Positions 1-64,000 of a DNA stretch of 64,000 bases are shown in pieces (position 1 is the first letter of the stretch; every line of letters starts with the position of its first letter). The stretch is from Rivularia sp. MS3 (GTDB lineage: Bacteria; Cyanobacteriota; Cyanobacteriia; Cyanobacteriales; Nostocaceae). The notes under the pieces are model-generated. The model saw nothing but the letters and a program-made list of their open reading frames with translations. It was not told where the DNA came from and searched no databases. A program made the position numbers and the translations under genes. The stretch spans positions 372,001 through 436,000 of the forward strand of contig JAHCMI010000001.1 of assembly GCA_019192545.1 (NCBI GenBank), given 5' to 3'.

Positions 1-1178
1 TCCGAAACAACTTCATGTATTACTTGAGTGCCAAATAGCGATTCAAGCAATTTTGGTTCAATGCGAATTTTTTCAGAGTTAGACAGTAGGTTGACAATTG
101 CAGTGGCGAAAGATTGGGTATCTGAAGCTATTTTGAAATACTGTCTGACACAAAGAGGTAAACCCGCTATTCCTTGCGGTGTAGAGACAATTGGTTTACC
201 AGCCATTAACATTTCTAGGGATTTAATACTAACTCCGCTACCGGTTAAAACTGGATTAATTAACACCCGTCCGGAATTATAAATATCTGTAGAGGATGGC
301 GGATTGATACTGATATCTACGCCCTCAGTTTCTTCGCATAGCTGTCTAATTTTATTTATAGGTTTAGCTCCGGCAATTAAAACTTTAATATGAGAAAAAT
401 GCCTGCGAATTTCAGGCAGAACCTGAGTTATAAACCAGATAATACCCGCTACATTATTATTAGAATATAGGTTGCCTAGAAAAACAACATCATAACGAGC
501 ATCTGGGTTAATATTTTGATGAAATTTATTTTGGGAATGAGATTGATAAACTTCCATTAAAGGAGGTAAATAGCGTCCATTTTTAAATCCGTGAGATTTC
601 CAAAATTTTAAATCTTCTGCCGAGATATCATAAAATAACAGACTATTTTTTAGTAAGGATTTTTCATATGTTTCTAAATGAGCTAGAGATAAATATCTTT
701 TAATTTTGCTTGTACCGATAGCTGAAGCAAATAATCTTTGATAATACAGATGCTCAATGTTATGGCAGCGAGTCACTATTGGTATATCAAAATGATGGCT
801 AAGCTTTGAGGCTATATCTCCTCCGTGAATACCATCTAACCAAATTACATGAGGTTGAAAGCCACGAACTTTAGAAACTAAATGATTTAGTTGCTCTCCC
901 CCTACAAGCCTAGAAGTTACTTCTAGAGGGTAACGGAACAGATTCAAAAGTCTAGAAGCTTTTGTAGATAAATCATATTTAAAAGGAATAAAATACGTAG
1001 AGCTAACATACTTTTTAATTTCGGCAACTTCTCCAGGTTGCGGAATTTTATCAAACCAGCATATAAGCTGTAACTCTACGCCAATTTTAGAAAAAGCTTT
1101 AATTCTTCGCCACATATCTACCCGTCCTCCGTGAATCGCAGGATAGGGTATATCATGACATACTAAAGTAATTTTCAT
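1..1178 (-). CDS. Glycosyltransferase family 4, 3' end beyond window edge
   Basis: Reading the minus strand from the ATG at 1178 gives an open frame of more than 390 codons that runs off the left edge, so the C-terminus is missing. The N-terminus (HDIPYPAIHGGRVDMWRRI) is the GT-B donor/acceptor opening of GT4 enzymes. A second Rossmann start (YDVVFLGNLYSNNNVAG) lies in the middle, and GSGVSIKSLEMLMAGKPIV plus a STPQGIAGL tail is the nucleotide-sugar binding signature. It should transfer a sugar to a lipid-linked polysaccharide precursor at the cytoplasmic membrane. It sits 26 bp downstream of the polymerase gene on the same strand, probably co-transcribed. The sugar specificity cannot be read from sequence. 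Confidence 0.88.
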   Translation of the reverse strand, partial: MKITLVCHDIPYPAIHGGRVDMWRRIKAFSKIGVELQLICWFDKIPQPGEVAEIKKYVSSTYFIPFKYDLSTKASRLLNLFRYPLEVTSRLVGGEQLNHLVSKVRGFQPHVIWLDGIHGGDIASKLSHHFDIPIVTRCHNIEHLYYQRLFASAIGTSKIKRYLSLAHLETYEKSLLKNSLLFYDISAEDLKFWKSHGFKNGRYLPPLMEVYQSHSQNKFHQNINPDARYDVVFLGNLYSNNNVAGIIWFITQVLPEIRRHFSHIKVLIAGAKPINKIRQLCEETEGVDISINPPSSTDIYNSGRVLINPVLTGSGVSIKSLEMLMAGKPIVSTPQGIAGLPLCVRQYFKIASDTQSFATAIVNLLSNSEKIRIEPKLLESLFGTQVIHEVVS

Positions 1179-1204
1179 TATCTATATTATCTTGATGAAT
1201 ACAA

Positions 1205-2521
1205 CTATTTCTGCTGAGTGAATGATTTTACATTCATCCATTCTTGCTTTATAAAAGAAGCACGATATTGATAAGTTTTAGCTTCTCGATACTCAATAGC
1301 TAAAGAAAATACAGTAGAAACGTATACTATCCAAAAAATGCTGTTAGTTTCTACCAAAGTGCTTTCGCTAATGTTGTACATAACTAAAAAAGTTAAGTAC
1401 ATTAAAGGCCAAATTCCTTCTATACATTGAGTAATTCGCAACCACATTATTCCTTTAAAAAAAGTAGTAATAAAGCTGAATGTAAATACCGCTAAGCCTG
1501 CAATTCCTAACTCTATGAATAAATCCATAAAGCCGTTATGTCCGTAAGGACATTCCCATGCCAAAGTACGCCATAAATAAGCAGTTATTTCACTGTCCCA
1601 ATCTCTCCAGACAGCATTAAAACCGTACCCCAACCAAGGGCGCTCCCAAATTAAATCGAACATTGCACTCCATATGTCGGTACGTCCGGTTAGAGTCAAG
1701 TCTTTTCCTAATGCATCGGCAACAACAGGTAGGTTATCTAATAACAAAGTCAATATACTTCCCACGGTAAGTATCAATGCAATGATTAAAGGAATTAACT
1801 GGTTGTAATTACGTCGCCAACTTCTGTAAAGAGGCAAAATAGCCATCAAAGATAGACAAACGACTAAAGAAGACGTGGAAGTTGAAAGTACGATTAAAGC
1901 AATAGAGAGAATAAAACCGGCCCAGGGAACCCATCGATATTTAGGATTTCTAATTGGATTGCTCATGGCAACAAACAAAAACACCATGCTGCTCAGATTC
2001 ATCAATCGACCCAAAATATTTTTATGGGTCATTATTCCCCGCCAAGAACCTGCATGAATCCCTCCTTCTTGAACTGTCATTAATCCGTACTTAGGTAGTC
2101 CGATTGCAAACATAAAGCTCAGTATTACTACTATGCCCAGGGCGCAAGCTAATAATTGCAATTGCTCTCTCAAAGTGAAGCGCATTGCCATATAGACAGC
2201 AAATACACTTGTTCCCAAAAGCAGTATGCTGCGTCGCAAAGTAATATCAGGTGCAACAGTCCATAATGTTGAGGCTAAAACAATTCCTAAGAATACCCAT
2301 ATCCAGATATCTTTCTGTGCAGCACGTACAAAATTTTTCTGATGCTTCACTATCAACAAGAAAGTAATAGTGTAAACTAACATAAAAAATTTAGGACTGT
2401 AGGAATCGTTACCAATACTTCCACTACCTCCTTCTATAAGTACGGGTATTAAAGCACTTGTAGAAAGAAAAAGAGTGAATACAACAAATATCTGTTCGGC
2501 TAGCTTTGGCAATTTTGGCAT
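1205..2521 (-). CDS. O-antigen ligase/polymerase family (Wzy-like) membrane protein
   Basis: The 438-residue product is almost entirely hydrophobic with about 10-12 predicted membrane segments. The C-terminal half carries the Wzy_C hallmarks: GRTDIWSAMFDLIWERPWLG followed by YGF, then a periplasmic loop with HNGFMDLFIELGIAG. Proteins of this family polymerise or ligate lipid-linked repeat units on the periplasmic face. Neighbours (GT4 downstream; Wzc-like and flippase genes divergent upstream) support a Wzx/Wzy-type exopolysaccharide locus. Polymerase versus ligase cannot be decided from sequence. Confidence 0.88.
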   Translation of the reverse strand: MPKLPKLAEQIFVVFTLFLSTSALIPVLIEGGSGSIGNDSYSPKFFMLVYTITFLLIVKHQKNFVRAAQKDIWIWVFLGIVLASTLWTVAPDITLRRSILLLGTSVFAVYMAMRFTLREQLQLLACALGIVVILSFMFAIGLPKYGLMTVQEGGIHAGSWRGIMTHKNILGRLMNLSSMVFLFVAMSNPIRNPKYRWVPWAGFILSIALIVLSTSTSSLVVCLSLMAILPLYRSWRRNYNQLIPLIIALILTVGSILTLLLDNLPVVADALGKDLTLTGRTDIWSAMFDLIWERPWLGYGFNAVWRDWDSEITAYLWRTLAWECPYGHNGFMDLFIELGIAGLAVFTFSFITTFFKGIMWLRITQCIEGIWPLMYLTFLVMYNISESTLVETNSIFWIVYVSTVFSLAIEYREAKTYQYRASFIKQEWMNVKSFTQQK

Positions 2522-3232
2522 ACCGAATATATTTCCTAAATATATTAATTATTTATGAAATGAAATACCGTAATTTTAAAGGTATCGTTAAACTTCATCA
2601 TTCAATTTAAGCAAAATAACTGATGAAGTTTTTCAATTAATGAACCAAGTATTAGCTTTTGTCAATAGAGTAATTTTGCTTTACACGAGCATCATTATTT
2701 TATTTTAAATACTTTATATAAAGCATACATCTTGATATATAAAACCTTTAAAGTTTAGATTTAGCAATGACTTTAAGGTTTAGTGCATCTAGAACATTTT
2801 TAATTTACTGAATATATTATTAAAATAATTATGCGTGTTTTTACTCTTTTCGTCATAAGAACTCAGGAATATTTCACTTAATCTTCATCGGCAAGTTTTA
2901 TTTTGGTAAAGTTTTTATTAATGAGACTCCATTTACGATTATGCGAGATATGTTGAGGATATTGTCGAGTTAGTGAGTTTTCAAATAATATATGTCGCAA
3001 CCTATAACTATAAAATTTTGAGAGGTAATAAGCAGAAAATACCGTAAATGTTACATCTTATTTTAAACATTGTATTAACTAAGTAAACTAAACAATATTG
3101 TATCTAAGTAGTTTTTGATACTGTCTATGGCGAGTATTTTAATTATTTGCACAATTAAGTTAGCTGAAAACTTATTTACAATTCGTTTATTAACCGAAAC
3201 TGTATATTAAATTGTTTTAAATGGGATTTTGA
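2522..3232. other. Intergenic region between divergent polysaccharide genes
   Basis: About 710 bp, very AT-rich, without a credible ORF. It must hold the divergent promoters for the Wzy-like gene (minus) and the Wzc-like gene (plus). One imperfect inverted repeat is visible at 2742-2781 (AAACCTTTAAAGT ... ACTTTAAGGTTT). No -35/-10 pair stood out enough to call. Confidence 0.5.
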
Positions 3233-5560
3233 ATGGAAACACAAATGCCAGCAAAAGAACACGATTTGCAGCCTTTGAACGAAACCAAATCTTTACAGAG
3301 AGAACCATACTGGTTATTAAAAAGACCTGCAAATATTGAAGAAGAGAATATTGGTTTTGGTCAAATCTTTTCGATGCTGCGTCGTCGAGCAGCTTTGATT
3401 GTTAGCGTCGCAGTAATCGCAACTACAGCAGCTGCTATATGGGGTTCCACTCGCACCCCCAAATATGAAGGCAAATTCCAATTACTAGTTGAACCTTTAA
3501 GAAGCTCGGAAAGCGAACTGTTGGTTTTACTGTCTCAAACTCTTCAGCAGGATGTCAATAAAATCACTAGACAAAACAACACGCCTTTAGATTATCAGGC
3601 TTTATTAGAAGTTTTAAAAAGTCCGAAAGTCATAGAACCTGTAGTGGATGAAATTCAAGATAAATATCCAGGGGTTACCTATGGTAAGTTAGTTGGTGGT
3701 AGCAAAGCTGGTAAAGTTCCCAGCAGCGTTAAAGATGGACAGTTGCATATCAGTCGTCTTTCTCAAGGTGAAATTGAATCTAGAGTTATTGAAGTTCGGT
3801 ACAAGGATGCGAATCCCCAGAAAGTTCTATTTGTTCTAGATAAAGTCTCTGAAGCTTACCGGAAATATAGTCTCGAACAACAGCAAACGAATTTACGTCA
3901 AGGAATCAGATTTGTAGAGCAACAGATTCCGACATTGCGATTGCGAGTTAGTACTTTGCAAGGAGAAATGCAGCGGTTTCAGCAAAGTTACAGTTTGTTT
4001 AATCCCGAGCTTCAAGGGAAGCAGTTACTTACTAGAGTTGATGAACTTGAAGCGGCGAAAATAGAAGCTACCAAACAACTTGCAGAAGCCAAATCACTTT
4101 ACGCTTCCTTGCAAAGTCAGTTGGGAATGTCGCAAGATGCGGCAATTGCAGCTTCCGCTTTGAGCGAATCACCTCAATATCAACAAATTCTGAAGCGGGT
4201 TAGAGACATAGAAGCTCAAATTGCTACAGAGTCGGTACGTTTGAGCGATGCTAATCCAGTAATGGTATCTTTACGACAGCAACGCCAAAAGTTATTGCCA
4301 TTGTTAAAGCGAGAAGCTCAACTGGCTTTGGGAGGACAAGTCTCTGATAATTTACTCAACTCACCAGTCGGAACTTATCAAAATTCGGTGCGCCGCGACT
4401 TGATTCAAAAAATGGCTGAAACTGCAAATCAAATTCAGTTATTAGAAGCAAGTGTTAAAGCTACCGATGCTGCCTTGGCACAATTAAACCAACAAATCAA
4501 GCAATATCCAGTAGTTGCCGGTAGATACGCCAATTTAGAGCGAGAATTACAAGTTGCTAGCGATACTCTCAAACAGCTTTTAGCCAAACAAGAAGCCTTG
4601 AGAGTAGATGCCGCACAGCAGGAAGTACCTTGGGAATTGATTATGTCTCCAAGGTTGCCAAAAAACAAAGCTGGTGCATATGTAGCAGATGCTTCTAAGG
4701 GTAAACTCAATATTATTTTGGGAGGAGCAGGAGGATTACTTTTAGGTGTTTTAGCTGCTTTTCTGCTGGAAAATGCACAGAATGTTTTTCACGATGCCAA
4801 AGAGGTGAAACGAACTGCGAAGTTACCTTTATTAGCGACAATTCCTTACTTAAAAGAATTGAAACTATTGCCTCCTGCTGATAAAGAACTAGTCTATACA
4901 CTTGAAAAAGACGAGCGTTTGCTTCCCGCAGTTAAAAATAGACGCGATAAAGAGTATGGAACATCTCCTTATATCCAGGCTTTCTACTCTTTGTATACCA
5001 GGATTCAAGCTTTAAAAGAAGAAACTCCTATTGCTTCATTGGTAATAACATCTGCAAATCCCGGAGAAGGAAAAACAACCGTAGCAACAACATTTGCTAA
5101 AACTGCCGCAGAAGCAGGTTTACGAGTGCTTTTGGTAGATGCAAATTTGCATAATCCTCAAGTACATCACAGTTTGGGTTTAATTAATACTCAAGGATTA
5201 AGTGAAATACTTTCTCAAGGTTTAGATTTAAACGATGCACTCGGACAATCTCATGAAGAGGAAAACTTATTTGTGATTACCGCAGGAGAAACACCTCACA
5301 ATAGTGCCAAGCTTTTCTCCTCACCAAGAATGCGAAATTTTGTGATGCGATCGCAATCAGATTTCGATTTAGTGGTGTACGATACTCCTCAAATTTTGGG
5401 ACGTTTAGACACCAGTATTTTAGCTACCCATGCTGATGGCATATTGATGGTTGTCGGACTCGGTAAAACGGTTCGTCCATCACTTTCGACAGCATTGGAT
5501 GAATTGGAAGCCGGACGCAATCGCGTATTGGGTTTAGTTTCCAATACTATGGAATCTTAA
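3233..5560 (+). CDS. Wzc/GumC-like polysaccharide chain-length and tyrosine-kinase-family protein
   Basis: The 775-residue protein has the order expected for cyanobacterial Wzc proteins: a short cytoplasmic start, TM1 (about 52-72), a periplasmic Wzz region with long coiled coil (about 200-450), TM2 (about 492-512) and a cytoplasmic P-loop domain. Walker A is SANPGEGKTT (about 603-612), Walker A' is LLVDANLHNP (about 635) and Walker B is LVVYDTPQ (about 713). It should control polymer length and export. Two oddities: Walker A' reads DANLHNP instead of the usual DADLRRP, and the C-terminus ends NTMES with no tyrosine cluster, so the usual autophosphorylation tail is absent. It is followed 62 bp later by the flippase gene. 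Confidence 0.9.
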   Translation: METQMPAKEHDLQPLNETKSLQREPYWLLKRPANIEEENIGFGQIFSMLRRRAALIVSVAVIATTAAAIWGSTRTPKYEGKFQLLVEPLRSSESELLVLLSQTLQQDVNKITRQNNTPLDYQALLEVLKSPKVIEPVVDEIQDKYPGVTYGKLVGGSKAGKVPSSVKDGQLHISRLSQGEIESRVIEVRYKDANPQKVLFVLDKVSEAYRKYSLEQQQTNLRQGIRFVEQQIPTLRLRVSTLQGEMQRFQQSYSLFNPELQGKQLLTRVDELEAAKIEATKQLAEAKSLYASLQSQLGMSQDAAIAASALSESPQYQQILKRVRDIEAQIATESVRLSDANPVMVSLRQQRQKLLPLLKREAQLALGGQVSDNLLNSPVGTYQNSVRRDLIQKMAETANQIQLLEASVKATDAALAQLNQQIKQYPVVAGRYANLERELQVASDTLKQLLAKQEALRVDAAQQEVPWELIMSPRLPKNKAGAYVADASKGKLNIILGGAGGLLLGVLAAFLLENAQNVFHDAKEVKRTAKLPLLATIPYLKELKLLPPADKELVYTLEKDERLLPAVKNRRDKEYGTSPYIQAFYSLYTRIQALKEETPIASLVITSANPGEGKTTVATTFAKTAAEAGLRVLLVDANLHNPQVHHSLGLINTQGLSEILSQGLDLNDALGQSHEEENLFVITAGETPHNSAKLFSSPRMRNFVMRSQSDFDLVVYDTPQILGRLDTSILATHADGILMVVGLGKTVRPSLSTALDELEAGRNRVLGLVSNTMES

Positions 5561-5622
5561 TTAATCGCTTAGTGTTGATTATTTAAGTATCAAAATTTAA
5601 TAAATTCCCCTTAATACAAATT

Positions 5623-6960
5623 GTGAATTCCTTAAACGCAATTACCAGGTACATTAATAAAAAAATATCTAGCCAGTTTATTCGTAATCTTGGCTGGCTA
5701 GGTATTGCTGAGATATGTTACAGAGTCCTACGTTTAGGACTAGTAGTCATCACCGCTAGGTATTTAACTCCCCATGATTATGGTTTGGGAGCAATTATTC
5801 TCGCAGTACGGGAATTTGCAATTACTTTTGCTGATGTAGGTATCGGAGCAAAAATTATCCAAGCTGAGAAAAAAGAACTACCGCATTTGTGTAGTTCTGC
5901 TTTTTGGCTAAACTGGGTAATTTTTGCCAGTTTATTCATGATTCAGGCTATTGCATCGTTTCCTATTGCTTCGGTTTATCGGAGTAAAGAAATTATTTTT
6001 CCCATCATTGTTAGTGGAATAGCTTATTTAATTTGGCCTATCTACGGTATCCAAAAAACTTTAATTCAAAGAGAAAATCGGTTTAAAGTCATAGCGTTTA
6101 CCGACACTATTCAATTTTCTCTTGCTGGTATATTAACAGCAATATTTGCTGTGATGGGTATGGGAGTATGGGCTTTTGCTCTACCAATAGTTTTAGTAGC
6201 ACCTTTAGAAATAATCATATATTATAAATATCATTCTTGGCGACCTAAAGAAGGATTTACAACACTATATTGGGATGAAATATTAAGTTTTGGTAAGAAC
6301 ATTTTGGGTGTAGGTTTACTTAAAACTTTAAGAAACAACTTAGATTATTTGATAGTTGGACGCTTAATCAGTGTCGAAGAGTTAGGAATCTACTTTTTCG
6401 GTTTTAATGCTGGTTTAGGAATTAGTTTAAGTATTATCAATGCCATTAGTTCGGTGATGTTGCCTCACTTATGCGAAGCTCGTATGGAATGGAGCGAGTT
6501 TAAACATCGCTATCTTCACAGCATCAGAACTATTGCTATGATAATTGTTCCTTTTGTTTTACTACAATCTAGTTTGGCTCCCATATACGTTCCTATCATT
6601 TTTGGTGAGAAATGGATACCGGCTATACCTATTTTGATAATAGTTTGTTTGTCAGCAATTCCCAGACCTTTTGCAAATGCAGCATCTCAATTATTGATAG
6701 CTATTGGTAAACCTCATTTAGATTTGTGGTGGAACGTAATTTTTACCAGTTTATTTGCTGTTTTCTTATTTTTAGGCGCTAGCAGCGATTTTATTCTTAA
6801 TACTGTTTTAGATGCCGATACCGTTAAAAGTTTGACGTTGATGGTAGGAGAACATTGGCAAGTTATTGGTATAGCTTTATCTGTTTTCTTGGTTCATATA
6901 GTTTTTTTACCATTTTTTACTATCTGGGCAACACGTTATGTTTTCCCAAAGAAAGTGTAA
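5623..6960 (+). CDS. Wzx/MOP-superfamily polysaccharide flippase
   Basis: The 445-residue product has about 12 hydrophobic segments with the N-terminal pattern of the polysaccharide-transport (PST) branch of the MOP superfamily: LGWLGIAEICYRVLRLGLV, then ITARYLTPHDYGLGAI. Such proteins flip lipid-linked oligosaccharides across the inner membrane. The start is a GTG at 5623; no ATG lies close by in frame. It follows the Wzc-like gene by 62 bp and is probably co-transcribed. Polysaccharide export is a confident class call; the substrate is unknown. Confidence 0.87.
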   Translation: MNSLNAITRYINKKISSQFIRNLGWLGIAEICYRVLRLGLVVITARYLTPHDYGLGAIILAVREFAITFADVGIGAKIIQAEKKELPHLCSSAFWLNWVIFASLFMIQAIASFPIASVYRSKEIIFPIIVSGIAYLIWPIYGIQKTLIQRENRFKVIAFTDTIQFSLAGILTAIFAVMGMGVWAFALPIVLVAPLEIIIYYKYHSWRPKEGFTTLYWDEILSFGKNILGVGLLKTLRNNLDYLIVGRLISVEELGIYFFGFNAGLGISLSIINAISSVMLPHLCEARMEWSEFKHRYLHSIRTIAMIIVPFVLLQSSLAPIYVPIIFGEKWIPAIPILIIVCLSAIPRPFANAASQLLIAIGKPHLDLWWNVIFTSLFAVFLFLGASSDFILNTVLDADTVKSLTLMVGEHWQVIGIALSVFLVHIVFLPFFTIWATRYVFPKKV

Positions 6961-7008
6961 CTACTTATAGCGCATGGGCATGGAGATTTATTTAATTGAA
7001 TTTCAAGC

Positions 7009-7359
7009 TTAAATTCCTCTTCTTTCTTTGTTAAGATTGCTTAAATAGGGAATAATTGTATCTTTACGAGGCCAATTTTTCCAGATAAAGCGCAATAATA
7101 AAGGTAATGAAATTGCCATCAGTAGAAGACCAAACTACCAATAATTAATTAAGTTTTACAGGCTCTCTGCTGGCTTATAACTTGATGAATCGCGAGATAG
7201 AAGTTGTGATGATACAGCTAGAATGTTATTTAACGCATGAAAAGCAATTGGCACAATTAGGGAGCGCGTTTAAATGTAGAGTACCCCAATAATAATTCCT
7301 AGTAATGTCAATCCAATGGGATTTTGGGGATGTAACAAACCGAAAAGCAATGATGTTGA
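7009..7359 (-). pseudogene. Remnant of a CPBP-family intramembrane metalloprotease
   Basis: Translating the minus strand in one continuous frame gives LLFGLLHPQNPIGLTLLG, then VLYI-stop-TRSLIVPIAFHALNN, then SYKPAESL-stop-NLINYW-stop-FGLLLMAISLPLLLR, ending RRGI-stop at 7009. FGLLH and the pattern leading to PIAFHALNN are the third and fourth motifs of CPBP (Abi) proteases. At least three in-frame stops interrupt it, a further stop lies at 7360-7362, and the N-terminal half, including the EExxR motif, is missing. This is a C-terminal relic of about 117 codons lying between the flippase and LysR genes. Confidence 0.82.
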
Positions 7360-7400
7360 TTATAAGAGTTTGGATTTGTGTGAATTATTAATTTAATTAC

Positions 7401-8306
7401 TTATTTATTGAACTGTTGAATCAAAAAATTAACAAAAGTTTGAACTCTGAGTGCATCGCGGCGATTCGGTAGATAAAGCGCATAAATCCCTGTATCCATA
7501 TCTACTAGGGGATGGAATTGAAAATCCTTAAGAATTGCTTGCAATCTTCCTTCAATAATATCTTCTCCAATTAACCAAGTTGGCATCAAAATTAAACCCA
7601 ATCCATCCAAACAAGCTTGTCGAAGTACTTCCGAATTATTCGCTACCAACGAGCCTTTAACTTTCACTTCACATATTTCCTTATCTCGTTTAAATCGCCA
7701 TATTTCATACCCCGTAGAATAGCTAAAGCGCAAACAATTATGATTTACCAAATCGTCGGGGTGTTCTGGCGTGCCATACTCACGAAAATAAGCTGGACTT
7801 CCGCACACACAGCGCGTATAAGATGTAAGTTTACGAACAATCCAACTAGCACCAGAACGTTCAAGATTACCAAGACGGATGACTAAATCTAATTCTTCTT
7901 CCACCGGATTAGCTAGTGCATCGCTCAAAATCAAATTTAGCTGCATTTCGGGATACTGCACCAAAAAATCCTTAATCAACGGTGCAATATAGAGTCTTCC
8001 GAAAGCTACAGGAAGACTAACTTTTAATAAACCTCGCGGTACTTCATCTTGTTCCGCCACCGAACAATTAGCTGCCTCCACATCCTGAAGAATTCGTACC
8101 ACTTTTTCATAATACCTGCGTCCTTGAGGTGTAAGGGTTACGCTGCGGGTGGAACGGTTAGTTAACTGTGTATGCAGCATATTTTCAAGGGAATTAACTT
8201 GACGAGTTACAGACGAAACCGCAACTCCTAACTGTCGAGATGCTTCGGAAAAACTACCCGTGTCAACTACCTTGACAAAGGCTTGCATTGCAGCAAATTG
8301 ATCCAT
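7401..8306 (-). CDS. LysR-family transcriptional regulator
   Basis: The 301-residue length is typical of LysR regulators. The N-terminal helix-turn-helix is clear (residues about 17-37, SFSEASRQLGVAVSSVTRQV), followed by the linker helix and a substrate-binding domain; ANPVEEELDLVIRLG and LRQACLDGLGLILMPTWL are characteristic of the CrgA-like subgroup. It is transcribed divergently from the DsbA-like gene at 8421, with a 114-bp gap holding a 17-bp dyad. The same operator-like stretch recurs before the alkene reductase at 10654. The likely role is control of both units in response to a small electrophile or xenobiotic; the ligand is unknown. Confidence 0.92.
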   Translation of the reverse strand: MDQFAAMQAFVKVVDTGSFSEASRQLGVAVSSVTRQVNSLENMLHTQLTNRSTRSVTLTPQGRRYYEKVVRILQDVEAANCSVAEQDEVPRGLLKVSLPVAFGRLYIAPLIKDFLVQYPEMQLNLILSDALANPVEEELDLVIRLGNLERSGASWIVRKLTSYTRCVCGSPAYFREYGTPEHPDDLVNHNCLRFSYSTGYEIWRFKRDKEICEVKVKGSLVANNSEVLRQACLDGLGLILMPTWLIGEDIIEGRLQAILKDFQFHPLVDMDTGIYALYLPNRRDALRVQTFVNFLIQQFNK

Positions 8307-8318
8307 TTTTGACTTAGC

Positions 8319-8401
8319 TTATTTTTGCTCAAAACGCAAAACTGTTTGGCGCAAAAGCTATATTAACATTTATTATGAGCGAGGTTAAGGTAAAAATGTT
8401 A
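8319..8401 (+). promoter_or_regulatory. Duplicated promoter/operator, copy 1 (LysR target candidate)
   Basis: This stretch aligns without gaps to 10534-10616, matching at most positions over about 82 bp, although the genes downstream are unrelated. Its core is the dyad CGCAAAACTGTTTGGCG (8335-8351), palindromic except for one pair. It ends about 20 bp before the ATG at 8421, so it should cover both the promoter and the binding site of the divergent LysR regulator. Binding by that regulator is inferred. Confidence 0.65.
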
Positions 8402-8420
8402 TCCAAAGCAGGAGATATAC

Positions 8421-9065
8421 ATGACCTTAACAATTGAAATCACCTCGGATTTTATTTGTCCTTGGTGTTTGGTTGCACAAAAGCGATTGAAGGCGGCGAT
8501 CGCTCAACTAAATCCTTCTGTAAATATTGAGCGGGTATGGTATCCCTTTGAGTTAAATCCGCATATGCCGGAAATGGGCATGGAGCGCAAAATATACCGC
8601 AGCCAAAAGTTTGGTAGTTGGGAATATTCCCAGCAGTTGGATGCAAAAACTATCTTAGCAACGCAAGAGGATGACATTAAGTTTCGTTATGACTTGATGG
8701 AGGTTACGCCCAATACACATAAAGCCCATCGCCTCCTTTGGTTTGCATCTCAACAAGGTAAAGCTACATACTTAGCAGAACGTATATTTACGGTATATTT
8801 CACGGAAGGGAAGAATATCAGTAGTGCTGAAATCTTGGCTAATCTGGCAGCAGATATTGGTATTGATGAAGACGTAGCTCTAGAATTTATTCAGAGTGAT
8901 ACTGGTACTGAGGAAGTGCGCGAGTTGGAACATAAAGCAGTTTCAAGAGGTATTCGCGGCGTTCCTAGTATCCGCATTGGCAACGAAATTATATCCGGTG
9001 CCCAGCCTGTTGAGGTGTTTTTAACTGCATTGCAAAAAGCTGTTGATGAGTTAACAGAGGTTTGA
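8421..9065 (+). CDS. DsbA-family (FrnE/2-hydroxychromene-carboxylate isomerase-like) oxidoreductase
   Basis: The 214-residue cytoplasmic protein has a thioredoxin-fold active site Cys13-Pro-Trp-Cys16 right at the N-terminus (DFICPWCLVAQKRL), a helical insert, and the cis-proline region GIRGVPSIRIG near the C-terminus. No signal peptide is present, so it is a cytosolic FrnE-type dithiol oxidoreductase rather than periplasmic DsbA. AGGAGA lies about 8 bp before the ATG. It overlaps the next gene (TGATG), so the pair is translationally coupled, and it sits under the duplicated LysR-type promoter. A role in thiol redox control or aromatic metabolism is possible. Confidence 0.9.
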   Translation: MTLTIEITSDFICPWCLVAQKRLKAAIAQLNPSVNIERVWYPFELNPHMPEMGMERKIYRSQKFGSWEYSQQLDAKTILATQEDDIKFRYDLMEVTPNTHKAHRLLWFASQQGKATYLAERIFTVYFTEGKNISSAEILANLAADIGIDEDVALEFIQSDTGTEEVRELEHKAVSRGIRGVPSIRIGNEIISGAQPVEVFLTALQKAVDELTEV

Positions 9066-10249
9066 TGATGAATAAAACAAAACGCGCTATTGTCATCGGC
9101 GGCTCATTAGGTGGATTGTTTACAGGAATCTTGTTGCAATCAATTGGTTGGGAGGTTCATATTTACGAGCGTTCTTCCCACAGTCTTGATAGTCGCGGTG
9201 GTGGAATAGTATTACAACCAGAAATTATAGAAGCATTTGAGCGGGCTGGTGTAGCCTATGAAGCACCTTTTGGTGTAGTGGCACATGAACGATTCTACTT
9301 AAAACAGGATGGCACTATTGCTACTAATATGCCCATGCGTCAGACTTTGACATCTTGGAATTTGTTGTATGGCACTATGCGGCGACATTTTCCGGCAGAG
9401 GGCTACCACCAAGGAAAAACCCTCACAGAAGTAATCCAGGATGATGAAAAGGTAACAGCTATTTTTGCAGATGGCACTTATGATACAGGCGATTTATTAA
9501 TTGGTGCTGATGGTGCAAATTCCACAGTTAGGAAATTACTCCTTCCCAGCTATAAACCGCAATATGCTGGCTATGTTGCCTATCGCGGATTAGTTGACGA
9601 AAGGGAACTTGATGAAGAAACTGCTGCTATTTTGACAGAACGTTTTGTCTTCTACCAATTTCCCAACTCTCACATTCTTCAATACGTGATTCCAGGAGAA
9701 AATGAGTCTTTAATACCGGGGGAACGTCGCTTTAATTGGGTGTGGTATGTCAACTACGATCAGACAACGGAATTAACAGCTATTCTCACCGATAAAAATG
9801 GCAAACGTCGTGACTATTCGATACCACCCGGAAGGATTGCTCCAGAAGTAGAGCAACAAATGCGATTGTATGCCAATCAAGTGCTTGCACCACCTTTTCA
9901 ACGACTTGTTGCCGCAACCAAAGAGCCGTTTGTTCAAGCAATTTTAGATTTGGTTGTACCGCAGATGGCATTTAATCGCATCGCTCTGGTTGGGGATGCA
10001 GCCTTTATTCCCCGTCCCCACACAGCAGCCGGTGTTTCAAAAGCTGCTGCGAATGCTATTGCTCTTGCCGATGCTTTGGTAAATCAGAATCATGATGTCA
10101 ACAAAGCATTGAATGAATGGGAATCCGAGCAACTGAGATTGGGAATGTATTTGTGGAAAGCAGGGAAAGCTCTTGGCGATCGCTCTCAGTTTATGTATGG
10201 TAAGGAACGATTTGGTAATCCTTCTACCGAGAATGCTGCTTTACGTTGA
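9065..10249 (+). CDS. FAD-dependent monooxygenase (PHBH/UbiH fold)
   Basis: About 394 residues. It shows the dinucleotide-binding start (AIVIGGSLGGLFTGILLQS), the DG motif LLIGADGANSTVRKLLLP, and the second FAD motif RIALVGDAAFIPRPHTAAG, in the order expected of class A flavoprotein hydroxylases. I prefer the ATG at 9065, which overlaps the upstream stop (TGATG); a TTG at 9062 and an ATG at 9068 are alternatives. It probably hydroxylates an aromatic or related small molecule with NAD(P)H and O2. Coupling to the DsbA-like gene and regulation by LysR suggest a catabolic or detoxification unit. The substrate is unknown. Confidence 0.88.
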   Translation: MMNKTKRAIVIGGSLGGLFTGILLQSIGWEVHIYERSSHSLDSRGGGIVLQPEIIEAFERAGVAYEAPFGVVAHERFYLKQDGTIATNMPMRQTLTSWNLLYGTMRRHFPAEGYHQGKTLTEVIQDDEKVTAIFADGTYDTGDLLIGADGANSTVRKLLLPSYKPQYAGYVAYRGLVDERELDEETAAILTERFVFYQFPNSHILQYVIPGENESLIPGERRFNWVWYVNYDQTTELTAILTDKNGKRRDYSIPPGRIAPEVEQQMRLYANQVLAPPFQRLVAATKEPFVQAILDLVVPQMAFNRIALVGDAAFIPRPHTAAGVSKAAANAIALADALVNQNHDVNKALNEWESEQLRLGMYLWKAGKALGDRSQFMYGKERFGNPSTENAALR

Positions 10250-10278
10250 AAATGTTTCCACTCAATCAAATAATAAAC

Positions 10279-10318
10279 AACTGCCGAGATTTGACATCTG
10301 TTTCGGCAGTTATTTTTT
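10279..10318 (+). terminator. Rho-independent terminator after the monooxygenase gene
   Basis: The stem AACTGCCGA ... TTCGGCAGTT with a loop of about 12 nt is followed by ATTTTTT. It lies 30 bp past the stop codon at 10249. Confidence 0.82.
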
Positions 10319-10436
10319 GCTATTTAATATCAAATCCGGTTACACCGGCTTGGGATAATAAAACCGCAGAGAACGCGAAGAGCGCAGAGGAAGAATGAAG
10401 GAGAGGAGATTTGAATAATTCCGATACAAACCTCTT

Positions 10437-10482
10437 CCCTTCTCCTTACTAAGGAGAGGGGTGCCCGGAGGGCGGGGTGAGG
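10437..10482. repeat. Interspersed palindromic repeat (CCTCACCCC family), copy 1
   Basis: The core palindrome TCTCCTTACTAAGGAGA is followed by GGGGTGCCCGGAGGGCGGGG and TGAGG. On the opposite strand it matches 44799-44844 with about four differences over 46 bp. Just upstream, 10362-10390 (ACCGCAGAGAACGCGAAGAG) resembles the GCAGAG-rich stretch at 41158-41185. These are interspersed non-coding repeats filling the 400-bp gap before the alkene reductase. Confidence 0.7.
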
Positions 10483-10533
10483 TTCTCCTGAGTGTTTTCT
10501 GTTCAACTGAAATTCGCTATATAAAAAAGTCAA

Positions 10534-10616
10534 TTATTTTTGCATTTAACGCAAATCTGTTTGGCACAAAAGCCATATTCACATCTTTAATGAATGAAGT
10601 TAGTCTAAAAATGTGA
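10534..10616 (+). promoter_or_regulatory. Duplicated promoter/operator, copy 2 (LysR target candidate)
   Basis: This is an ungapped match to 8319-8401, sharing blocks such as AACGCAAA, CTGTTTGGC, CAAAAGC and TAAAAATGT. The dyad centre CTG is kept, although the outer palindrome is weaker (CGCAAATCTGTTTGGCA). It ends about 38 bp before the ATG of the alkene reductase, placing that gene in the same predicted regulon as 8421-10249. Confidence 0.62.
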
Positions 10617-10653
10617 TGAGAAAAGAACTAAAACATTCCCGAGGAGACAAATT

Positions 10654-11760
10654 ATGGCTGCCGCAACTCCTACCAAACTCGAATTACTTTCTCCCGCTAC
10701 TTTGGGTGAGATGAAATTAGAAAATCGGATGATTCTTGCTCCTTTAACTCGCTGTCGTGCGGGCAATGGTTTTGTTCCCCAAGCGATGAACACCATTTAT
10801 TATGCTCAACGCGCTTCTGCTGGATTGATTATTAGCGAAGCAACTCAAGTAGCTCGTAACGGACTTGGTTATGCCAATACACCAGGGATTTACAATCAAG
10901 AACAAATAGAAGGCTGGAAACAGATTACCAAAGCCGTACACGATAAAGGTGGCAAAATATTTTTACAGCTATGGCACGCAGGAAGAGTTGCTCATCCGGC
11001 TTTATTAGAAGAAGGTGATATTCCCGTTGCTCCCAGTTCTATTGCTGCCGATTATTTAGCCGATCTTCCTGACGGACAATTCCCTCACGTCACTCCTAGA
11101 GAACTAAAGTTAGAAGAAATTCCTGTAATTATCGAGCAGTTTAGACAAGGAGCGAAAAACGCATTAGAAGCGGGTTTTGATGGAGTAGAAATTCATGCTG
11201 GAAATGGTTATTTACCCGACCAATTTCTACAGGATAATGCCAATCATAGAACTGATGAATATGGTGGTTCGATAGAAAATAGAGCGCGTTTCCTTTTAGA
11301 AATTACTCAAGCAGCTGCTTATGTTTGGGGTAAAGAAAGAGTTGGAGTGCGTTTATCTCCCAGCAGCACTTTTAACGATATGCATGATTCCAATCCTACT
11401 GCTACTTTCAGTTATATTGCCGAACAATTGAATCGTTTAAAAATAGCTTATCTTCACGTAGTTGAACCGCGCATCAAAGGTAATGTAACTATTGAAGATG
11501 ACGGTACGGGTTTAGGAGCAAAATTTTTCCGTCCTATTTTCAAAGGAACAATTATTGCCGCAGGGGGTTATACTCGCGACACGGGAGAAGAATTTATCAA
11601 AGATAATAATGCGGATTTTATAGCATACGGTCGTTTATTTGTTTCCAATCCCGATCTACCCAAACGTTTCGCTTTGAAGGCCGAACTTAATAAATACGAC
11701 CGCAGTACTTTCTATACCAGTGGCGAGGAAGGATATATTGATTATCCCAACCTTAAATAG
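10654..11760 (+). CDS. Alkene reductase, old yellow enzyme family
   Basis: The 368-residue FMN-dependent (beta/alpha)8 barrel fits the NemA/OPR branch. Visible features are RMILAPLTRCRAGNGFVPQ near residues 27-45, LQLWHAGRVAHP, and the substrate-binding stretch GVEIHAGNGYLPDQFLQD with the conserved His and Asn four positions apart and the Tyr. NHRTDEYGGSIENRARF follows. These enzymes reduce activated C=C bonds of enones, maleimides or nitro compounds with NADPH. GAGGAG lies about 10 bp before the ATG. Its promoter is a copy of that of the DsbA/monooxygenase pair, so it probably responds to the same electrophile signal. Confidence 0.93.
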   Translation: MAAATPTKLELLSPATLGEMKLENRMILAPLTRCRAGNGFVPQAMNTIYYAQRASAGLIISEATQVARNGLGYANTPGIYNQEQIEGWKQITKAVHDKGGKIFLQLWHAGRVAHPALLEEGDIPVAPSSIAADYLADLPDGQFPHVTPRELKLEEIPVIIEQFRQGAKNALEAGFDGVEIHAGNGYLPDQFLQDNANHRTDEYGGSIENRARFLLEITQAAAYVWGKERVGVRLSPSSTFNDMHDSNPTATFSYIAEQLNRLKIAYLHVVEPRIKGNVTIEDDGTGLGAKFFRPIFKGTIIAAGGYTRDTGEEFIKDNNADFIAYGRLFVSNPDLPKRFALKAELNKYDRSTFYTSGEEGYIDYPNLK

Positions 11761-11770
11761 TTATGAGTTT

Positions 11771-12010
11771 GTAGGTTGGGTTAGACACGTTAGCGTTCCC
11801 GGGTCGCGTGCGGCTCAGCGTGTCCGGAGGACATAAATTAAATTTCGTTTGTAACGTCTGCTTTATAATTATCGTGTCGTAACCCAACATTACTATTTTT
11901 TGATAGATTTGGATGTTTAAGAATACCCCCGAAAGAATTTGTTGGGTTACAGCGCTTTTCTCAATTTACTGTTGAACATGATTATTCTTCTTGCGCTTAA
12001 CCCAACCTAC
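11771..12010. repeat. Two REP palindromes of the GTAGGTTGGGTT family
   Basis: Unit one (11771-11890) begins GTAGGTTGGGTTAGACACG and ends CGTGTCGTAACCCAACAT. Unit two (11940-12010) is inverted, TGTTGGGTTACAGCGC ... GCGCTTAACCCAACCTAC. The same terminal sequences recur around the REP-associated transposase at 26498-27040. They fill the gap between convergent genes and carry no ORF. Confidence 0.8.
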
Positions 12011-12013
12011 AAA

Positions 12014-12952
12014 CTAATCCAAACTACTCACCGCTGACATAAACTGCCCAGAAACGAAAGGTAAAATTTCTCGGCTTTTAGCGTTTGCCTTGCCTTCTGT
12101 AAATACAATTAATAAGTAAGGACGCTTGTCGGGTATCTCAATATAAGCTGCGTCGTGAAGTACTGAAGAAGTCCAACCTGCCTTTGACCAGATTTTTGCT
12201 GTTTGGGGAAGACTACCGCCCAAGAAACCGGTTATTTGGTCTTCTTCTACATCTTTGGGCAATTCTTCAGGATCTAAACTACGCTTCATGATATCCATCA
12301 TTTCTTGGGAACGTGTGGCACTGACTGCAACCCCGCCAACAATAGCGTGCAATAATCTCGCAATTGCGTTAGTAGTTAACATATTGCGATTTTCTAATAA
12401 CTGTCCGTAAAATGCCCGCTCTCTTCCATAAGGACCATCACCCCAAGTTTTTTGGCATACATTTACTGCCTGCAATTCTTCCCATCCTAAAGATTGTAAA
12501 TAGCGGTTAACAATATGACGCTGCTGTTTCCAAGTTTCAAAAGGTCCAGGAGGTAATTCTGGGCCGGAAGTTGTACCGGTTAATACATCTACAATTAAGC
12601 TGGTAGCATCATTGCTAGAATCTATAATCATATCGCGTAAGGCTCGCTGCAACTCTTCGGAGTCCTCAACCATGCCTTTCTCCAACCATTCATGTACTGC
12701 AAGTAAATAAAATAGCTTGATGACGGAAGCCGGGTAAATTCTTTCCCCACCACGATAATTAAAACCGCGTACCGGATGATTCCAAAAAGCATTGGGAGTT
12801 AAAGCACCGCCAGTATTTACAGGTGCGGGAGGATCGTAAATAATCCAAGTTAAGGCAATTTGGTTACGAGCTAACGTCGGAAATTTAGCCAGGGTAGCCT
12901 CTAAAATACCATTACCGAGTTGTTCGAGTTGTTCGTCGTGCTTAAAAAACAT
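12014..12952 (-). CDS. Serine hydrolase, class A beta-lactamase/PBP-like fold
   Basis: The 312-residue protein has the SxxK motif at Ser76-Val-Ile-Lys79 (YPASVIKLFYLL), an SxN motif at Ser112-Ser-Asn114 (IIDSSNDATS), and KAG (IWSKAGWTSS) at about 255-265 where KTG/KSG is usual. There is no obvious signal peptide or lipobox. Class A-type folds include beta-lactamases and D-Ala-D-Ala-directed hydrolases; the KAG variant and cytoplasmic-looking N-terminus make antibiotic hydrolysis only a possibility. The gene is divergent from the NlpC/P60 peptidase with a 54-bp gap, which hints at a shared peptidoglycan theme. Confidence 0.82.
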   Translation of the reverse strand: MFFKHDEQLEQLGNGILEATLAKFPTLARNQIALTWIIYDPPAPVNTGGALTPNAFWNHPVRGFNYRGGERIYPASVIKLFYLLAVHEWLEKGMVEDSEELQRALRDMIIDSSNDATSLIVDVLTGTTSGPELPPGPFETWKQQRHIVNRYLQSLGWEELQAVNVCQKTWGDGPYGRERAFYGQLLENRNMLTTNAIARLLHAIVGGVAVSATRSQEMMDIMKRSLDPEELPKDVEEDQITGFLGGSLPQTAKIWSKAGWTSSVLHDAAYIEIPDKRPYLLIVFTEGKANAKSREILPFVSGQFMSAVSSLD

Positions 12953-13006
12953 AGTCTTCGTCCAATTTTGAATTAAAATTCGTTGTGTTTTTACTTACAG
13001 ATTTTT

Positions 13007-13732
13007 ATGGTTTCTCAAGAGGAATTGCAAGCAAACGTTGAATACGTAACCCAAGCCGATTTAAATATCTACGATTCTCCCGAATGTAAGGACTTATCAA
13101 CTCAAGCTGAGAAAGGAAGACATTTACGGGTAATGGTAGAAACTTTGGATCGAGCCCGAAATCAAGCTGCGGTACAAGTATGCTTGTGTGAAGATGATTA
13201 TCCCGGTTGGTTGTCGATCGACGATTTGAAGTCATTATCACCAGCAGTTGAACCATTGCAAATTAAATCATTTTCCGAAGCCCAAATAAAGCAAGTGATA
13301 CCCGAAGTTATCGCATTTACTCGCAAAGCTATGCAACAACCGAATTACTACCTTTGGGGTGGTACCGTGGGACCAAATTTTGACTGTTCGGGATTGATGC
13401 AAAAAGCCTTTGCTTCTGTGGGGATTCGCTTACCAAGAGATGCTTACCAGCAAGAAGCATTTCTAAAACAAGTTTGTACTGTAGAGAATTTTGATGCAAA
13501 CTCTTTACAGAATGGTGATTTAATATTTTTTGGGACTCCTCAAAAAGCAACTCATGTAGGGCTTTATTTGGGAGATGGTAAATACATCCATAGTTCTGGT
13601 AAAGATAAAGGACGAAATGGTATTGGAATTGATAGTCTTTCGGAACAGGGAGACGAGGTTAGTCGGTCATATTATAAACAGCTACGTGGTGTCGGAAGGG
13701 TAGTAAGCAGTTACATCCCGCAAAAAGGCTAA
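13007..13732 (+). CDS. NlpC/P60 (C40) peptidoglycan endopeptidase
   Basis: An N-terminal SH3b-like domain (about 1-85) precedes a C-terminal NlpC/P60 domain. The catalytic Cys is in NFDCSGLMQKAF (about residue 127), the His in ATHVGLYLGDGKYIHSSG. The fold and length (241 residues) match the gamma-D-Glu-diaminopimelate endopeptidases whose structures were solved from Anabaena variabilis and Nostoc punctiforme, which act on recycled murein peptides in the cytoplasm. The frame stays open back to a TTG at 12983, but the ATG at 13007 gives the family's usual start (MVSQEEL). It is 18 bp upstream of the GT2 gene. Confidence 0.93.
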   Translation: MVSQEELQANVEYVTQADLNIYDSPECKDLSTQAEKGRHLRVMVETLDRARNQAAVQVCLCEDDYPGWLSIDDLKSLSPAVEPLQIKSFSEAQIKQVIPEVIAFTRKAMQQPNYYLWGGTVGPNFDCSGLMQKAFASVGIRLPRDAYQQEAFLKQVCTVENFDANSLQNGDLIFFGTPQKATHVGLYLGDGKYIHSSGKDKGRNGIGIDSLSEQGDEVSRSYYKQLRGVGRVVSSYIPQKG

Positions 13733-13750
13733 GGAAGGATAAAAAAAATT

Positions 13751-14773
13751 ATGAGAAATGGGATTGTTTCTGAAAGATTGGCGCAAGAAGGTACAATACC
13801 TTACGTTTTGGATGTTTCAGTTGTTGTGCCAGTGCATAACGAAGTGGAAAGTTTGCCTCATTTAATTGAAGAAATTTCATCCACTTTGATGGCAAGTAAT
13901 TTGAGTTATGAAATTATCTGCATTGATGACGGTTCCACCGATGGTTCGGTACAACTGCTTAAAGAGAAAGCACAAACGCGAACCGATTTAAAAAGCATTA
14001 TTCTACGACGCAATTACGGTCAAACTGCGGCTATGGCAGCAGGTTTTTATCATGCACGAGGTAAAGCTATTGTAACTTTGGATGCCGATTTACAAAACGA
14101 CCCTGTTGATATTCCTATGCTTTTAGCCAAGTTGGATGAAGGTTACGACTTGGTAAATGGTTGGCGTAAAAATCGCCAAGATGCTGCTCTTACCCGCTTG
14201 CTACCTTCTAAAATTGCTAACTGGTTAATTCGTCGCATTACCAGTGTTAATGTCCACGATTATGGTTGTTCGCTGAAAGCCTATCGTACCGAACTTGTAG
14301 CAGATATGAACCTCTACGGAGAGCTACATCGCTTTCTACCCGCTCTTGCCTATATTGAAGGTGCAAGAATCACTGAAATGCCAGTTCGTCACCACGCAAG
14401 ACGTTTTGGTAGTAGTAAATATGGTTTAGGTCGTACTTTCCGAGTAGTAATGGACTTATTTACCATTGCTTTTATGAAAAAATTCCTCAACCGTCCCATG
14501 CACGTTTTTGGACTTTGGGGTTTAATCTTTATGGTTGCGGGTGGAGTCATGAGTACTTATTTAACCTGGTCTAAATTAGTCTTAGGTCAAGATATTGGCG
14601 ATCGCCCTTTATTAATATTAGCGGTATTACTTCTGGTGACTGGGGTACAGCTATTTTGTTTTGGATTGTTAGCTGAGTTGTTAATGCGTACTTACCACGA
14701 GTCTCAAGGTAGACCAATTTACCGAATTCGGGAAGTTGTGGGAGGGAATAAGGAGCAAATATCTTTGAAGTAG
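13751..14773 (+). CDS. Family 2 glycosyltransferase, polyprenyl-phosphate sugar transferase type
   Basis: The 340-residue protein starts with the GT2 nucleotide-binding pattern (VSVVVPVHNEVESLPHLI), has IICIDDGSTDGS and the metal-binding TLDADLQNDP, and ends with two hydrophobic segments (about 252-275 and 290-315). This is the architecture of DPM1/GtrB/ArnC-like enzymes that load a sugar onto undecaprenyl- or dolichyl-phosphate at the membrane. It follows the NlpC gene by 18 bp, so the two are probably co-transcribed, and it is closed by a terminator at 14807. The sugar donor is unknown. Confidence 0.9.
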   Translation: MRNGIVSERLAQEGTIPYVLDVSVVVPVHNEVESLPHLIEEISSTLMASNLSYEIICIDDGSTDGSVQLLKEKAQTRTDLKSIILRRNYGQTAAMAAGFYHARGKAIVTLDADLQNDPVDIPMLLAKLDEGYDLVNGWRKNRQDAALTRLLPSKIANWLIRRITSVNVHDYGCSLKAYRTELVADMNLYGELHRFLPALAYIEGARITEMPVRHHARRFGSSKYGLGRTFRVVMDLFTIAFMKKFLNRPMHVFGLWGLIFMVAGGVMSTYLTWSKLVLGQDIGDRPLLILAVLLLVTGVQLFCFGLLAELLMRTYHESQGRPIYRIREVVGGNKEQISLK

Positions 14774-14806
14774 AAAAAACGATTTGAATTCAATATACAA
14801 ATAATT

Positions 14807-14840
14807 AGACGTAGCACTTGAGAAATGCTGCGTCTTTTTT
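14807..14840 (+). terminator. Rho-independent terminator after the GT2 gene
   Basis: The stem AGACGTAGCA / TGCTGCGTCT (one G-U pair) has a 9-nt loop and a run of T. It lies 34 bp past the stop at 14773. Confidence 0.85.
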
Positions 14841-15007
14841 GTTGTTAAGTAAGAAATAGTGTATCTATCGTATTTACAACTAGTTGATTTTCGACGATGT
14901 TTTGTAAAGTAATGTAACATAGGTTTTGTAGTCTTCTACTCAAAATTGTGATAAATCGCGAGTAGAAAACTACAAATCGCAAACCTCACGCAATACTTGT
15001 ATCTACC

Positions 15008-16267
15008 GTGAAAGTTTTATTTTCACTTGATGGTAACCTACGACGAAACCTGCTGGTATTATTCGCAGCAGGTTTATTGTTTTGGGCTAGTTTATCTTCT
15101 ATGTTGCCAACTTTACCGCTTTATATTGAAGAGATTGGTGCTAGTAAGCAGCAGATTGGCTTGGTAATGGGTAGCTTTGCTATTGGATTGTTGTTATTTC
15201 GTCCTTTGTTAGGTCAATTAGCTGATAAAAAAGGTCGAAAAATAGTTTTGATAATCGGTATTTTGTCGGCTGCAATAGCCCCAATTGGCTACAATTTTAC
15301 TCAATCCGTACCGCTCTTAATTGCTATTCGTGCTTTTCACGGTATTAGTATTGCTGCTTTTTCGACTGCATTTTTAGCATTGGTTGCAGATATTGCACCT
15401 GTAGAGAATCGCGGTGAATTGATTGGCTATATGAGTTTGGTTAATCCAGTTGGTTTGGCAATTGGGCCAGCATTAGGTGGTTATTTAATGGAAACTGCTG
15501 GTTATACGCCATTATTTATATTTTCCACGACTGTAGCTTGTGTCGGATTATTATTTACCGTGCCAATTATTAATCCCATAGTTACAGCACAAGAAAAAGT
15601 TATCAATAGCGATAGTCCGTTTTGGCAAAAATTGATTAGCCCTAGAATGAGAATTCCCGCTATTCTCTTATTAATCATTGGTTTAACGCTGGGAACTTTA
15701 CATACTTTTGTACCGTTATTTATCAAGTCAACCGAAGTCGATTTAAATCCTGGATTGTTCTACACCGCAGTGGCGATCGCCAGCTTTTTTTCTCGTTTTT
15801 TCTTCGGGAAGGCTAGCGATAGATTTGGTAGAGGATTGTTTATCACTTTGAGTTTAATTTGCTATACATTAGCAATGTTGTTATTGTGGAATGCCAATAG
15901 TTCGGTAGATTTTCTATTAGCAGCGACAGCCCAAGGAATTGGTGGCGGTACGATAATTCCGATGATTGCGGCGATGATAACTGATAGAAGTTATCCTCAA
16001 GAAAGGGGAAGAACTTTTAGTTTGTGCATGACGGGTTTTGATATTGGAGTGGCTCTTGCACCACCAACTTTCGGTATAATTGCTCAGCAAATTGGTTATC
16101 GCAATATATTCGGTTTTAGTTTCGGTATTACCTTCACGGCAATAATCATCTTTATTACTTTATCGAGTAAAAATTTACCTGCTTCTTTGCGTTTCGCTTT
16201 TGGACGTGGTGTTGACATTTACTCGCTAAATAAGGTTAACAATGAGGAGTTAGGAGTCAGGAGTTAA
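15008..16267 (+). CDS. Major facilitator superfamily transporter
   Basis: The 419-residue product has about 12 hydrophobic segments and the MFS loop motif between TM2 and TM3 (GQLADKKGRKIVLIIG), with a partial repeat in the second half (GKASDRFGRGLFITLS). The pattern fits the drug/H+ antiporter group of 12-TM efflux pumps. The start is a GTG at 15008. It stands alone between the GT2 terminator and a convergent kinase gene. The substrate cannot be inferred. Confidence 0.88.
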   Translation: MKVLFSLDGNLRRNLLVLFAAGLLFWASLSSMLPTLPLYIEEIGASKQQIGLVMGSFAIGLLLFRPLLGQLADKKGRKIVLIIGILSAAIAPIGYNFTQSVPLLIAIRAFHGISIAAFSTAFLALVADIAPVENRGELIGYMSLVNPVGLAIGPALGGYLMETAGYTPLFIFSTTVACVGLLFTVPIINPIVTAQEKVINSDSPFWQKLISPRMRIPAILLLIIGLTLGTLHTFVPLFIKSTEVDLNPGLFYTAVAIASFFSRFFFGKASDRFGRGLFITLSLICYTLAMLLLWNANSSVDFLLAATAQGIGGGTIIPMIAAMITDRSYPQERGRTFSLCMTGFDIGVALAPPTFGIIAQQIGYRNIFGFSFGITFTAIIIFITLSSKNLPASLRFAFGRGVDIYSLNKVNNEELGVRS

Positions 16268-16288
16268 GAGTTAGAAGTTACCAATTAC

Positions 16289-17407
16289 CTATTCTGCATC
16301 AGCTTTTAACAAACGAAACCAAAACTTAGAACCTCCACCTTCACGAGGTGTAAAACCGATTTCTCCTCCCCAACGTTCGACTGTTATTTTACAGAAATAA
16401 AGTCCGAGTCCAGATTTACCCGATTGTTTATTTCCTTGAGTAAATTTTTGAAATAAAGTATCGGCAATTTCTTCTGGTACACCGCTTCCTTCATCTTCCA
16501 CGCTGGCAGTAATATATCCTTCTTGAGAAACTAAATTGACGGTAACTGTCGATTCTGAGGGACTATGGCGATAAGCATTTTCAATTAAATTCGCAAATAT
16601 TCTCTCCAAACGAGATTTGTCTCCAACTACCTGCCAATTTAAGGAAGTATCTATATCCTCTGCAAGCTGCAATTGCATTTTATTTAATACAAAAGTTGGT
16701 GTTAGCAGTTCGATGACACTATGTGCTGATGCTAATATATCTGGTGCTTTGTCAAATTTATTGGTAAAACTTTCTAATGATTCAACTTCTGTAGAGAATG
16801 CATTTAATATTTCTCTAATCAACATTTCCTGTTGAAAAGTCTGCTTTCTACCAATTTCTAAACGTTCTTTACCTTTTTCTGTTAAATTTTCTAATTCTAG
16901 CAGGGCAAAACAACAGTTAATACCGCTTAATTGTCCGGCAACGTCATGTATAATGCAGTGAATTAATACTTCCTTTTTCTGCTTTTCTTTAATGACGTTA
17001 GTATAATTAAGCTTATTTTCTCTAGCTCGCTGAATCAAATTTTGTTTTTCGGTATAAGAATCACTCATCATCTCGATAAGCAATATTTTTTTATCATCTG
17101 CGAATAAAGCAGAAGCTTCAAAATGAAATTCATTACCGGCTATATCTAAATCACTCCATATTCCAGATTTTAAAGGCTTGCGAGCATTTTCGAGCCAATA
17201 TTCTTCTGCATCAATTAAAAAATTTTCGATAAAAGGAAAGTCTTCTTGAGGAACTATAATTTCCATTCCTGATTGCAAATTCTTACGACAAAATCGTCTG
17301 ACCCATTTTGGTATATTACCGATAAGCTTAAATTTACCAATATCCAGCCTTTCTAAAACTAAGATATCTAAAGCGACAAAAATTTCCGCAGTTAAAGATT
17401 CACTCAT
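16289..17407 (-). CDS. Sensor histidine kinase, cytoplasmic, PAS-like N-terminus
   Basis: The 372-residue protein lacks membrane segments. Residues about 1-140 form a PAS-like sensory region. A dimerisation helix follows with His at about 154 (HCIIHDVAGQLSG) in a non-standard H-box (HDVAGQL rather than HELRTPL). The C-terminal ATPase domain has the N box (LIENAYRHSP), G1 (VEDEGSGVPEEI) and G2 (SGLGLYFCKI). It is the last gene of a minus-strand cluster with a small sensor protein, a Rab-like GTPase and an OmpA protein. No response regulator is adjacent. The N-terminus ends in a pattern resembling that of the neighbouring 125-residue protein. Confidence 0.88.
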   Translation of the reverse strand: MSESLTAEIFVALDILVLERLDIGKFKLIGNIPKWVRRFCRKNLQSGMEIIVPQEDFPFIENFLIDAEEYWLENARKPLKSGIWSDLDIAGNEFHFEASALFADDKKILLIEMMSDSYTEKQNLIQRARENKLNYTNVIKEKQKKEVLIHCIIHDVAGQLSGINCCFALLELENLTEKGKERLEIGRKQTFQQEMLIREILNAFSTEVESLESFTNKFDKAPDILASAHSVIELLTPTFVLNKMQLQLAEDIDTSLNWQVVGDKSRLERIFANLIENAYRHSPSESTVTVNLVSQEGYITASVEDEGSGVPEEIADTLFQKFTQGNKQSGKSGLGLYFCKITVERWGGEIGFTPREGGGSKFWFRLLKADAE

Positions 17408-17467
17408 AATTAAACATTAGCTGTGTGCAATATTTTTAAGATATTGATTACCAATGAAATATTACTA

Positions 17468-17845
17468 TTATTTGTGCTGCATTAAGCGACGAGAATTTGC
17501 TTCCTGTTGAACTTTAAATATTTGTATTTCATCCCAAGTTGCATCTAATAACAATACCCAATCTCCTTCATTTTCAGGAAATAAATGCACATCCGCACAA
17601 ATTCCTACTTCGGTTTTTAAGCAAGGTAAAAACAAGGGAAAACCATCGAGGGGCAAAAGTCCTTCAAGAAAGAAAATTTGCTGGCTAGCATCAACTCCAA
17701 TTTGTAAATTTACTATGCCATATTCTTTTAATTTTCCTCCCCAACTAGCCAAACATCCATCTTTACCTACAAATAGATATGCTAGAGAGCGGGTTTCTCT
17801 GAAGAAATTAACAAGATAGTTGCTTACAGGAAAAGGTATATCCAT
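17468..17845 (-). CDS. Small PAS-like sensor-domain protein
   Basis: This 125-residue protein is a single domain without a catalytic part. Its second half, FLEGLLPLDGFPLFLPC then ICADVHLFPENEGDWVLLLD and a helix beginning ATWDEIQ, resembles the sensory segment that precedes kinase or cyclase domains in cyanobacterial signalling proteins. The same layout (HFEASALFADDKKILLIEMM then a helical linker) is seen before the H-box of the kinase at 16289-17407. It is 4 bp downstream of the GTPase gene, so it is tightly coupled to it. I infer an adaptor or sensor that works with the GTPase and kinase; no function is proven. Confidence 0.68.
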   Translation of the reverse strand: MDIPFPVSNYLVNFFRETRSLAYLFVGKDGCLASWGGKLKEYGIVNLQIGVDASQQIFFLEGLLPLDGFPLFLPCLKTEVGICADVHLFPENEGDWVLLLDATWDEIQIFKVQQEANSRRLMQHK

Positions 17846-17849
17846 ATAT

Positions 17850-18347
17850 TCACTCCTCGATCAATTTAGATGCTAATGTATAAAATATTTCTTCTACATT
17901 CAATCCAGTTTTGGCACTGCTCTTAAACACAATCCACCCTTGATTTTCGATGGCTTCGATACTTTCCGCCTCTAATTCCCATTCATCTTGTAAATCCCAT
18001 TTATTTAAAACAACAATAAAAGGTACTTTACCGATAGAATCTTCTACTCGTTTTTGTAAATCTAAGGCTGTTTGTAACGTGCTTTTTCGCGTGCCATCTA
18101 TAACTAATAAATAACCAGATGAGCCTCTAAGATAAGAAGTTCTTAATTTCTGAAACTCGTCTTCTCCATATAAATCCCACAAAATTAAATTTACTTCTTG
18201 CTCTTTTACCTGTAGTAATTTTTTATCAATTTTCACCCCTACAGTGGTTTGATATTTTTCAGAAAATATGCTGTAAACATACTTTGCCACTAAGCTTGTT
18301 TTACCAGTGGCAAATGCACCCACCATACAGATTTTTTTCTGGAGCAT
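17850..18347 (-). CDS. Rab/Ras-like small GTPase
   Basis: The 165-residue product is a stand-alone G domain. G1 is G10-AFATGKTS, the switch I Thr lies in YQTTVGVKI (34-36), G3 is WD58-LYG-E62, G4 is NKWD (115-118) and G5 is SSAK (143-146). TTVGVKI and SYLRGSSGYLLVID are closer to eukaryotic Rab than to bacterial Era/Obg GTPases. The position of the Ras Gln61 is Glu. There is no C-terminal lipidation cysteine. It sits 11 bp downstream of the OmpA gene and 4 bp upstream of the sensor gene. It probably acts as a molecular switch; by analogy with MglA/MglB its partner may be the roadblock-like part of the OmpA protein. Confidence 0.88.
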   Translation of the reverse strand: MLQKKICMVGAFATGKTSLVAKYVYSIFSEKYQTTVGVKIDKKLLQVKEQEVNLILWDLYGEDEFQKLRTSYLRGSSGYLLVIDGTRKSTLQTALDLQKRVEDSIGKVPFIVVLNKWDLQDEWELEAESIEAIENQGWIVFKSSAKTGLNVEEIFYTLASKLIEE

Positions 18348-18358
18348 CTTATACCCCT

Positions 18359-20161
18359 TTATTGCACAACGTCGTCTATAATAACTTTGAATGAGACTCT
18401 GCGATTTATTTTTTTATCTTCTGGTGTTGATTCAGAGCGTAAAGTTTTTTGAGCGCCGAATGCTTTCGTAGAAAAGTTATTTCTATTGATACCTTGAGAT
18501 TGAAGATAAATGAAAATTTTCTGGGCACGATTTTGAGAAAGTTTGATATTTACTTTTTCGTCTCCTTCCGTATCTGTATGTCCTGCGATTTCAAGTTGCA
18601 CTTGTTTGTTGAGAGCTTTGCCTGCATCTATGAGATTTTGTAATTTAGATGACAATTTATCTAATTTTTCTGCTTCACCAGGTAAAAGTTGAGTTGTTCC
18701 TCGTTTAAACAGTAATATTGTCTCTTCAATTTCTTTTTTATAAGTATTAAGTTGATCGATATCTAAATCTTTTAATTTTTCATCTTGATATTCAGCAATA
18801 CCAATAATATACAGCGATGGTTTTTTGTCTCTTGCAGATTGTATCCATTGACTGGAAGCCGAACCCGTTGCTTGTAAAATACCACTTTCATCCAGCGTTA
18901 AATCAACTGTTTGAGGCTTATCGAGTAACTTAGAAGCTCTTTTGATGGCTATTTTTCGATCTAAAGAGATAAAAGGCTTCCATTGATGCACAACTGCTTT
19001 TGGATTCAGCTTAGATGCTTTAATCAGTGTATTTGGTTCTTTTGCGAGGGGATCGCGCATACCTGCAATCAAATATTTACCATTTCTTTTTTCGGCTTTA
19101 GTAACTACAATTCCAGGCTGCTCTCGCAAACTTTGTACGTAACTACCCCAACGTTTGTTACCTCGAATTGTGAAAAAACCCCAGCTACCTAATGCTAATG
19201 TCAGTATTCCTATAAAAACCCAAGTATAAAAATATTTATTTTGGCTCGGTGTTTCATAATGAGATTCCAGGCAAGCTTCTAAATATGGTTTACTAGCTTC
19301 AAAGGGCTTGGTATCTCCAGAAAAATTATTAATTTCTCGCCCAAATTTTAAATGTATTTTTTCAATGGCGTTTTGGAATATAATCCTTAAATCTTCTGGA
19401 GCATTTCCACGAATAATACCGGCTAAAACGCTTTTCGGTGCTTGTTCGATCCAAATAGTAAGTTCGCCAAATTCTAAAGTATTGAGTCCTTCATGGTTAG
19501 TTACGTTAAAAGAATCTTTAACAAAATCTTGAATCGCCGTCAACATCGCAGAAACTAAAGACGGATCTTGAGCCGCCACCTTTGATGCTACAAGATGCTG
19601 GATAATCAATCCGCTGTTTTTGTCAATCAGAAATACCTGCTCTACCCGATAAATCAGCGTTCGCAACAATACTACTTCTGCAAAAGACTTACCAGTTTGT
19701 TTGGCTTCAATTCTCCACTTCAAACTTTGTAGTGAAAGACTGTGTTCCAAAGCATAATTAAACGATTGCATCATCTCATCTAAAGCAGTAGCGATCGCCT
19801 TTCTGGTAGCTGGGCCTATAATTGGAAAAATCGCTTCGGAAAGTACGTTAATATCTTTTTTGATAGAAGATTGAATTGCTTGCTCAACGGTAGGAACAAA
19901 AGCTTCCGATAAGTTATCATCTTGCATTGTCCGCAAAACAACAGCTTCTGGAAGCATTTGACTGACATCTTCAGCATCTACTTGAGGATTATCAAGCTTT
20001 TCGTAAAATCGATGCAGCTTGGGTTCCTCGATTCCTAAAAGCAAACTCCGCAATTCGTTCAATTCACTCAATTCATCTAACTCGTTGGCTGCATTATTAT
20101 CTTCAATATGCTTATTATTTAATGATTCTTCCGCTAATCGATTCCCGTTTTTATCACTCAT
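18359..20161 (-). CDS. Trans-membrane OmpA-family protein with cytoplasmic roadblock-like region
   Basis: This 600-residue protein has no signal peptide. Residues 1-305 look cytoplasmic and include, at about 170-280, an alpha/beta segment (RVEQVFLIDKNSGLIIQHLV ... LNTLEFGELTIWIEQAP ... SVLAGIIRG) reminiscent of roadblock/longin folds. One TM helix follows at about 311-333. A periplasmic part then leads to a C-terminal OmpA domain (about 480-598) with the peptidoglycan-binding residues of AGHTDTEG and KKINRRVSF. It therefore links the cytoplasm to the cell wall. It is followed 11 bp later by the Rab-like GTPase gene. The roadblock assignment is by pattern only. Confidence 0.85.
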   Translation of the reverse strand: MSDKNGNRLAEESLNNKHIEDNNAANELDELSELNELRSLLLGIEEPKLHRFYEKLDNPQVDAEDVSQMLPEAVVLRTMQDDNLSEAFVPTVEQAIQSSIKKDINVLSEAIFPIIGPATRKAIATALDEMMQSFNYALEHSLSLQSLKWRIEAKQTGKSFAEVVLLRTLIYRVEQVFLIDKNSGLIIQHLVASKVAAQDPSLVSAMLTAIQDFVKDSFNVTNHEGLNTLEFGELTIWIEQAPKSVLAGIIRGNAPEDLRIIFQNAIEKIHLKFGREINNFSGDTKPFEASKPYLEACLESHYETPSQNKYFYTWVFIGILTLALGSWGFFTIRGNKRWGSYVQSLREQPGIVVTKAEKRNGKYLIAGMRDPLAKEPNTLIKASKLNPKAVVHQWKPFISLDRKIAIKRASKLLDKPQTVDLTLDESGILQATGSASSQWIQSARDKKPSLYIIGIAEYQDEKLKDLDIDQLNTYKKEIEETILLFKRGTTQLLPGEAEKLDKLSSKLQNLIDAGKALNKQVQLEIAGHTDTEGDEKVNIKLSQNRAQKIFIYLQSQGINRNNFSTKAFGAQKTLRSESTPEDKKINRRVSFKVIIDDVVQ

Positions 20162-20206
20162 CGGTAAAATTATCGGATCAATATATCAAAAATTAAATTT
20201 AAACAA

Positions 20207-20242
20207 AAAGTCATTCATCACAATATTTAAATGAATGACTTT
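20207..20242 (-). terminator. Stem-loop between coiled-coil and OmpA genes
   Basis: The perfect 12-bp stem AAAGTCATTCAT / ATGAATGACTTT has a 12-nt loop. Read on the minus strand it follows the coiled-coil gene by 9 bp and is trailed by a T-rich tail, so it looks like a terminator or attenuator placed inside the otherwise collinear cluster, 45 bp before the OmpA start. Confidence 0.7.
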
Positions 20243-20251
20243 GATGCAAAA

Positions 20252-20854
20252 TCATTGATTATTCAAACGCAATGCTAATTCAGAAAATAAAGCTGCTAAT
20301 TGAGTACGGTCAGTTTTTTCACTTTTTAATTCGTATGTTTCCCGTTCCAATAAAGCAACAATCTCTTGATATTTTTCTCGAATATCATCGTGTAAACTCT
20401 GAGATTGACTGAAAATTTGCTGACGTAACTCCCGCTGAGTTTTGCTTGCTTGTTCGTCAATTTCAACCATCTTCCTTTCTAAAGATTCAGCAAGCTTTCT
20501 TTGTTCTTCATTAATTGCTTTTATAGATTCATCGCGTTTTACCTGCTCGTTCTTTGCTCTAGAACTTAACGAATCTGCTTCTTCCTTAATATAATTTTCT
20601 AACGTATCCAGCCGCTTTTTAGTTTCATCCCTTAAATCATTACACTGCTTAACTAAACGCTCTTCTAAACGAGCAAATTTTTTATCCAATTCCCGCATTT
20701 GGGAACCAACTAAAATATCTCTTACTTTACTTAAGCTATTATTCTCGTGAATATCAGAATTACTATATCCGATAGGTTTATTTACATCTCTATTTGATAC
20801 GATTTGTCCGGCTTCCAGCGAAATGTTATGATTGTTTCCTTCCGAAGATTTCAT
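20252..20854 (-). CDS. Coiled-coil protein upstream of the OmpA/GTPase cluster
   Basis: The 200-residue protein is hydrophilic and from about residue 45 onward almost entirely heptad-like and charged (ELDKKFARLEERLVKQCNDL ... EQRKLAESLERKMVEIDEQA), so a long parallel coiled coil is likely. There is no signal peptide or membrane segment. It is the first gene of the minus-strand cluster leading to the OmpA, GTPase, sensor and kinase genes, separated from OmpA by a 90-bp gap with a stem-loop. It may be a cytoplasmic scaffold for the complex; this is inference from position. Confidence 0.75.
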   Translation of the reverse strand: MKSSEGNNHNISLEAGQIVSNRDVNKPIGYSNSDIHENNSLSKVRDILVGSQMRELDKKFARLEERLVKQCNDLRDETKKRLDTLENYIKEEADSLSSRAKNEQVKRDESIKAINEEQRKLAESLERKMVEIDEQASKTQRELRQQIFSQSQSLHDDIREKYQEIVALLERETYELKSEKTDRTQLAALFSELALRLNNQ

Positions 20855-21510
20855 ATTTCCTTCTAAATTCCTAATAAAAATTTTTCGTCCCGCAATCTTG
20901 TTTGCACCCTATCCAAACAGTCGTATTTAATTATACCTACATTCGTGGATAGATTGTCCCTTCAGCTTGTTAGCATCCTAAAATACTTGCATAAAAATCA
21001 TCCTCCTTAAGATTGACATTAGATTATACATTGGCAACAATGATTTTCACTACAAGTAATACAAATGTTATTAACGCCAGATTATCGAATTATTTTAATG
21101 TTCCTTTATCGCGTACTGTTTTTTATCATTTATTAGTTGTAGAATCAATGTTGCCGTATATACTGATTAAAACTGAAATCTTGTATTTAGAAATACTTAA
21201 TTTATTGTTACAAAAATGTTCGCTATCAAACAAAACTATTGAAAAGCAGTTGACTATATTTTTTAGCAGGTAAAATTAGAATTTAATATATATTTAAAAA
21301 TTGTAAGCATTCTATTTCGATTTATTTATATTAATTGTTTTTTATTGTCTGGGTTTTTCGGTAATGCATTAATGTGACAATTATGATAAAAGTTACAAAG
21401 TAATAATATATTTTGTAAAGAGATATATAAATAAATACGATAGTAAAATACTGTCATAACTCCATTACAATAAAAATAAACAAAATTAAAATATACTTAA
21501 GTTACATAGC
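20855..21510. other. Intergenic region between divergent signalling genes
   Basis: About 656 bp, AT-rich, carrying the divergent promoters of the coiled-coil/OmpA cluster and the kinase at 21511. An 86-codon ORF at 21013-21273 has composition typical of chance translation of AT-rich DNA and no recognisable ribosome site, so it is not called. No other structure was seen. Confidence 0.5.
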
Positions 21511-22707
21511 ATGAAAGATTTTAGTCAACCGCTTATAGAGAATAAAGAGAAAATTATAGAGAGATGGGTGAAAAAAGTTTGTGAGGACAGTCGAATTGAA
21601 AGCACTTATGGTTTATCTCGACCAGCTATAATAGATCATCTAGAACATGTACTTGCAGCATTAGCTATCATCCTTGCTCAAGATAAAAAAGATAATTTTG
21701 AGACGATAGTGGAGGCAAGCTTAAATCATGGGATTCTCCGTGCAGAGCAAGGTTTTGATGCTTCAGAAATTGCGAGGGAGTACCATCTATTTCGTCAAAT
21801 TATATTTTCAACAATTGAAGATTGCTTACTTCAAGCAACAGCAATAGAAATAATGGAAGCGATACGTTCCATTGATAGCGTAGTAGACGAAGCAATAGCT
21901 CGATGTTTTCAAAGTTATACACAGCAAAGAATTGAAGAATTAGAAAATTTGCAAAATCAATTAGCTCTGCACAATCAAGAATTGACTCGCTTTGCTCGTA
22001 CATCTCAAGACAATTTATCTTATTTAGCTCACGAAATTAAAACTCCTTTGACATCAATTATTGGATATTCCGATCTATTTTTACGAATACAAAAACAGAA
22101 ATCAGAGATAAAAAGCACTTATGGAAATTTAGAGCATATCGAACAGGTATTAACTAGTGGTAGAAAGCTATTACGCTTGATTAATAACGCATTGGAAATA
22201 TCTCGTTTAGAAACAGGAGAAACAAAACTAAAATTAGAACCAATTAATCCACGTGAAGTCATAGAAGAAGTGACTCATATGTTAAAACCTTCTTTAGGAA
22301 ATAAAAATATTAATATTAAAGCTAATCTTCATAAATCTCCTCAAGTAGTGGTTACGGATTCACTAAAACTACAGCAAATCATAACTAATCTTCTAAGTAA
22401 TGCAGTTCGCTATACCGAATCAGGAGAAATTGAAATTGCTTGCGAAACTATAGATGAGAATAGATGGAAGATTGTAGTTTCAGATACAGGAATAGGTATT
22501 TCTGAAGAAGAATTACTAAATATTTTTAATCCTTACTATCGTGTAGCTCCTAATATTACATCTTGTGTAATAGATGGTACTGGTTTAGGTTTAGCAATAG
22601 TTTCACAGCTGATAACAATAATTAAAGGTGAAATTATAGTTGAGTCTGAATTGGGGAATGGTTCAACTTTTACCGTTATCTTACCGTTGCAAATTCAGAA
22701 TAAGTAG
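21511..22707 (+). CDS. Sensor histidine kinase with RsbRD-like N-terminal domain
   Basis: The 398-residue soluble kinase begins with an RsbRD_N-type helical bundle (residues about 5-145: LIENKEKIIERWVKKVCED, REYHLFRQIIFSTIEDCLL), then a short coiled coil, a HisKA domain with His at about 174 (YLAHEIKTPLTSIIGYSDLF), and an ATPase domain with ITNLLSNAVRYTE, VVSDTGIGIS and GTGLGLAIVSQL. RsbRD domains are globin-like helical sensors. It is divergent from the OmpA/GTPase cluster and has no adjacent response regulator. The signal is unknown. Confidence 0.92.
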   Translation: MKDFSQPLIENKEKIIERWVKKVCEDSRIESTYGLSRPAIIDHLEHVLAALAIILAQDKKDNFETIVEASLNHGILRAEQGFDASEIAREYHLFRQIIFSTIEDCLLQATAIEIMEAIRSIDSVVDEAIARCFQSYTQQRIEELENLQNQLALHNQELTRFARTSQDNLSYLAHEIKTPLTSIIGYSDLFLRIQKQKSEIKSTYGNLEHIEQVLTSGRKLLRLINNALEISRLETGETKLKLEPINPREVIEEVTHMLKPSLGNKNINIKANLHKSPQVVVTDSLKLQQIITNLLSNAVRYTESGEIEIACETIDENRWKIVVSDTGIGISEEELLNIFNPYYRVAPNITSCVIDGTGLGLAIVSQLITIIKGEIIVESELGNGSTFTVILPLQIQNK

Positions 22708-22756
22708 AATCAATTGTCTTAATGTCTAATACATAATCCCCACCCGATTTAGTTGC

Positions 22757-23479
22757 TTAAATAAAACCCTCTTCCTCTAAATTAAGCAAAGCATTTTTAG
22801 CCGCTGCTTTTTTAGCTCCTTTTGTATTTTTACCCTTACCTTCTCCGTATTTTTTATTATCTACAAATACTTCAGCCAAGAATTCGGGAGCATGAGGTAC
22901 GCCACCCGTTTTTACAATCATATATTTGGGAAGATTGGGCGGGTTTTGCGGAATATGGCGTTGCACCCATACTTGAAACTGATTTATTGGATCTAGATTA
23001 GAACGAGATTCAACTATTTCTTCAGGAACTGAATCAAATAAAGGTTCAACAATATTTCGTAGCGCTTCAATATTAGAATTATTGTCAAGATAGTAAGCAG
23101 CAATCACTGCTTCAAAAGTGCTGCTAAGTAAATTCGGATTTCGATATCCTCCCTCACGAATAGCACCTTTACCCAGGCGCATTTTTTTATCTAAACCAAC
23201 TTCCAAAGCAAACCTCGACAATTGCTTTTCATCAACTAAGGCAGAGCGTCTACGGGTTAATTCATCTTCTCCAATATCTGGATGACGACGGTAGAGGTAA
23301 TCTCCACTTAAATAAGTTAATAAAGCATCGCCTAAAAACTCCAAACGTTCGTTATTATCGCCTTCATTCGGGTTTTCATTTACATAAGAGCGGTGAGTTA
23401 GGGCATTCAGCAAAAGCGAATTATTGTGAAAACTTTCGTTTTGGATGACTTCTACTAATTTCTCTTGTTTAGAAAGCAT
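22757..23479 (-). CDS. rnc: Ribonuclease III
   Basis: The 240-residue protein has the RNase III signature (NERLEFLGDALL with its acidic metal-binding residues, about 42-53), the second catalytic acidic stretch SSTFEAVIAAYYLD (about 117-130) and a C-terminal double-stranded RNA-binding domain with GEGKGKNTKGAKKAAAKNAL. It cleaves double-stranded RNA in rRNA processing and mRNA turnover. Filamentous cyanobacteria often have more than one rnc-like gene, so this may be one of several copies. Confidence 0.94.
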   Translation of the reverse strand: MLSKQEKLVEVIQNESFHNNSLLLNALTHRSYVNENPNEGDNNERLEFLGDALLTYLSGDYLYRRHPDIGEDELTRRRSALVDEKQLSRFALEVGLDKKMRLGKGAIREGGYRNPNLLSSTFEAVIAAYYLDNNSNIEALRNIVEPLFDSVPEEIVESRSNLDPINQFQVWVQRHIPQNPPNLPKYMIVKTGGVPHAPEFLAEVFVDNKKYGEGKGKNTKGAKKAAAKNALLNLEEEGFI

Positions 23480-24010
23480 TACTATTGATTTAGAGGAAAA
23501 TAATTATAAATTTTACTTCTGATATTGTTCTGCAATTTTTCGTCATATGCAGATATGCAGAAATTATTGTAATGAAACTTTATTTTTTACTGTTGAGTAT
23601 TTAAAGTCAGATATAAATCACTTCTTACACTATTCTTAATAAGCGCCTTGAAATAAATTCCCAGGCTTATAAGCAAAGTCTGATTTATCAGACTAGGTAT
23701 GCTTTTAAGGTAATGATAGTGCGTTTTGACGTACTTTGTATATTAGCCTTGTAAGCCGGAGGCTTTCTCGCAAAGAAATTAATACCTGTGATGTTTAAGC
23801 TTGATGAGAATGGTGCATTATTTAAGATAAATTTAACTTTTAACTAATAGATGAGCCTTGTAACTTTAGCTCCAGCTAACCTGTAGGCAATGAGCGGTTA
23901 ATAGGCAACAATACCGGTTTGAATTTCGCGTGTAGAAATTTTGAATTATATGAATCTGGTTTGGTAAGCTATAAAGTTAGACTTATTATTATATAAAAAT
24001 TATATAAAAA
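23480..24010. promoter_or_regulatory. Divergent rnc/chlD promoter region with an 18-bp palindrome
   Basis: The 530-bp gap contains the perfect palindrome AGTCTGATTTATCAGACT at 23677-23694, nested in a weaker AAGC ... GCTT pair. Just upstream of chlD the run TATAAAGT (about 23970) could be a -10 region. No ORF or known riboswitch was recognised. Confidence 0.4.
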
Positions 24011-26044
24011 ATGGCTGCATCCACTGTTAATTCTAGTTTTACTACCTTTCCCTTAACTGCTGTAGTTGGTCAAGAAGCGATTAAATTAGCTTTACTATTA
24101 GCAGCTGTCGATCCAGAATTGGGGGGAGTAGCGATCGCCGGACGTAGAGGAACCGCAAAGTCAGTGATGGCAAGGGCTATCCACGCTTTGCTACCGCCGA
24201 TTGAAGTTGTCAAAGACTCTATTAGTAACTGCAATCCCAATCAACCAGAAGAATGGGATGACGATTTATTATCTAGAGAGATTAAAGCTACAGAAGAAGT
24301 AGAAACCGAAATTATTCCCGCGCCATTTTTACAAATACCTTTAGGAGTCACCGAAGATAGACTTCTAGGTTCGGTAGATGTGGAAAAATCTGTTAAGCAA
24401 GGGGATACAGTATTTCAAGCGGGTTTACTCGCAGCAGCAAATCGCGGCGTGCTGTATGTAGATGAAATTAATCTTTTAGATGACCAAATTAGCAATCAAC
24501 TTTTAAGCGTACTATCCGAAGGGCGCAACCAAATCGAACGGGAAGGAATCAGCTTTCAACATCCCTGCAAACCGTTATTTATCGCTACCTACAATCCTGA
24601 AGAAGGAGATTTACGCGAACATTTATTAGATAGAATTGCTATTTCCCTTTCCGCAGACGGCGTTTTGGGATTAGACGATAGAGTACAGGCAGTAGAGCAA
24701 GCAATTGCTTATTCTCGTTCCCCTCAAGAATTTCTCCAGCAGTACGAAGACGATATTGATTCGATAAAAACTCAAATTGTCTTAGCAAGAGAATGGTTAA
24801 AAGAAGTTACCATCAGTAAAGAACAAATTACTTACCTAGTTGAAGAAGCTATTCGCGGCGGAGTGCAGGGACACCGAGCCGAATTATTTGCGGTACGAGT
24901 AGCCAAAGCATCCGCAGCCCTCGACGGTAGAAATAAAGTCAACCCCGAAGACTTGCGCCGTGCAGTCGAATTAGTCATAGTACCCCGCGCAACCGTAATT
25001 CAAACACCACCAGAAGAGCAACAGCAACCACCACCGCCACCACCACAAAGCCAAGACGAGCCAGAAGACGAATCGGAACAGGAACAAGACGAGCAGGAAG
25101 AACAAGAAGAAGACGAATCAAATCAAGAAGAACAAGAGCCACCAGGCATTCCCGAAGAATTTGTCTTCGATCCAGAAGGTGTAGTTTTAGACGAAAGCGT
25201 ACTTTATTTTGCTCAAACAGCCCAGCGTCAAGGCAACTCCGGAAGTCGCGGTTTAATATTTTCCGATGACAGGGGACGTTACATCAAACCCATGTTGCCC
25301 AAAGGAAAAGTTCGTCGCATAGCCGTAGATGCCACATTGCGAGCCGCCGCACCATATCAAAAAGCCAGACGACAAAGATATCCCGGTAGAAACGTCATTG
25401 TAGAGCAAGGGGATATTCGCGCAAAAAGATTAGCGAGGAAAGCCGGAGCATTAGTAGTATTCGTAGTAGACGCTTCCGGCTCAATGGCATTAAATAGAAT
25501 GCAGTCAGCCAAAGGAGCGGTAATGCAATTATTAACAGAAGCATATCAAAACCGCGACCAAGTAGCATTAATACCCTTCCGAGGAGAACAAGCAGAAGTA
25601 GTATTACCACCCACACGCTCAATTACCTTAGCCCGTACCCGTTTAGAAAAAATGCCTTGCGGTGGCGGTTCACCATTAGCTCACGGCTTAACCCAAGCCG
25701 CCCACGTCGGCTTAAACGCTCAAAGAAGCGGCGACATCGGACAAGTAGTTATAGTTGCAATTACTGACGGACGCGGTAACATTCCTTTGTCTCGTTCATT
25801 GGGAGAACCACAGGAGCCGGGAGTAAAGCCGGATATCAAAGCAGAATTATTAGAAGTAGCCGCCAAAATTCGCGCATTAGGAATTCAGTTGTTAGTTATT
25901 GACACCGAAAGTAAATTTGTGTCTACCGGATTTGCCAAAGAGTTAGCTAAGAATGCCGGAGGTAAATATTATCACTTGCCCAAAGCTACCGATAAAGCCA
26001 TCGCCGCCATGACAAAAGGTGCGATCGCAGATTTGAAAATGTGA
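24011..26044 (+). CDS. chlD: Magnesium chelatase ATPase subunit D
   Basis: The 677-residue protein carries an N-terminal AAA+ domain related to ChlI ([40 protein letters not shown]), a Pro-rich then acidic linker (about 336-385), and a C-terminal von Willebrand A domain with the MIDAS motif [13 protein letters not shown] (about 484). The length is standard for cyanobacterial ChlD. With ChlI and ChlH it inserts Mg2+ into protoporphyrin IX, the first step committed to chlorophyll. It is monocistronic here; neither chlI nor chlH is in the window. Confidence 0.97.
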
Positions 26045-26081
26045 TGGGCATGGGGCATTGGGCATAGGGGATTGGTAATTT

Positions 26082-26401
26082 GTAGGTTGGGTTAGGCGCA
26101 CGAAGAAATTTGTTTTTAACCGGAAATTTGATTGCGCCGTAACCCAACATCTTTATCTTGAAAAAATTTTTATGATGATACTGCTTTATCCACAATCTTA
26201 GTTCGTAGGTTGGGTTGAGGAACGAAACCCAACATAATCTGGACAACTTAACGAAATAATTCAACTAAAAACATGATTAAAGACTCAACGAAACAACGTA
26301 CTTCATTCAAAAAATGTACATTAATCCCTGATGTTGGGTTACGACGCAATTTCATCGATTGGTTAATCATTAAATCTTTTCGTGCGTCTAACCCAACCTA
26401 C
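26082..26401. repeat. REP palindromes left of the RAYT transposase (three units)
   Basis: Units at 26082-26150 (GTAGGTTGGGTTAGGCGC ... GCGCCGTAACCCAACAT), 26205-26235 (a short unit, GTAGGTTGGGTT ... AACCCAACAT) and 26331-26401 (inverted, ATGTTGGGTTACGACGC ... GCGTCTAACCCAACCTAC). Each forms a hairpin by its own ends. Together with the units at 27082-27355 they bracket the transposase gene. Confidence 0.85.
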
Positions 26402-26497
26402 AACTACCATTCTTGTGGGATGGAGAGAACTTGACGGGGAGATGTTCTTCCAGTCAAAGTTCGGGGCATCCTTGCCCGTCCAAATCTACACCTACGA

Positions 26498-27040
26498 TTA
26501 TTCATTCCCCACCCAATCGGGAAATTCTAATTCTACTTCTGCACCCCAATCAATATCATAAATACCTCGTTTAACATCGCGATGAAAACTTGAATATTCC
26601 CAATCTTTTGGCGCTTGTACATATCCATGTCGCACTGGATTGTAATGAATATAATCTACATGGTAATTAAAATCTGCTTCGTCGCGGATTTGATGTTCCC
26701 AAAAACGACGTTGCCAAATTCCTTGTTCTTTTTTGCCCTGCCGGGATGCCGATATTTTTCCTTTATACTTTGGATGACATCGCCGACTAAAACCACCTTT
26801 AATTAAGCTCCAACGAATTGAAAAGTCATCATCATTCGGTGGTAAAGTCCAAATGCAATGTAAATGTTCGGGTAAAATTGCGATCGCGTCGATTGTAAAG
26901 GGATACTGCTTGATTACTTGTTTGAATATTTTTCTTAGCAATAGAATATTTTCTTCATCACACAAAAATTTGCGGCGATTCTGAGTTACAACCGTAAAAA
27001 AGAAAGTACCTCCTTCTATTTTGGCTCTACGGTATTCCAT
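26498..27040 (-). CDS. REP-associated tyrosine transposase (RAYT, Y1/HUH type)
   Basis: The 180-residue protein has the HUH-superfamily histidine motif EHLHCIW (about 59-65) and the Tyr-bearing YIHYNPVRHGYV (about 130-141). The intact length and the palindromes on both sides, which share GTAGGTTGGGTT and AACCCAACAT ends, fit RAYT proteins, single-strand nucleases that mobilise REP units. The MEYRR start has a T/A-rich upstream region without a strong ribosome site. No IS605-type accessory gene is present. REP mobilisation is family knowledge, not shown here. Confidence 0.9.
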   Translation of the reverse strand: MEYRRAKIEGGTFFFTVVTQNRRKFLCDEENILLLRKIFKQVIKQYPFTIDAIAILPEHLHCIWTLPPNDDDFSIRWSLIKGGFSRRCHPKYKGKISASRQGKKEQGIWQRRFWEHQIRDEADFNYHVDYIHYNPVRHGYVQAPKDWEYSSFHRDVKRGIYDIDWGAEVELEFPDWVGNE

Positions 27041-27081
27041 TTACTTGATGCATTGTATTCGGTATCATTTGAGTTATATTC

Positions 27082-27355
27082 GTAGGTTGGGTTGAACGGA
27101 GAGAAACCCAACATCCGTCATCTTAGAAAAAATCTATATCTGGTAATTCATTTTTAAACCAAAATATTGATGTTGGGTTACGACGCAATTTCATTAATCG
27201 GTTAATAATTTAATATTTTCATGCGTCTAACCCAACCTACGATTTATGCAATTTTATTTAATTTTGGATGAATTCAAAATATTGATGTTGGGTTACGACG
27301 CAATTTCATTAATCGGTTAATAATTAAATCTTCCCATGCGTCTAACCCAACCTAC
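27082..27355. repeat. REP palindromes right of the RAYT transposase (three units)
   Basis: Units at 27082-27115 (short, GTAGGTTGGGTTGAACGG ... AACCCAACATC), 27169-27240 and 27284-27355. The last two are near-identical direct copies (GATGTTGGGTTACGACGC ... GCGTCTAACCCAACCTAC) only 43 bp apart, suggesting recent tandem spread. The unit at 26331 on the other side is of the same type. Confidence 0.85.
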
Positions 27356-27377
27356 CTTTGACCTTTAACCTGATATT

Positions 27378-27992
27378 TTAATCCTCAAAAATTGCCCCTC
27401 GCAACTGCAATTCAACCTTCGTCCGATTAGAAATACCTGTATTCCATCCAAATCGAGCATTTTCAACTGTAGCGCCACTAAAATCAGCATTAGAAAGATT
27501 TGCACCTAGCAAATGAGCATTGCTAAGATTAGCATTATTCAAAATAGCATGAGTAAGATTCGTACCTAATAAAAATGCATCGCTGAGGTTAGCTTCTCGT
27601 AAATCGGCACCTCTGAGAATGCTACCGCTTAAAATGGCTTCTTGTAAATTAGCTTGTTGTAAATCGATACGACGTAAAATTGCCAGACAGAAATTAGCAC
27701 CTTTGAGATTTGCTCCTCGAAGTACGGCAAGACTCAGATTTGCATTGCTAAAATCAAACCCTTCTAAATTATTATTGTTTTCTAAATTGCAGCTTAAATG
27801 GTTTTCTTTCAAACCAGCATCCATTAATTGAGCTTCATTTAAACGTATATAGCTCAAATCCGTACCGCTTAAATCAACACCATTTAAATTAATATCCGTA
27901 AATTTTCTGTCTACCCTAACGTTATGCTCGTCAATCTTGTTAATGTTAGATGCCCTAAACACAAATGGTAGTTGATTGTCAACTGTATTCAT
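27378..27992 (-). CDS. Pentapeptide-repeat protein
   Basis: The 204-residue protein is built from A(D/N)LxX repeats from about residue 35 to 185 (VDLSGTDLSYIRLNEAQLMD, RGANLKGANFCLAILRRIDL, REANLSDAFLLGTNLTHAIL), which form a right-handed quadrilateral beta-helix. One short stretch (ENNNNLEG) breaks the register. No signal peptide, membrane segment or fused enzymatic domain is seen. Such proteins are abundant in cyanobacteria and mostly of unknown role. Confidence 0.9.
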   Translation of the reverse strand: MNTVDNQLPFVFRASNINKIDEHNVRVDRKFTDINLNGVDLSGTDLSYIRLNEAQLMDAGLKENHLSCNLENNNNLEGFDFSNANLSLAVLRGANLKGANFCLAILRRIDLQQANLQEAILSGSILRGADLREANLSDAFLLGTNLTHAILNNANLSNAHLLGANLSNADFSGATVENARFGWNTGISNRTKVELQLRGAIFED

Positions 27993-28351
27993 TCGAGTAT
28001 TTCTGTATGAGTGCTTATAATAGCTTTATCCCCAAGCCATGCCCAACAACCCATTCGGTAGACAGTTTACCTTGCTGTCTCAAAGAAAATGATAAGCAAT
28101 TATTAGTAAACGGAAAGTGAAAAAGATTTATTTCTATACCTAGCAACACTTTCAGTCTTTATAACACCTTTTCACAAGCAAAATAATTATCATAGATTGC
28201 TGTAGATAATAGTAGACAATTTTAAAATCGTCACAATGAGTAAATTTAAGCTGTTGTCACCCAATTTTCATTTAACAGCTACCATTCACTTGATAACTAT
28301 AATAATTATATTTATAACTCCTAATTTCTAACTCCTAACTCTGCTTCCCCC
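27993..28351. other. Intergenic region before dusA
   Basis: About 360 bp of divergent promoter sequence. A small hairpin GACAG ... CTGTC lies at about 28060-28078, and a CTCCTAA-type repeat (28318-28340) ends at the dusA start. No ORF was recognised. Confidence 0.4.
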
Positions 28352-29314
28352 ATGCCTAACCCTTTAAGCATCGCCCCAATGATGGATAGAACAGACCGTC
28401 ATTATAGGTATTTTATGCGTAAAATTACTAGCCGTACTTTGCTGTATACCGAAATGGTAACAAGTGCGGCAATTATGCATGGGGATAAACAGCATTTATT
28501 AGGCTTCTCTGAGGAAGAAAAACCGCTTTCGCTGCAAGTAGGGGGAGATGATCCCGTTGATTTAGCGGAATGCGCTCGTATTGCTGAAGGTATGGGTTAT
28601 GACGAAATCAATTTAAATGTCGGTTGTCCTAGCAGTCGAGTGCAAAGCGGTAATTTTGGCGCTTGTTTAATGGCTAAACCGCAACAGGTAGCTGATTGCG
28701 TTGCAGCAATGATAAATGCTACAAAAATTCCCGTTACCGTCAAGCATCGTATCGGAGTTGATGACTTAGACAGTTACGAGGACATGGTAAATTTCGTTAA
28801 AGTTGTTTCGCAAGCTGGATGTCAGCGATTCACAGTTCATGCTCGTAAAGCTTGGTTACAGGGTTTAAGTCCCAAAGAAAACCGCGATGTTCCGCCACTT
28901 AGATACGAAGATGTGCATCGTTTGAAACAAGATTTTCCCCATTTATTTATTGAAATCAACGGTGGATTTAAAACTTTAACTCAAGTACAGCAGCATTTAC
29001 AGTCAGTTGATGCCGTGATGATTGGACGTGCGGCTTACGATAATCCTTACCTTTTCGCGACCGTAGACAAAGAATTTTATACTGAATCAGCACGGTTTTT
29101 TAACAGACATCAAGTTGTCGAAAATATGTATGACTACATAGACAAATGGACGAGCAAAGGATTGAAATTAAATAAGATTACCAGACACATGCTGCAACTC
29201 TTCGCTGGGAAACCCGGAAGTCGTGCATGGAAGCAGCATATTACCGAAAACTCCTGTCGTTTCGGAGTTGGTTCGGAAGTCGTGCGGCAAGCTTTGGCGA
29301 AAGTTCCGAGATGA
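28352..29314 (+). CDS. dusA: tRNA-dihydrouridine synthase A
   Basis: The 320-residue FMN-dependent barrel shows the Dus signature: SIAPMMDRTDRHYRYFMR at the start, LQVGGDDPVDLAECARIAEG, then INLNVGCPSSRVQSGNFGAC with the catalytic Cys, and VKHRIGVDD. NGGFKTLTQVQQHLQSVDAV and MIGRAAYDNPYLF form the phosphate-binding end. It reduces specific uridines in the tRNA D-loop. It is upstream of pgm in the same direction, but a 160-bp repeat-bearing gap separates them. Confidence 0.95.
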   Translation: MPNPLSIAPMMDRTDRHYRYFMRKITSRTLLYTEMVTSAAIMHGDKQHLLGFSEEEKPLSLQVGGDDPVDLAECARIAEGMGYDEINLNVGCPSSRVQSGNFGACLMAKPQQVADCVAAMINATKIPVTVKHRIGVDDLDSYEDMVNFVKVVSQAGCQRFTVHARKAWLQGLSPKENRDVPPLRYEDVHRLKQDFPHLFIEINGGFKTLTQVQQHLQSVDAVMIGRAAYDNPYLFATVDKEFYTESARFFNRHQVVENMYDYIDKWTSKGLKLNKITRHMLQLFAGKPGSRAWKQHITENSCRFGVGSEVVRQALAKVPR

Positions 29315-29323
29315 GCAAGGGAT

Positions 29324-29440
29324 GGGGAAGAGAGGGAAGAGTGGGAAGAGTGGGAAGAATTCTTTTAACTCCTAACTGATAACTGTTCACTGTTCACTGA
29401 TAACTGTTCACTGGTCGCGGTTCGCTGGTACTTTAATTAG
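29324..29440. repeat. Tandem short repeats between dusA and pgm
   Basis: A block of GGGAAGAGT-type units (29324-29360) is followed by TAACTCC/TGATAAC and GTTCACT seven-base units. The GTTCACT unit is the complement of AGTGAAC-type units near 36121-36152. These are non-coding short tandem repeats typical of heterocystous cyanobacteria. Confidence 0.7.
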
Positions 29441-29474
29441 TATTGGCACTTAATTGGCACTTACAAATTTATAA

Positions 29475-31109
<1,635 letters not shown>

Positions 31110-31416
31110 TTATTAAGTAAGAGATGGACATAGGGAGATGAAGGGCAAAGGTACAAGGGAACAAGGGGAAGTTTAACTTTAACCTTTAACCTTTAACCTT
31201 TGACCTTTAACCTTAATATTCAATTTAGTTAAAAACTTCAAAGCTTGTTGTCGATGCTGGGGAAGATGTAAAGCTTTCATGCAATTTACACGCGAGAAAT
31301 TTGGTTAACTTGTATGCAGCTTTAATAAATGACAAAATTCTGAGGTACAAAAAAATTTTCATGGCTATATCAGCAGCCATGTTCTAACCGATAAATTTTG
31401 TAACATTTTCGACCAA
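31110..31416. other. Repeat-bearing intergenic gap after pgm
   Basis: The gap holds a CTTTAAC seven-base tandem repeat (31172-31213) and a hairpin CATGGCT ... AGCCATG at about 31361-31382 that could terminate the convergent transcripts of pgm and sigF. Nothing coding was seen. Confidence 0.5.
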
Positions 31417-32205
31417 TCATGTGACCGTAGCTACTGCTTGTGGTTGTTGCATTAAACCCATTAAATCATCAATTCCTTTCTGCAAATACCGCGTTACTGT
31501 CATTGGGCTAGTGCCAATTTTTTTCGCTGCATCTTTGCGAGAAAATTCTTTCAAAAATACTAATTCAACAGCCATACGGGGCTTGTCTTCTAACATCCCC
31601 ATAGCTCCATGAAGTTGCTGACGCTCTTCTTCTAAATGCTGTTGAGCCGCAGTTTGGGGACAAGGTAATGCTTCACCTAATGTGATTTGACAATCAATGT
31701 AGTTAACTACTGTTGCATCTAGGCTTAAAGGCATTCTATTTTGAACGGCTAACTTGGTTTCTTGCCATTCTTGCACCGATACTTTCAACTCGCGGGCAAT
31801 TTCTAAATCTTTGGGTTGTCTTCCTAAGATATGCGCTAATTCTTTACGTATTTTCTGACCTTCGTTGTACAGTTCTTGCCAACGACGGGGTATTTTTAAT
31901 AAAGTACTACGGTCTCGTAAGAAGTGCAGCATTTCACCCCGAATATAAGGGACAGCAAAAGAACTAAATGCATATCCTTGAGTAGGATCGAAACGTTCAA
32001 TTGCTCTTATTAAACCGAAGTAACCAATTTGTTCTAAATCTTCATAAGGTTCGTTACATTGATGGCTAAATTTATGAGCCATTTTTCGTACTAAACCACT
32101 ATGCAATTTTACGAGTCTGTTACGAAGTTTAATCGAAGGATTCTGGTGATATAGACATAATAATTCCATACCATCAGACCGGATAGAGGACTGAATTACT
32201 GCCAT
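31417..32205 (-). CDS. sigF: Group 3 RNA polymerase sigma factor (SigF-like)
   Basis: The protein is 262 residues from the ATG at 32205, which has AAAGGAA seven bases upstream; an in-frame ATG 60 bp earlier would add an unrelated 20-residue tail. Region 2 is clear (EDLEQIGYFGLIRAIERFDP, SSFAVPYIRGEMLHFLRD), region 3 contains LGRQPKDLEIARELKVSVQE, and region 4 ends with FSRKDAAKKIGTSPMTVTRY. Region 1.1 is absent, as in sigma B/F/G types. In other cyanobacteria SigF controls pili, motility or envelope genes. No anti-sigma gene lies beside it. Confidence 0.9.
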   Translation of the reverse strand: MAVIQSSIRSDGMELLCLYHQNPSIKLRNRLVKLHSGLVRKMAHKFSHQCNEPYEDLEQIGYFGLIRAIERFDPTQGYAFSSFAVPYIRGEMLHFLRDRSTLLKIPRRWQELYNEGQKIRKELAHILGRQPKDLEIARELKVSVQEWQETKLAVQNRMPLSLDATVVNYIDCQITLGEALPCPQTAAQQHLEEERQQLHGAMGMLEDKPRMAVELVFLKEFSRKDAAKKIGTSPMTVTRYLQKGIDDLMGLMQQPQAVATVT

Positions 32206-32550
32206 ATAATTTCCTTTAGGGACTCTTTTTCCTGTAAAAAACCGAGCCGAGTAAAGTTTTATCAAAGCTGTAATTATTTTCTAAGGTAATCCTTTTTCAC
32301 ACCATTCGTTGTTCTACTGAATTTACAAGGTGCGAGACCCCTTTCATACGTATTTGTACGCATTTTATTAATGTTCATTAATTTGTTTGTATGTCAAGAT
32401 AAATAGCTATTATTGGCTTGGAACTTTGGCTGGACTAAGTTTTGGATTTATTAAATTGTTCTTAAAAGAACCATCTACTCGTCAGGATTTAAATAAATTG
32501 CGTAAAAATAGGAGAAAGAGCAATATCTCAATTAAGAACTTGTTGTAAAT
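32206..32550. other. Divergent promoter region of sigF and the Bax-inhibitor gene
   Basis: About 345 bp without a supported ORF; it must hold promoters for both flanking genes. The frame upstream of the sigF ATG remains open for 20 codons to 32265 but reads as non-homologous leader. No repeats or hairpins of note. Confidence 0.4.
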
Positions 32551-33285
32551 ATGAGTAATACGAGCAATTTCCGAAACGCTATTCGTGACGCAAAAAATCA
32601 AGCCCTTGTGGGACCTAATGTAATTGCTAATGCACTACCTTATGTAGGCGGCGGATTAGTACTTACTGCTTTGGGAACTTACGGTGGACTTGGAGTCATC
32701 CGCAATAATCCTCAAATATTCTTCCCTACTTTTATCGGTGCGGTAATCGTAGAACTAATTTTGTTTTTCGTCGCTCAAAATGTAGCTTCTAAAGGCAATA
32801 AGCAAGTTGCACTACCTTTACTAGCGGCTTACAGTCTATTATCTGGTTACACCCTTAGCGGCTTAGTATTTGTAGCCTTAAGCAGTCAAGGAGTAGGGAT
32901 TCAAGGTATTGGCATTGCTGCTCTCGGTTGTGGAGTCACCTTTATCGCAGCCCGTCAAATTGGTTCCAATCTTTCCGACTCTGACGGAATGGCTTTAACC
33001 AAAACCGTCCGTTTGGGTGTAATTGCTTTAATTGCAGTAATGATTCTGCAACTAGGACTTTCCTTGTTTGGCGTATATACCCCCGGTTGGTTGGAAATCG
33101 GTATCTCTGGCTTGGGTGTATGTTTATTCGCTGGTGCTGCGGTAGTTGACTTCTACGTATTACCCCGTACCTATCAAGATGACGAATATTTACCCGCAGC
33201 ATTATCGATGTACCTTACCTACATCAACTTATTCATCTTTATCTTGCGCCTATTAATTGCGATTAGTGGCGGCGGAAGAGATTAA
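32551..33285 (+). CDS. Bax inhibitor-1 / YccA-family membrane protein
   Basis: The 244-residue product has seven hydrophobic segments starting at about residue 28, with a hydrophilic Asn/Asp-rich N-terminus (MSNTSNFRNAIRDAKNQA). The pattern YVGGGLVLTALGTYGGLG ... YLTYINLFIFILRLLIAISG matches BI-1/YccA proteins, which in bacteria include a calcium-leak channel (BsYetJ) and an FtsH modulator (YccA). A terminator lies 110 bp downstream. The exact role in cyanobacteria is not known to me. Confidence 0.88.
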   Translation: MSNTSNFRNAIRDAKNQALVGPNVIANALPYVGGGLVLTALGTYGGLGVIRNNPQIFFPTFIGAVIVELILFFVAQNVASKGNKQVALPLLAAYSLLSGYTLSGLVFVALSSQGVGIQGIGIAALGCGVTFIAARQIGSNLSDSDGMALTKTVRLGVIALIAVMILQLGLSLFGVYTPGWLEIGISGLGVCLFAGAAVVDFYVLPRTYQDDEYLPAALSMYLTYINLFIFILRLLIAISGGGRD

Positions 33286-33396
33286 AAGAATTAGGAGTTA
33301 GGAGTAGCAAGTAGCAAGTAGCAAGTAGAGAATTAGTCTCCTTGTCTCTCAATCTCCCCTATCCCTCTTCTAAATTATCTAAAACATAATTTATCA

Positions 33397-33422
33397 GGTA
33401 GGCTTCCAGCCTGCCTTTTTTT
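33397..33422 (+). terminator. Rho-independent terminator after the Bax-inhibitor gene
   Basis: The 7-bp stem GGTAGGC / GCCTGCC (one G-U) with loop TTCCA is followed by seven T. Short TAGCAAG repeats (33307-33329) lie between it and the stop codon. Confidence 0.85.
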
Positions 33423-33435
33423 GCCGCAATTTATA

Positions 33436-33518
33436 TCGTAGGGTGCTGTGACGGCTCCGATAAATTTCCAAACATAACAAAATAATTTGATACTGCCGTC
33501 ACGCACCATCTTTTATTT
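33436..33518. repeat. 83-bp MITE-like repeat, left copy
   Basis: It begins TCGTAGGGTGCTGTGACGGC and ends GCCGTCACGCACCATC plus TTTTATT; the two ends are inverted repeats. It matches 34691-34772 with about three differences, in the same orientation. The two copies flank the RF2-like paralogue. A decayed third relative is suggested at 34809-34855 (TTGTCATCACGCAGCATC). Confidence 0.8.
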
Positions 33519-33609
33519 ATGACAATCAAAATACTTAACCTTTAACCTCTAACCTTTAAACTGTATTTGTACTACAATCCATATAACGTGTCTTAAAAAG
33601 AAGAACAAT

Positions 33610-34690
33610 ATGCTGGCACTTTCACTTGTAAAACGCGAAATCGAAACCTTGTCTAAGTTCCTTAGCCAACCCCAACACTGTCTTTGACATCCGTAAAATC
33701 AGTTCAAGAGTTCGGGATTTTGAAAAGCAACTCATCAAACCTGAATTCTGGCAAGACACTGTAATTGCTCGACACTCTCTTCAAGAATTATCTTATTTAA
33801 TATTCTGCGAGCAAGAACAATATCGAGAATTGAAAACCCGCTTATGTGATATCCAAGCAGCTTTACAGCTTCTGGAATCGGAATCTGACGAACAGTTAGA
33901 GCAAGAATTGCAAACTAATTATGAATTCTTAAGCAGCAAACTCAAACATGTTGAAATCATAAGCCTTTTTGATCGAGCTTATGACGACAAAGGAGCATTT
34001 GTGACTATTAAAGCTTGCGATCGCAACATAGATTGCCAAGATTGGGTAGAAATGATCCAAAGAATGTACGCCAACTGGTGCGAGAATCACGATTGCAAGC
34101 TTTGGTTTTTGGATGAATCCATAGGAGAATTTTGCGGATTTAACTATGTGACTTTAGAGATTTCCGCTAATTATGTTTACGGTTATCTCAAATCCGAGCA
34201 AGGAATTCATCAACTAAAGCGAATTTCGCCTTTTCGCAAAAAGCCTGCAATCAAAATTAGTTTTGCAAAGTTAGAAGTTACGCCGATTCTGGATGAGTCG
34301 GTAGATTTTGAGATTCCTATAGAAGATTTGGAAATCACTGGTAAACATTCCCTAAATGGGCGAAGCCTTTGGGTAAGAATCTTACATATTCCTACAGGCA
34401 TTTCCTTTACTGCTAGGAATCAACGTTCCCAATTACAAAATAAGGAAACAGCTTTGGCTGTTGTCAAAAGCAAACTATTCGCACTAATGCAATCTCAAGG
34501 TGTTGTACTTTCGGATGTAAAAAAACCATCTTCTAAAGATGTCGTTAACAACCCAATCCGCGAATACATCTTTCATCCTTACCAAAAAGTCAAAGACTTA
34601 CGTACCAACGTAGAAACAACTGACATTGAAGAAGTAATGAAAGGAAATCTAGATTTGTTTACCAAAGCCTATCTCAAGCAAATGCATTAA
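33610..34690 (+). CDS. RF2 (PrfB) paralogue without GGQ, with its own +1 frameshift site
   Basis: An ATG at 33610 starts 25 codons ending CTT, then TGA at 33685. A +1 shift on CTT-TGA-C restores a frame open to 34690, giving 359 residues when joined (33610-33684 + 33686-34690). The two frames together align end to end with the RF2 gene 320 bp downstream (KREIETLS near the start; FHPYQKVKDLRTNVETTDIE near the end). The stop-codon-recognition tripeptide SPF is kept (206-208). The whole GGQ loop is gone: after DLEIT (239-243) comes GKHSLNGRSLWVRI, about seven residues shorter than RF2 and without any GGQ. The domain-2 motif [10 protein letters not shown] is also changed to CDRNIDCQDW. It could bind the ribosome but should not hydrolyse peptidyl-tRNA. 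Not recognised as any named family. Confidence 0.82.
33673..33688 (+). promoter_or_regulatory. Candidate programmed +1 frameshift site of the RF2 paralogue
   Basis: The sequence CAACACTGTCTTTGAC ends with CTT TGA C, the same slippery codon and stop context as in prfB. Unlike prfB there is no purine-rich, Shine-Dalgarno-like stretch just before CTT, so efficiency may be low. Confidence 0.6.
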
Positions 34691-34772
34691 TCGTAGGGTG
34701 CACTGACGGCTCCGATGAATTTCCAAACATAACAAAATAATTTGATACTGCCGTCACGCACCATCTTTTATT
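34691..34772. repeat. 83-bp MITE-like repeat, right copy
   Basis: TCGTAGGGTGCACTGACGGC ... GCCGTCACGCACCATC, directly abutting the stop codon of the RF2 paralogue (TAA at 34688-34690). It is in the same orientation as the left copy. Confidence 0.8.
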
Positions 34773-34860
34773 AATGCTCCATTCTCAATTCCTAATTTCC
34801 TACAACTCCCAAACACAACGGAATAAATTTAAATTGTCATCACGCAGCATCTTTAATTAA

Positions 34861-34905
34861 AACCCAATGCCCAATCCCCCATGCCCAATGCCCAATGCCC
34901 AATTC
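34861..34905. repeat. CCCAATG seven-base tandem repeat
   Basis: Several units of CCCAATG/CCCAATC with small variations lie in the gap between the RF2 paralogue and prfB. Confidence 0.75.
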
Positions 34906-35012
34906 TTAACTTTTTAAAACGAGAAAAAATTGAATACAATCGCTAGAATCAAAAAGGAATATAAAATACACACAGATTCTAGAAGCATCAAAGCTAATAA
35001 TTACAAACAAAC

Positions 35013-36123
35013 ATGGAAGTTCTAGAAATCAAACGCGAAATCGAAACGCTATCTAATCGCCTGGGTAAAACTCAGGACTATCTTTGACTTACCCGCACTC
35101 AAAGCTAAAATTCAAGATTTAGAACAAATCGCAGCGCAGCCGGAGTTTTGGGAAGATCAAAATAAGGCTCAAGATACTTTGCAGGAGCTTAACGAACTCA
35201 AAGAACATTTGCAACGGTATCATGACTGGCATTCTAGTTTAGAGGATACCAAAGCAGTTGTCGAACTGTTGGAATCCGAAACTGACGAGTCACTACTGAA
35301 CGAAGCTGTATCTAACGTTACAATTCTTGCCCGCGAACTTGACCAGTGGGAGTTACAGCAGTTACTTTCTGGTCCCTACGATAGTAAAGGCGCTTTATTA
35401 ACGATTACAGCCGGTGCTGGCGGTACTGATGCTCAAGACTGGGCGGAAATGATGCTGCGAATGTATACCCGCTGGGGAGAAAGTCACGGTTATAAAGTTA
35501 AAATTACCGATGAATCTGCTGGAGATGAAGCTGGTATAAAGTCGGTAACGTTAGAAATTACTGGACGCTATGCTTACGGCTATTTACGTTCGGAAATGGG
35601 CACCCATCGCTTAGTTAGGATTTCTCCTTTCAATGCTAACGGTAAGCGACAAACCAGTTTTGCTGGAGTAGAAGTTATGCCGCAGATAGATGACAATGTA
35701 GAGTTAGATATCCCCGACAAGGATTTAGAAATTACTACATCTAGGGCAGGCGGTAAAGGCGGACAAAACGTCAACAAAGTGGAAACAGCAGTGCGAATTG
35801 TGCATATTCCGACAAATATAGCGGTGCGATGTACTGAAGAGCGATCGCAATTACAAAACAAAGAAAAAGCCCTTGCCCGTCTTAAAGCAAAGTTATTAGT
35901 TGTAGCTCAAGAACAGCACGCCAAAGAAATCGCCGAAATTCGCGGTGATATGGTAGAAGCGAGTTGGGGGAACCAAATACGCAACTACGTATTTCATCCT
36001 TACCAGATGGTAAAAGACTTGCGTACCAACATCGAAACAACAGCTATAACTGACGTAATGAATGGAGAATTAGATTCTTTTATTCAAGCTTATCTGCGGC
36101 AGGAAAACCAAGTAACCAGTTAA
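35013..36123 (+). CDS. prfB: Peptide chain release factor 2, expressed by +1 frameshift
   Basis: The ATG at 35013 opens a 24-codon leader frame ending CTT (35082-35084) before TGA (35085-35087). Shifting +1 gives 35086-36123, and the joined product is 369 residues. The protein has the RF2 anticodon tripeptide SPF (204-206) and the catalytic loop [17 protein letters not shown] with GGQ at 249-251, plus the ribosome-docking [16 protein letters not shown]. It releases peptides at UGA and UAA. The frameshift lets RF2 control its own amount, as in most bacteria. A conceptual start inside the second frame would wrongly lose about 55 N-terminal residues. Confidence 0.95.
35072..35088 (+). promoter_or_regulatory. 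prfB: Programmed +1 frameshift site of prfB
   Basis: TCAGGACTATCTTTGAC contains the slippery CTT codon followed by TGA C, with AGGA a few bases upstream as a weak Shine-Dalgarno-like stimulator. The arrangement matches the classical RF2 recoding element. Confidence 0.9.
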
Positions 36124-36152
36124 CAGTGAACAGTGAACAGTGAACAGTGAGC
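36121..36152. repeat. GAACAGT seven-base tandem repeat
   Basis: About four units of AACAGTG directly follow the prfB stop codon. The complementary unit GTTCACT is found at 29375-29412. Confidence 0.8.
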
Positions 36153-36307
36153 AATGAAGAAAGGGAATTATTGAAGTGTAATCATTCTTTATGTTTTTCT
36201 GTCTAAGTACTATCTACTGTTCACTGCTCGCTGAAAAAATTGCCAATTTGGCGCTCCATTTCTCAACAATTTGTTACATTGGTAAAAGAGTTTGTTATGA
36301 AATCATT

Positions 36308-36463
36308 ATGAACGATTCTTCTACCAAGGAAGATAAACCCAGTTATACTAAACTGGCTATGCGGAATATGGTGCAAAAGGGTGGCACCTCGCTCAAACAT
36401 TTTGCACTTACTACTGTTGGACTGTTGGCTGTTTTGGTTGGTCTTGCTTATCTAACTCGTTAA
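36308..36463 (+). CDS. DUF3285-type small membrane protein
   Basis: A 51-residue protein from the ATG at 36308 (MNDSSTKEDKPSYTKLAMRN), with a hydrophilic start and one C-terminal membrane helix (HFALTTVGLLAVLVGLAYLT). The frame is open further upstream, but that part overlaps repeat-derived sequence. This short protein is conserved in cyanobacteria just before ybeY, as here, where 14 bp separate the two. The function is unknown. Confidence 0.85.
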   Translation: MNDSSTKEDKPSYTKLAMRNMVQKGGTSLKHFALTTVGLLAVLVGLAYLTR

Positions 36464-36477
36464 CGAAGGGAGATAAA

Positions 36478-37020
36478 GTGAATAAGCAGCTTTGTGTTGA
36501 AGTATACGTGCAGGATAATTTTTATCAATCTTCTCCAGAGAAACCTGTGGAGAATGAAGATGGAGATTTGCTTATTAGTGTAAAAATTTGGGAAACCTGG
36601 TTTTGTAAGTGGATGGATATGATGCAATGTGATATTCCTGCGTCCTCTGCTTACGAAATTGGGTTACGCTTAACTAATGATTCAGAAATTCAAACACTGA
36701 ATTATCAATATCGCAATCAAGATAAGCCCACAGATGTTTTAGCTTTTGCAGCTTTAGAAGTAGATTCTCCACACGTAACAGAAATGGAAACCGAGGATGA
36801 ACCTTTATACCTTGGCGATATTATAGTCTCTGTTGATACTGCTCAAAGACAAGCAATACAGCAAAAACACTCGTTAAATACAGAACTTGCTTGGTTGTCA
36901 TCTCACGGTTTCCTACATTTAATCGGCTGGGATCATCCTGACGAAGAAAGTTTACAGCGAATGCTAGAAAAGCAAGTAATGCTACTGAAGACATTAAGTA
37001 TTGAGGTAGACATAGAATAG
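36478..37020 (+). CDS. ybeY: Endoribonuclease YbeY (16S rRNA 3'-end maturation)
   Basis: The 180-residue protein has the metal-binding signature HGFLHLIGWDHPDEE (three histidines) near the C-terminus and DKPTDVLAFAALE upstream of it, both diagnostic of YbeY. The start is a GTG at 36478 with GAAGGGAG about 10 bp before it. It acts in rRNA maturation and ribosome quality control. Next in line is dgkA, an order common to cyanobacteria and Firmicutes. Confidence 0.95.
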   Translation: MNKQLCVEVYVQDNFYQSSPEKPVENEDGDLLISVKIWETWFCKWMDMMQCDIPASSAYEIGLRLTNDSEIQTLNYQYRNQDKPTDVLAFAALEVDSPHVTEMETEDEPLYLGDIIVSVDTAQRQAIQQKHSLNTELAWLSSHGFLHLIGWDHPDEESLQRMLEKQVMLLKTLSIEVDIE

Positions 37021-37156
37021 ATACGCTTATTAACCGATTTAATTCTGCCTTCAAATTGTCTTTTTAAAATATTTCAGTAGAAAATTATAGAAAGTTGATT
37101 CGACCTTTAAAATTCTGGAAAAATTTGTATCCTACAATTGCAGCAATCATATTTTT

Positions 37157-37618
37157 ATGCCTATGTCCCAGCAAATTTCATCTTCACCCAAAACAAACCG
37201 TTTAGAAACCGTAGTGTCTAAACAACGAGAATTATCCTGGGCAGTTGCCTCTAACTTGTTTGTCAGTTTTAAATATGCTTGGGCTGGAATTACCTATGCT
37301 TTCCAAACTCAGCGCAATTTTCGTATCCACGTATCTGTTTGTGCTTTAGCAATTGGCTTGAGCATTTTTTTACATCTGAAACCGGTAGAAGTAGCGGTTA
37401 TTGCAGTAACTAGCGGTTTAGTTATGGCTTTAGAGTTGCTTAACACTGCGGTTGAGTCTGTTGTTGATTTGACTGTTGAGCAAAAGTATCACGAATTAGC
37501 GAAAATTGCTAAAGATTGTGCTGCTGCTGCGGTATTGATTTCGGCTTTGGTTGCATTATTAGTTGCTGCTATGCTTATATTGCCTCCTTTGTTCGAGTTG
37601 ATTTTATCGTCTTTGTAA
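37157..37618 (+). CDS. dgkA: Diacylglycerol/undecaprenol kinase family membrane protein
   Basis: The 153-residue product has a hydrophilic N-terminus (about 1-55), then three membrane helices. The DgkA active-site region is clear: QRNFRIHVSVCALAIGLSIF for helix 1, ELLNTAVESVVDLTVEQKYH with the catalytic and metal-binding acidic residues, and KIAKDCAAAAVLISAL. It phosphorylates diacylglycerol or undecaprenol in the inner membrane. It follows ybeY by 136 bp; ATGs at 37157 and 37163 are both possible starts. Confidence 0.92.
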   Translation: MPMSQQISSSPKTNRLETVVSKQRELSWAVASNLFVSFKYAWAGITYAFQTQRNFRIHVSVCALAIGLSIFLHLKPVEVAVIAVTSGLVMALELLNTAVESVVDLTVEQKYHELAKIAKDCAAAAVLISALVALLVAAMLILPPLFELILSSL

Positions 37619-37693
37619 ATTTTGCAGTTTACTTTAGCTAATACAGTCGGACAAGTTTGGCATAGCTAGATAAAACTTGGGGGTTTAATCGCT

Positions 37694-38293
37694 GTGCTGA
37701 TAGTTATAGATAATTACGACAGCTTTACCTATAATTTGGTGCAATATTTAGGGGAATTAGCTGTAAAAGTTCCTGTTGCCAAACAGATTGAAGTGTTTCG
37801 TAATGATAAAATCTCTTTAGATGAAATTCGGGCATTGAAGCCAGATGGTATAGTAATATCTCCGGGTCCTGGAAGACCGGAAGATGCAGGTATTTCTTTA
37901 AAATTAATAGAAGAATTAGGAGCAAATTACCCAATTTTGGGCGTATGCTTGGGGCATCAAAGCATAGCTCAGGTATTTGGTGGTAAAATAGTTTCTGCTC
38001 CAGAATTGATGCACGGTAAAACTTCAGAAGTTTTTCATACCGGGGTAGGAGTTTTTCGGGGGTTAGATAATCCGATGACCGCAACCAGGTATCATAGTTT
38101 AGTAATAGAGCGGGATACGATTCCGGATGTCTTGGAAATCACTGCCTGGATTGAAGATGGGACAATTATGGGAGTGCGTCACAGGAACTATCCTCACATA
38201 GAAGGTGTCCAATTTCATCCAGAGAGTATCCTGACGAATTCGGGAAAGCAATTATTGCAAAACTTTCTGGAAAAACTATCTTTGAGAGATTAA
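37694..38293 (+). CDS. trpG: Glutamine amidotransferase subunit of anthranilate/aminodeoxychorismate synthase
   Basis: The 199-residue class I amidotransferase has the nucleophile motif [15 protein letters not shown] (Cys at about 79), the catalytic His and Glu in GVQFHPESI, and [11 protein letters not shown] typical of TrpG/PabA. It supplies ammonia from glutamine to chorismate for tryptophan or folate synthesis; amphibolic use in both is common in bacteria with one copy. The start is a GTG at 37694. It abuts the MBL-fold gene at 38294 (stop TAA, then ATG), so the two are translationally coupled. Confidence 0.93.
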
Positions 38294-39061
38294 ATGAAAC
38301 GACGACAATTGATGGGCTACGCTGGAGCGGGGTTAGCAGGTGCGTTGTTTGCTAATCTTAGTTCTTTGCGGGTTAATGCTCAATCCGGTGGTTCGCTATC
38401 AATTAAATGGTTGGGACATACTAGCTTTTTGTTTACGGGTGGCGGCACAAAAATTTTAGTAAACCCTTTTCGTACTATAGGCTGTACTGCTGGCTATCGT
38501 CCACCCAAGGTTGCTGCTGATTTAGTATTAATTAGCAGCCAACTTTTAGATGAAGGTGCGGTGGAAGGTTTACCTGGAAGTCCTAAATTAATGTATCAAC
38601 CAGGGGTTTATCAGTTTGAGGGAATAAAATTTCAAGGAATAGCCATAGACCACGATCGCATTGGTGGAAAACGTTTTGGGATAAATACGGCTTGGCAGTG
38701 GAAGCAAGCAGGAGTTAATATCTTGCATTTAGGAGGAGCTGCCGCACCTATTTCGTTAGAGCAGAAGATTTTGATGGGTCGTCCCGACGTGCTATTAGTA
38801 CCTGTAGGTGGTAGTGTCAAGGCTTATAATGCTGAAGAAGCCAGAAAAGCAATTCAGATTCTGAATCCTAAGTTAGTAGTTCCGACTCATTATCGTACCC
38901 AAGCTGCCGACAACGAAAATTGTGATATTGCACCTTTAGATGATTTTCTCAATGTCATGGGTGGAATGAAGGTACGCCGTAGTAACAGCGATACTATTAG
39001 CGTCAGCCCTGGTAAAATCCCAGAGAATAGCACCATTCAGGTTTTTAGCTACAACTTTTAA
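38294..39061 (+). CDS. Secreted MBL-fold (UlaG-like) protein with a degenerate metal site
   Basis: The 255-residue protein begins MKRRQLMGYAGAGLAGALFA, a twin-arginine-type signal with cleavage expected after RVNA. The mature part has the metallo-beta-lactamase fold of the UlaG group (SIKWLGHTSFLFTGGGTKIL). The usual metal-binding HxHxDH is missing: the equivalent reads LVLISSQLLDEGAVEGL. The later motifs ILHLGG and VVPTHYR remain. It is probably no longer a normal two-metal hydrolase. It is coupled to trpG, an arrangement I have no functional explanation for. Confidence 0.85.
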   Translation: MKRRQLMGYAGAGLAGALFANLSSLRVNAQSGGSLSIKWLGHTSFLFTGGGTKILVNPFRTIGCTAGYRPPKVAADLVLISSQLLDEGAVEGLPGSPKLMYQPGVYQFEGIKFQGIAIDHDRIGGKRFGINTAWQWKQAGVNILHLGGAAAPISLEQKILMGRPDVLLVPVGGSVKAYNAEEARKAIQILNPKLVVPTHYRTQAADNENCDIAPLDDFLNVMGGMKVRRSNSDTISVSPGKIPENSTIQVFSYNF

Positions 39062-39083
39062 AACAGATTTATAATTTTTGTAG

Positions 39084-39107
39084 AGCAGGCTTTCTAGTCT
39101 GCTTTTT
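39084..39107 (+). terminator. Terminator after the MBL-fold gene
   Basis: The stem AGCAGGC / GTCTGCT with loop TTTCTA is followed by TTTTT. It lies 23 bp after the stop at 39061. Confidence 0.75.
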
Positions 39108-39127
39108 AAATTCATGAAGGGATTAAT

Positions 39128-39241
39128 ATGCAAATTAAAGATATGAGCGTGAATGAACTTAAAAGTTTAATCAAAGAAACCGTTGAGGAAACTATATTAT
39201 GAATTTTTGCTGATGCTGGAAAAGAAGTTAAATCTGAATAA
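39128..39241 (+). pseudogene. Broken small antitoxin-like gene
   Basis: The ATG at 39128 starts MQIKDMSVNELKSLIKETVE followed by ETIL, then a TGA at 39200; the same frame continues IFADAGKEVKSE to a TAA at 39239. The N-terminus resembles small cyanobacterial antitoxin-like proteins of 70-80 residues. The in-frame stop and short tail suggest decay. No partner toxin gene adjoins. Confidence 0.5.
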
Positions 39242-39348
39242 ATTTATACTAATTCGTTGTGATTCACAAATAACTATTTGATAAAGGTACAAAGAACGGG
39301 GATTGTAACGAAAAATGATAAAATCCCTAAAAAGGATTGTACTGAAAA

Positions 39349-39645
39349 ATGGCAGACGAGCAAAAAGTATTTTCAATCTTGAAAGAAGCAAGGAAACAAG
39401 ATTTCGTTAAACCTTCAGAAATAACCAATCCGTGTTTTGTTTCTTATATCAATACTGCAAATCATATACTTTTAGAAATTCAGAAAAGTTCTGACAATAA
39501 ACTAAGTACGGAAGAAATAGTAAAAGGTACGGGATTGAATAGTAATACCTGTAAAATTTATTTACGGACTTTAGAGAAATTGAACTTTATTAATCGAGCT
39601 AAAGATAAAGAATCTAAAACAGTAATGTGGGAATTAAATAAATAG
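39349..39645 (+). CDS. Small winged-helix-like protein
   Basis: The 98-residue protein has a central helical segment and a pattern reading EEIVKGTGLNSNTCKIYLRT followed by LEKLNFINRAKDKESKTVMW, which fits a winged-helix DNA-binding domain of the MarR/transcription-regulator type. Its start overlaps the second of two near-identical 17-bp repeats (39301-39317, 39335-39351), an arrangement that would suit self-control. The family was not recognised; a role as a small DNA-binding regulator is inference. Confidence 0.6.
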   Translation: MADEQKVFSILKEARKQDFVKPSEITNPCFVSYINTANHILLEIQKSSDNKLSTEEIVKGTGLNSNTCKIYLRTLEKLNFINRAKDKESKTVMWELNK

Positions 39646-39700
39646 GTTCGTAGTTGCGCTTCAGCGCCTCTTGCCGGATGCGCTGAAGCGCAACACGAAC
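39646..39700. repeat. Interspersed hairpin, GTTCGTAGTTGCGCTTCAGC family
   Basis: The ends GTTCGTAGTTGCGCTTCAGC and GCTGAAGCGCAACACGAAC pair across a short loop. A related element lies at 60704-60770. It lies between convergent genes. Confidence 0.75.
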
Positions 39701-39704
39701 AAAC

Positions 39705-41000
39705 TCATTTTTCTTCTATTTCTTTTGTTGCTATCAATTCATTTAATTTAGAAGCAGTTTCTCTAGGCTTTCCAGCAATGGGGAATACTAAAATACTCTT
39801 AATTTGATTATTTTTGATCAATTCTTCTATACGATGGAACTGTCTATCACTTATGGCGATTCCATCAACTTTTTTAGCGTAATTTAATTCGTCTTGAAAA
39901 CCTTTTTCGTTATATGCCTGAATAAATATTCTATCAACCTGCCATTTTTGATAATCGGCAGCGAAATATCTTTTAGCCCAATAAGGATTATGATGACAAA
40001 TGTCAAAACTAACTGAAGGGTTAGCTTGTTTCATTGCAGTTATCATTTGCTGGGTAAATTTAGTTAATTTATCGGTACGGTTAACTTTTCCCGGCAATTC
40101 TGCATGATACCCTAAATAGTCATCCCATTGAACTGCATCAATTTGAGGATATTTTTGTACAAATTCGACTAGAATATCTTTGAAGAAATTCGCAACTTCA
40201 GGAATCTCAACATCAAGTACATAATGATCGATTCCAGCATAGGTTTTATCTACACCCGCAACAATCCATCTTTTCTCAATTGCTAAATCAAATATCGGAC
40301 TATTTTTATCGATTTTAATCCCTTTTTCAAAATAAGCGTGAACTTCCATTCCCTGTTTATGCGCTTCATCAATTAACCAATCCAACCATTTATCTCGAAA
40401 TAGATTTGGACAACTTTTAAAGCCGAGGGTTTGCTGCATGACTTCGCTTTTATACATGGTACAAGCATTTCCCCAAACACCATGAATAATAGTATTAAAT
40501 CCTTTACTTTTATAGTAACGAACTCTTCGACGAATCATTTGCTCGCTAGCATTATTAGTTACTTGGTAACGACTTAAATAAATTCCCCTAATTTCTTTCT
40601 TCTCCCAAGGTGTTTTAGGTACTGGTTGGGGTTTAACTGCAACTGCTTTTTTCTGAGTTTTGATTTCTGGAGATTGAGAAACTGTGGGAGCAGGAGTTAT
40701 TTTTGGTGTCGGTTTTGAAGAAGCAATCGGAGCCGGATTTGAAGGGAGTTTTTGAGTTGGTTGTTTAGAATTTGAGGGAACAACTGGAGTCGAATTTGAA
40801 GGAAGTTTGGAATTATTCTGAGTTGGATTTGAAGAAATAAAAGGAATATTTAATTGCTCGTTATTAGGAATAATTTTGCTGATACCTAAGTTGTCTCTCT
40901 GAGTAAATAACCAGATTCCACCTCCTATAAACAGTACAATTACTGATATTGGAATTTGTAAACATCCGCATCCGCTTGGCTCTTTCTTTTTATATGACAT
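39705..41000 (-). CDS. Membrane-anchored GHL10/DUF187-type putative glycoside hydrolase
   Basis: The 431-residue protein has a TM helix at about 12-33, a Pro/Ser/Thr-rich linker to about residue 125 (repeats such as NSKLPSNSTP), then a TIM-barrel-like domain starting EIRGIYLSRYQVTNN. Motifs include KGFNTIIHGVWGNA, IDEAHKQGMEVHAYFE, and IDAVQWDDYLGYHAELPGKV with acidic residues suited to catalysis. It should act on an envelope or extracellular polysaccharide from the periplasmic face. The substrate is unknown. The linker's low complexity is unusual but common for cyanobacterial surface enzymes. Confidence 0.82.
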   Translation of the reverse strand: MSYKKKEPSGCGCLQIPISVIVLFIGGGIWLFTQRDNLGISKIIPNNEQLNIPFISSNPTQNNSKLPSNSTPVVPSNSKQPTQKLPSNPAPIASSKPTPKITPAPTVSQSPEIKTQKKAVAVKPQPVPKTPWEKKEIRGIYLSRYQVTNNASEQMIRRRVRYYKSKGFNTIIHGVWGNACTMYKSEVMQQTLGFKSCPNLFRDKWLDWLIDEAHKQGMEVHAYFEKGIKIDKNSPIFDLAIEKRWIVAGVDKTYAGIDHYVLDVEIPEVANFFKDILVEFVQKYPQIDAVQWDDYLGYHAELPGKVNRTDKLTKFTQQMITAMKQANPSVSFDICHHNPYWAKRYFAADYQKWQVDRIFIQAYNEKGFQDELNYAKKVDGIAISDRQFHRIEELIKNNQIKSILVFPIAGKPRETASKLNELIATKEIEEK

Positions 41001-41245
41001 TGTAATATTAGTGATTCCCCGATAACAACTCAGTTTAATTGATAACTACAGGTTTGACATTGGCGAATTCCGAAAAATTAGGCGAAAATGGATTTTTGAT
41101 TCCAGCAAGTTGTGTTTTTTTAACTATTCGTTTTTAGCAGATGATTCTCAATTAAAAAAACCGCAGAGACGCAGAGAGCGCTGAGGCAAGAGTTAAAGAG
41201 AGATAGTCTATCTACAATTTATTATTGGGGTGTAAAAGAAAATTT

Positions 41246-41443
41246 ATGAAATTAATTAAATGTACAACGCTTCATTATCAAGGAAATCCTCAAAGCTTCT
41301 ATGAAGTCAATTTGTGGGAAGTGGAGGAAGGAAAATATCATGTCAGTTTTATGTATATAGAGTTTAATAGCTACAGCACATCAGGTACTAAAGCATTACA
41401 ATCCGTATCTTTAGCTGAAGCAGAAAAGATTCTTTATCTATAA
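41246..41443 (+). CDS. Truncated/degenerate WGR-like protein
   Basis: This 65-residue protein from the ATG at 41246 (MKLIKCTTLHYQGNPQSFYE) is clearly a diverged copy of the first 65 residues of the WGR/HEAT protein that follows (MKLIKRKTLHYQKDASDKVY). The diagnostic YGRRGAN stretch is replaced by YIEFNSY, so the WGR signature is lost. The gap between the two genes (162 bp) holds repeat-like sequence only. It is probably a decaying partial duplicate, though the intact frame leaves a role possible. A GCAGAG-rich repeat (41158-41185) lies upstream. Confidence 0.6.
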   Translation: MKLIKCTTLHYQGNPQSFYEVNLWEVEEGKYHVSFMYIEFNSYSTSGTKALQSVSLAEAEKILYL

Positions 41444-41605
41444 AATAGTGCGTGATTTTTATTTGTCTAAATATATTTGAAAACGCAAAGGTACGCAGAG
41501 TGAAGTGTATATATTAACAACTCATAACTACTCACTCCTAACTATTCAAAACTGGCGACTCCCGAAAAAGTATAGGAAAATAAAACATCGGGTGGGTAGG
41601 AATAT

Positions 41606-44600
41606 ATGAAATTAATCAAACGCAAAACTCTTCATTATCAAAAAGATGCTTCTGATAAAGTCTACGAAGTTGATTTATGCGAGGTTGCTGAGGATAAATA
41701 TCTTGTCAATTTTCGTTATGGTAGACGCGGAGCTAATTTAAAGGAAGGTACCAAAACGACTCAACCTGTTGCTTTGACTAAAGCTGAGCAGGTTTTTGAT
41801 AAGTTGGTGGGGGAGAAGACAAGGAAGGGATATGTTGATACCTCCGCAGCAAGTAGCGTTACTACCTCGCAACCAGTAGCGACTGTTAACAACCCAAGAA
41901 TACAAGCAATTCTCAACCGTCTTGCAGATGATAAACCCAGCACTTGGAAGTTAGAAAGGGCAATTTGGAAAGCGGGAGAGTTGAAGGTAACAGACGCAAC
42001 TCCGTTGTTGATTGATTTGTTGGGTACTGGGAAAGATTTAAGAGATTATTGTATTGCTTGGGCTTTGGGTTGGTGTTGTGAAAATTCCAACAATCAAGAT
42101 GTCATTGCACTGTTAACCAAGCTTTATGAAAGTGATGAAACAGCAGATTTTGTCAGCGGTATTGCTTTTGAAGCTACATTAAAAATTTGCGATGAGGTGA
42201 AGAAAGCACAATTACAAGCAGAAGCGATTAACTATTTACCATCATTTTTTCAAGAGTTATTAAAACAAGGTTCATCTGATGATTTTACAACTGAGTTAAA
42301 AGCTTATTTAGCTGATTGTGATTATGAAGATTTTGAAATTCTGGAAATCATATATGAAATTAACAACGAAGTTGTACGCCCTGGATTAATTGAGATTATA
42401 TCAACAGCTCCTTTCAAACCGAATTACTTTCAGCGGATTCGTCATATTTTTAAAGTCGCTGAATATCGTCGCGATGAAGAGATTTTTGGAATTCTTGCTT
42501 ATCGATTTGAGAAAGAATTTGGAAATTTTGATAGTACATTCTATGTAAAGCTAGAAAATGGTGAAATATTAGGACAAAATTGGTCTTTCTATGATTATAC
42601 AACAGGTCGTATTGAAAGAAAAACAAACCAAATAGTAGAAGAATTCCAAAAACCCGATTCTAGAATTGCTTACAGTAATAAAACTCGCGAATATTTACGT
42701 CGTCGCATATGGAAGACTTTAGAGAAATTGGGACAAGAAAACAATCCCGATTATGTAAAATTGGCTGTTGGTGTGTTGCTTCAATATTCTGATGCTGATG
42801 CAAAATCTATTCAACAATCACGTTCTTATTCCTGGAGTAAAGGTTATATTAATCGTCATTGGGATAAATACGCCGATTATTTAGCCTTCAATCATATTCT
42901 CTACGAAAATAGCCCCCGTTATGCTTTAGCGTCTAATAAAAAAGCATGGGGATGTAAAGAAGGTTATAAACCCGGTGATGCTGAACCCACAGTTAGAGAA
43001 GAAGCGTTTCCTCAACTTTGGGAACAACAACCAGAAGCATTATTAAAGTTACTTGTAGAAAGTGAATGCAATCCCGTTCATAGTTTCGCTGTCAAAGCAT
43101 TACGAAGCTGCCATAAATTCCTGGCTTCTATTAATGTAGATAACATTATCAAACTTGTTAATAAATCTTATGAAGTTACAGCGCAATTAGGTTTTGAATT
43201 AGCTTTACTAAACTACGATTCCAACAATCCAAATAAAACATTAATTATTGCCTTAGCAAATTGTCTATCAGAACGCGCTCGAAATCAAGCTTATAAATGG
43301 ATTGAGGAAAAACAAGATTATTTCCTTGAAGATAGCAGCTTTATTACAGCTTTAATTCTCAGCTATCACAGCGATACTCGTCAATTTGCAAAACGCTTCT
43401 TGGGTAATGCAATTATTCCAGATTCTAGCGCTCAAATTATTATCGGTAAAATCCTCGTTGAATTACTCGCAATCCCCCCTAACCCCCCTTTAGAAAGGGG
43501 GGAAAGCGAAGCTGGGGGGATAAAAGAATTAATCAAAGAAGCCAGCGAAATTCTACTACTAACCTTCCCTTCCCAACTCCGCAGCTTAAATTTAAACGTC
43601 ATCAACGACTTACTAAGTCATCCCATCATCGAAATTCAAGAATTCGGCGCACGCATCTTATTAAATCACCAAATTCCCGCCAAAGACTTACCCGCTCATA
43701 TCATCGAATCCCTTCTAGCATCGGAAAACGAATCATTACGAATCCTCGGTATCCGACTATTCGGACAACTACCCGATGATAAACTAATCGACGAAGAAAG
43801 GGAATTAATAATCGCGATCGCAATCAATTCTAACCCAGAAATCCGCAACGCCATCAAACCCGTCATCAACCGTTTAGCAGCAGCAAACCCCAATTTCACC
43901 GTTGATATCGCATCAGAATTCATCGAAATTCTACTTACAAAAGAAAAACACGAAGGTTTACACAGCTTCCTCGTCAATCTTTTAAAAGAATTACCGGGAT
44001 GGATGACAAGCATTTCCCGAGAAACCACCTTAAAACTGCTCAAAACCAAAACATCCGCACCGCAAGAATTAGGAGGTTTGTTGTTATCCGCAAATTATCA
44101 AACCTGGATAGAAGAATTTACCACCAGCGAAATCGTCAAACTCAGCAATCATGAAATAGCAGCAGTCAGAAACGCTTCTCATCAAATGCTATCCCAAATA
44201 TTAAATCGTCTGCGAGCAGATTCTTCGGAAATGGTAGGAGCAGTAAGAATATTAGAAGCAAAATGGCAAGACTCCCGCGACTTTGCATTTGAATTATTTA
44301 CAACCGAATTCACAGAAAATGAATTTACCCCCGAAGTTTTAGTAACTATTTGTGACAGCGTGCGAGAAGAAGCAAGAAGACTCGGCAGAGATTTATTAGC
44401 TAAAAACTTCCAAAGTTTAGACGGTGAAGAATATTTACTAAAGTTTAGCGAACATCCATCAGCAGATATGCAGTTATTTGCTACCAACTACCTCGAAACC
44501 TACGCCAAAAACGACACCGCAAAACTCCAACAGCTAGCACCATTTTTTATTAGCATACTATCTCGTGTCAATCGCGGCAGCGTCGCCAAAAAACGAACAT

Positions 44601-44797
44601 TTGCATTTCTTGAAGCAGAAGCCCAAAAAAGCGAAAAAGCTGCCAAAATAGTAGCAGAAATAATGACCAGACAATCAGTAACAATGGCAGTAGCCGATAA
44701 ATCATCAGCCATACAAATCATGTTGAAAATATATAAACAATATCCTCACTTAGCATTACCAATTGAAGTTAAACCAGTAGTAGAAGTGAGGACTTAA
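41606..44797 (+). CDS. WGR-domain plus HEAT-repeat protein
   Basis: The 1063-residue protein starts with a WGR domain (about 1-75; YLVNFRYGRRGANLKEGTKT), a module found in PARPs and bacterial DNA-binding proteins. Most of the remainder is alpha-helical HEAT-like repeats (examples: NPRIQAILNRLADDKPSTWK, SLRILGIRLFGQLPD, ADMQLFATNYLETYA). At residues about 622-639 the text IPPNPPLERGESEAGGIK is encoded by a repeat inserted in frame. In other bacteria WGR/HEAT proteins are encoded near SWIM, MoxR ATPase and VWA genes; here the SWIM gene follows after 150 bp. The molecular role is not established. Confidence 0.82.
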   Translation: MKLIKRKTLHYQKDASDKVYEVDLCEVAEDKYLVNFRYGRRGANLKEGTKTTQPVALTKAEQVFDKLVGEKTRKGYVDTSAASSVTTSQPVATVNNPRIQAILNRLADDKPSTWKLERAIWKAGELKVTDATPLLIDLLGTGKDLRDYCIAWALGWCCENSNNQDVIALLTKLYESDETADFVSGIAFEATLKICDEVKKAQLQAEAINYLPSFFQELLKQGSSDDFTTELKAYLADCDYEDFEILEIIYEINNEVVRPGLIEIISTAPFKPNYFQRIRHIFKVAEYRRDEEIFGILAYRFEKEFGNFDSTFYVKLENGEILGQNWSFYDYTTGRIERKTNQIVEEFQKPDSRIAYSNKTREYLRRRIWKTLEKLGQENNPDYVKLAVGVLLQYSDADAKSIQQSRSYSWSKGYINRHWDKYADYLAFNHILYENSPRYALASNKKAWGCKEGYKPGDAEPTVREEAFPQLWEQQPEALLKLLVESECNPVHSFAVKALRSCHKFLASINVDNIIKLVNKSYEVTAQLGFELALLNYDSNNPNKTLIIALANCLSERARNQAYKWIEEKQDYFLEDSSFITALILSYHSDTRQFAKRFLGNAIIPDSSAQIIIGKILVELLAIPPNPPLERGESEAGGIKELIKEASEILLLTFPSQLRSLNLNVINDLLSHPIIEIQEFGARILLNHQIPAKDLPAHIIESLLASENESLRILGIRLFGQLPDDKLIDEERELIIAIAINSNPEIRNAIKPVINRLAAANPNFTVDIASEFIEILLTKEKHEGLHSFLVNLLKELPGWMTSISRETTLKLLKTKTSAPQELGGLLLSANYQTWIEEFTTSEIVKLSNHEIAAVRNASHQMLSQILNRLRADSSEMVGAVRILEAKWQDSRDFAFELFTTEFTENEFTPEVLVTICDSVREEARRLGRDLLAKNFQSLDGEEYLLKFSEHPSADMQLFATNYLETYAKNDTAKLQQLAPFFISILSRVNRGSVAKKRTFAFLEAEAQKSEKAAKIVAEIMTRQSVTMAVADKSSAIQIMLKIYKQYPHLALPIEVKPVVEVRT
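43471..43522. repeat. Palindromic repeat inserted in frame in the WGR/HEAT gene
   Basis: AATCCCCCCTAACCCCCCTT continues to AAAGGGGGGAAAGC and GGGGGGAT. It contains two nested inverted pairs (ATCCCCCC/GGGGGGAT and CCCCCCTTT/AAAGGGGGG). Its composition is wholly unlike the surrounding coding sequence, and it adds about 17 codons without a stop. Confidence 0.85.
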
Positions 44798-44798
44798 A

Positions 44799-44908
44799 CC
44801 TCACCCCGTCCTCCGGACACCCCTCTCCTTATTAAGGAGAGGGGAAAGAGAATAAGGAAATAAAAATGCACCCCTCTCCTTGACAAGGAGAGGGGCAGGG
44901 GGTGAGGT
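44799..44908. repeat. Interspersed palindromic repeat (CCTCACCCC family), double unit
   Basis: It starts CCTCACCCCGTCCTCCGGAC and ends GGGGGTGAGG, with two hairpins inside: CTCTCCTTATTAAGGAGAG at 44823-44841 and a second around CTCTCCTTGACAAGGAGAG. The first part matches 10437-10482 on the other strand. It occupies the gap between the WGR/HEAT and SWIM genes. Confidence 0.82.
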
Positions 44909-44947
44909 CATATTTCACTGTTCATTTAACAAATAAAAAACAAAAAA

Positions 44948-46588
44948 ATGGAATTTAACTACTCATATAAAGGAAACACATCCGTCAATCAAAGCGCGAA
45001 TCAAACGCAAATGTCATTCTCCCCAGACACCAAACGTCCCCCCACATACTTCATCGGAGAATTACATCAAAACGTAGCCTTTCGCGAAGCAATCAGCGCC
45101 TTACATGATGTTGTAATTTCCGACTTACGCTTCAAACCAAAAGATAAAACAGCATATCTAGAATGGCGCAAACAACAAGATGAAATCGACTGGGATTTAG
45201 TGACAACAATGAAACAAGAAGTTGCAGCTAAAATTAGACCTTTACAAGAAGAATTAGACGAACTAAATAAGCGAAGAAACTCAAGATTTCAACCTTATTA
45301 CAGGGCACAAAGGAAATACTTTAATTACCTTTATAAAAAAGACATGGATGCGTGGTTCGTACTCGATCCAGTAATCACAGTACACCCAGACGAAGTATTT
45401 TTTGAATGCTTTAGCGAAGACGAATCAACCTATGGAAAACTAAGCGCAAGTTACGAAGTTTTCAAAAATATCAACGAATTCGCTTGCGGTACTACAAACA
45501 TCGATTATTCCGCCGCTTTATACGATGAATTCCAAAAAATTCGCAGCTACAAAACTACCCAATTTCAAGTAGATCCATCCGGTTTTGAAGTTCAAACCAC
45601 CAACGAAGAAGCTTATAAAGAAGTCAAAATCGATTTACCAGATAGCTGGGTGAGAGGATTCTTACAAGTAAGCTCCGCAATGTGTTTGCCGAGCATCCAA
45701 TTCGACTTACACCCAATGGATATCTATAATATCTGCTTGGTTTTGCGTCGTCACAAAGAAAAAAAAGGTCCCCGCAGCATCCGCTATCATCTCACACCAG
45801 GGGAACCAGTGCGAATCGTGTTTGAACCGTGGGATATTGAAGTAGTATGTGCGCGATCGCCCTATACCGGGAACCAAGAAGAAACTATCCGCGTATGGGG
45901 AAGAAGACGTTTACACGTACTCGAAAGACTCATACCCATAGCCAAAAAATTCACAGTTCATTTACTCGGTACCGGAATGCCATCATTTTACGTCGCCGAC
46001 TTAGGGGATATGTCATTTACCTTGGGTTTATCCGGTTGGATAGCAAACGATTGGTCGCAATCTGGTAACTTTGATTTAATGGCACCCCGTGCCGATGTCG
46101 ATGAATGGACGCAAAAATTGATTTTCAACGGTTTGCGAGAAAACTGGTTTGAAACAGCCGATAGTTTAGCCCAAAGATTGAATTTAAGTCGTGCTGCCGT
46201 GACAGGTGCCTTAAGTGTTTACACGCAAGTCGGAAGAGTTATATACGACTTAAATAAAAAAGTATATCGAATCCGAGAACTGAGTCGCGAACCCTTACCG
46301 ATGGATAGATTGCGCTTTGCCAACGAACGAGAAGAAAGCGCGACCAAATTCTTGAATCGTAATGCAGTCAAGATTTTATCAATTAACGATAGAGATAAAA
46401 CAATCAACTTAGAAGGTACAGTTAGCACTGGAAGCAAAACTTACAATCCAAGTTTGACGATCGATTCCGACGAACGTATAATAAATGCAGAATGTACCTG
46501 CAACTGGCATAAACAAAACAAACTGTTTAAAGGCCCATGCGAACACATTCTGGCACTAAGAATGCAACACGCACGCCAGTGTCAATAA
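44948..46588 (+). CDS. SWIM zinc-finger protein
   Basis: The 546-residue protein ends with a SWIM finger, CTCNWHKQNKLFKGPCEHIL (CxC ... CxH, about 518-537). A winged-helix-like stretch (TADSLAQRLNLSRAAVTGAL) lies around residue 400. The middle is unassigned. SWIM proteins bind DNA or protein partners; this type is often linked with WGR, MoxR ATPase and VWA genes in bacteria. It follows the WGR/HEAT gene in the same direction, separated by a repeat, and no ATPase or VWA gene is in the window. Codon use differs little from neighbours. Confidence 0.85.
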   Translation: MEFNYSYKGNTSVNQSANQTQMSFSPDTKRPPTYFIGELHQNVAFREAISALHDVVISDLRFKPKDKTAYLEWRKQQDEIDWDLVTTMKQEVAAKIRPLQEELDELNKRRNSRFQPYYRAQRKYFNYLYKKDMDAWFVLDPVITVHPDEVFFECFSEDESTYGKLSASYEVFKNINEFACGTTNIDYSAALYDEFQKIRSYKTTQFQVDPSGFEVQTTNEEAYKEVKIDLPDSWVRGFLQVSSAMCLPSIQFDLHPMDIYNICLVLRRHKEKKGPRSIRYHLTPGEPVRIVFEPWDIEVVCARSPYTGNQEETIRVWGRRRLHVLERLIPIAKKFTVHLLGTGMPSFYVADLGDMSFTLGLSGWIANDWSQSGNFDLMAPRADVDEWTQKLIFNGLRENWFETADSLAQRLNLSRAAVTGALSVYTQVGRVIYDLNKKVYRIRELSREPLPMDRLRFANEREESATKFLNRNAVKILSINDRDKTINLEGTVSTGSKTYNPSLTIDSDERIINAECTCNWHKQNKLFKGPCEHILALRMQHARQCQ

Positions 46589-46621
46589 TAGTTTAAATAA
46601 CTAAATGAAAACTAAATAAAT

Positions 46622-46847
46622 CGCGCACTAATTGGTTAAAAATCCTTGCAACCCGGATGATGTATCGTCATCCTTGTGTATAGTCCAGACACGCATCACT
46701 AGCCTGCTCTTGACTGTACGGTCTTTCAGGTACTATACGCTATTCCGGTTTGACTTCCGTGAAGTGAATAAGCGTATAGTACCTGAGACCGCTTGAGTTG
46801 AGCAGTCTAGTCCTGAGATATTTACGAAGGGGATACCATAGTGCGCG
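46622..46847. ncRNA. Candidate 226-nt structured RNA or small mobile element
   Basis: The ends pair as CGCGCACTAATTGG (46622-46635) with CCATAGTGCGCG (46836-46847). Inside are a hairpin GGATGA/TCATCC (46655-46673) and a long hairpin (46698-46811) with paired blocks ACTAGCCTGCTC / GAGCAGTCTAGT, CGGTCT / AGACCG and CAGGTACTATACGCTATTC / GAATAAGCGTATAGTACCTG. No ORF fits. The multi-helix, closed-stem layout looks more like a folded RNA than a simple REP. The strand is not known; no known class could be assigned with confidence. Confidence 0.5.
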
Positions 46848-46849
46848 GT

Positions 46850-47012
46850 TTATCTCGTTACAAGGTTCTACCTTGTAATGAATTTCATAAGGCTCTGCCT
46901 TCTTCACTCAACCGAAGGCAGAGCCTTCTACATAGGGTTTCCCAGCCAGAGACTGGGAACCAGTTATCATACAAACTCTTGTGGTGCGGGCATCCCTGCC
47001 CGCATATCCATA
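46850..47012. repeat. Cluster of short REP-like hairpins
   Basis: Four hairpins follow one another: TTACAAGGTTCTACCTTGTAA; AAGGCTCTGCCTTC ... GAAGGCAGAGCCTT (14-bp stem); GGTTTCCCAG ... CTGGGAACC; and TGCGGGCATCCCTGCCCGCA. They are non-coding interspersed elements just downstream of the Uma2 gene's stop. Confidence 0.7.
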
Positions 47013-47732
47013 TTAACCACCACCAATATCATCCGGATCGACACCAATACTCCGCAAATAAGCAGCCATTTGCTCCGCTCGCTGACGCTCCTGCTCTGCT
47101 CGCTGACGCTCTTGCTCCAACAACAACTCAGTTTGTTCCCTTCTTACCCTTTCTTCTTGAAAACGCTGCTCCAACTCCACAGAAGACAAAAACCGTTGCC
47201 CATCAGGGCGATATATAACTAATTCACCTTGCGCTGTTTCAAATTTAATTCCCATCCGGGGACTAACAAAACCATCTACATCCCACAGCTTAGTTAAATT
47301 ACCGTTTTGTCGCACCCAACCATCAAATTGAAGAATTTGTGGATTGTAAATGTAATATTCTTCAACACCATAAGTATTGTAAAAAACTAACTTACGCTCC
47401 ATTTCCTTCGCATCATTACTTGGAGAAAGAATTTCAAATACTATCTGAGGTGCAATATTCTCTTCATTCCACTGACGATAAGAACTGCGTTTACCTTTTG
47501 GTCTGCCAAATACTACCATGACATCGGGTGCTGTCGGCGAAATTAATTGAGAATGCACCGGATACCATAATAAATCCCCAGCAATAAAAACGTTTGGCAC
47601 ACCAGCAAACAGAATTTCTAAATTTTCCTTGATAATGACTATCCAGCGATACTGTTCGGTATTTTCTGCCATTGGTTTGCCGTCACCGCTGGGAAATAGT
47701 ATATCTTCATCCAGTTGCTCAAAGATAGTCAT
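47013..47732 (-). CDS. Uma2-family (DUF820) putative endonuclease
   Basis: The 239-residue protein has the restriction-like PD-(D/E)XK fold of Uma2: APDVMVVFGRPKG supplies the Asp and VFEILSPSNDAKEMERKLVF the Glu/Lys region; the next stretch, YNTYGVEEYYIYNPQ, is typical. The C-terminal tail has tandem ERQRAEQ heptads forming a coiled coil (about 205-225). Such genes are very numerous in cyanobacteria and their role is unproven. It stands alone among repeats. Confidence 0.9.
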   Translation of the reverse strand: MTIFEQLDEDILFPSGDGKPMAENTEQYRWIVIIKENLEILFAGVPNVFIAGDLLWYPVHSQLISPTAPDVMVVFGRPKGKRSSYRQWNEENIAPQIVFEILSPSNDAKEMERKLVFYNTYGVEEYYIYNPQILQFDGWVRQNGNLTKLWDVDGFVSPRMGIKFETAQGELVIYRPDGQRFLSSVELEQRFQEERVRREQTELLLEQERQRAEQERQRAEQMAAYLRSIGVDPDDIGGG

Positions 47733-48028
47733 AGCGATTTTGGATTTTGGATTATTGCTTCTATTCTAAGTAAATTAGATTTGTGACCCGGATAACATTA
47801 AAATTAATAATGTAGAGATGCAGTAAAGAACATCTTAAATTTTTGATTGTTCTAGTACTTTGTCCCACAAACATTGATAGATTATTTTAGTCCTATTTAT
47901 AGGACTTGAGCTATTAGCATGGGGTTTGCAACCCCATGTGAGTGTGCGGAAAAACTTATCTTAATGTTATTCATGAGACTGCATCGCGTCTCTATAGCGA
48001 TATCACAGTTCCTAACTTTAATTAATAT
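47733..48028. other. Intergenic region with small hairpins
   Basis: Short hairpins AGTCCTATTTATAGGACT (about 47889-47908) and CATGGGGTTTGCAACCCCATG (47919-47939) are the main features; no coding sequence is seen. Confidence 0.5.
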
Positions 48029-48289
48029 ATGCCTCCACGTTGGCCCCGCGAACCAGACCGTAAAAACGACCCAGCTTACCGTAAACTAGACGATAGGATG
48101 AATTTCGCCGTTCACGTAGCGGTATTTGCTTTATTTAATTCCGGCTTGTGGTTTTTTCACAATTTTCTGTTAACCGATTGGGAATGGTTGCCCATTTTGA
48201 CATTAAGCTGGCTGGGAATATTAGCATCCCATCTGATTTATATTTCATTCATTGCAGATTATTCCGATACTCCCACAAAATCTACCTGA
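48029..48289 (+). CDS. 2TM-domain small membrane protein
   Basis: This 86-residue protein has a charged N-terminus (MPPRWPREPDRKNDPAYRKL) and two membrane helices (about 27-47 and 55-76), with R/D-rich flanks like the 2TM domain found in kinases and stand-alone cyanobacterial proteins. It lies in the same direction as the next two small genes. The function is unknown. Confidence 0.8.
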   Translation: MPPRWPREPDRKNDPAYRKLDDRMNFAVHVAVFALFNSGLWFFHNFLLTDWEWLPILTLSWLGILASHLIYISFIADYSDTPTKST

Positions 48290-48393
48290 AGACGGATTAT
48301 CAAAGCTAGGGCGATCGCGACTTGCGGTGGTAGAGTTAACTTGAGAATTTCAGCATAATTCTGAAGTAATTTGTAAATTTAAGACATAAGGCT

Positions 48394-48699
48394 GTGACTA
48401 ACAACGCAGAATTCATGGAAGCCCTAGCCGCTGAAATTGGCGAAAATGTCTACATAGATATCGCTAAGTGGCACCTTTATTTGTCCGATGCAAAACTGCA
48501 TACCGTTGTCGCCGAACAAGTTTATCCTTTAATTAGTTCCGATAAATCCGTGGATGAAGATGATGTCATTCACGTTTTACAGTCTATCCCCATCAAAGTT
48601 GGTGGTGGTAAACGTGAAGTACCTTTATTAGATTTGGTACCCTCGCAGTGCCAAGTTAATCTTGTGGATGTTTTAGAAAAATATCAGCAAGAAATGTGA
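48394..48699 (+). CDS. DUF3181 cyanobacterial protein
   Basis: The 101-residue protein, starting at a GTG (48394), has no membrane segment and a regular helix-strand pattern (EFMEALAAEIGENVYIDIAK, VIHVLQSIPIKVGGGKREVP). It matches the cyanobacteria-specific DUF3181 family. It is followed by a strong stem-loop at 48706. The function is unknown. Confidence 0.82.
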   Translation: MTNNAEFMEALAAEIGENVYIDIAKWHLYLSDAKLHTVVAEQVYPLISSDKSVDEDDVIHVLQSIPIKVGGGKREVPLLDLVPSQCQVNLVDVLEKYQQEM

Positions 48700-48705
48700 T
48701 TTTAT

Positions 48706-48746
48706 AGTTTTTGATGCCTTTATAAATAAAACTGGCATCAAAAACT
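48706..48746 (+). terminator. Strong stem-loop after the DUF3181 gene
   Basis: The perfect 13-bp stem AGTTTTTGATGCC / GGCATCAAAAACT has a 15-nt loop and lies 6 bp past the stop codon. No T-run follows, so it may be a terminator or an mRNA-stabilising hairpin. Confidence 0.65.
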
Positions 48747-48796
48747 ATTAATAAATAGAAAATTGATAAATAAATAATAAATAAACAGGGGTAAAA

Positions 48797-49018
48797 ATGT
48801 CTACTGCCAAATTTCACGACGGAAATTCTTTAGCTGACGTAACCGACGAACTTGGTAAACAAGCTTTGAAACTAGGTTTAATACCAAGCTTTACAGTACG
48901 TTTCTTTGCCGACAGCAGAGAATACTTTATTGCTCACGATGACAAATCCGAAGCTCTAACACCAGAAGAAGCGTATTTACACTTTAAAAAATTGGTAGAA
49001 AAAGGTGAAGAAAGTTAG
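48797..49018 (+). CDS. Small conserved cyanobacterial protein
   Basis: The 73-residue soluble protein (MSTAKFHDGNSLADVTDELG ... AYLHFKKLVEKGEES) starts at an ATG with CAGGGG about 9 bp upstream. It has no recognisable motif, membrane segment or signal peptide. A run of GTAGCGA repeats begins right after its stop. I do not recognise the family; composition and ribosome site support a real gene. Confidence 0.65.
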   Translation: MSTAKFHDGNSLADVTDELGKQALKLGLIPSFTVRFFADSREYFIAHDDKSEALTPEEAYLHFKKLVEKGEES

Positions 49019-49123
49019 GAGTAGCGAGTAGCGAGTAGTGAGTCAGAATTAATTATTCTTCCCCCTCTTCCCTCTCTTCTCCCTCTTCCCTCTCTCTCTC
49101 CATTCCCCATGCCCAATTCCCAA
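49019..49123. repeat. GTAGCGA and CCCTCTT short tandem repeats
   Basis: Units of GTAGCGA (49022-49041) are followed by a CT-rich stretch with CCCTCTTC-like units (49060-49100) and CCCAATT units. It fills the gap between convergent genes. Confidence 0.7.
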
Positions 49124-50410
49124 TTACTCATTACCCATTACCATCTTCCGCGCAAATTCTATCGCTTCATAAGATGTGGAAATTTTGCCCTCGACTTGTG
49201 CCACTGTAATTTCTGTCAGTAATTTACCTATAAGGGGTGACGAAGGAATATTTAATGATGATATAATATGTTTCCCACTTATCAATTGAGTGGGATGTGC
49301 AACCGGATCATCAGGGTTTAAGTAGCGGGACAGTAAAGATGCGTATGTTTTTAGTGGCTTGTCTTCGGACATATCCCTGACTACATTACCATAAGCTGTT
49401 GCTAAAATGGCTGTAGTCGGGAATACGCTACCCGCTTCTTTAAATAAAAAATATTGTTCTCTCAAAGATAATTGTGCGTTGAGTTTGGGAAATGTTCTCA
49501 AGGCTGTGGTTACGCTTTGAATTTCCGCTTTACTATAGGTAAGTTTTTCTAATTCTGCTTCTGCTATTTCAGGATTGGAATTAACTAAACAAGCGAGTTT
49601 GGCGATACCCAACCACGTAGTTTTTACAGTATCTCTAATATTTTGTTGCAGTATTTCCTTGAGAATTGGAAATTCTTCTGTAAACTGTAAAGCTACTTTA
49701 TCAACTTCTGCAATCAAAGCGCAGCTTTGCGATGTAGCGTATTCAAAGGAAGATTTTAGTAATCCATCTTCAATAGCTTTGATTAACCAAGATGTTCCTT
49801 GAGTATTAGCCAACATATAAGCTAATTCTACCCGTATTCTTTCTGCGGCAACTTTTGGTAAATGAGAAGCTAAAACCCGAATTGTTGAATGTGTTTGTGC
49901 TTCTATACTAAAACCCAACTGTGCAGCTTGACGGTATCCCCGCATTAACCGTAAAGGGTCATCTTCTAGATTCCCAGGTGATATCATCCGTAAAACACCT
50001 GCTTTTAAATCTGCTCTACCTTGTAACGGATCGATGATTTCTTGAGTATGAATATTGTAGGCTATGGCATTTATCGTAAAATCTCGCCGCTGCAAATCAG
50101 CTTCTACAGAATCGCCTTCCTGTTGAGCAATATCAACGGTAGCATCGGCAAACACCACGCGAGCAATTTGCCTCTGCTCGTCAAGTAAAACAAAACCAGC
50201 TTGATGATATTTTGCTATCTTCCGGGCTACATTTACCGCTTCTGAAGGTAAAATAAAATCTAAATCTAATTTAAAATTTAAATCATCTCGATTTCTTCCT
50301 AAAAGAGCATCCCGTACCGCACCGCCTACTAAATAAGCCGGTTTCGGCAATAATTCCAGATTAAAAGGTAAAGAATCTGGTGTAAATTTAGACAGAATTG
50401 AACCGTACAT
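49124..50410 (-). CDS. cca: CCA tRNA nucleotidyltransferase/poly(A) polymerase family
   Basis: The 428-residue class II nucleotidyltransferase begins with KPAYLVGGAVRDALLGRNRD (about 22-41), followed by LDLDF acidic residues for metal binding, the RRDFTINAIAYN motif (about 108-119) and RADLKAGVLRMISP, then EDDPLRLMRGYRQAAQLGFS. It adds or repairs the 3'-CCA of tRNA. Some family members are split into CC- and A-adding enzymes; which applies here is not clear. Confidence 0.92.
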   Translation of the reverse strand: MYGSILSKFTPDSLPFNLELLPKPAYLVGGAVRDALLGRNRDDLNFKLDLDFILPSEAVNVARKIAKYHQAGFVLLDEQRQIARVVFADATVDIAQQEGDSVEADLQRRDFTINAIAYNIHTQEIIDPLQGRADLKAGVLRMISPGNLEDDPLRLMRGYRQAAQLGFSIEAQTHSTIRVLASHLPKVAAERIRVELAYMLANTQGTSWLIKAIEDGLLKSSFEYATSQSCALIAEVDKVALQFTEEFPILKEILQQNIRDTVKTTWLGIAKLACLVNSNPEIAEAELEKLTYSKAEIQSVTTALRTFPKLNAQLSLREQYFLFKEAGSVFPTTAILATAYGNVVRDMSEDKPLKTYASLLSRYLNPDDPVAHPTQLISGKHIISSLNIPSSPLIGKLLTEITVAQVEGKISTSYEAIEFARKMVMGNE

Positions 50411-50505
50411 TGTAATAAAAATAAACCATTATGCTAGGCAACATTAGTGTGGCTTGAGCTAGATTAAAAGCAGAGCGAAACTAAAACTTAATTGATAATT
50501 TTAAT

Positions 50506-50754
50506 ATGTGTATTTGCGTAAATTGTCATTATGTAGACCGCTGTATGACCTACAATGCAGTCGAAACACAGCACCAACAACCTCATCTAACAGAAACACC
50601 AACCTTTGACCCTAACGAGCCCAGTATAAACGTAAATATCCGCACTGAAGGCGAAGTAATTGAAATGGAATGGGACGTTGTAGGATGTTTAAGTTTTAAA
50701 GAAGAAAAAGGTAAATGGTCTAAATTGCGTCCCGGTGAAATGGTTCCAACTTAA
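50506..50754 (+). CDS. ycf34: Ycf34 family protein
   Basis: The 82-residue protein starts MCICVNCHYVDRCMTYNAVE, with four cysteines in a C-x-C-x2-C-x5-C pattern, the Fe-S-binding arrangement reported for the Synechocystis homologue. The rest (NVNIRTEGEVIEMEWDVVGC) matches Ycf34, found in cyanobacteria and algal plastids and linked to photosynthetic electron transport. It is divergent from cca. Its length is standard. Confidence 0.9.
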   Translation: MCICVNCHYVDRCMTYNAVETQHQQPHLTETPTFDPNEPSINVNIRTEGEVIEMEWDVVGCLSFKEEKGKWSKLRPGEMVPT

Positions 50755-50761
50755 TAGTTAA

Positions 50762-50860
50762 CAGCAGCAGTTAGGAGTAACTAAGGTTAAAGGTCAAAGT
50801 TCAAAGGTCAAAGGTTAAAATTATCTTTGTCTCCTTGTCTCCTTTTCTCCTAATCTCTTC
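50762..50860. repeat. AGGTCAA/CTCCTTGT tandem repeats upstream of tsaB
   Basis: Seven-base-like units AGGTTAA/AGGTCAA (50784-50818) are followed by CTTGTCTCCTT units. Non-coding; the promoter of tsaB, if separate, must lie here. Confidence 0.6.
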
Positions 50861-50872
50861 CCCTTCTCTTAA

Positions 50873-51496
50873 ATGAAAGAATACGGCTTCGCACTACACA
50901 CCACAACTCCCGAGTTAGGTTTAGCTATCAGTAATTTTATTGATGATATTCGGCATGATGTATGGAAATTAGACCGTAATGTATCTAATTTGATGCATCA
51001 GTACATGATAGATTTTATTAAACCTCAGACTTGGGCTGATATGGCTTTTATTGCTGTGGCAAAAGGACCTGGAGGTTTTACAGGAACTCGTATTGGGATT
51101 GTAGCTGCTCGTACTTTAGGACAACAATTAGATATTCCAGTGTTTACTGTTTCTACAATGGCTGCATTTGCTTGGAGAAACCAAGTTGATGATGATACTT
51201 TTATAGCCGTACAAATGCCTGCTCGTGGAGGTATGTTGTTCTGTGGAATTTATCAAATTATGTCAGATGGTAGCGGACTTTCTACTGTAATGCTTGATGT
51301 AGTATTAACTCCAGAACTATGGAAAGAAAAGTTAGCCGATTTGAAGGATAATTATCGGCTTTTGGAAGCAGATTCTGGTTTAGCTGCCACAGCCGCGAAT
51401 ATGCTGGAATTAGCATATTTAGATTATCAGCAAGGAAAACGTCCAGATTGGACGAAAGCGTTACCTTTTTATGGGCAGCATCCGGTTAATGGTTAG
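50873..51496 (+). CDS. tsaB: tRNA threonylcarbamoyladenosine biosynthesis protein TsaB
   Basis: The 207-residue protein has the ASKHA-fold patterns of TsaB: KGPGGFTGTRIGIVAARTLG (about 64-83) and the N-terminal strand with HTTTPELGLAI. TsaB dimerises with TsaD to make t6A37 of ANN-decoding tRNAs; it lacks the metal-binding histidines of TsaD, as expected. The N-terminus is slightly unusual (MKEYGFALHTTTPE) but matches the cyanobacterial form. Confidence 0.9.
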   Translation: MKEYGFALHTTTPELGLAISNFIDDIRHDVWKLDRNVSNLMHQYMIDFIKPQTWADMAFIAVAKGPGGFTGTRIGIVAARTLGQQLDIPVFTVSTMAAFAWRNQVDDDTFIAVQMPARGGMLFCGIYQIMSDGSGLSTVMLDVVLTPELWKEKLADLKDNYRLLEADSGLAATAANMLELAYLDYQQGKRPDWTKALPFYGQHPVNG

Positions 51497-51573
51497 TTAG
51501 AGATTGTTAACTAATTAATATGAATTTTAAGCAAAATGTAACTACATTTTTGCTTTTGTGAATCAAAGCAGTT

Positions 51574-51918
51574 TTATTCCGGTTCAACTAACTTGAATCC
51601 CCAAGGCTTCAAAACCGCGATCGCAGTTTCTCTAGTTATGCCTTCGTAAGCTTCCCATTCGGAGCCTGGATCTTTGGGATGTCCTTCGCCAACATGACCG
51701 GCAACTTTGATTACCTGATAACCTTCGACTTTATGCTTTTCCATTCCTCTTGGAAGGGCTAATTTAACCTTACGACCGATAAATTTAGATGTACTAGCCT
51801 CAGCGACGGTTTCGCGGATTAAACAGATATCACCAGCAGTTCCCCAGTTAGTTGAGTAAATATAAAGGAACGATATATAGCTTTTGGGTTTAATAGGTCT
51901 TTTTTTTACTGGTTCCAT
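51574..51918 (-). CDS. Conserved hypothetical protein
   Basis: The 114-residue soluble protein has a basic N-terminus (MEPVKKRPIKPKSYISFLYI) and a compact C-terminal part (GYQVIKVAGHVGEGHPKDPG, EGITRETAIAVLKPWGFKLV). No enzymatic motif or membrane helix stands out. It is convergent with tsaB. I do not recognise the family; a clean start and non-random composition support a real gene. Confidence 0.6.
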   Translation of the reverse strand: MEPVKKRPIKPKSYISFLYIYSTNWGTAGDICLIRETVAEASTSKFIGRKVKLALPRGMEKHKVEGYQVIKVAGHVGEGHPKDPGSEWEAYEGITRETAIAVLKPWGFKLVEPE

Positions 51919-52513
51919 TTTCTATAGTCACTACTCATCTTTCTTGGCTCAAAAATTTAATCCAAATAGTTATAACACTATATGGGTAAAGATTTTTCTG
52001 TTTTTTATCGTTCTAAGTTTAACTTTAATTCGCTCTTTAGTTGAAATCAGCAATTACAGGCAAAGACAGACGCACTTTCCCAAAAATTGGCAGTATTTCA
52101 AATATGAAGGTTTCTATAGCAATTTTATATGAGTTGTAATAATTTGAGCTATTTATAAACTTGATTTTCTGAAAAACTTGAATTTTTTAATGATAATTCA
52201 AATTTTTTCACCAAATGCCAAAAAGCAATGCTGTAATTATCACAAAATTACTTCATCCATTGATTGATGTAACAAATCTATAAATTACGAATTAATAATA
52301 ACAGTTAGCCTCTCTTGAATAACAGGAATGGCGGCAATTTTCACAACACTTGGGTGCTGCATGACAGTTGCCGCCATTCCCGATTAAGAAGTAGTCAAAT
52401 TAAGCCGCATGTTTCGCACGCTCACCCGAAGCTGGGATTAACGCATTCCTGCCCGTGGGAACTTCAACCACAATATTTGTATTGCATTCAACATAAAAAC
52501 AGAACAGCTATAA
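51919..52513. other. Intergenic region with one long hairpin
   Basis: An ORF at 51884-52132 overlaps the start of the preceding gene on the other strand and looks like chance. The only clear structure is the perfect 13-bp inverted repeat GGAATGGCGGCAA / TTGCCGCCATTCC at 52325-52380, an interspersed-type hairpin. The remainder is AT-rich. Confidence 0.5.
52325..52380. repeat. Hairpin GGAATGGCGGCAA/TTGCCGCCATTCC
   Basis: Perfect 13-bp arms around a 30-nt loop. The sequence is GC-rich compared with its flanks, as for the other REP-like elements in the window. Confidence 0.75.
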
Positions 52514-53608
52514 TTACTCAAATCCCATCACTTTCGCAATAGTTTTTATATCTGGTTCAAGGCCTTGAGTAAACTGACTTTTATTGTGTTTAATTGCTGT
52601 ATCGGGGTCTTTTAAGCCATTACCAGTTAATACGCAAACTACGGTAGCACCGGTAGGAACCCGATCTTTAACTTTCAATAAGCCCGCAACAGAAGCCGCA
52701 CTTGCCGGTTCGCAAAAAACACCTTCTTCTCCAGCTAAAATTCGATAAGCTTCTAAAATTTCTTCATCGGTGACAGAATTAAATTCACCTTTACTAGCTC
52801 CGGCAGCAGCTACAGCTTTATCCCAGCTTGCAGGATTACCAATTCTAATTGCTGTAGCTAAAGTTTCGGGATTCGTTACCACTTCACCATTTACCAACGG
52901 TGCAGCACCAGCAGCTTGAAAACCCATCATCTTAGGTAAACGTCCGCATTTACCGTCTTGATGATACTGACAAAAACCCATCCAGTATGCAGTAATATTT
53001 CCTGCATTACCCACCGGAATGCACAGCCAGTCTGGAGCATCACCCAAAATATCTACGACTTCAAAAGCGCCGGTTTTTTGCCCTTCTAAGCGATAAGGGT
53101 TAACGGAATTGACTAGAGTTACCGGATATTCATTCGCGATATCCCGAACAATTTCCAAAGCCTTATCAAAATTTCCTTTAATAGCTAAAACTTCCGCACC
53201 ATACACCAAAGCTTGAGCCAATTTACCCAGCGCGACATAACCGTCAGGAATGATTACAAAAGGACGTAAACCTCCGCGCCTAGCATAAGCTGCCGCAGCA
53301 GCAGAAGTATTTCCAGTACTTGCACAAATCACAGCTTTAGCCCCGGCTTCCTTGGCTTTAGTAACCGCCATAGTCATTCCCCTATCCTTGAAGCTACCGG
53401 TAGGGTTCAAACCGTCGTACTTCACGAAAACACGTACTTGTTTACCAATATGACGCGCAATCGAAGGCACCGGAATTAAAGGTGTATTGCCTTCCAAAAG
53501 CGTAACAACCGGGGTATTTTCGCTAACAGGTAAGTATTGGCGATACTGTTCGATTAATCCTTGCCAAGGTTGGCGATGAGATTTTACAGCAGACAGGCTT
53601 AAGGTCAC
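52514..53608 (-). CDS. thrC: Threonine synthase
   Basis: The 364-residue PLP enzyme has the lysine motif [15 protein letters not shown] (about 59-73), the phosphate-binding [13 protein letters not shown] and [11 protein letters not shown] near the C-terminus. It converts O-phosphohomoserine to threonine, the last step of the pathway. The length is that of the short, cyanobacterial/actinobacterial class. It stands alone; no hom or thrB is nearby. Confidence 0.95.
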
Positions 53609-54014
53609 GGGATTTTATAAAGCTACTTATTTTTAAGGTGATGTCGAATGCCAGTTTATCCTTTTTATTGTATCGGTGGGAAGTATTACGACAATTTTTA
53701 TCAAAATTTGGGAATGAGCAATGGAATGGAAGAGATGGAATGAGAAAATTATCGGCAATATTATTACTCGCTACTTGCTACTTACTGCTCTTAACTTTCC
53801 CATGCCTAATGCCGAGTAATCAACGCCCAAAACTATTTTTATTTTTGGAACAAAATCCCAAGCTATATTGTCATCTCATAGATGTTGCATAGCAAAAAAA
53901 ATCATTAATATTGCAGCAACTAATACCAGCTATACAAAGATTTAATGATTCTTTAAATTACACTATTATAATATCTCTAATGGTGTGAGTAGAGTTTTGG
54001 ACTTAATAAGTAGT
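53609..54014. other. Intergenic region upstream of thrC
   Basis: About 400 bp including short TACTTGC/CTCGCTA tandem units (53768-53790). No ORF with coding character was seen; it should hold the thrC promoter. Confidence 0.4.
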
Positions 54015-54200
54015 ATGTCTGTATCAAGTGTTTCCGAACGCAAATCCGAAAATTCTGTTACCAACTCAATTGATACTTGTTATCAAGTTGACCAACAAGT
54101 AAAATTGATGGACTTACAAGCAGAGGTAGATTTACTGTTGTTAAAGTTACAACAGCTTAAGCAGCAAAAAGATGTTTGTACTCGCAAACAATCTTGTTAA
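54015..54200 (+). CDS. Small coiled-coil protein
   Basis: The likely start is the ATG at 54015, giving 61 residues (MSVSSVSERKSENSVTNSID ... ). An upstream GTG at 53985 would add ten residues. The second half (VKLMDLQAEVDLLLLKLQQL) is a good leucine-heptad coiled coil. No family recognised; small coiled-coil proteins of this kind occur in cyanobacteria. Confidence 0.55.
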   Translation: MSVSSVSERKSENSVTNSIDTCYQVDQQVKLMDLQAEVDLLLLKLQQLKQQKDVCTRKQSC

Positions 54201-54722
54201 ATCTATTGCAAGCGAGTGCTTGCTTGCATATCATATTTGATTAAACCCATGGCAAGCACTATTAGACAAAGCGCTGCTATTTTACGACTAGCGTTTGGCT
54301 TTGCTATATTAATAACTTATGGTTATTTTTTGCGGGTAGAGTAGTATGGTAATTTACAGCTTTACTGCTAATTTTGCATAAGTATGCAAAGACAGCAATT
54401 AGCTTTGATGAATTCCACTTTACTTTACTTTAGCACTACTAATCATATTTTGGGTGCATGTACGTGATTATTTTGTTGTTATTTTTGATTAAATCTACTG
54501 ATTGAGCAGAATAACTGCATAGCTTTAGCAGAAATAGTTGATACTATTTTCCTGGCTTGCTTGCTGAAATGCTGATAATGAGCTTTTGCAGCATGATTTG
54601 AATAGAAGAAATTTATCTTATCTTTAGATAAAACAAGGTGAAATTTTTCTCTATATTTTTAACTATCGACAAGAAAAATTCTGAGAGAGGGTTTGTGTTT
54701 TCTATTCTTTATTTCTTTGGTT
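54201..54722. other. Intergenic region, possible 31-residue membrane peptide
   Basis: The region is mostly AT-rich with no clear gene. At 54249-54344 there is a 31-codon frame (MASTIRQSAAILRLAFGFAI, then LITYGYFLRVE) that would be a single-helix peptide. No ribosome site is evident and no known photosystem small subunit matches, so it is only noted. Confidence 0.3.
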
Positions 54723-56225
54723 TTAAATTTGCGCTAAAAGCTTTTGAATATAAGTTTGTGAAGTTTTAGAAATATTGGATTGTGTCTTAAGCCAGTAGTA
54801 ACCTTGGTTTGTACTTTGTTGGGATGCAATAATTAAGGCTTTCCAGGCTTGTACTTCCGAACGATTGGGATTTACTTCTAATGCTGCATCAATGCGACTT
54901 TCTATTCTTCCCGTATCAGATTTAAGTAAATTTTTGATTTCTGCGGGATTTTGCGGTAATGCTTCAAATACTTTTAAAGCTTCTCCCCATCTACCATCAG
55001 TTAAATAAGCTAGAACCTGTTGAGAAGGGCTTGCCCAGCTTGTATCGGCTAATTGTTTGGTAAGTTGAGAATGTTCGCTAATCAAATCAATTTGTGCTTG
55101 TGCTGCTGGAGTTATTTTTCCTTTCTGCTGTTTTTTAATAAATTGCAGCCATTTGTGAGATGGTGTCCACAGCCCATTTCTGGCAATTAACAATGCATTT
55201 TTGTAAGCCCTATCTTTCAAAGCAGGGGGCTTGAGGGTAATTTCGGCTAGTTTGATTGGGTTAATAACAAATTCACTGGGTTTAACTTGGTAAATTCGCA
55301 GTCGAGGTTCTAAACCAACTGTCTGGCGTATTACTAATTCTTTGTCGTCGTCACCTGTTACCTGTTGCCATTGGGGTAAATCTCCTGTAGGGCTTGTCCA
55401 AGATATCATTCTTTGTAGCTTACGGCGTTTTAAATTGTAGTGAAGAATATAGCCGTAAGTCGTAAGATTTGAGCCTGAAGAACGGTTACCGCGTAAATAA
55501 TACCAAATTCCTGATTCCGTGGGAGCATCTTTTTCAAAACGTTTGATTTCTGTTACGGGTAGAGCAATACTCGAACCCGGATTTTCTTCTACTCCTGCTT
55601 CTACTAAAGGAGCTATTACTTCAAATTCTTCTGGTCCGGTAACGGGAAATTGGTTAGTAAGATGATAGTATTTCTTTATGTTTGACTGCCATTCAAAATC
55701 CGTTGCTAGTTGATAAGTTCTGAGTTCAACTATGTATTTACAATCGGAATTACAATTCTTGCGATTGCGGTAAATAGGTAACAAGAAAGATTCATCGGTA
55801 TTGCTTTCTAAGGGAAGAATTTTTCCAGATATACGCTTCTGTTTTTTTATTTCTGCCTTTATTTGCTTTAGGGTATGGGGCTTTTGCGAACTAGAGGTAA
55901 TTTTCACCCATTCTGGTAAAAATGGATTCAGCCAACTTACCATTTGCGGATTAAACATAAATAAAATGCTAATCCAGCTAATAGCTATAACCATACCCGC
56001 ACTTGAAAGCAAGGTAAAAGCGACAAACATTGATGTGAAGAAAGTTTTTCTTTGTTCAGCTTTCTGCCGATGACGCGAATAAGAACGAATTCCCTTAGTG
56101 GGAGCAGTTTTATTTTTAAGATTATTTTTAGATTTTTTTATTCTTTTACGAAGCTTGCGAACCTTCGTATTGGGCTGCGTTTGACCTTTTTTTAATGGTT
56201 TTGATGAACGCGAAGTATTTGCCAT
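54723..56225 (-). CDS. Hypothetical membrane-anchored protein with basic N-terminus
   Basis: The 500-residue protein begins with about 60 residues rich in Lys/Arg (KVRKLRKRIKKSKNNLKNKT), then a hydrophobic segment (about 65-92, FFTSMFVAFTLLSSAGMVIA) and a large presumably periplasmic part without recognised domain. The C-terminal 150 residues are helical with repeats like TPR (SEVQAWKALIIASQQ, TNQGYYWLK). It is conserved-looking in composition but unassigned. It is transcribed away from the porin gene. Confidence 0.7.
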   Translation of the reverse strand: MANTSRSSKPLKKGQTQPNTKVRKLRKRIKKSKNNLKNKTAPTKGIRSYSRHRQKAEQRKTFFTSMFVAFTLLSSAGMVIAISWISILFMFNPQMVSWLNPFLPEWVKITSSSQKPHTLKQIKAEIKKQKRISGKILPLESNTDESFLLPIYRNRKNCNSDCKYIVELRTYQLATDFEWQSNIKKYYHLTNQFPVTGPEEFEVIAPLVEAGVEENPGSSIALPVTEIKRFEKDAPTESGIWYYLRGNRSSGSNLTTYGYILHYNLKRRKLQRMISWTSPTGDLPQWQQVTGDDDKELVIRQTVGLEPRLRIYQVKPSEFVINPIKLAEITLKPPALKDRAYKNALLIARNGLWTPSHKWLQFIKKQQKGKITPAAQAQIDLISEHSQLTKQLADTSWASPSQQVLAYLTDGRWGEALKVFEALPQNPAEIKNLLKSDTGRIESRIDAALEVNPNRSEVQAWKALIIASQQSTNQGYYWLKTQSNISKTSQTYIQKLLAQI

Positions 56226-58219
56226 GCTAATCGTTACTCGATTTGGGATTGCCGACTATAAATTAATTCCGCAGGTTTTATTCGACTATTAAAACTGGAA
56301 TTTAAAAAGGTTTTGTTAGTAAATTACGGTAAAAAATTAGCGTTGCAATTAAACGCAGTTAAATATAAGCCCCTCAAATAACTTTACAAATATGAAGATT
56401 TTAATCCCCCGTAACAGTACTAGCTTTTTCTTTTATACTCGCGCTTCAGAGATATTGCCCAAAATAGTTCGAGTTGGTAGTTTTATGATTACCGTAAAAT
56501 TACTCATGCCATGAGCATCATTTATTGAATAAGCTCAACCGTTGTATATATACAACAGTGAAAAAATTGAAAGCAAGTAAAATTTCTCTAATAATCTGTT
56601 TTTTAGCTGCGGGAATTACCGGGTTTCCAGATAAAGCAGTGTCTAAGAAACAAGCTTCTGTAGATTTAGATTTTACTATTTCCGGCAAACAGACGCTGGA
56701 AACAAAACAGTTTGAGATTATCGATACAGAGCAATTTAAAATTTCTCAACCTCTTGAATCTACCGATAAAACCTCATTGGATGAAAATCCGATGGGACAG
56801 GTTAATTCGGTTTCTCAATTTGAAGATGTGCGACCAACAGACTGGGCGTTTGAAGCTTTAAAATCTTTAGTGGAACGTTACGGTTGTATTGTTCCGAACG
56901 GAACTTATCGCGGAAATCGTGCTTTAACCCGTTATGAATTTGCAGCAGGGTTAAATGCTTGTTTAGAAAAAGTAAATGAGTTGATTGCTACAGGAGCGGG
57001 GAATCTGCCCACTAATGAAGAGTCAGCAAAATTACAAAAATTGCAGCAAGAATTTGGTGCTGAATTAGCAACATTAAGAGGGCGAGTTGATGCCTTAGAA
57101 TCTCGCGCTGCCGATATTGAAGCCAAGCAATTTTCTACAACAACTAAACTCAGCGGAATCACGATTGTTGGTATTCAAGGAAGAAGTGAAAATCGTGCCG
57201 ATACTCCTCCCAGAGATGGTGTAAGAGATACTAACGATTCAGGAACCAATATTAATGTTAGTAACTTTAATCAACTGTATTTAACTACCCAATTTAACCC
57301 GCGTAGTTTTTTAGTAACTGGACTTTTAGCTGGTGACGGTGGTACTCAACCGACCTTAAGCAACGACTTAATACTAGGTTACGAATATGACTTTGGTAAC
57401 CAATTTGACTTGAGTGATTTACATTTTCACCAACTTTTAACTAAAAATTTAGCGATGATGGTGGGAACCAAAGGTGTAGATATGGTACGCGCATTTAGAG
57501 GTCCGAATCGTGCTGAAGATGCAGCGAACGGACCTTTATCATTTTTTGCACAACGCAACCCTATTTTAAATTTGGATTTTGAAAATGGTGGTGTTGCTTT
57601 TGATTGGCAATTTGCAAAACGTGCCAGCCTTCAAGCAATTTATAGCGCTCGGGATATTGGTAATCCGGGGAAACGCGCAGGCTTATTTGATGGAAACACC
57701 ACAGCAGCAGCACAATTGTTACTAACCCCTGCTAAGACCTTTGATGTCAGTTTATACTACGTTAATAATTATTCGCCTAATGGTTCTTTGTTTAGTTACG
57801 CTGGCGATAGCTGTTTAACTGCTGTGAATTGTTTTGCAGTTCCGGGAAGACCTTTACAAACAAATGGCTTTGGAGCTACCGTCAACTGGGAGATTTCCCG
57901 AAAATTTACATTGGGTGGTTGGGCTGGTTATACCAATTCTCGGATACCTGGAGAATCGGGAGATGTTGAAACGACAAACTATATGGTTTATCTCAATTTT
58001 CCCGATTTACTCGGTAGGGGTAATTTAGGTGGAATTTATGTCGGACAGCCGCCGAAAATTGTTAGTAGCGATTTACCTGTAGGTAATAATGTACCCGACC
58101 TTTTAAACGGTGGAAATGGAAGCGAAGGAGGGCAACCGGGAACAACAACTCATATTGAAGCTTTTTACCGTTGGCGATTGAATGACAATATCAGTTTGAC
58201 TCCGGGATTTATTCATATT

Positions 58220-59466
58220 CAGGACTTACGCAAGCGGCACATCGCGATCGCCAACTACCAGTATTTTAGTACTATTAAAACCCATCAGAAAAATAAGCCC
58301 TTCTTATAATTGTTAATAGTAATTAATCCAGTAGGTAGCCTTTCAAATTTTATGAGAAAATGATTATGGGTTGCATCAGTAAATTTTTTAGCTATGAGAT
58401 TTACTAAGCTTGATTATTGCCAATACTTGTTAAGTAGTCAGATTAATTATACTATCACAAACTTAGCGGAACATTTAGAACAAATAAGTCATGACACAAT
58501 CAACCGTTATCTTAAGAATGAAAAACTAACTCCACGTTTACTTTGGGACAATGTAAAAGATTTAATTGAACTTGACGAGAACGCTTATATTATATTTGAC
58601 GATACGGTTGTAGATAAAAGATTTTCTGAAGAAATAGAAATAGTCAGAAAACAATATAGTGGTAACGAGCATGGTCTTGTCAGAGGAATTGGAATAGTAA
58701 GCTGTATATATGTTAATCCTAAAACGTTAAATTTTTGGGTAATAGATTATAGGATTTTTAATCCGGATAATGATGGTCTAACTAAGGTTGATCATGTGAA
58801 AAATATGCTTGTAAGTCTTGTATATCAAAGAAATCTGCCTTTTGATACGGTTTTGATGGATACATGGTATGCAGTAAATAAATTAATGCTTTATATCGAT
58901 AGTTTAGAAAAAGTTTATTACTGCCCTTTAAAAACTAATCGTCTAGTTGATGATAGTTTTGGTAAGGAAAAGTATAAAAATATTAAAAATTTAGAATGGA
59001 GTGAAGAAGATTTAGAAAGTGGTAAAATAATAAAAATCAAAGGCTTCCCTGCTAATAAAAAAGTGAAACTTTTCCGTGTTTCTATCTCCACCGATAGAAC
59101 GGATTATGTCGCAACTAACGACTTATCTCAAAGTTCTTTGGATGTTGCACAACAGGTGTGTAAAATCCGCTGGAAAATAGAGGAGTTTCATAGAGAAATA
59201 AAGCAGTTAACTGGTATTGAATCTTGCCAATGTCGCAAAGCACGTCTTCAAAGAAATCATATTGCTTGTGCTATGTTAGTTTGGCTTAGACTTAAAAACT
59301 TAGCTTACAAAACAGGTGAGACTGTTTATAAGATAAAGCACAATTTACTCTCAAATTATCTAATTGAGCAGCTAAAACGTCCAGATATTATGATGTCTCC
59401 TGTGTAGTTTTTTATGCGCTCGGTGCGCTTCGCGCACCATCGCTTGTGCCAGTTGCGTAAGTCCTG
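58220..59466 (+). mobile_element. Insertion sequence, 1247 bp, in the porin gene
   Basis: The ends are CAGGACTTACGCAAGCGGCA plus C and, inverted, CAGGACTTACGCAACTGGCA plus C, so 21-bp terminal inverted repeats (58220-58240; 59446-59466) with two mismatches. The target duplication ATATT flanks them (58215-58219; 59467-59471). One transposase gene lies inside. The near-perfect ends and exact target duplication indicate a recent insertion. Confidence 0.95.
58394..59407 (+). CDS. DDE transposase (IS4/IS701-like)
   Basis: The 337-residue protein has the first Asp in AYIIFDDTVVDKRF (about 69-70), the second in DTVLMDTWYAVNKL, and the glutamate in CKIRWKIEEFHREIKQLTG, followed by the C-terminal RLQRNHIACAMLVWLRLKNL. 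This is the DDE pattern of IS4-superfamily elements, closest by memory to IS701-type transposases common in cyanobacteria. It is uninterrupted. Its inverted repeats and target-site duplication are both visible, so the element may still be active. Confidence 0.9.
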   Translation: MRFTKLDYCQYLLSSQINYTITNLAEHLEQISHDTINRYLKNEKLTPRLLWDNVKDLIELDENAYIIFDDTVVDKRFSEEIEIVRKQYSGNEHGLVRGIGIVSCIYVNPKTLNFWVIDYRIFNPDNDGLTKVDHVKNMLVSLVYQRNLPFDTVLMDTWYAVNKLMLYIDSLEKVYYCPLKTNRLVDDSFGKEKYKNIKNLEWSEEDLESGKIIKIKGFPANKKVKLFRVSISTDRTDYVATNDLSQSSLDVAQQVCKIRWKIEEFHREIKQLTGIESCQCRKARLQRNHIACAMLVWLRLKNLAYKTGETVYKIKHNLLSNYLIEQLKRPDIMMSPV

Positions 59467-59543
59467 ATATTATTGAACCCGGTCATACACCAGATAGTGA
59501 TTCGATTACTATTGGTATTTTACGAACTAGTTTTACTTTTTAA

Positions 59544-60123
59544 TCATTGAAAGTGGAGAATTGGGAATTGAGAATTAAATAATTATTGAGTCTTTCCTAT
59601 TAAAAGTTATCATTGTGCGAATTTATAAAACAAGTATTTATAATTTAGTTTGCAATGCCCAATTCTCCATGCCCAATATGTAAAAGATTCATATAGTAGA
59701 GTCTTAAATTAGCTAAATATGCGAGAAGATACTGTTAATACTTCAGCAGTCAAATAAAAGTTGAATTAGGTATTTTTTCGCTTGGAAAGATAATTAATTT
59801 AGTACTACATTTTGGATAGTTGCGCTAAACCTATATTTTCTAAAAAATCAGGTTTTTTGTTACTGCATCTAGGAGTCGTATTTTTATCGACTGTAAACAT
59901 GCTTTGTGCAATTTAATTAAGAGAAAAATCTCTTATGAATTTTTGTATAATAGCGCAGCAAACATTTATTAAATAAGCATTTTTCATCTCTCATTCATCT
60001 TGTCTTGTATCTAATTGCTTTGTGGCAAATAGCGTTTAGTTTGACAAATATCTAATTTAAAAAGCAACAACGATATCAAAAGCAAGATTTTTTATCCAAT
60101 TTTAGAAGCAATTAACAATTAAA
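59544..60123. other. Intergenic region after the porin
   Basis: About 580 bp, AT-rich. Short GGAGAATTGGGAATTGAG-like units (59550-59575) and their complement (59653-59676) are the only structure. It presumably contains the promoter of the gene at 60124. Confidence 0.4.
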
Positions 60124-60432
60124 ATGCCTCAAAAAACTTCTTGTCTGCTGGCGTTAGCTTTAGCAGTAGGCTCTGCTTTGGTTACATTTCCGTCTCAAGC
60201 TCAAACAGAAGCAAACGCGAAAGGTGACATTACCACCCTATCTTCCCAATCTTCTGTAAGCAATGACAGCATAATATCAAAATTAAAAAAATCTAAAGCT
60301 GTAAATCAGAATAAGGCTACTAATATTGCTCAATCGCAGCCCTCAGATTCTTCTACAACTGCCAACACTCAAAAACCTCAGCGTGTGAGAATTCCAGTTT
60401 ATAGTAGAATCGGGTTTGGGTTAAGTCAGTAA
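60124..60432 (+). CDS. Small secreted protein
   Basis: The 102-residue product has a clean signal peptide (MPQKTSCLLALALAVGSALV, cleavage expected after SQA at about 27), then a Ser/Asn/Gln-rich region and a basic tail ending RVRIPVYSRIGFGLSQ. No domain is recognised. It stands alone upstream of a MITE. It is probably periplasmic or exported; the function is unknown. Confidence 0.6.
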   Translation: MPQKTSCLLALALAVGSALVTFPSQAQTEANAKGDITTLSSQSSVSNDSIISKLKKSKAVNQNKATNIAQSQPSDSSTTANTQKPQRVRIPVYSRIGFGLSQ

Positions 60433-60561
60433 AGGTAAATAGTTGGGATGACGGGATTTAACAATAAAATCGCAAATAATTTAAAGCTCCACCGCTTGTA
60501 ATTGGATTGGGATTTAACCCAACATAGCTGAAAGCTAAAAGCTAGATAAACTAATTTGATT

Positions 60562-60654
60562 CAGGGCTTACGCAACCACAGCGATAAATCAAGTATTTGA
60601 GATATTTAGATCCCTCCAACCCCTCTTAAAAAGTGGGGCTTTGCGTAAGTCCTA
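60562..60654. mobile_element. 93-bp MITE related to the IS in the porin gene
   Basis: The left end CAGGGCTTACGCAA and the inverted right end TAGGACTTACGCAA match the IS ends (CAGGACTTACGCAA). A 5-bp direct repeat TGATT flanks it (60557-60561; 60655-60659). It has no ORF, so it must be moved by a transposase acting in trans. Confidence 0.85.
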
Positions 60655-60703
60655 TGATTAAATGTAGAGACGCGATATATCACGTCTGCACGATTTGTTA
60701 AAA

Positions 60704-60770
60704 GGTTTGTAGTTGCTACTAAGTGCCCGAGAATTCGGAAATATGAGGCGCTTAAGCGCAACTACGAACC
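60704..60770. repeat. Interspersed hairpin, GTTTGTAGTTGC family
   Basis: The ends GTTTGTAGTTGC and GCAACTACGAAC pair; the inner part includes GCGCTTAAGCGC. It is related to the hairpin at 39646-39700 and lies just beyond the GT4 stop. Confidence 0.65.
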
Positions 60771-60778
60771 TTTAATTA

Positions 60779-61996
60779 TTAATTGCCGACACAAACTCGT
60801 TCGTAGCGTCTCCCCGCGCTTTCCCAAGTGAATTCTGTTTCTACTAATTTTCTGGCGCTGTAAGATAGTTCCGCTCTTAATTGAGGATTCTCAAATAACT
60901 GACTAATAGCATTTACATATTCTTGCGGCTGATTGGCTCGTAATGCTCGCAATTGGGGGCTATCACCGTCTACAGCTAATCCTTCTAACCCTCTGTCGCT
61001 GCCAACAACGGGTATACCGGCAGCCATTGCTTCTAAGGTTTTGTTCTTGATTCCGAAACCAGTCCGCATGGATACTATACAAACTGTAGATTTGTGCAAG
61101 TATTCTGCCATTGAGGGGACTTTTCCGGTGACGTTAACTCCAGGTTTATCTTTGAGTGCTAATACTTCTGCAACGGGACGAGAACCCACAATATCAAAAG
61201 TTGTATCGGGATATTTTTTTTGGATTTCGGGCAACACTTCGTTACAGAAGAAGCATACAGCATCAATGTTTGCTAAATTATCCATTGCACCAATAAAAAC
61301 TAAACGGTGCCCTCCTGGATCTGCAATACGATTGGGAAACATGACTAAATCTACACCATTGGGAATCACCATCATTTCACTTTCAGAGTTGAATTCCCGT
61401 AATTGAATTTTATCTTCTTCTGTTGTGGCGACAATTGCCGAGAATTTATTGCAGTAGGTTTTTTCGTAACGACGCAATAAAGGCAAGTTAATTTTATCTC
61501 TTAAAGGATTTTCAGATATCCCATTTTGTAATTGATTGAGGCAGGTGCCGTATACCGAACTGTGAACGTTGACTACAGTACGTATCTTTTTATGAACATG
61601 AGGACGTATGTAGATTTCATTAACGCTGTGTTCGCTGGTAATTGTGTCGCATTTACCTGCTTCGACATAATTATCAATCCAGTCTTGCATATCCACAGAA
61701 TAGCGATTTAATACGCTTGGTGGAATACCTTCGCTGACAAATTTCGTTAGACGCTGAACTTTTTTCAGTATTCCTCCGGTGGTACCGGAGTCATGAGGAC
61801 GATTAAAAAGGACTAGTTCATCTACACAATCTCTTAATCCTGTAATTTCTGTTTCAGTTACCCCTGCTTCGGGTTGAGTCACTAAGGTAACGCGATGATT
61901 TTTTGTTAAATACTTAAGTAGATTAAAAGTTCTAACTTGAGTTCCACCACGAGTTGGCGGATAAGGAAATGTTGAGGATAACATTAAAATTTTCAT
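60779..61996 (-). CDS. Glycosyltransferase family 4
   Basis: The 405-residue GT-B enzyme starts MKILMLSSTFPYPPTRGGTQ with the family's Gly-rich acceptor loop, has RLVFIGAMDNLANIDAVCFF mid-protein, and the donor-binding motif GFGIKNKTLEAMAAGIPVVG followed by SDRGLEGLAVDGD. It is likely to add a sugar to a surface polysaccharide or lipid carrier. The next genes on the other strand (Npun_R2821-type, pyruvyl transferase) suggest a polysaccharide locus extending to the right of the window. Confidence 0.92.
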   Translation of the reverse strand: MKILMLSSTFPYPPTRGGTQVRTFNLLKYLTKNHRVTLVTQPEAGVTETEITGLRDCVDELVLFNRPHDSGTTGGILKKVQRLTKFVSEGIPPSVLNRYSVDMQDWIDNYVEAGKCDTITSEHSVNEIYIRPHVHKKIRTVVNVHSSVYGTCLNQLQNGISENPLRDKINLPLLRRYEKTYCNKFSAIVATTEEDKIQLREFNSESEMMVIPNGVDLVMFPNRIADPGGHRLVFIGAMDNLANIDAVCFFCNEVLPEIQKKYPDTTFDIVGSRPVAEVLALKDKPGVNVTGKVPSMAEYLHKSTVCIVSMRTGFGIKNKTLEAMAAGIPVVGSDRGLEGLAVDGDSPQLRALRANQPQEYVNAISQLFENPQLRAELSYSARKLVETEFTWESAGRRYERVCVGN

Positions 61997-62537
61997 TTGG
62001 ATTAAATTTAATTAGTAATTAATATTTTTCCTAATATATATTATCTTATTAAAATAAATTAGTTTTTATTTAAATAATTATAAATGTAATAATATCAAAG
62101 TATATTTTTTAAGTCTGTTATTCATTTAATTAACACATATTTCGATTAAATATTTTTTCATGGTGGATGTTGGCACCAATGGAAATATTGAGAATATGTT
62201 TATTGATTGTATTTAATATTCGTCGAGAAATATAAATAGATAAATATATTTATACATTGATATTCCAGGCAATCAGTAAAATAATCGCACAAAATAAATA
62301 TATTATAAAAATATTAGAAAATAGAATGTATAAATATTAATATACGGGAATGATTTTAAACTATTGAAAATATACTAAAATTATTATATCGCTTCAGCTA
62401 AAATCAGTGTTTTTACTATGGTTCCATTGTTGACGAAACGTTAAAAAAGGTATTAGTTACAATAAAAAATAATATTAATATTTTTGCATCAGTAAATTTA
62501 ATTCTGTTGCGTAGTTATTAATCGGTATTTTAAAATT
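61997..62537. other. Intergenic divergent-promoter region
   Basis: About 540 bp, extremely AT-rich, between two divergent polysaccharide genes. No ORF and no strong hairpin was seen; promoters for both directions must lie here. Confidence 0.4.
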
Positions 62538-63551
62538 ATGCAAAAATTTGGTATTTATACTTTAGCTAATGACGTTGTTTATGACCAGCTAGTTGCATTA
62601 TTAAACAGTATAGAAGTTAATGTTAGTCCAGATATTCCTGTTTGCATTATTCCTTATAATAATCGTTTAGATTTAGTCAAACAGGAAATCAATTGTCGAA
62701 ATAATGTAACTTTATTCGATAATATTGAATCTATTCAAAGATGGGATGCATTTGCAGAAGAAGTTTGGGCGGCTCATCCTTTGGCAAAAAACTCAAAATT
62801 ATCTCGGAATACTTTATATAAAAGTCCTCTTTTAAGGAAATTAGCTGCTCTTGACGGCGACTTTGAAAAATTTGTATTCTACGATGCTGATAGTTTGGCA
62901 ATGAAGCCACTGGAAAACTTATTTTCTAGACTTGATGAGTATGATTTTATTTTTGATGATTGGGAGCATGGAAAGTCTTCTGATGTTGCAGCATTAAATA
63001 TACCTTTGATAGAACAATCTGGTTTGTACACTGAAGAGGATGTTCGACCAAAATTACATTGTTCTAGTTTTTTTGCTTCAAAACAAGGTCTTTTGCCACC
63101 TACAGAAATTGAAAGATTAAAGAAATTATTGATTGAAAAAAATCAAATTGAATGGGTCACCCGCTGGTGGGATGATGCCTTTTTGTTTAATTACTTGACT
63201 TTACGAACTGAATGTAGGTTATTCAATTTTACTCTCAGTCCTAACGGAGAAGAAAGAACTGGTAACTGTGCAAATGCTGACCCATTTGTGAATATAGACA
63301 ATGTTCTTTATAACCAACAGGGTTTAAAACCGATTTATCGTTTGCATTACATGAACTATTCTACTAATGACTTTGTACGTTTGTGTAAAGGTGAAGATTT
63401 AAATATTCGCTACCGGGATGAATTTTTGTATTACCGCTTCTTGAAAGAGCCAGAGAAAAAACCTCTACAGCTGAAAAAACCAGGTTTAGCATCTAAAGCT
63501 AACTATTACATCAAAAAGGTGATGAATAAAGTTAGGCTAGCTGTTTCTTAA
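62538..63551 (+). CDS. Npun_R2821/Npun_R2823-type glycosyltransferase-like protein
   Basis: The 337-residue protein has a GT-A-like layout: a beta-strand start (FGIYTLANDVVYDQLVALLN), then KFVFYDADSLAMKPLENLFS with the DxD metal motif (about 117-119), and WWDDAFLFNYLTLRTECRLF. It matches the cyanobacterial family named after Npun_R2821, which is linked to surface polysaccharide clusters. A catalytic role is likely but not proven. The gene precedes a pyruvyl transferase in the same direction. Confidence 0.8.
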   Translation: MQKFGIYTLANDVVYDQLVALLNSIEVNVSPDIPVCIIPYNNRLDLVKQEINCRNNVTLFDNIESIQRWDAFAEEVWAAHPLAKNSKLSRNTLYKSPLLRKLAALDGDFEKFVFYDADSLAMKPLENLFSRLDEYDFIFDDWEHGKSSDVAALNIPLIEQSGLYTEEDVRPKLHCSSFFASKQGLLPPTEIERLKKLLIEKNQIEWVTRWWDDAFLFNYLTLRTECRLFNFTLSPNGEERTGNCANADPFVNIDNVLYNQQGLKPIYRLHYMNYSTNDFVRLCKGEDLNIRYRDEFLYYRFLKEPEKKPLQLKKPGLASKANYYIKKVMNKVRLAVS

Positions 63552-63734
63552 TGGCAGCAAATAAAGAGGGAGTGAGAGAGAGAGTGAGGGAGTGAGGGAG
63601 AGGTAATTGAATGGGGTTTTTACCCCAACCAATTACTAGCAACGTATAGACGATGGGGTTTTACACCCAAAGGTTTTGATAAAAATTGCATTTAAAAATT
63701 GCATTCGATTGATAGCAAAAAATTATAAAGAATT

Positions 63735-64000
63735 ATGAAACTATTTTATTTTAGTTTTCCTAACGGAATGACTAATTTTGGAGACGATTTAAACCCTTGG
63801 TTGTGGGAAAAATTACTACCTGGTGCTTTTGACCAAGATAATAAAAGTATTTTTGTGGGAATTGGGACGCTATTAAATGATTACATTCCTAAAGCTAATA
63901 AAACCGCCGTATTTGCTTCCGGTGTAGGCTATAGCAAAGGTTTACCCGCAATTGATGAGTCTTGGAAAATTTACTGTGTCAGAGGGCCGTTATCGGCTAA
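63735..64000 (+). CDS. Polysaccharide pyruvyl transferase family, C-terminus beyond window
   Basis: From the ATG at 63735 the open frame reads MKLFYFSFPNGMTNFGDDLN, PWLWEKLLPGAFDQD, then SIFVGIGTLLNDYIPKANKT, AVFASGVGYSKG and CVRGPLSA, and runs off the right edge. NFGDDLNPW and the VGIGTLL/SGVGY pair are characteristic of CsaB-like pyruvyl transferases, which add pyruvate ketals to wall or capsular polysaccharides using PEP. Only 88 residues are visible. Confidence 0.87.
   Translation, partial: MKLFYFSFPNGMTNFGDDLNPWLWEKLLPGAFDQDNKSIFVGIGTLLNDYIPKANKTAVFASGVGYSKGLPAIDESWKIYCVRGPLSA

What the first reader, a model, noticed from the sequence alone, without database searches (positions are those of the whole stretch)
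33610..34690. RF2 paralogue that keeps stop-codon recognition but has lost the GGQ loop
The sequence shows a full-length RF2-like protein, clearly related to the prfB product encoded 320 bp downstream, with the SPF tripeptide kept but the GGQ catalytic loop replaced by GKHSLNGRS and shortened by about seven residues. GGQ is what triggers peptide release (established). A protein that could sit in the A site at UGA/UAA without releasing the chain could act as a competitor, a ribosome-rescue or pausing factor (a bacterial analogue of Dom34/Pelota), or a regulator of prfB recoding. The open frame of 334 codons after the shift argues against simple decay. I know no named bacterial family with this combination.
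Basis: partly seen in the sequence, partly recalled or inferred. Interest (0 to 1): 0.92.

Follow-up and report, generated by a model that had tools for sequence, protein, structure and literature searches.

The report
Non-releasing RF2 twin with kept frameshift
Many filamentous cyanobacteria carry, just before the normal gene for the protein that ends translation at UGA, an old second copy that has lost its catalytic tip yet still seems to be made only when ribosomes slip past a stop codon, so it probably does a different, still unknown job on ribosomes or RNA.

Summary
In detail: window 33610-34690 encodes a full-length RF2-like protein 322 bp upstream of prfB, with SPF kept and the GGQ loop replaced and 7 residues shorter. 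It is not a lone decaying duplicate. I found 58 near-full-length copies in genomes of the same order, nearly all next to prfB; 57 lack GGQ (4 of these keep xGQ). All 58 keep a 24-25-codon leader ending in the +1 frameshift site CTT-stop-C: 52 UGA, 3 UAA, 3 UAG; a published survey saw UAG in none of 8,164 genomes whose prfB has the motif. dN/dS is 0.24-0.38 (prfB 0.04): constrained, but loosely. Fourteen copies have a second in-frame UGA at codon 166; 12 are otherwise open, and constraint continues downstream, which suggests readthrough; one relative has Trp (UGG) there. 'Keeps stop-codon recognition' is doubtful: the Gly pair that contacts the stop codon's first base is lost in the window copy and in 27 of 34 open copies. 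Best reading: a termination-gated, non-releasing RF2-like protein acting on ribosomes or RNA; its molecular job is unproven. Land-plant PrfB3 also lacks GGQ. Eleven of 57 copies are disrupted, so the gene is dispensable in some lineages.

The parts
33610..33687 (+). zero-frame leader ORF, 25 codons from ATG, ending in CTT followed by the in-frame UGA
   Evidence: an ATG-started 24-25-codon leader in 57 of 57 copies; G386, examined later, has a 24-codon leader from GTG, as its own prfB has
33682..33688 (+). +1 frameshift site CTT TGA C (same as prfB); no AGG-type stimulator in the 15 nt before it
33686..34690 (+). +1-frame body of the RF2-like paralogue, 334 codons plus stop
34022..34027 (+). 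codons for Arg-Asn where prfB has the Gly-Gly pair that contacts the first base of the stop codon
   Evidence: role of the pair from PMC1586002 passages
34184..34186 (+). Tyr codon at the place where 14 relatives have an in-frame UGA and one has Trp
34226..34234 (+). SPF tripeptide (kept)
34340..34366 (+). GKHSLNGRS in place of the GGQ loop, 7 residues shorter than in prfB
35013..36123 (+). genuine prfB (RF2) with leader, CTTTGAC at 35082, SPF and GGQ

Best explanation
The locus encodes a member of an old RF2 (prfB) tandem-duplicate family of one cyanobacterial order that lost peptide-release chemistry but kept the RF2 fold and the RF2-type translational switch. SHOWN by sequence: GGQ absent, leader plus CTT-stop +1 site kept, purifying selection, place just upstream of prfB. 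INFERRED: the ribosome makes the long protein only when termination at the leader stop is slow, as for prfB. INFERRED, weaker: the product then acts as a non-releasing, A-site-shaped factor on ribosomes (or on mRNA on them) during termination stress, rather than as a stop-codon reader. In Nostoc-like copies a second in-frame UGAC is probably read through (perhaps as Trp), so the protein would be gated twice by UGA termination.
For: 58 of 58 copies keep a leader and a CTT-stop-C slip site, even where UGA became UAA or UAG: a stop is kept though one deletion would remove the need for a shift. dN/dS is 0.254 in the window's genus (6 pairs, dS 0.68) and 0.24-0.38 over the sets tested. The family is monophyletic against 10 prfB (FastTree support 0.993). 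In 52 of 57 loci the next frameshift-type gene downstream on the same strand is a prfB with GGQ. AF2 pLDDT 88, Z 31.8 to E. coli RF2. Second UGA: 14 of 57 copies, 12 of them otherwise open; five disjoint pairs give omega 0.272 (95% 0.21-0.36) downstream of it, against 0.297 in seven control pairs without it; in the 39 codons just downstream, six disjoint pairs have pN/pS 0.25, 22 syn and 17 nonsyn changes; G175 has UGG there.
Against: 11 of 57 copies have other stops in the frame, two of them only at the very C-terminus, and 13 genomes were seen with only fragments or truncated copies, so the gene is dispensable. 162 of 217 genomes of the family show no second copy at E <= 1e-50. omega is about 7-9 times that of prfB. 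The window copy and its genus lack the AGG stimulator before the slip site. The parts that touch codon and peptidyl-transferase centre are the most relaxed, which speaks against a precise A-site role. One member (G171) keeps GGQ, in what looks like an imported cassette. Low synonymous divergence around the UGA hints at recombination, so the UGA may be younger than part of the downstream divergence; the 21 codons just upstream gave pN/pS 0.97 on small numbers. A neutral simulation gave a copy a 35%, 14.5% or 5% chance of no new stop at 5%, 10% or 15% divergence, so openness of single copies is weak evidence. No expression data.
Confidence: 0.45

Rival explanations
1. RNA-binding regulator off the ribosome, like land-plant PrfB3, which lost SPF and GGQ and protects the 3' end of petB mRNA. 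The RF2 fold would be reused to bind a particular RNA.
For: The decoding and release tips are relaxed while the scaffold is better conserved. There is a precedent in plants (PMC5897788 passages).
Against: SPF is still kept in 27 of 34 open copies. The stop-gated frameshift site is kept in all 58 copies, tying production to termination. No target RNA is known, and no sequence link to PrfB3 was tested.
Confidence: 0.25
2. Competitor of RF2: it occupies UGA or UAA A sites without releasing, lowers RF2 activity and so raises frameshifting in prfB.
For: RF2 fold by model, SPF kept, adjacency to prfB, shared frameshift site.
Against: The Gly pair for the first base is lost in the window copy and in 27 of 34 open copies; SPF and the Gly pair coexist in only 4 of 57. 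SPF became SPV, SHL, YPQ and others in many copies.
Confidence: 0.2
3. Relict under weak selection: a sub-functional duplicate now being lost, whose frameshift and frame are leftovers.
For: Fragments and stop-containing copies in a number of genomes; high omega compared with prfB; patchy presence.
Against: omega well below 1 in every set tested; pooled over disjoint pairs, 0 of 2000 bootstraps reach 1. Monophyletic family with the slip stop kept in 58 of 58 copies even after the stop codon changed.
Confidence: 0.2
4. The internal UGA at codon 166 is simply a shared nonsense mutation in decaying copies, not a readthrough site.
For: Cys TGC/TGT is one step from TGA and occurs at the same codon in 9 other members. 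Two of the 14 copies carry further stops. Signs of recombination near this place.
Against: 12 of 14 are otherwise open. Constraint continues downstream. The context is UGAC in 13 of 14; the one UGAA copy has another stop. Trp at the same codon in G175. Two separate groups in the tree carry it.
Confidence: 0.35

Closest known systems
RF2 / prfB (NCBIfam TIGR00020)
   Same: Fold (by model), PCRF and RF-1 domains, SPF in the window copy, leader and CTTTGAC +1 frameshift site
   Different: No GGQ, loop 7 residues shorter, Gly pair lost, 278 bits against a cut-off of 370, omega about 7-9 times higher
PrfB3 of land-plant plastids
   Same: RF2 paralogue of a photosynthetic lineage that lost GGQ (PMC5897788 passages)
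   Different: PrfB3 also lost SPF; it acts in plastids. The present family was found only in one cyanobacterial order, sits beside prfB and is frameshift-gated. The two were not compared by sequence.
RFH / PrfH
   Same: Extra class-I RF in bacteria with an altered decoding region (PMC1586002 passages)
   Different: PrfH keeps GGQ, lacks domain 1 and is coupled to RtcB (passages); the window protein scores 42 against a cut-off of 167
Dom34/Pelota and the inactive baeRF-1 families
   Same: Release-factor relatives without the catalytic Gln, proposed to act in the A site (PMC6514570 passages)
   Different: Unrelated fold of the catalytic domain (aeRF-1 type; same passages)

Membership tests
RF2 (functional peptide chain release factor 2) | GGQ motif | tested here: not met
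   GKHSLNGRS in its place; 57 of 58 copies lack GGQ
RF2 (functional peptide chain release factor 2) | SPF tripeptide | tested here: met
   but only 28 of 57 family copies
RF2 (functional peptide chain release factor 2) | Gly pair contacting the first base of the stop codon | tested here: not met
   RN in the window copy; GG in 105 of 105 prfB and 7 of 34 open family copies
RF2 (functional peptide chain release factor 2) | score over the curated cut-off of TIGR00020 | tested here: not met
   278.4 against 370
RF2 (functional peptide chain release factor 2) | peptide release at UGA/UAA | not testable with these tools
   needs an in-vitro assay
prfB-type +1 programmed frameshift | leader ORF ending in YTT stop C with the body in +1 frame | tested here: met
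   58 of 58
prfB-type +1 programmed frameshift | SD-like stimulator upstream | tested here: not met
   none in the window copy; AGG within 15 nt in 41 of 57 family copies and 100 of 106 prfB
prfB-type +1 programmed frameshift | shifting actually occurs | not testable with these tools
   needs a reporter or proteomics
PrfB3-like (GGQ-less RF2 paralogue) | loss of both SPF and GGQ | tested here: not met
   SPF kept in the window copy; 29 of 57 copies do not have SPF
PrfB3-like (GGQ-less RF2 paralogue) | mRNA 3'-end binding | not testable with these tools
   no binding data
PrfH | curated model TIGR03072 | tested here: not met
   42.5 against 166.65

The most novel reading that the evidence does not exclude
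A class-I release-factor fold turned into a termination sensor-effector in bacteria: a non-releasing RF2 twin whose synthesis needs a +1 shift at UGA (or UAA/UAG) and, in Nostoc-like copies, a second UGA read through as an amino acid, so that it appears only when termination is failing and then acts on those ribosomes.
Probability: 0.3. Interest if true: 0.92.

Novelty: new variant of a known kind. Interest (0 to 1): 0.76.

Why it matters
GGQ is described as the one motif universal to class-I release factors (PMC1586002, passages), yet here is a selected bacterial family that dropped it while keeping the RF2 fold and the RF2 recoding switch. Its slip sites include UAG, not seen in 8,164 genomes whose prfB has the motif (PMC12421855, passages), which offers a natural test of whether that switch senses RF2 alone or slow termination in general. 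The second shared UGA, if read through, would make these genes doubly recoded. The work is testable in named strains such as Calothrix parasitica NIES-267, which has two tandem copies.

Tried and rejected
Simple decay of a recent duplicate: rejected as the whole story by the monophyly, slip-site and dN/dS results, but kept as a rival because a number of genomes hold broken copies. Gene conversion from prfB as the source of the GGQ in G171: its middle segment matches prfB at 0.69-0.72 and family members at 0.78-0.84 at best, while its flanks match family members at 0.90-0.99, and pS to a close relative rises to 0.40-0.60 there from 0.08-0.20; so I read an imported cassette from a donor I did not find. 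Selenocysteine at the internal UGA: tRNA-Sec over its cut-off in 0 of 15 genomes, though all 15 have sub-threshold matches; no UCA anticodon in seven tRNA-array stretches of six of the UGA genomes, with one anticodon unresolved; whole genomes were not scanned for suppressor tRNAs. A stimulatory RNA fold after the UGA: z from -2.7 to 0 in five copies with a mononucleotide shuffle, inconsistent. The first AF2 model with 17 sequences was poor (pLDDT 65) and was replaced. The one genome-contig scan listed one clear family member, L136 (Calothrix parasitica NIES-267, the same coordinates as G005); the other 79 loci are 34-39% identical and are probably ordinary prfB, which I did not check one by one. 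iqtree timed out, so the tree is FastTree with SH-like supports, several nodes weak. Six papers were opened, all as search passages and none in full: PMC6514570, PMC5897788, PMC3711429, PMC12421855, PMC1586002, PMC5009743. PMC5009743 mentions that 32 CUU shift-site variants were tested with UAG as the next codon, so a CUU-UAG site is at least experimentally usable.

Full report
WHAT IS THERE. Window 33610-34690 (+) reads as an RF2 gene in two pieces: a 25-codon leader from ATG 33610 to CTT 33682-33684, an in-frame UGA, and a 334-codon body in the +1 frame to the stop at 34688-34690. The layout is that of prfB, which follows at 35013-36123 with its own CTTTGAC at 35082. The neighbours by Pfam are a sigma factor (31420-32265, -), a Bax1-I protein (32551-33282), then after prfB DUF3285, YbeY and diacylglycerol kinase.

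IT IS A FAMILY. With the window protein, 40 of 41 near genomes have a hit at E <= 1e-60 (mostly prfB), and 6 of 41 have more than one. In the family-level search, 215 of 217 genomes match at E <= 1e-50 and 55 have a second match or more by my count of the table. I fetched these; 52 of the 55 genomes hold a copy I call full-length (from the first 10 residues to query residue 310 or beyond; 53 copies, since G005 has two) and three hold shorter or broken ones (G134, G168, G176). Outside that family five more copies turned up: G373 and G248 (family f33), G316 (f21), G479 and G386 (f2). In 386 genomes drawn from the phylum (order members included) the table shows second matches at 1e-60 only in G000, G013, G154, G185, G222 and G386, all inside the order. 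These wider searches are lower bounds: they scored at most five candidates per genome, and outside the family a genome with two matches at 1e-50 could be prfB plus RF1 or prfB plus a copy (G386 was such a case). The total is 58 copies: 57 plus G386. The genus of the window has it in 4 of 8 genomes.

PLACE. In 52 of 57 loci the next frameshift-type gene downstream on the same strand is a prfB with GGQ. In G005 copy 1 it is copy 2. In the other four there is none in the stretch held: G172 (locus ends), G010 and G053 (prfB about 4.3 kb away), G316 (prfB on another contig) (coordinates). G386 also has prfB next. In 49 of 57 a motif CTRTCTTTGAC follows 134-673 nt after the stop (in G005 copy 1 it belongs to copy 2).

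GGQ. In the alignment columns of GGQ, 1 of 57 has GGQ (G171); prfB has it in 105 of 105. Of the other 56, four keep a Gln preceded by one Gly (NGQ, HGQ, HGQ, DGQ). G386 also lacks GGQ. The G171 exception lies in a segment (about codons 140-240) with pS 0.40-0.60 to a close relative against 0.08-0.20 elsewhere, so a cassette carrying both the decoding and release loops seems to have been imported from a donor I did not find; L051 (G178) shows a similar rise over about codons 60-220.

STOP READING. SPF is kept in 28 of 57 copies and in 27 of the 34 copies with a fully open +1 frame; the rest have SPV, LPF, SHL, SPQ, YPQ and so on. The Gly pair at the tip of helix alpha 5, described as thought to contact the first base of the stop codon (PMC1586002, passages), is present in 15 of 57 and 7 of 34; the window copy has Arg-Asn; only 4 of 57 have both SPF and the Gly pair. 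Mean column entropy rises from 0.02 (prfB) to 1.56 bits (family) in the SPF stretch, from 0.12 to 1.47 in the GGQ loop and from 0.14 to 1.48 in the Gly-pair stretch, against 0.61 to 1.30 in domain 1 and 0.37 to 0.88 at the C-terminus. So the scaffold is held and the working tips are free. I therefore doubt that it reads stops as RF2 does.

THE FRAMESHIFT SITE IS KEPT. All 57 copies have CTT followed by a stop and C, with the body in +1, and all 57 have an ATG-started leader of 24-25 codons; G386 adds CTTTGAC with a 24-codon leader from GTG, as its prfB has. The stop is UGA in 52, UAA in 3 (G053, G248, G316) and UAG in 3 (G175, G005 copy 1, G479). In a survey of 8,164 genomes with the motif in prfB, 98.6% had TGA, 1.4% TAA and none TAG (PMC12421855, passages). 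106 of 107 prfB in my set have CTTTGAC and one had no site found. That a stop is retained while its identity drifts argues that stopping and shifting is itself selected. Against strict RF2 control: UAG is an RF1 codon, and an AGG stimulator is present in 41 of 57 copies but not in the window's genus. Shifting itself was not measured.

SELECTION. NG86 dN/dS is 0.254 for the window's genus (6 pairs), 0.332 for window against G006, 0.338 for 12 Nostoc-like copies, 0.24-0.38 over the sets tested, and 0.036-0.043 for prfB. The frame is thus constrained, about 7-9 times less than prfB. Eleven of 57 copies carry stops other than, or besides, the site below (two of these, G119 and G120, only at the very C-terminus), and 13 genomes were seen with only fragments or truncated copies: G009, G134, G142, G147, G148, G157, G164, G168, G169, G170, G176, G182, G190. 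I did not look for weak remnants in all 217. The gene is being lost repeatedly while it is kept elsewhere.

A SECOND UGA. Fourteen of 57 copies have UGA at codon 166 of the +1 frame; 12 of them are otherwise open; the next base is C in 13. In the tree they form two groups, G143-G180 and a larger Nostoc-like clade that also contains G175 (UGG, Trp) and G171 (Leu); several nodes there are weak. In five disjoint pairs of UGA copies omega is 0.441 upstream and 0.272 downstream (95% 0.21-0.36, 0 of 2000 bootstraps at 1 or more); seven control pairs without the UGA give 0.280 and 0.297. In the 39 codons just downstream, six disjoint pairs (one with the disrupted copy G181) have 22 synonymous and 17 nonsynonymous changes, pN/pS 0.25; the 21 codons upstream gave 0.97 on small numbers. 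This favours readthrough. Cautions: synonymous change is low around the site (pS 0.08-0.12 against 0.13-0.36 elsewhere), so the site may have spread by recombination and be younger than the rest; and in a neutral simulation 5-35% of copies stayed open at 15-5% divergence. No tRNA-Sec (0 of 15 over cut-off) and no UCA tRNA in the arrays examined. I put readthrough at about 0.6.

STRUCTURE. The second AF2 model (45 sequences, pLDDT 88, pTM 0.80; loop block near 66) aligns to E. coli RF2 1gqe with Z 31.8, rmsd 3.2 over 322 residues. A shared fold does not show function.

READING. Best supported: a release-dead RF2 twin whose gene keeps a stop-gated +1 shift. What it does next is open; I lean to a non-releasing factor on ribosomes under termination stress (0.45), with an RNA-binding role as in PrfB3 (0.25), a true RF2 competitor (0.2) and a fading relict (0.2) as overlapping rivals. 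I saw no description of a bacterial class-I RF family without GGQ in the listings or in the passages opened; the library is open-access only and most listed papers were not opened.

Noticed in passing
window 33435-33525 and 34690-34776: Two copies (about 95% alike) of an ~85-bp dispersed repeat, with partly palindromic ends by eye, flank the paralogue on both sides; 57 matches in the genome, with 40 of 237 candidates scored.
   Followed up: partly
L218:6209-6280 (G158) and L220:4797-4868 (G143): Arrays with 28 tRNA genes each (L218 also has one tmRNA-like call) hold a tRNA with anticodon CTA (ARAGORN 'Pyl') where three sister arrays (L216, L217, L219) have tRNA-Lys CTT; possibly an amber-reading tRNA.
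   Followed up: no
L035 (G005, Calothrix parasitica NIES-267) 2162-5805: Two tandem GGQ-less copies before prfB, one with a UAG slip stop and the other with UGA.
   Followed up: yes
L076:1501-2550 (-) (G171) and L051 (G178): Mosaic copies: a divergent cassette spanning the decoding loop, in G171 also a GGQ loop, inside otherwise close sequence.
   Followed up: partly
L123 (G184) prfB, - strand: The prfB of this genome is split by a frame change after QNKEK; assembly error or real is unknown.
   Followed up: no
L037 (G010) and G053: Paralogue lies about 4.3 kb from prfB instead of next to it, by the coordinates.
   Followed up: no
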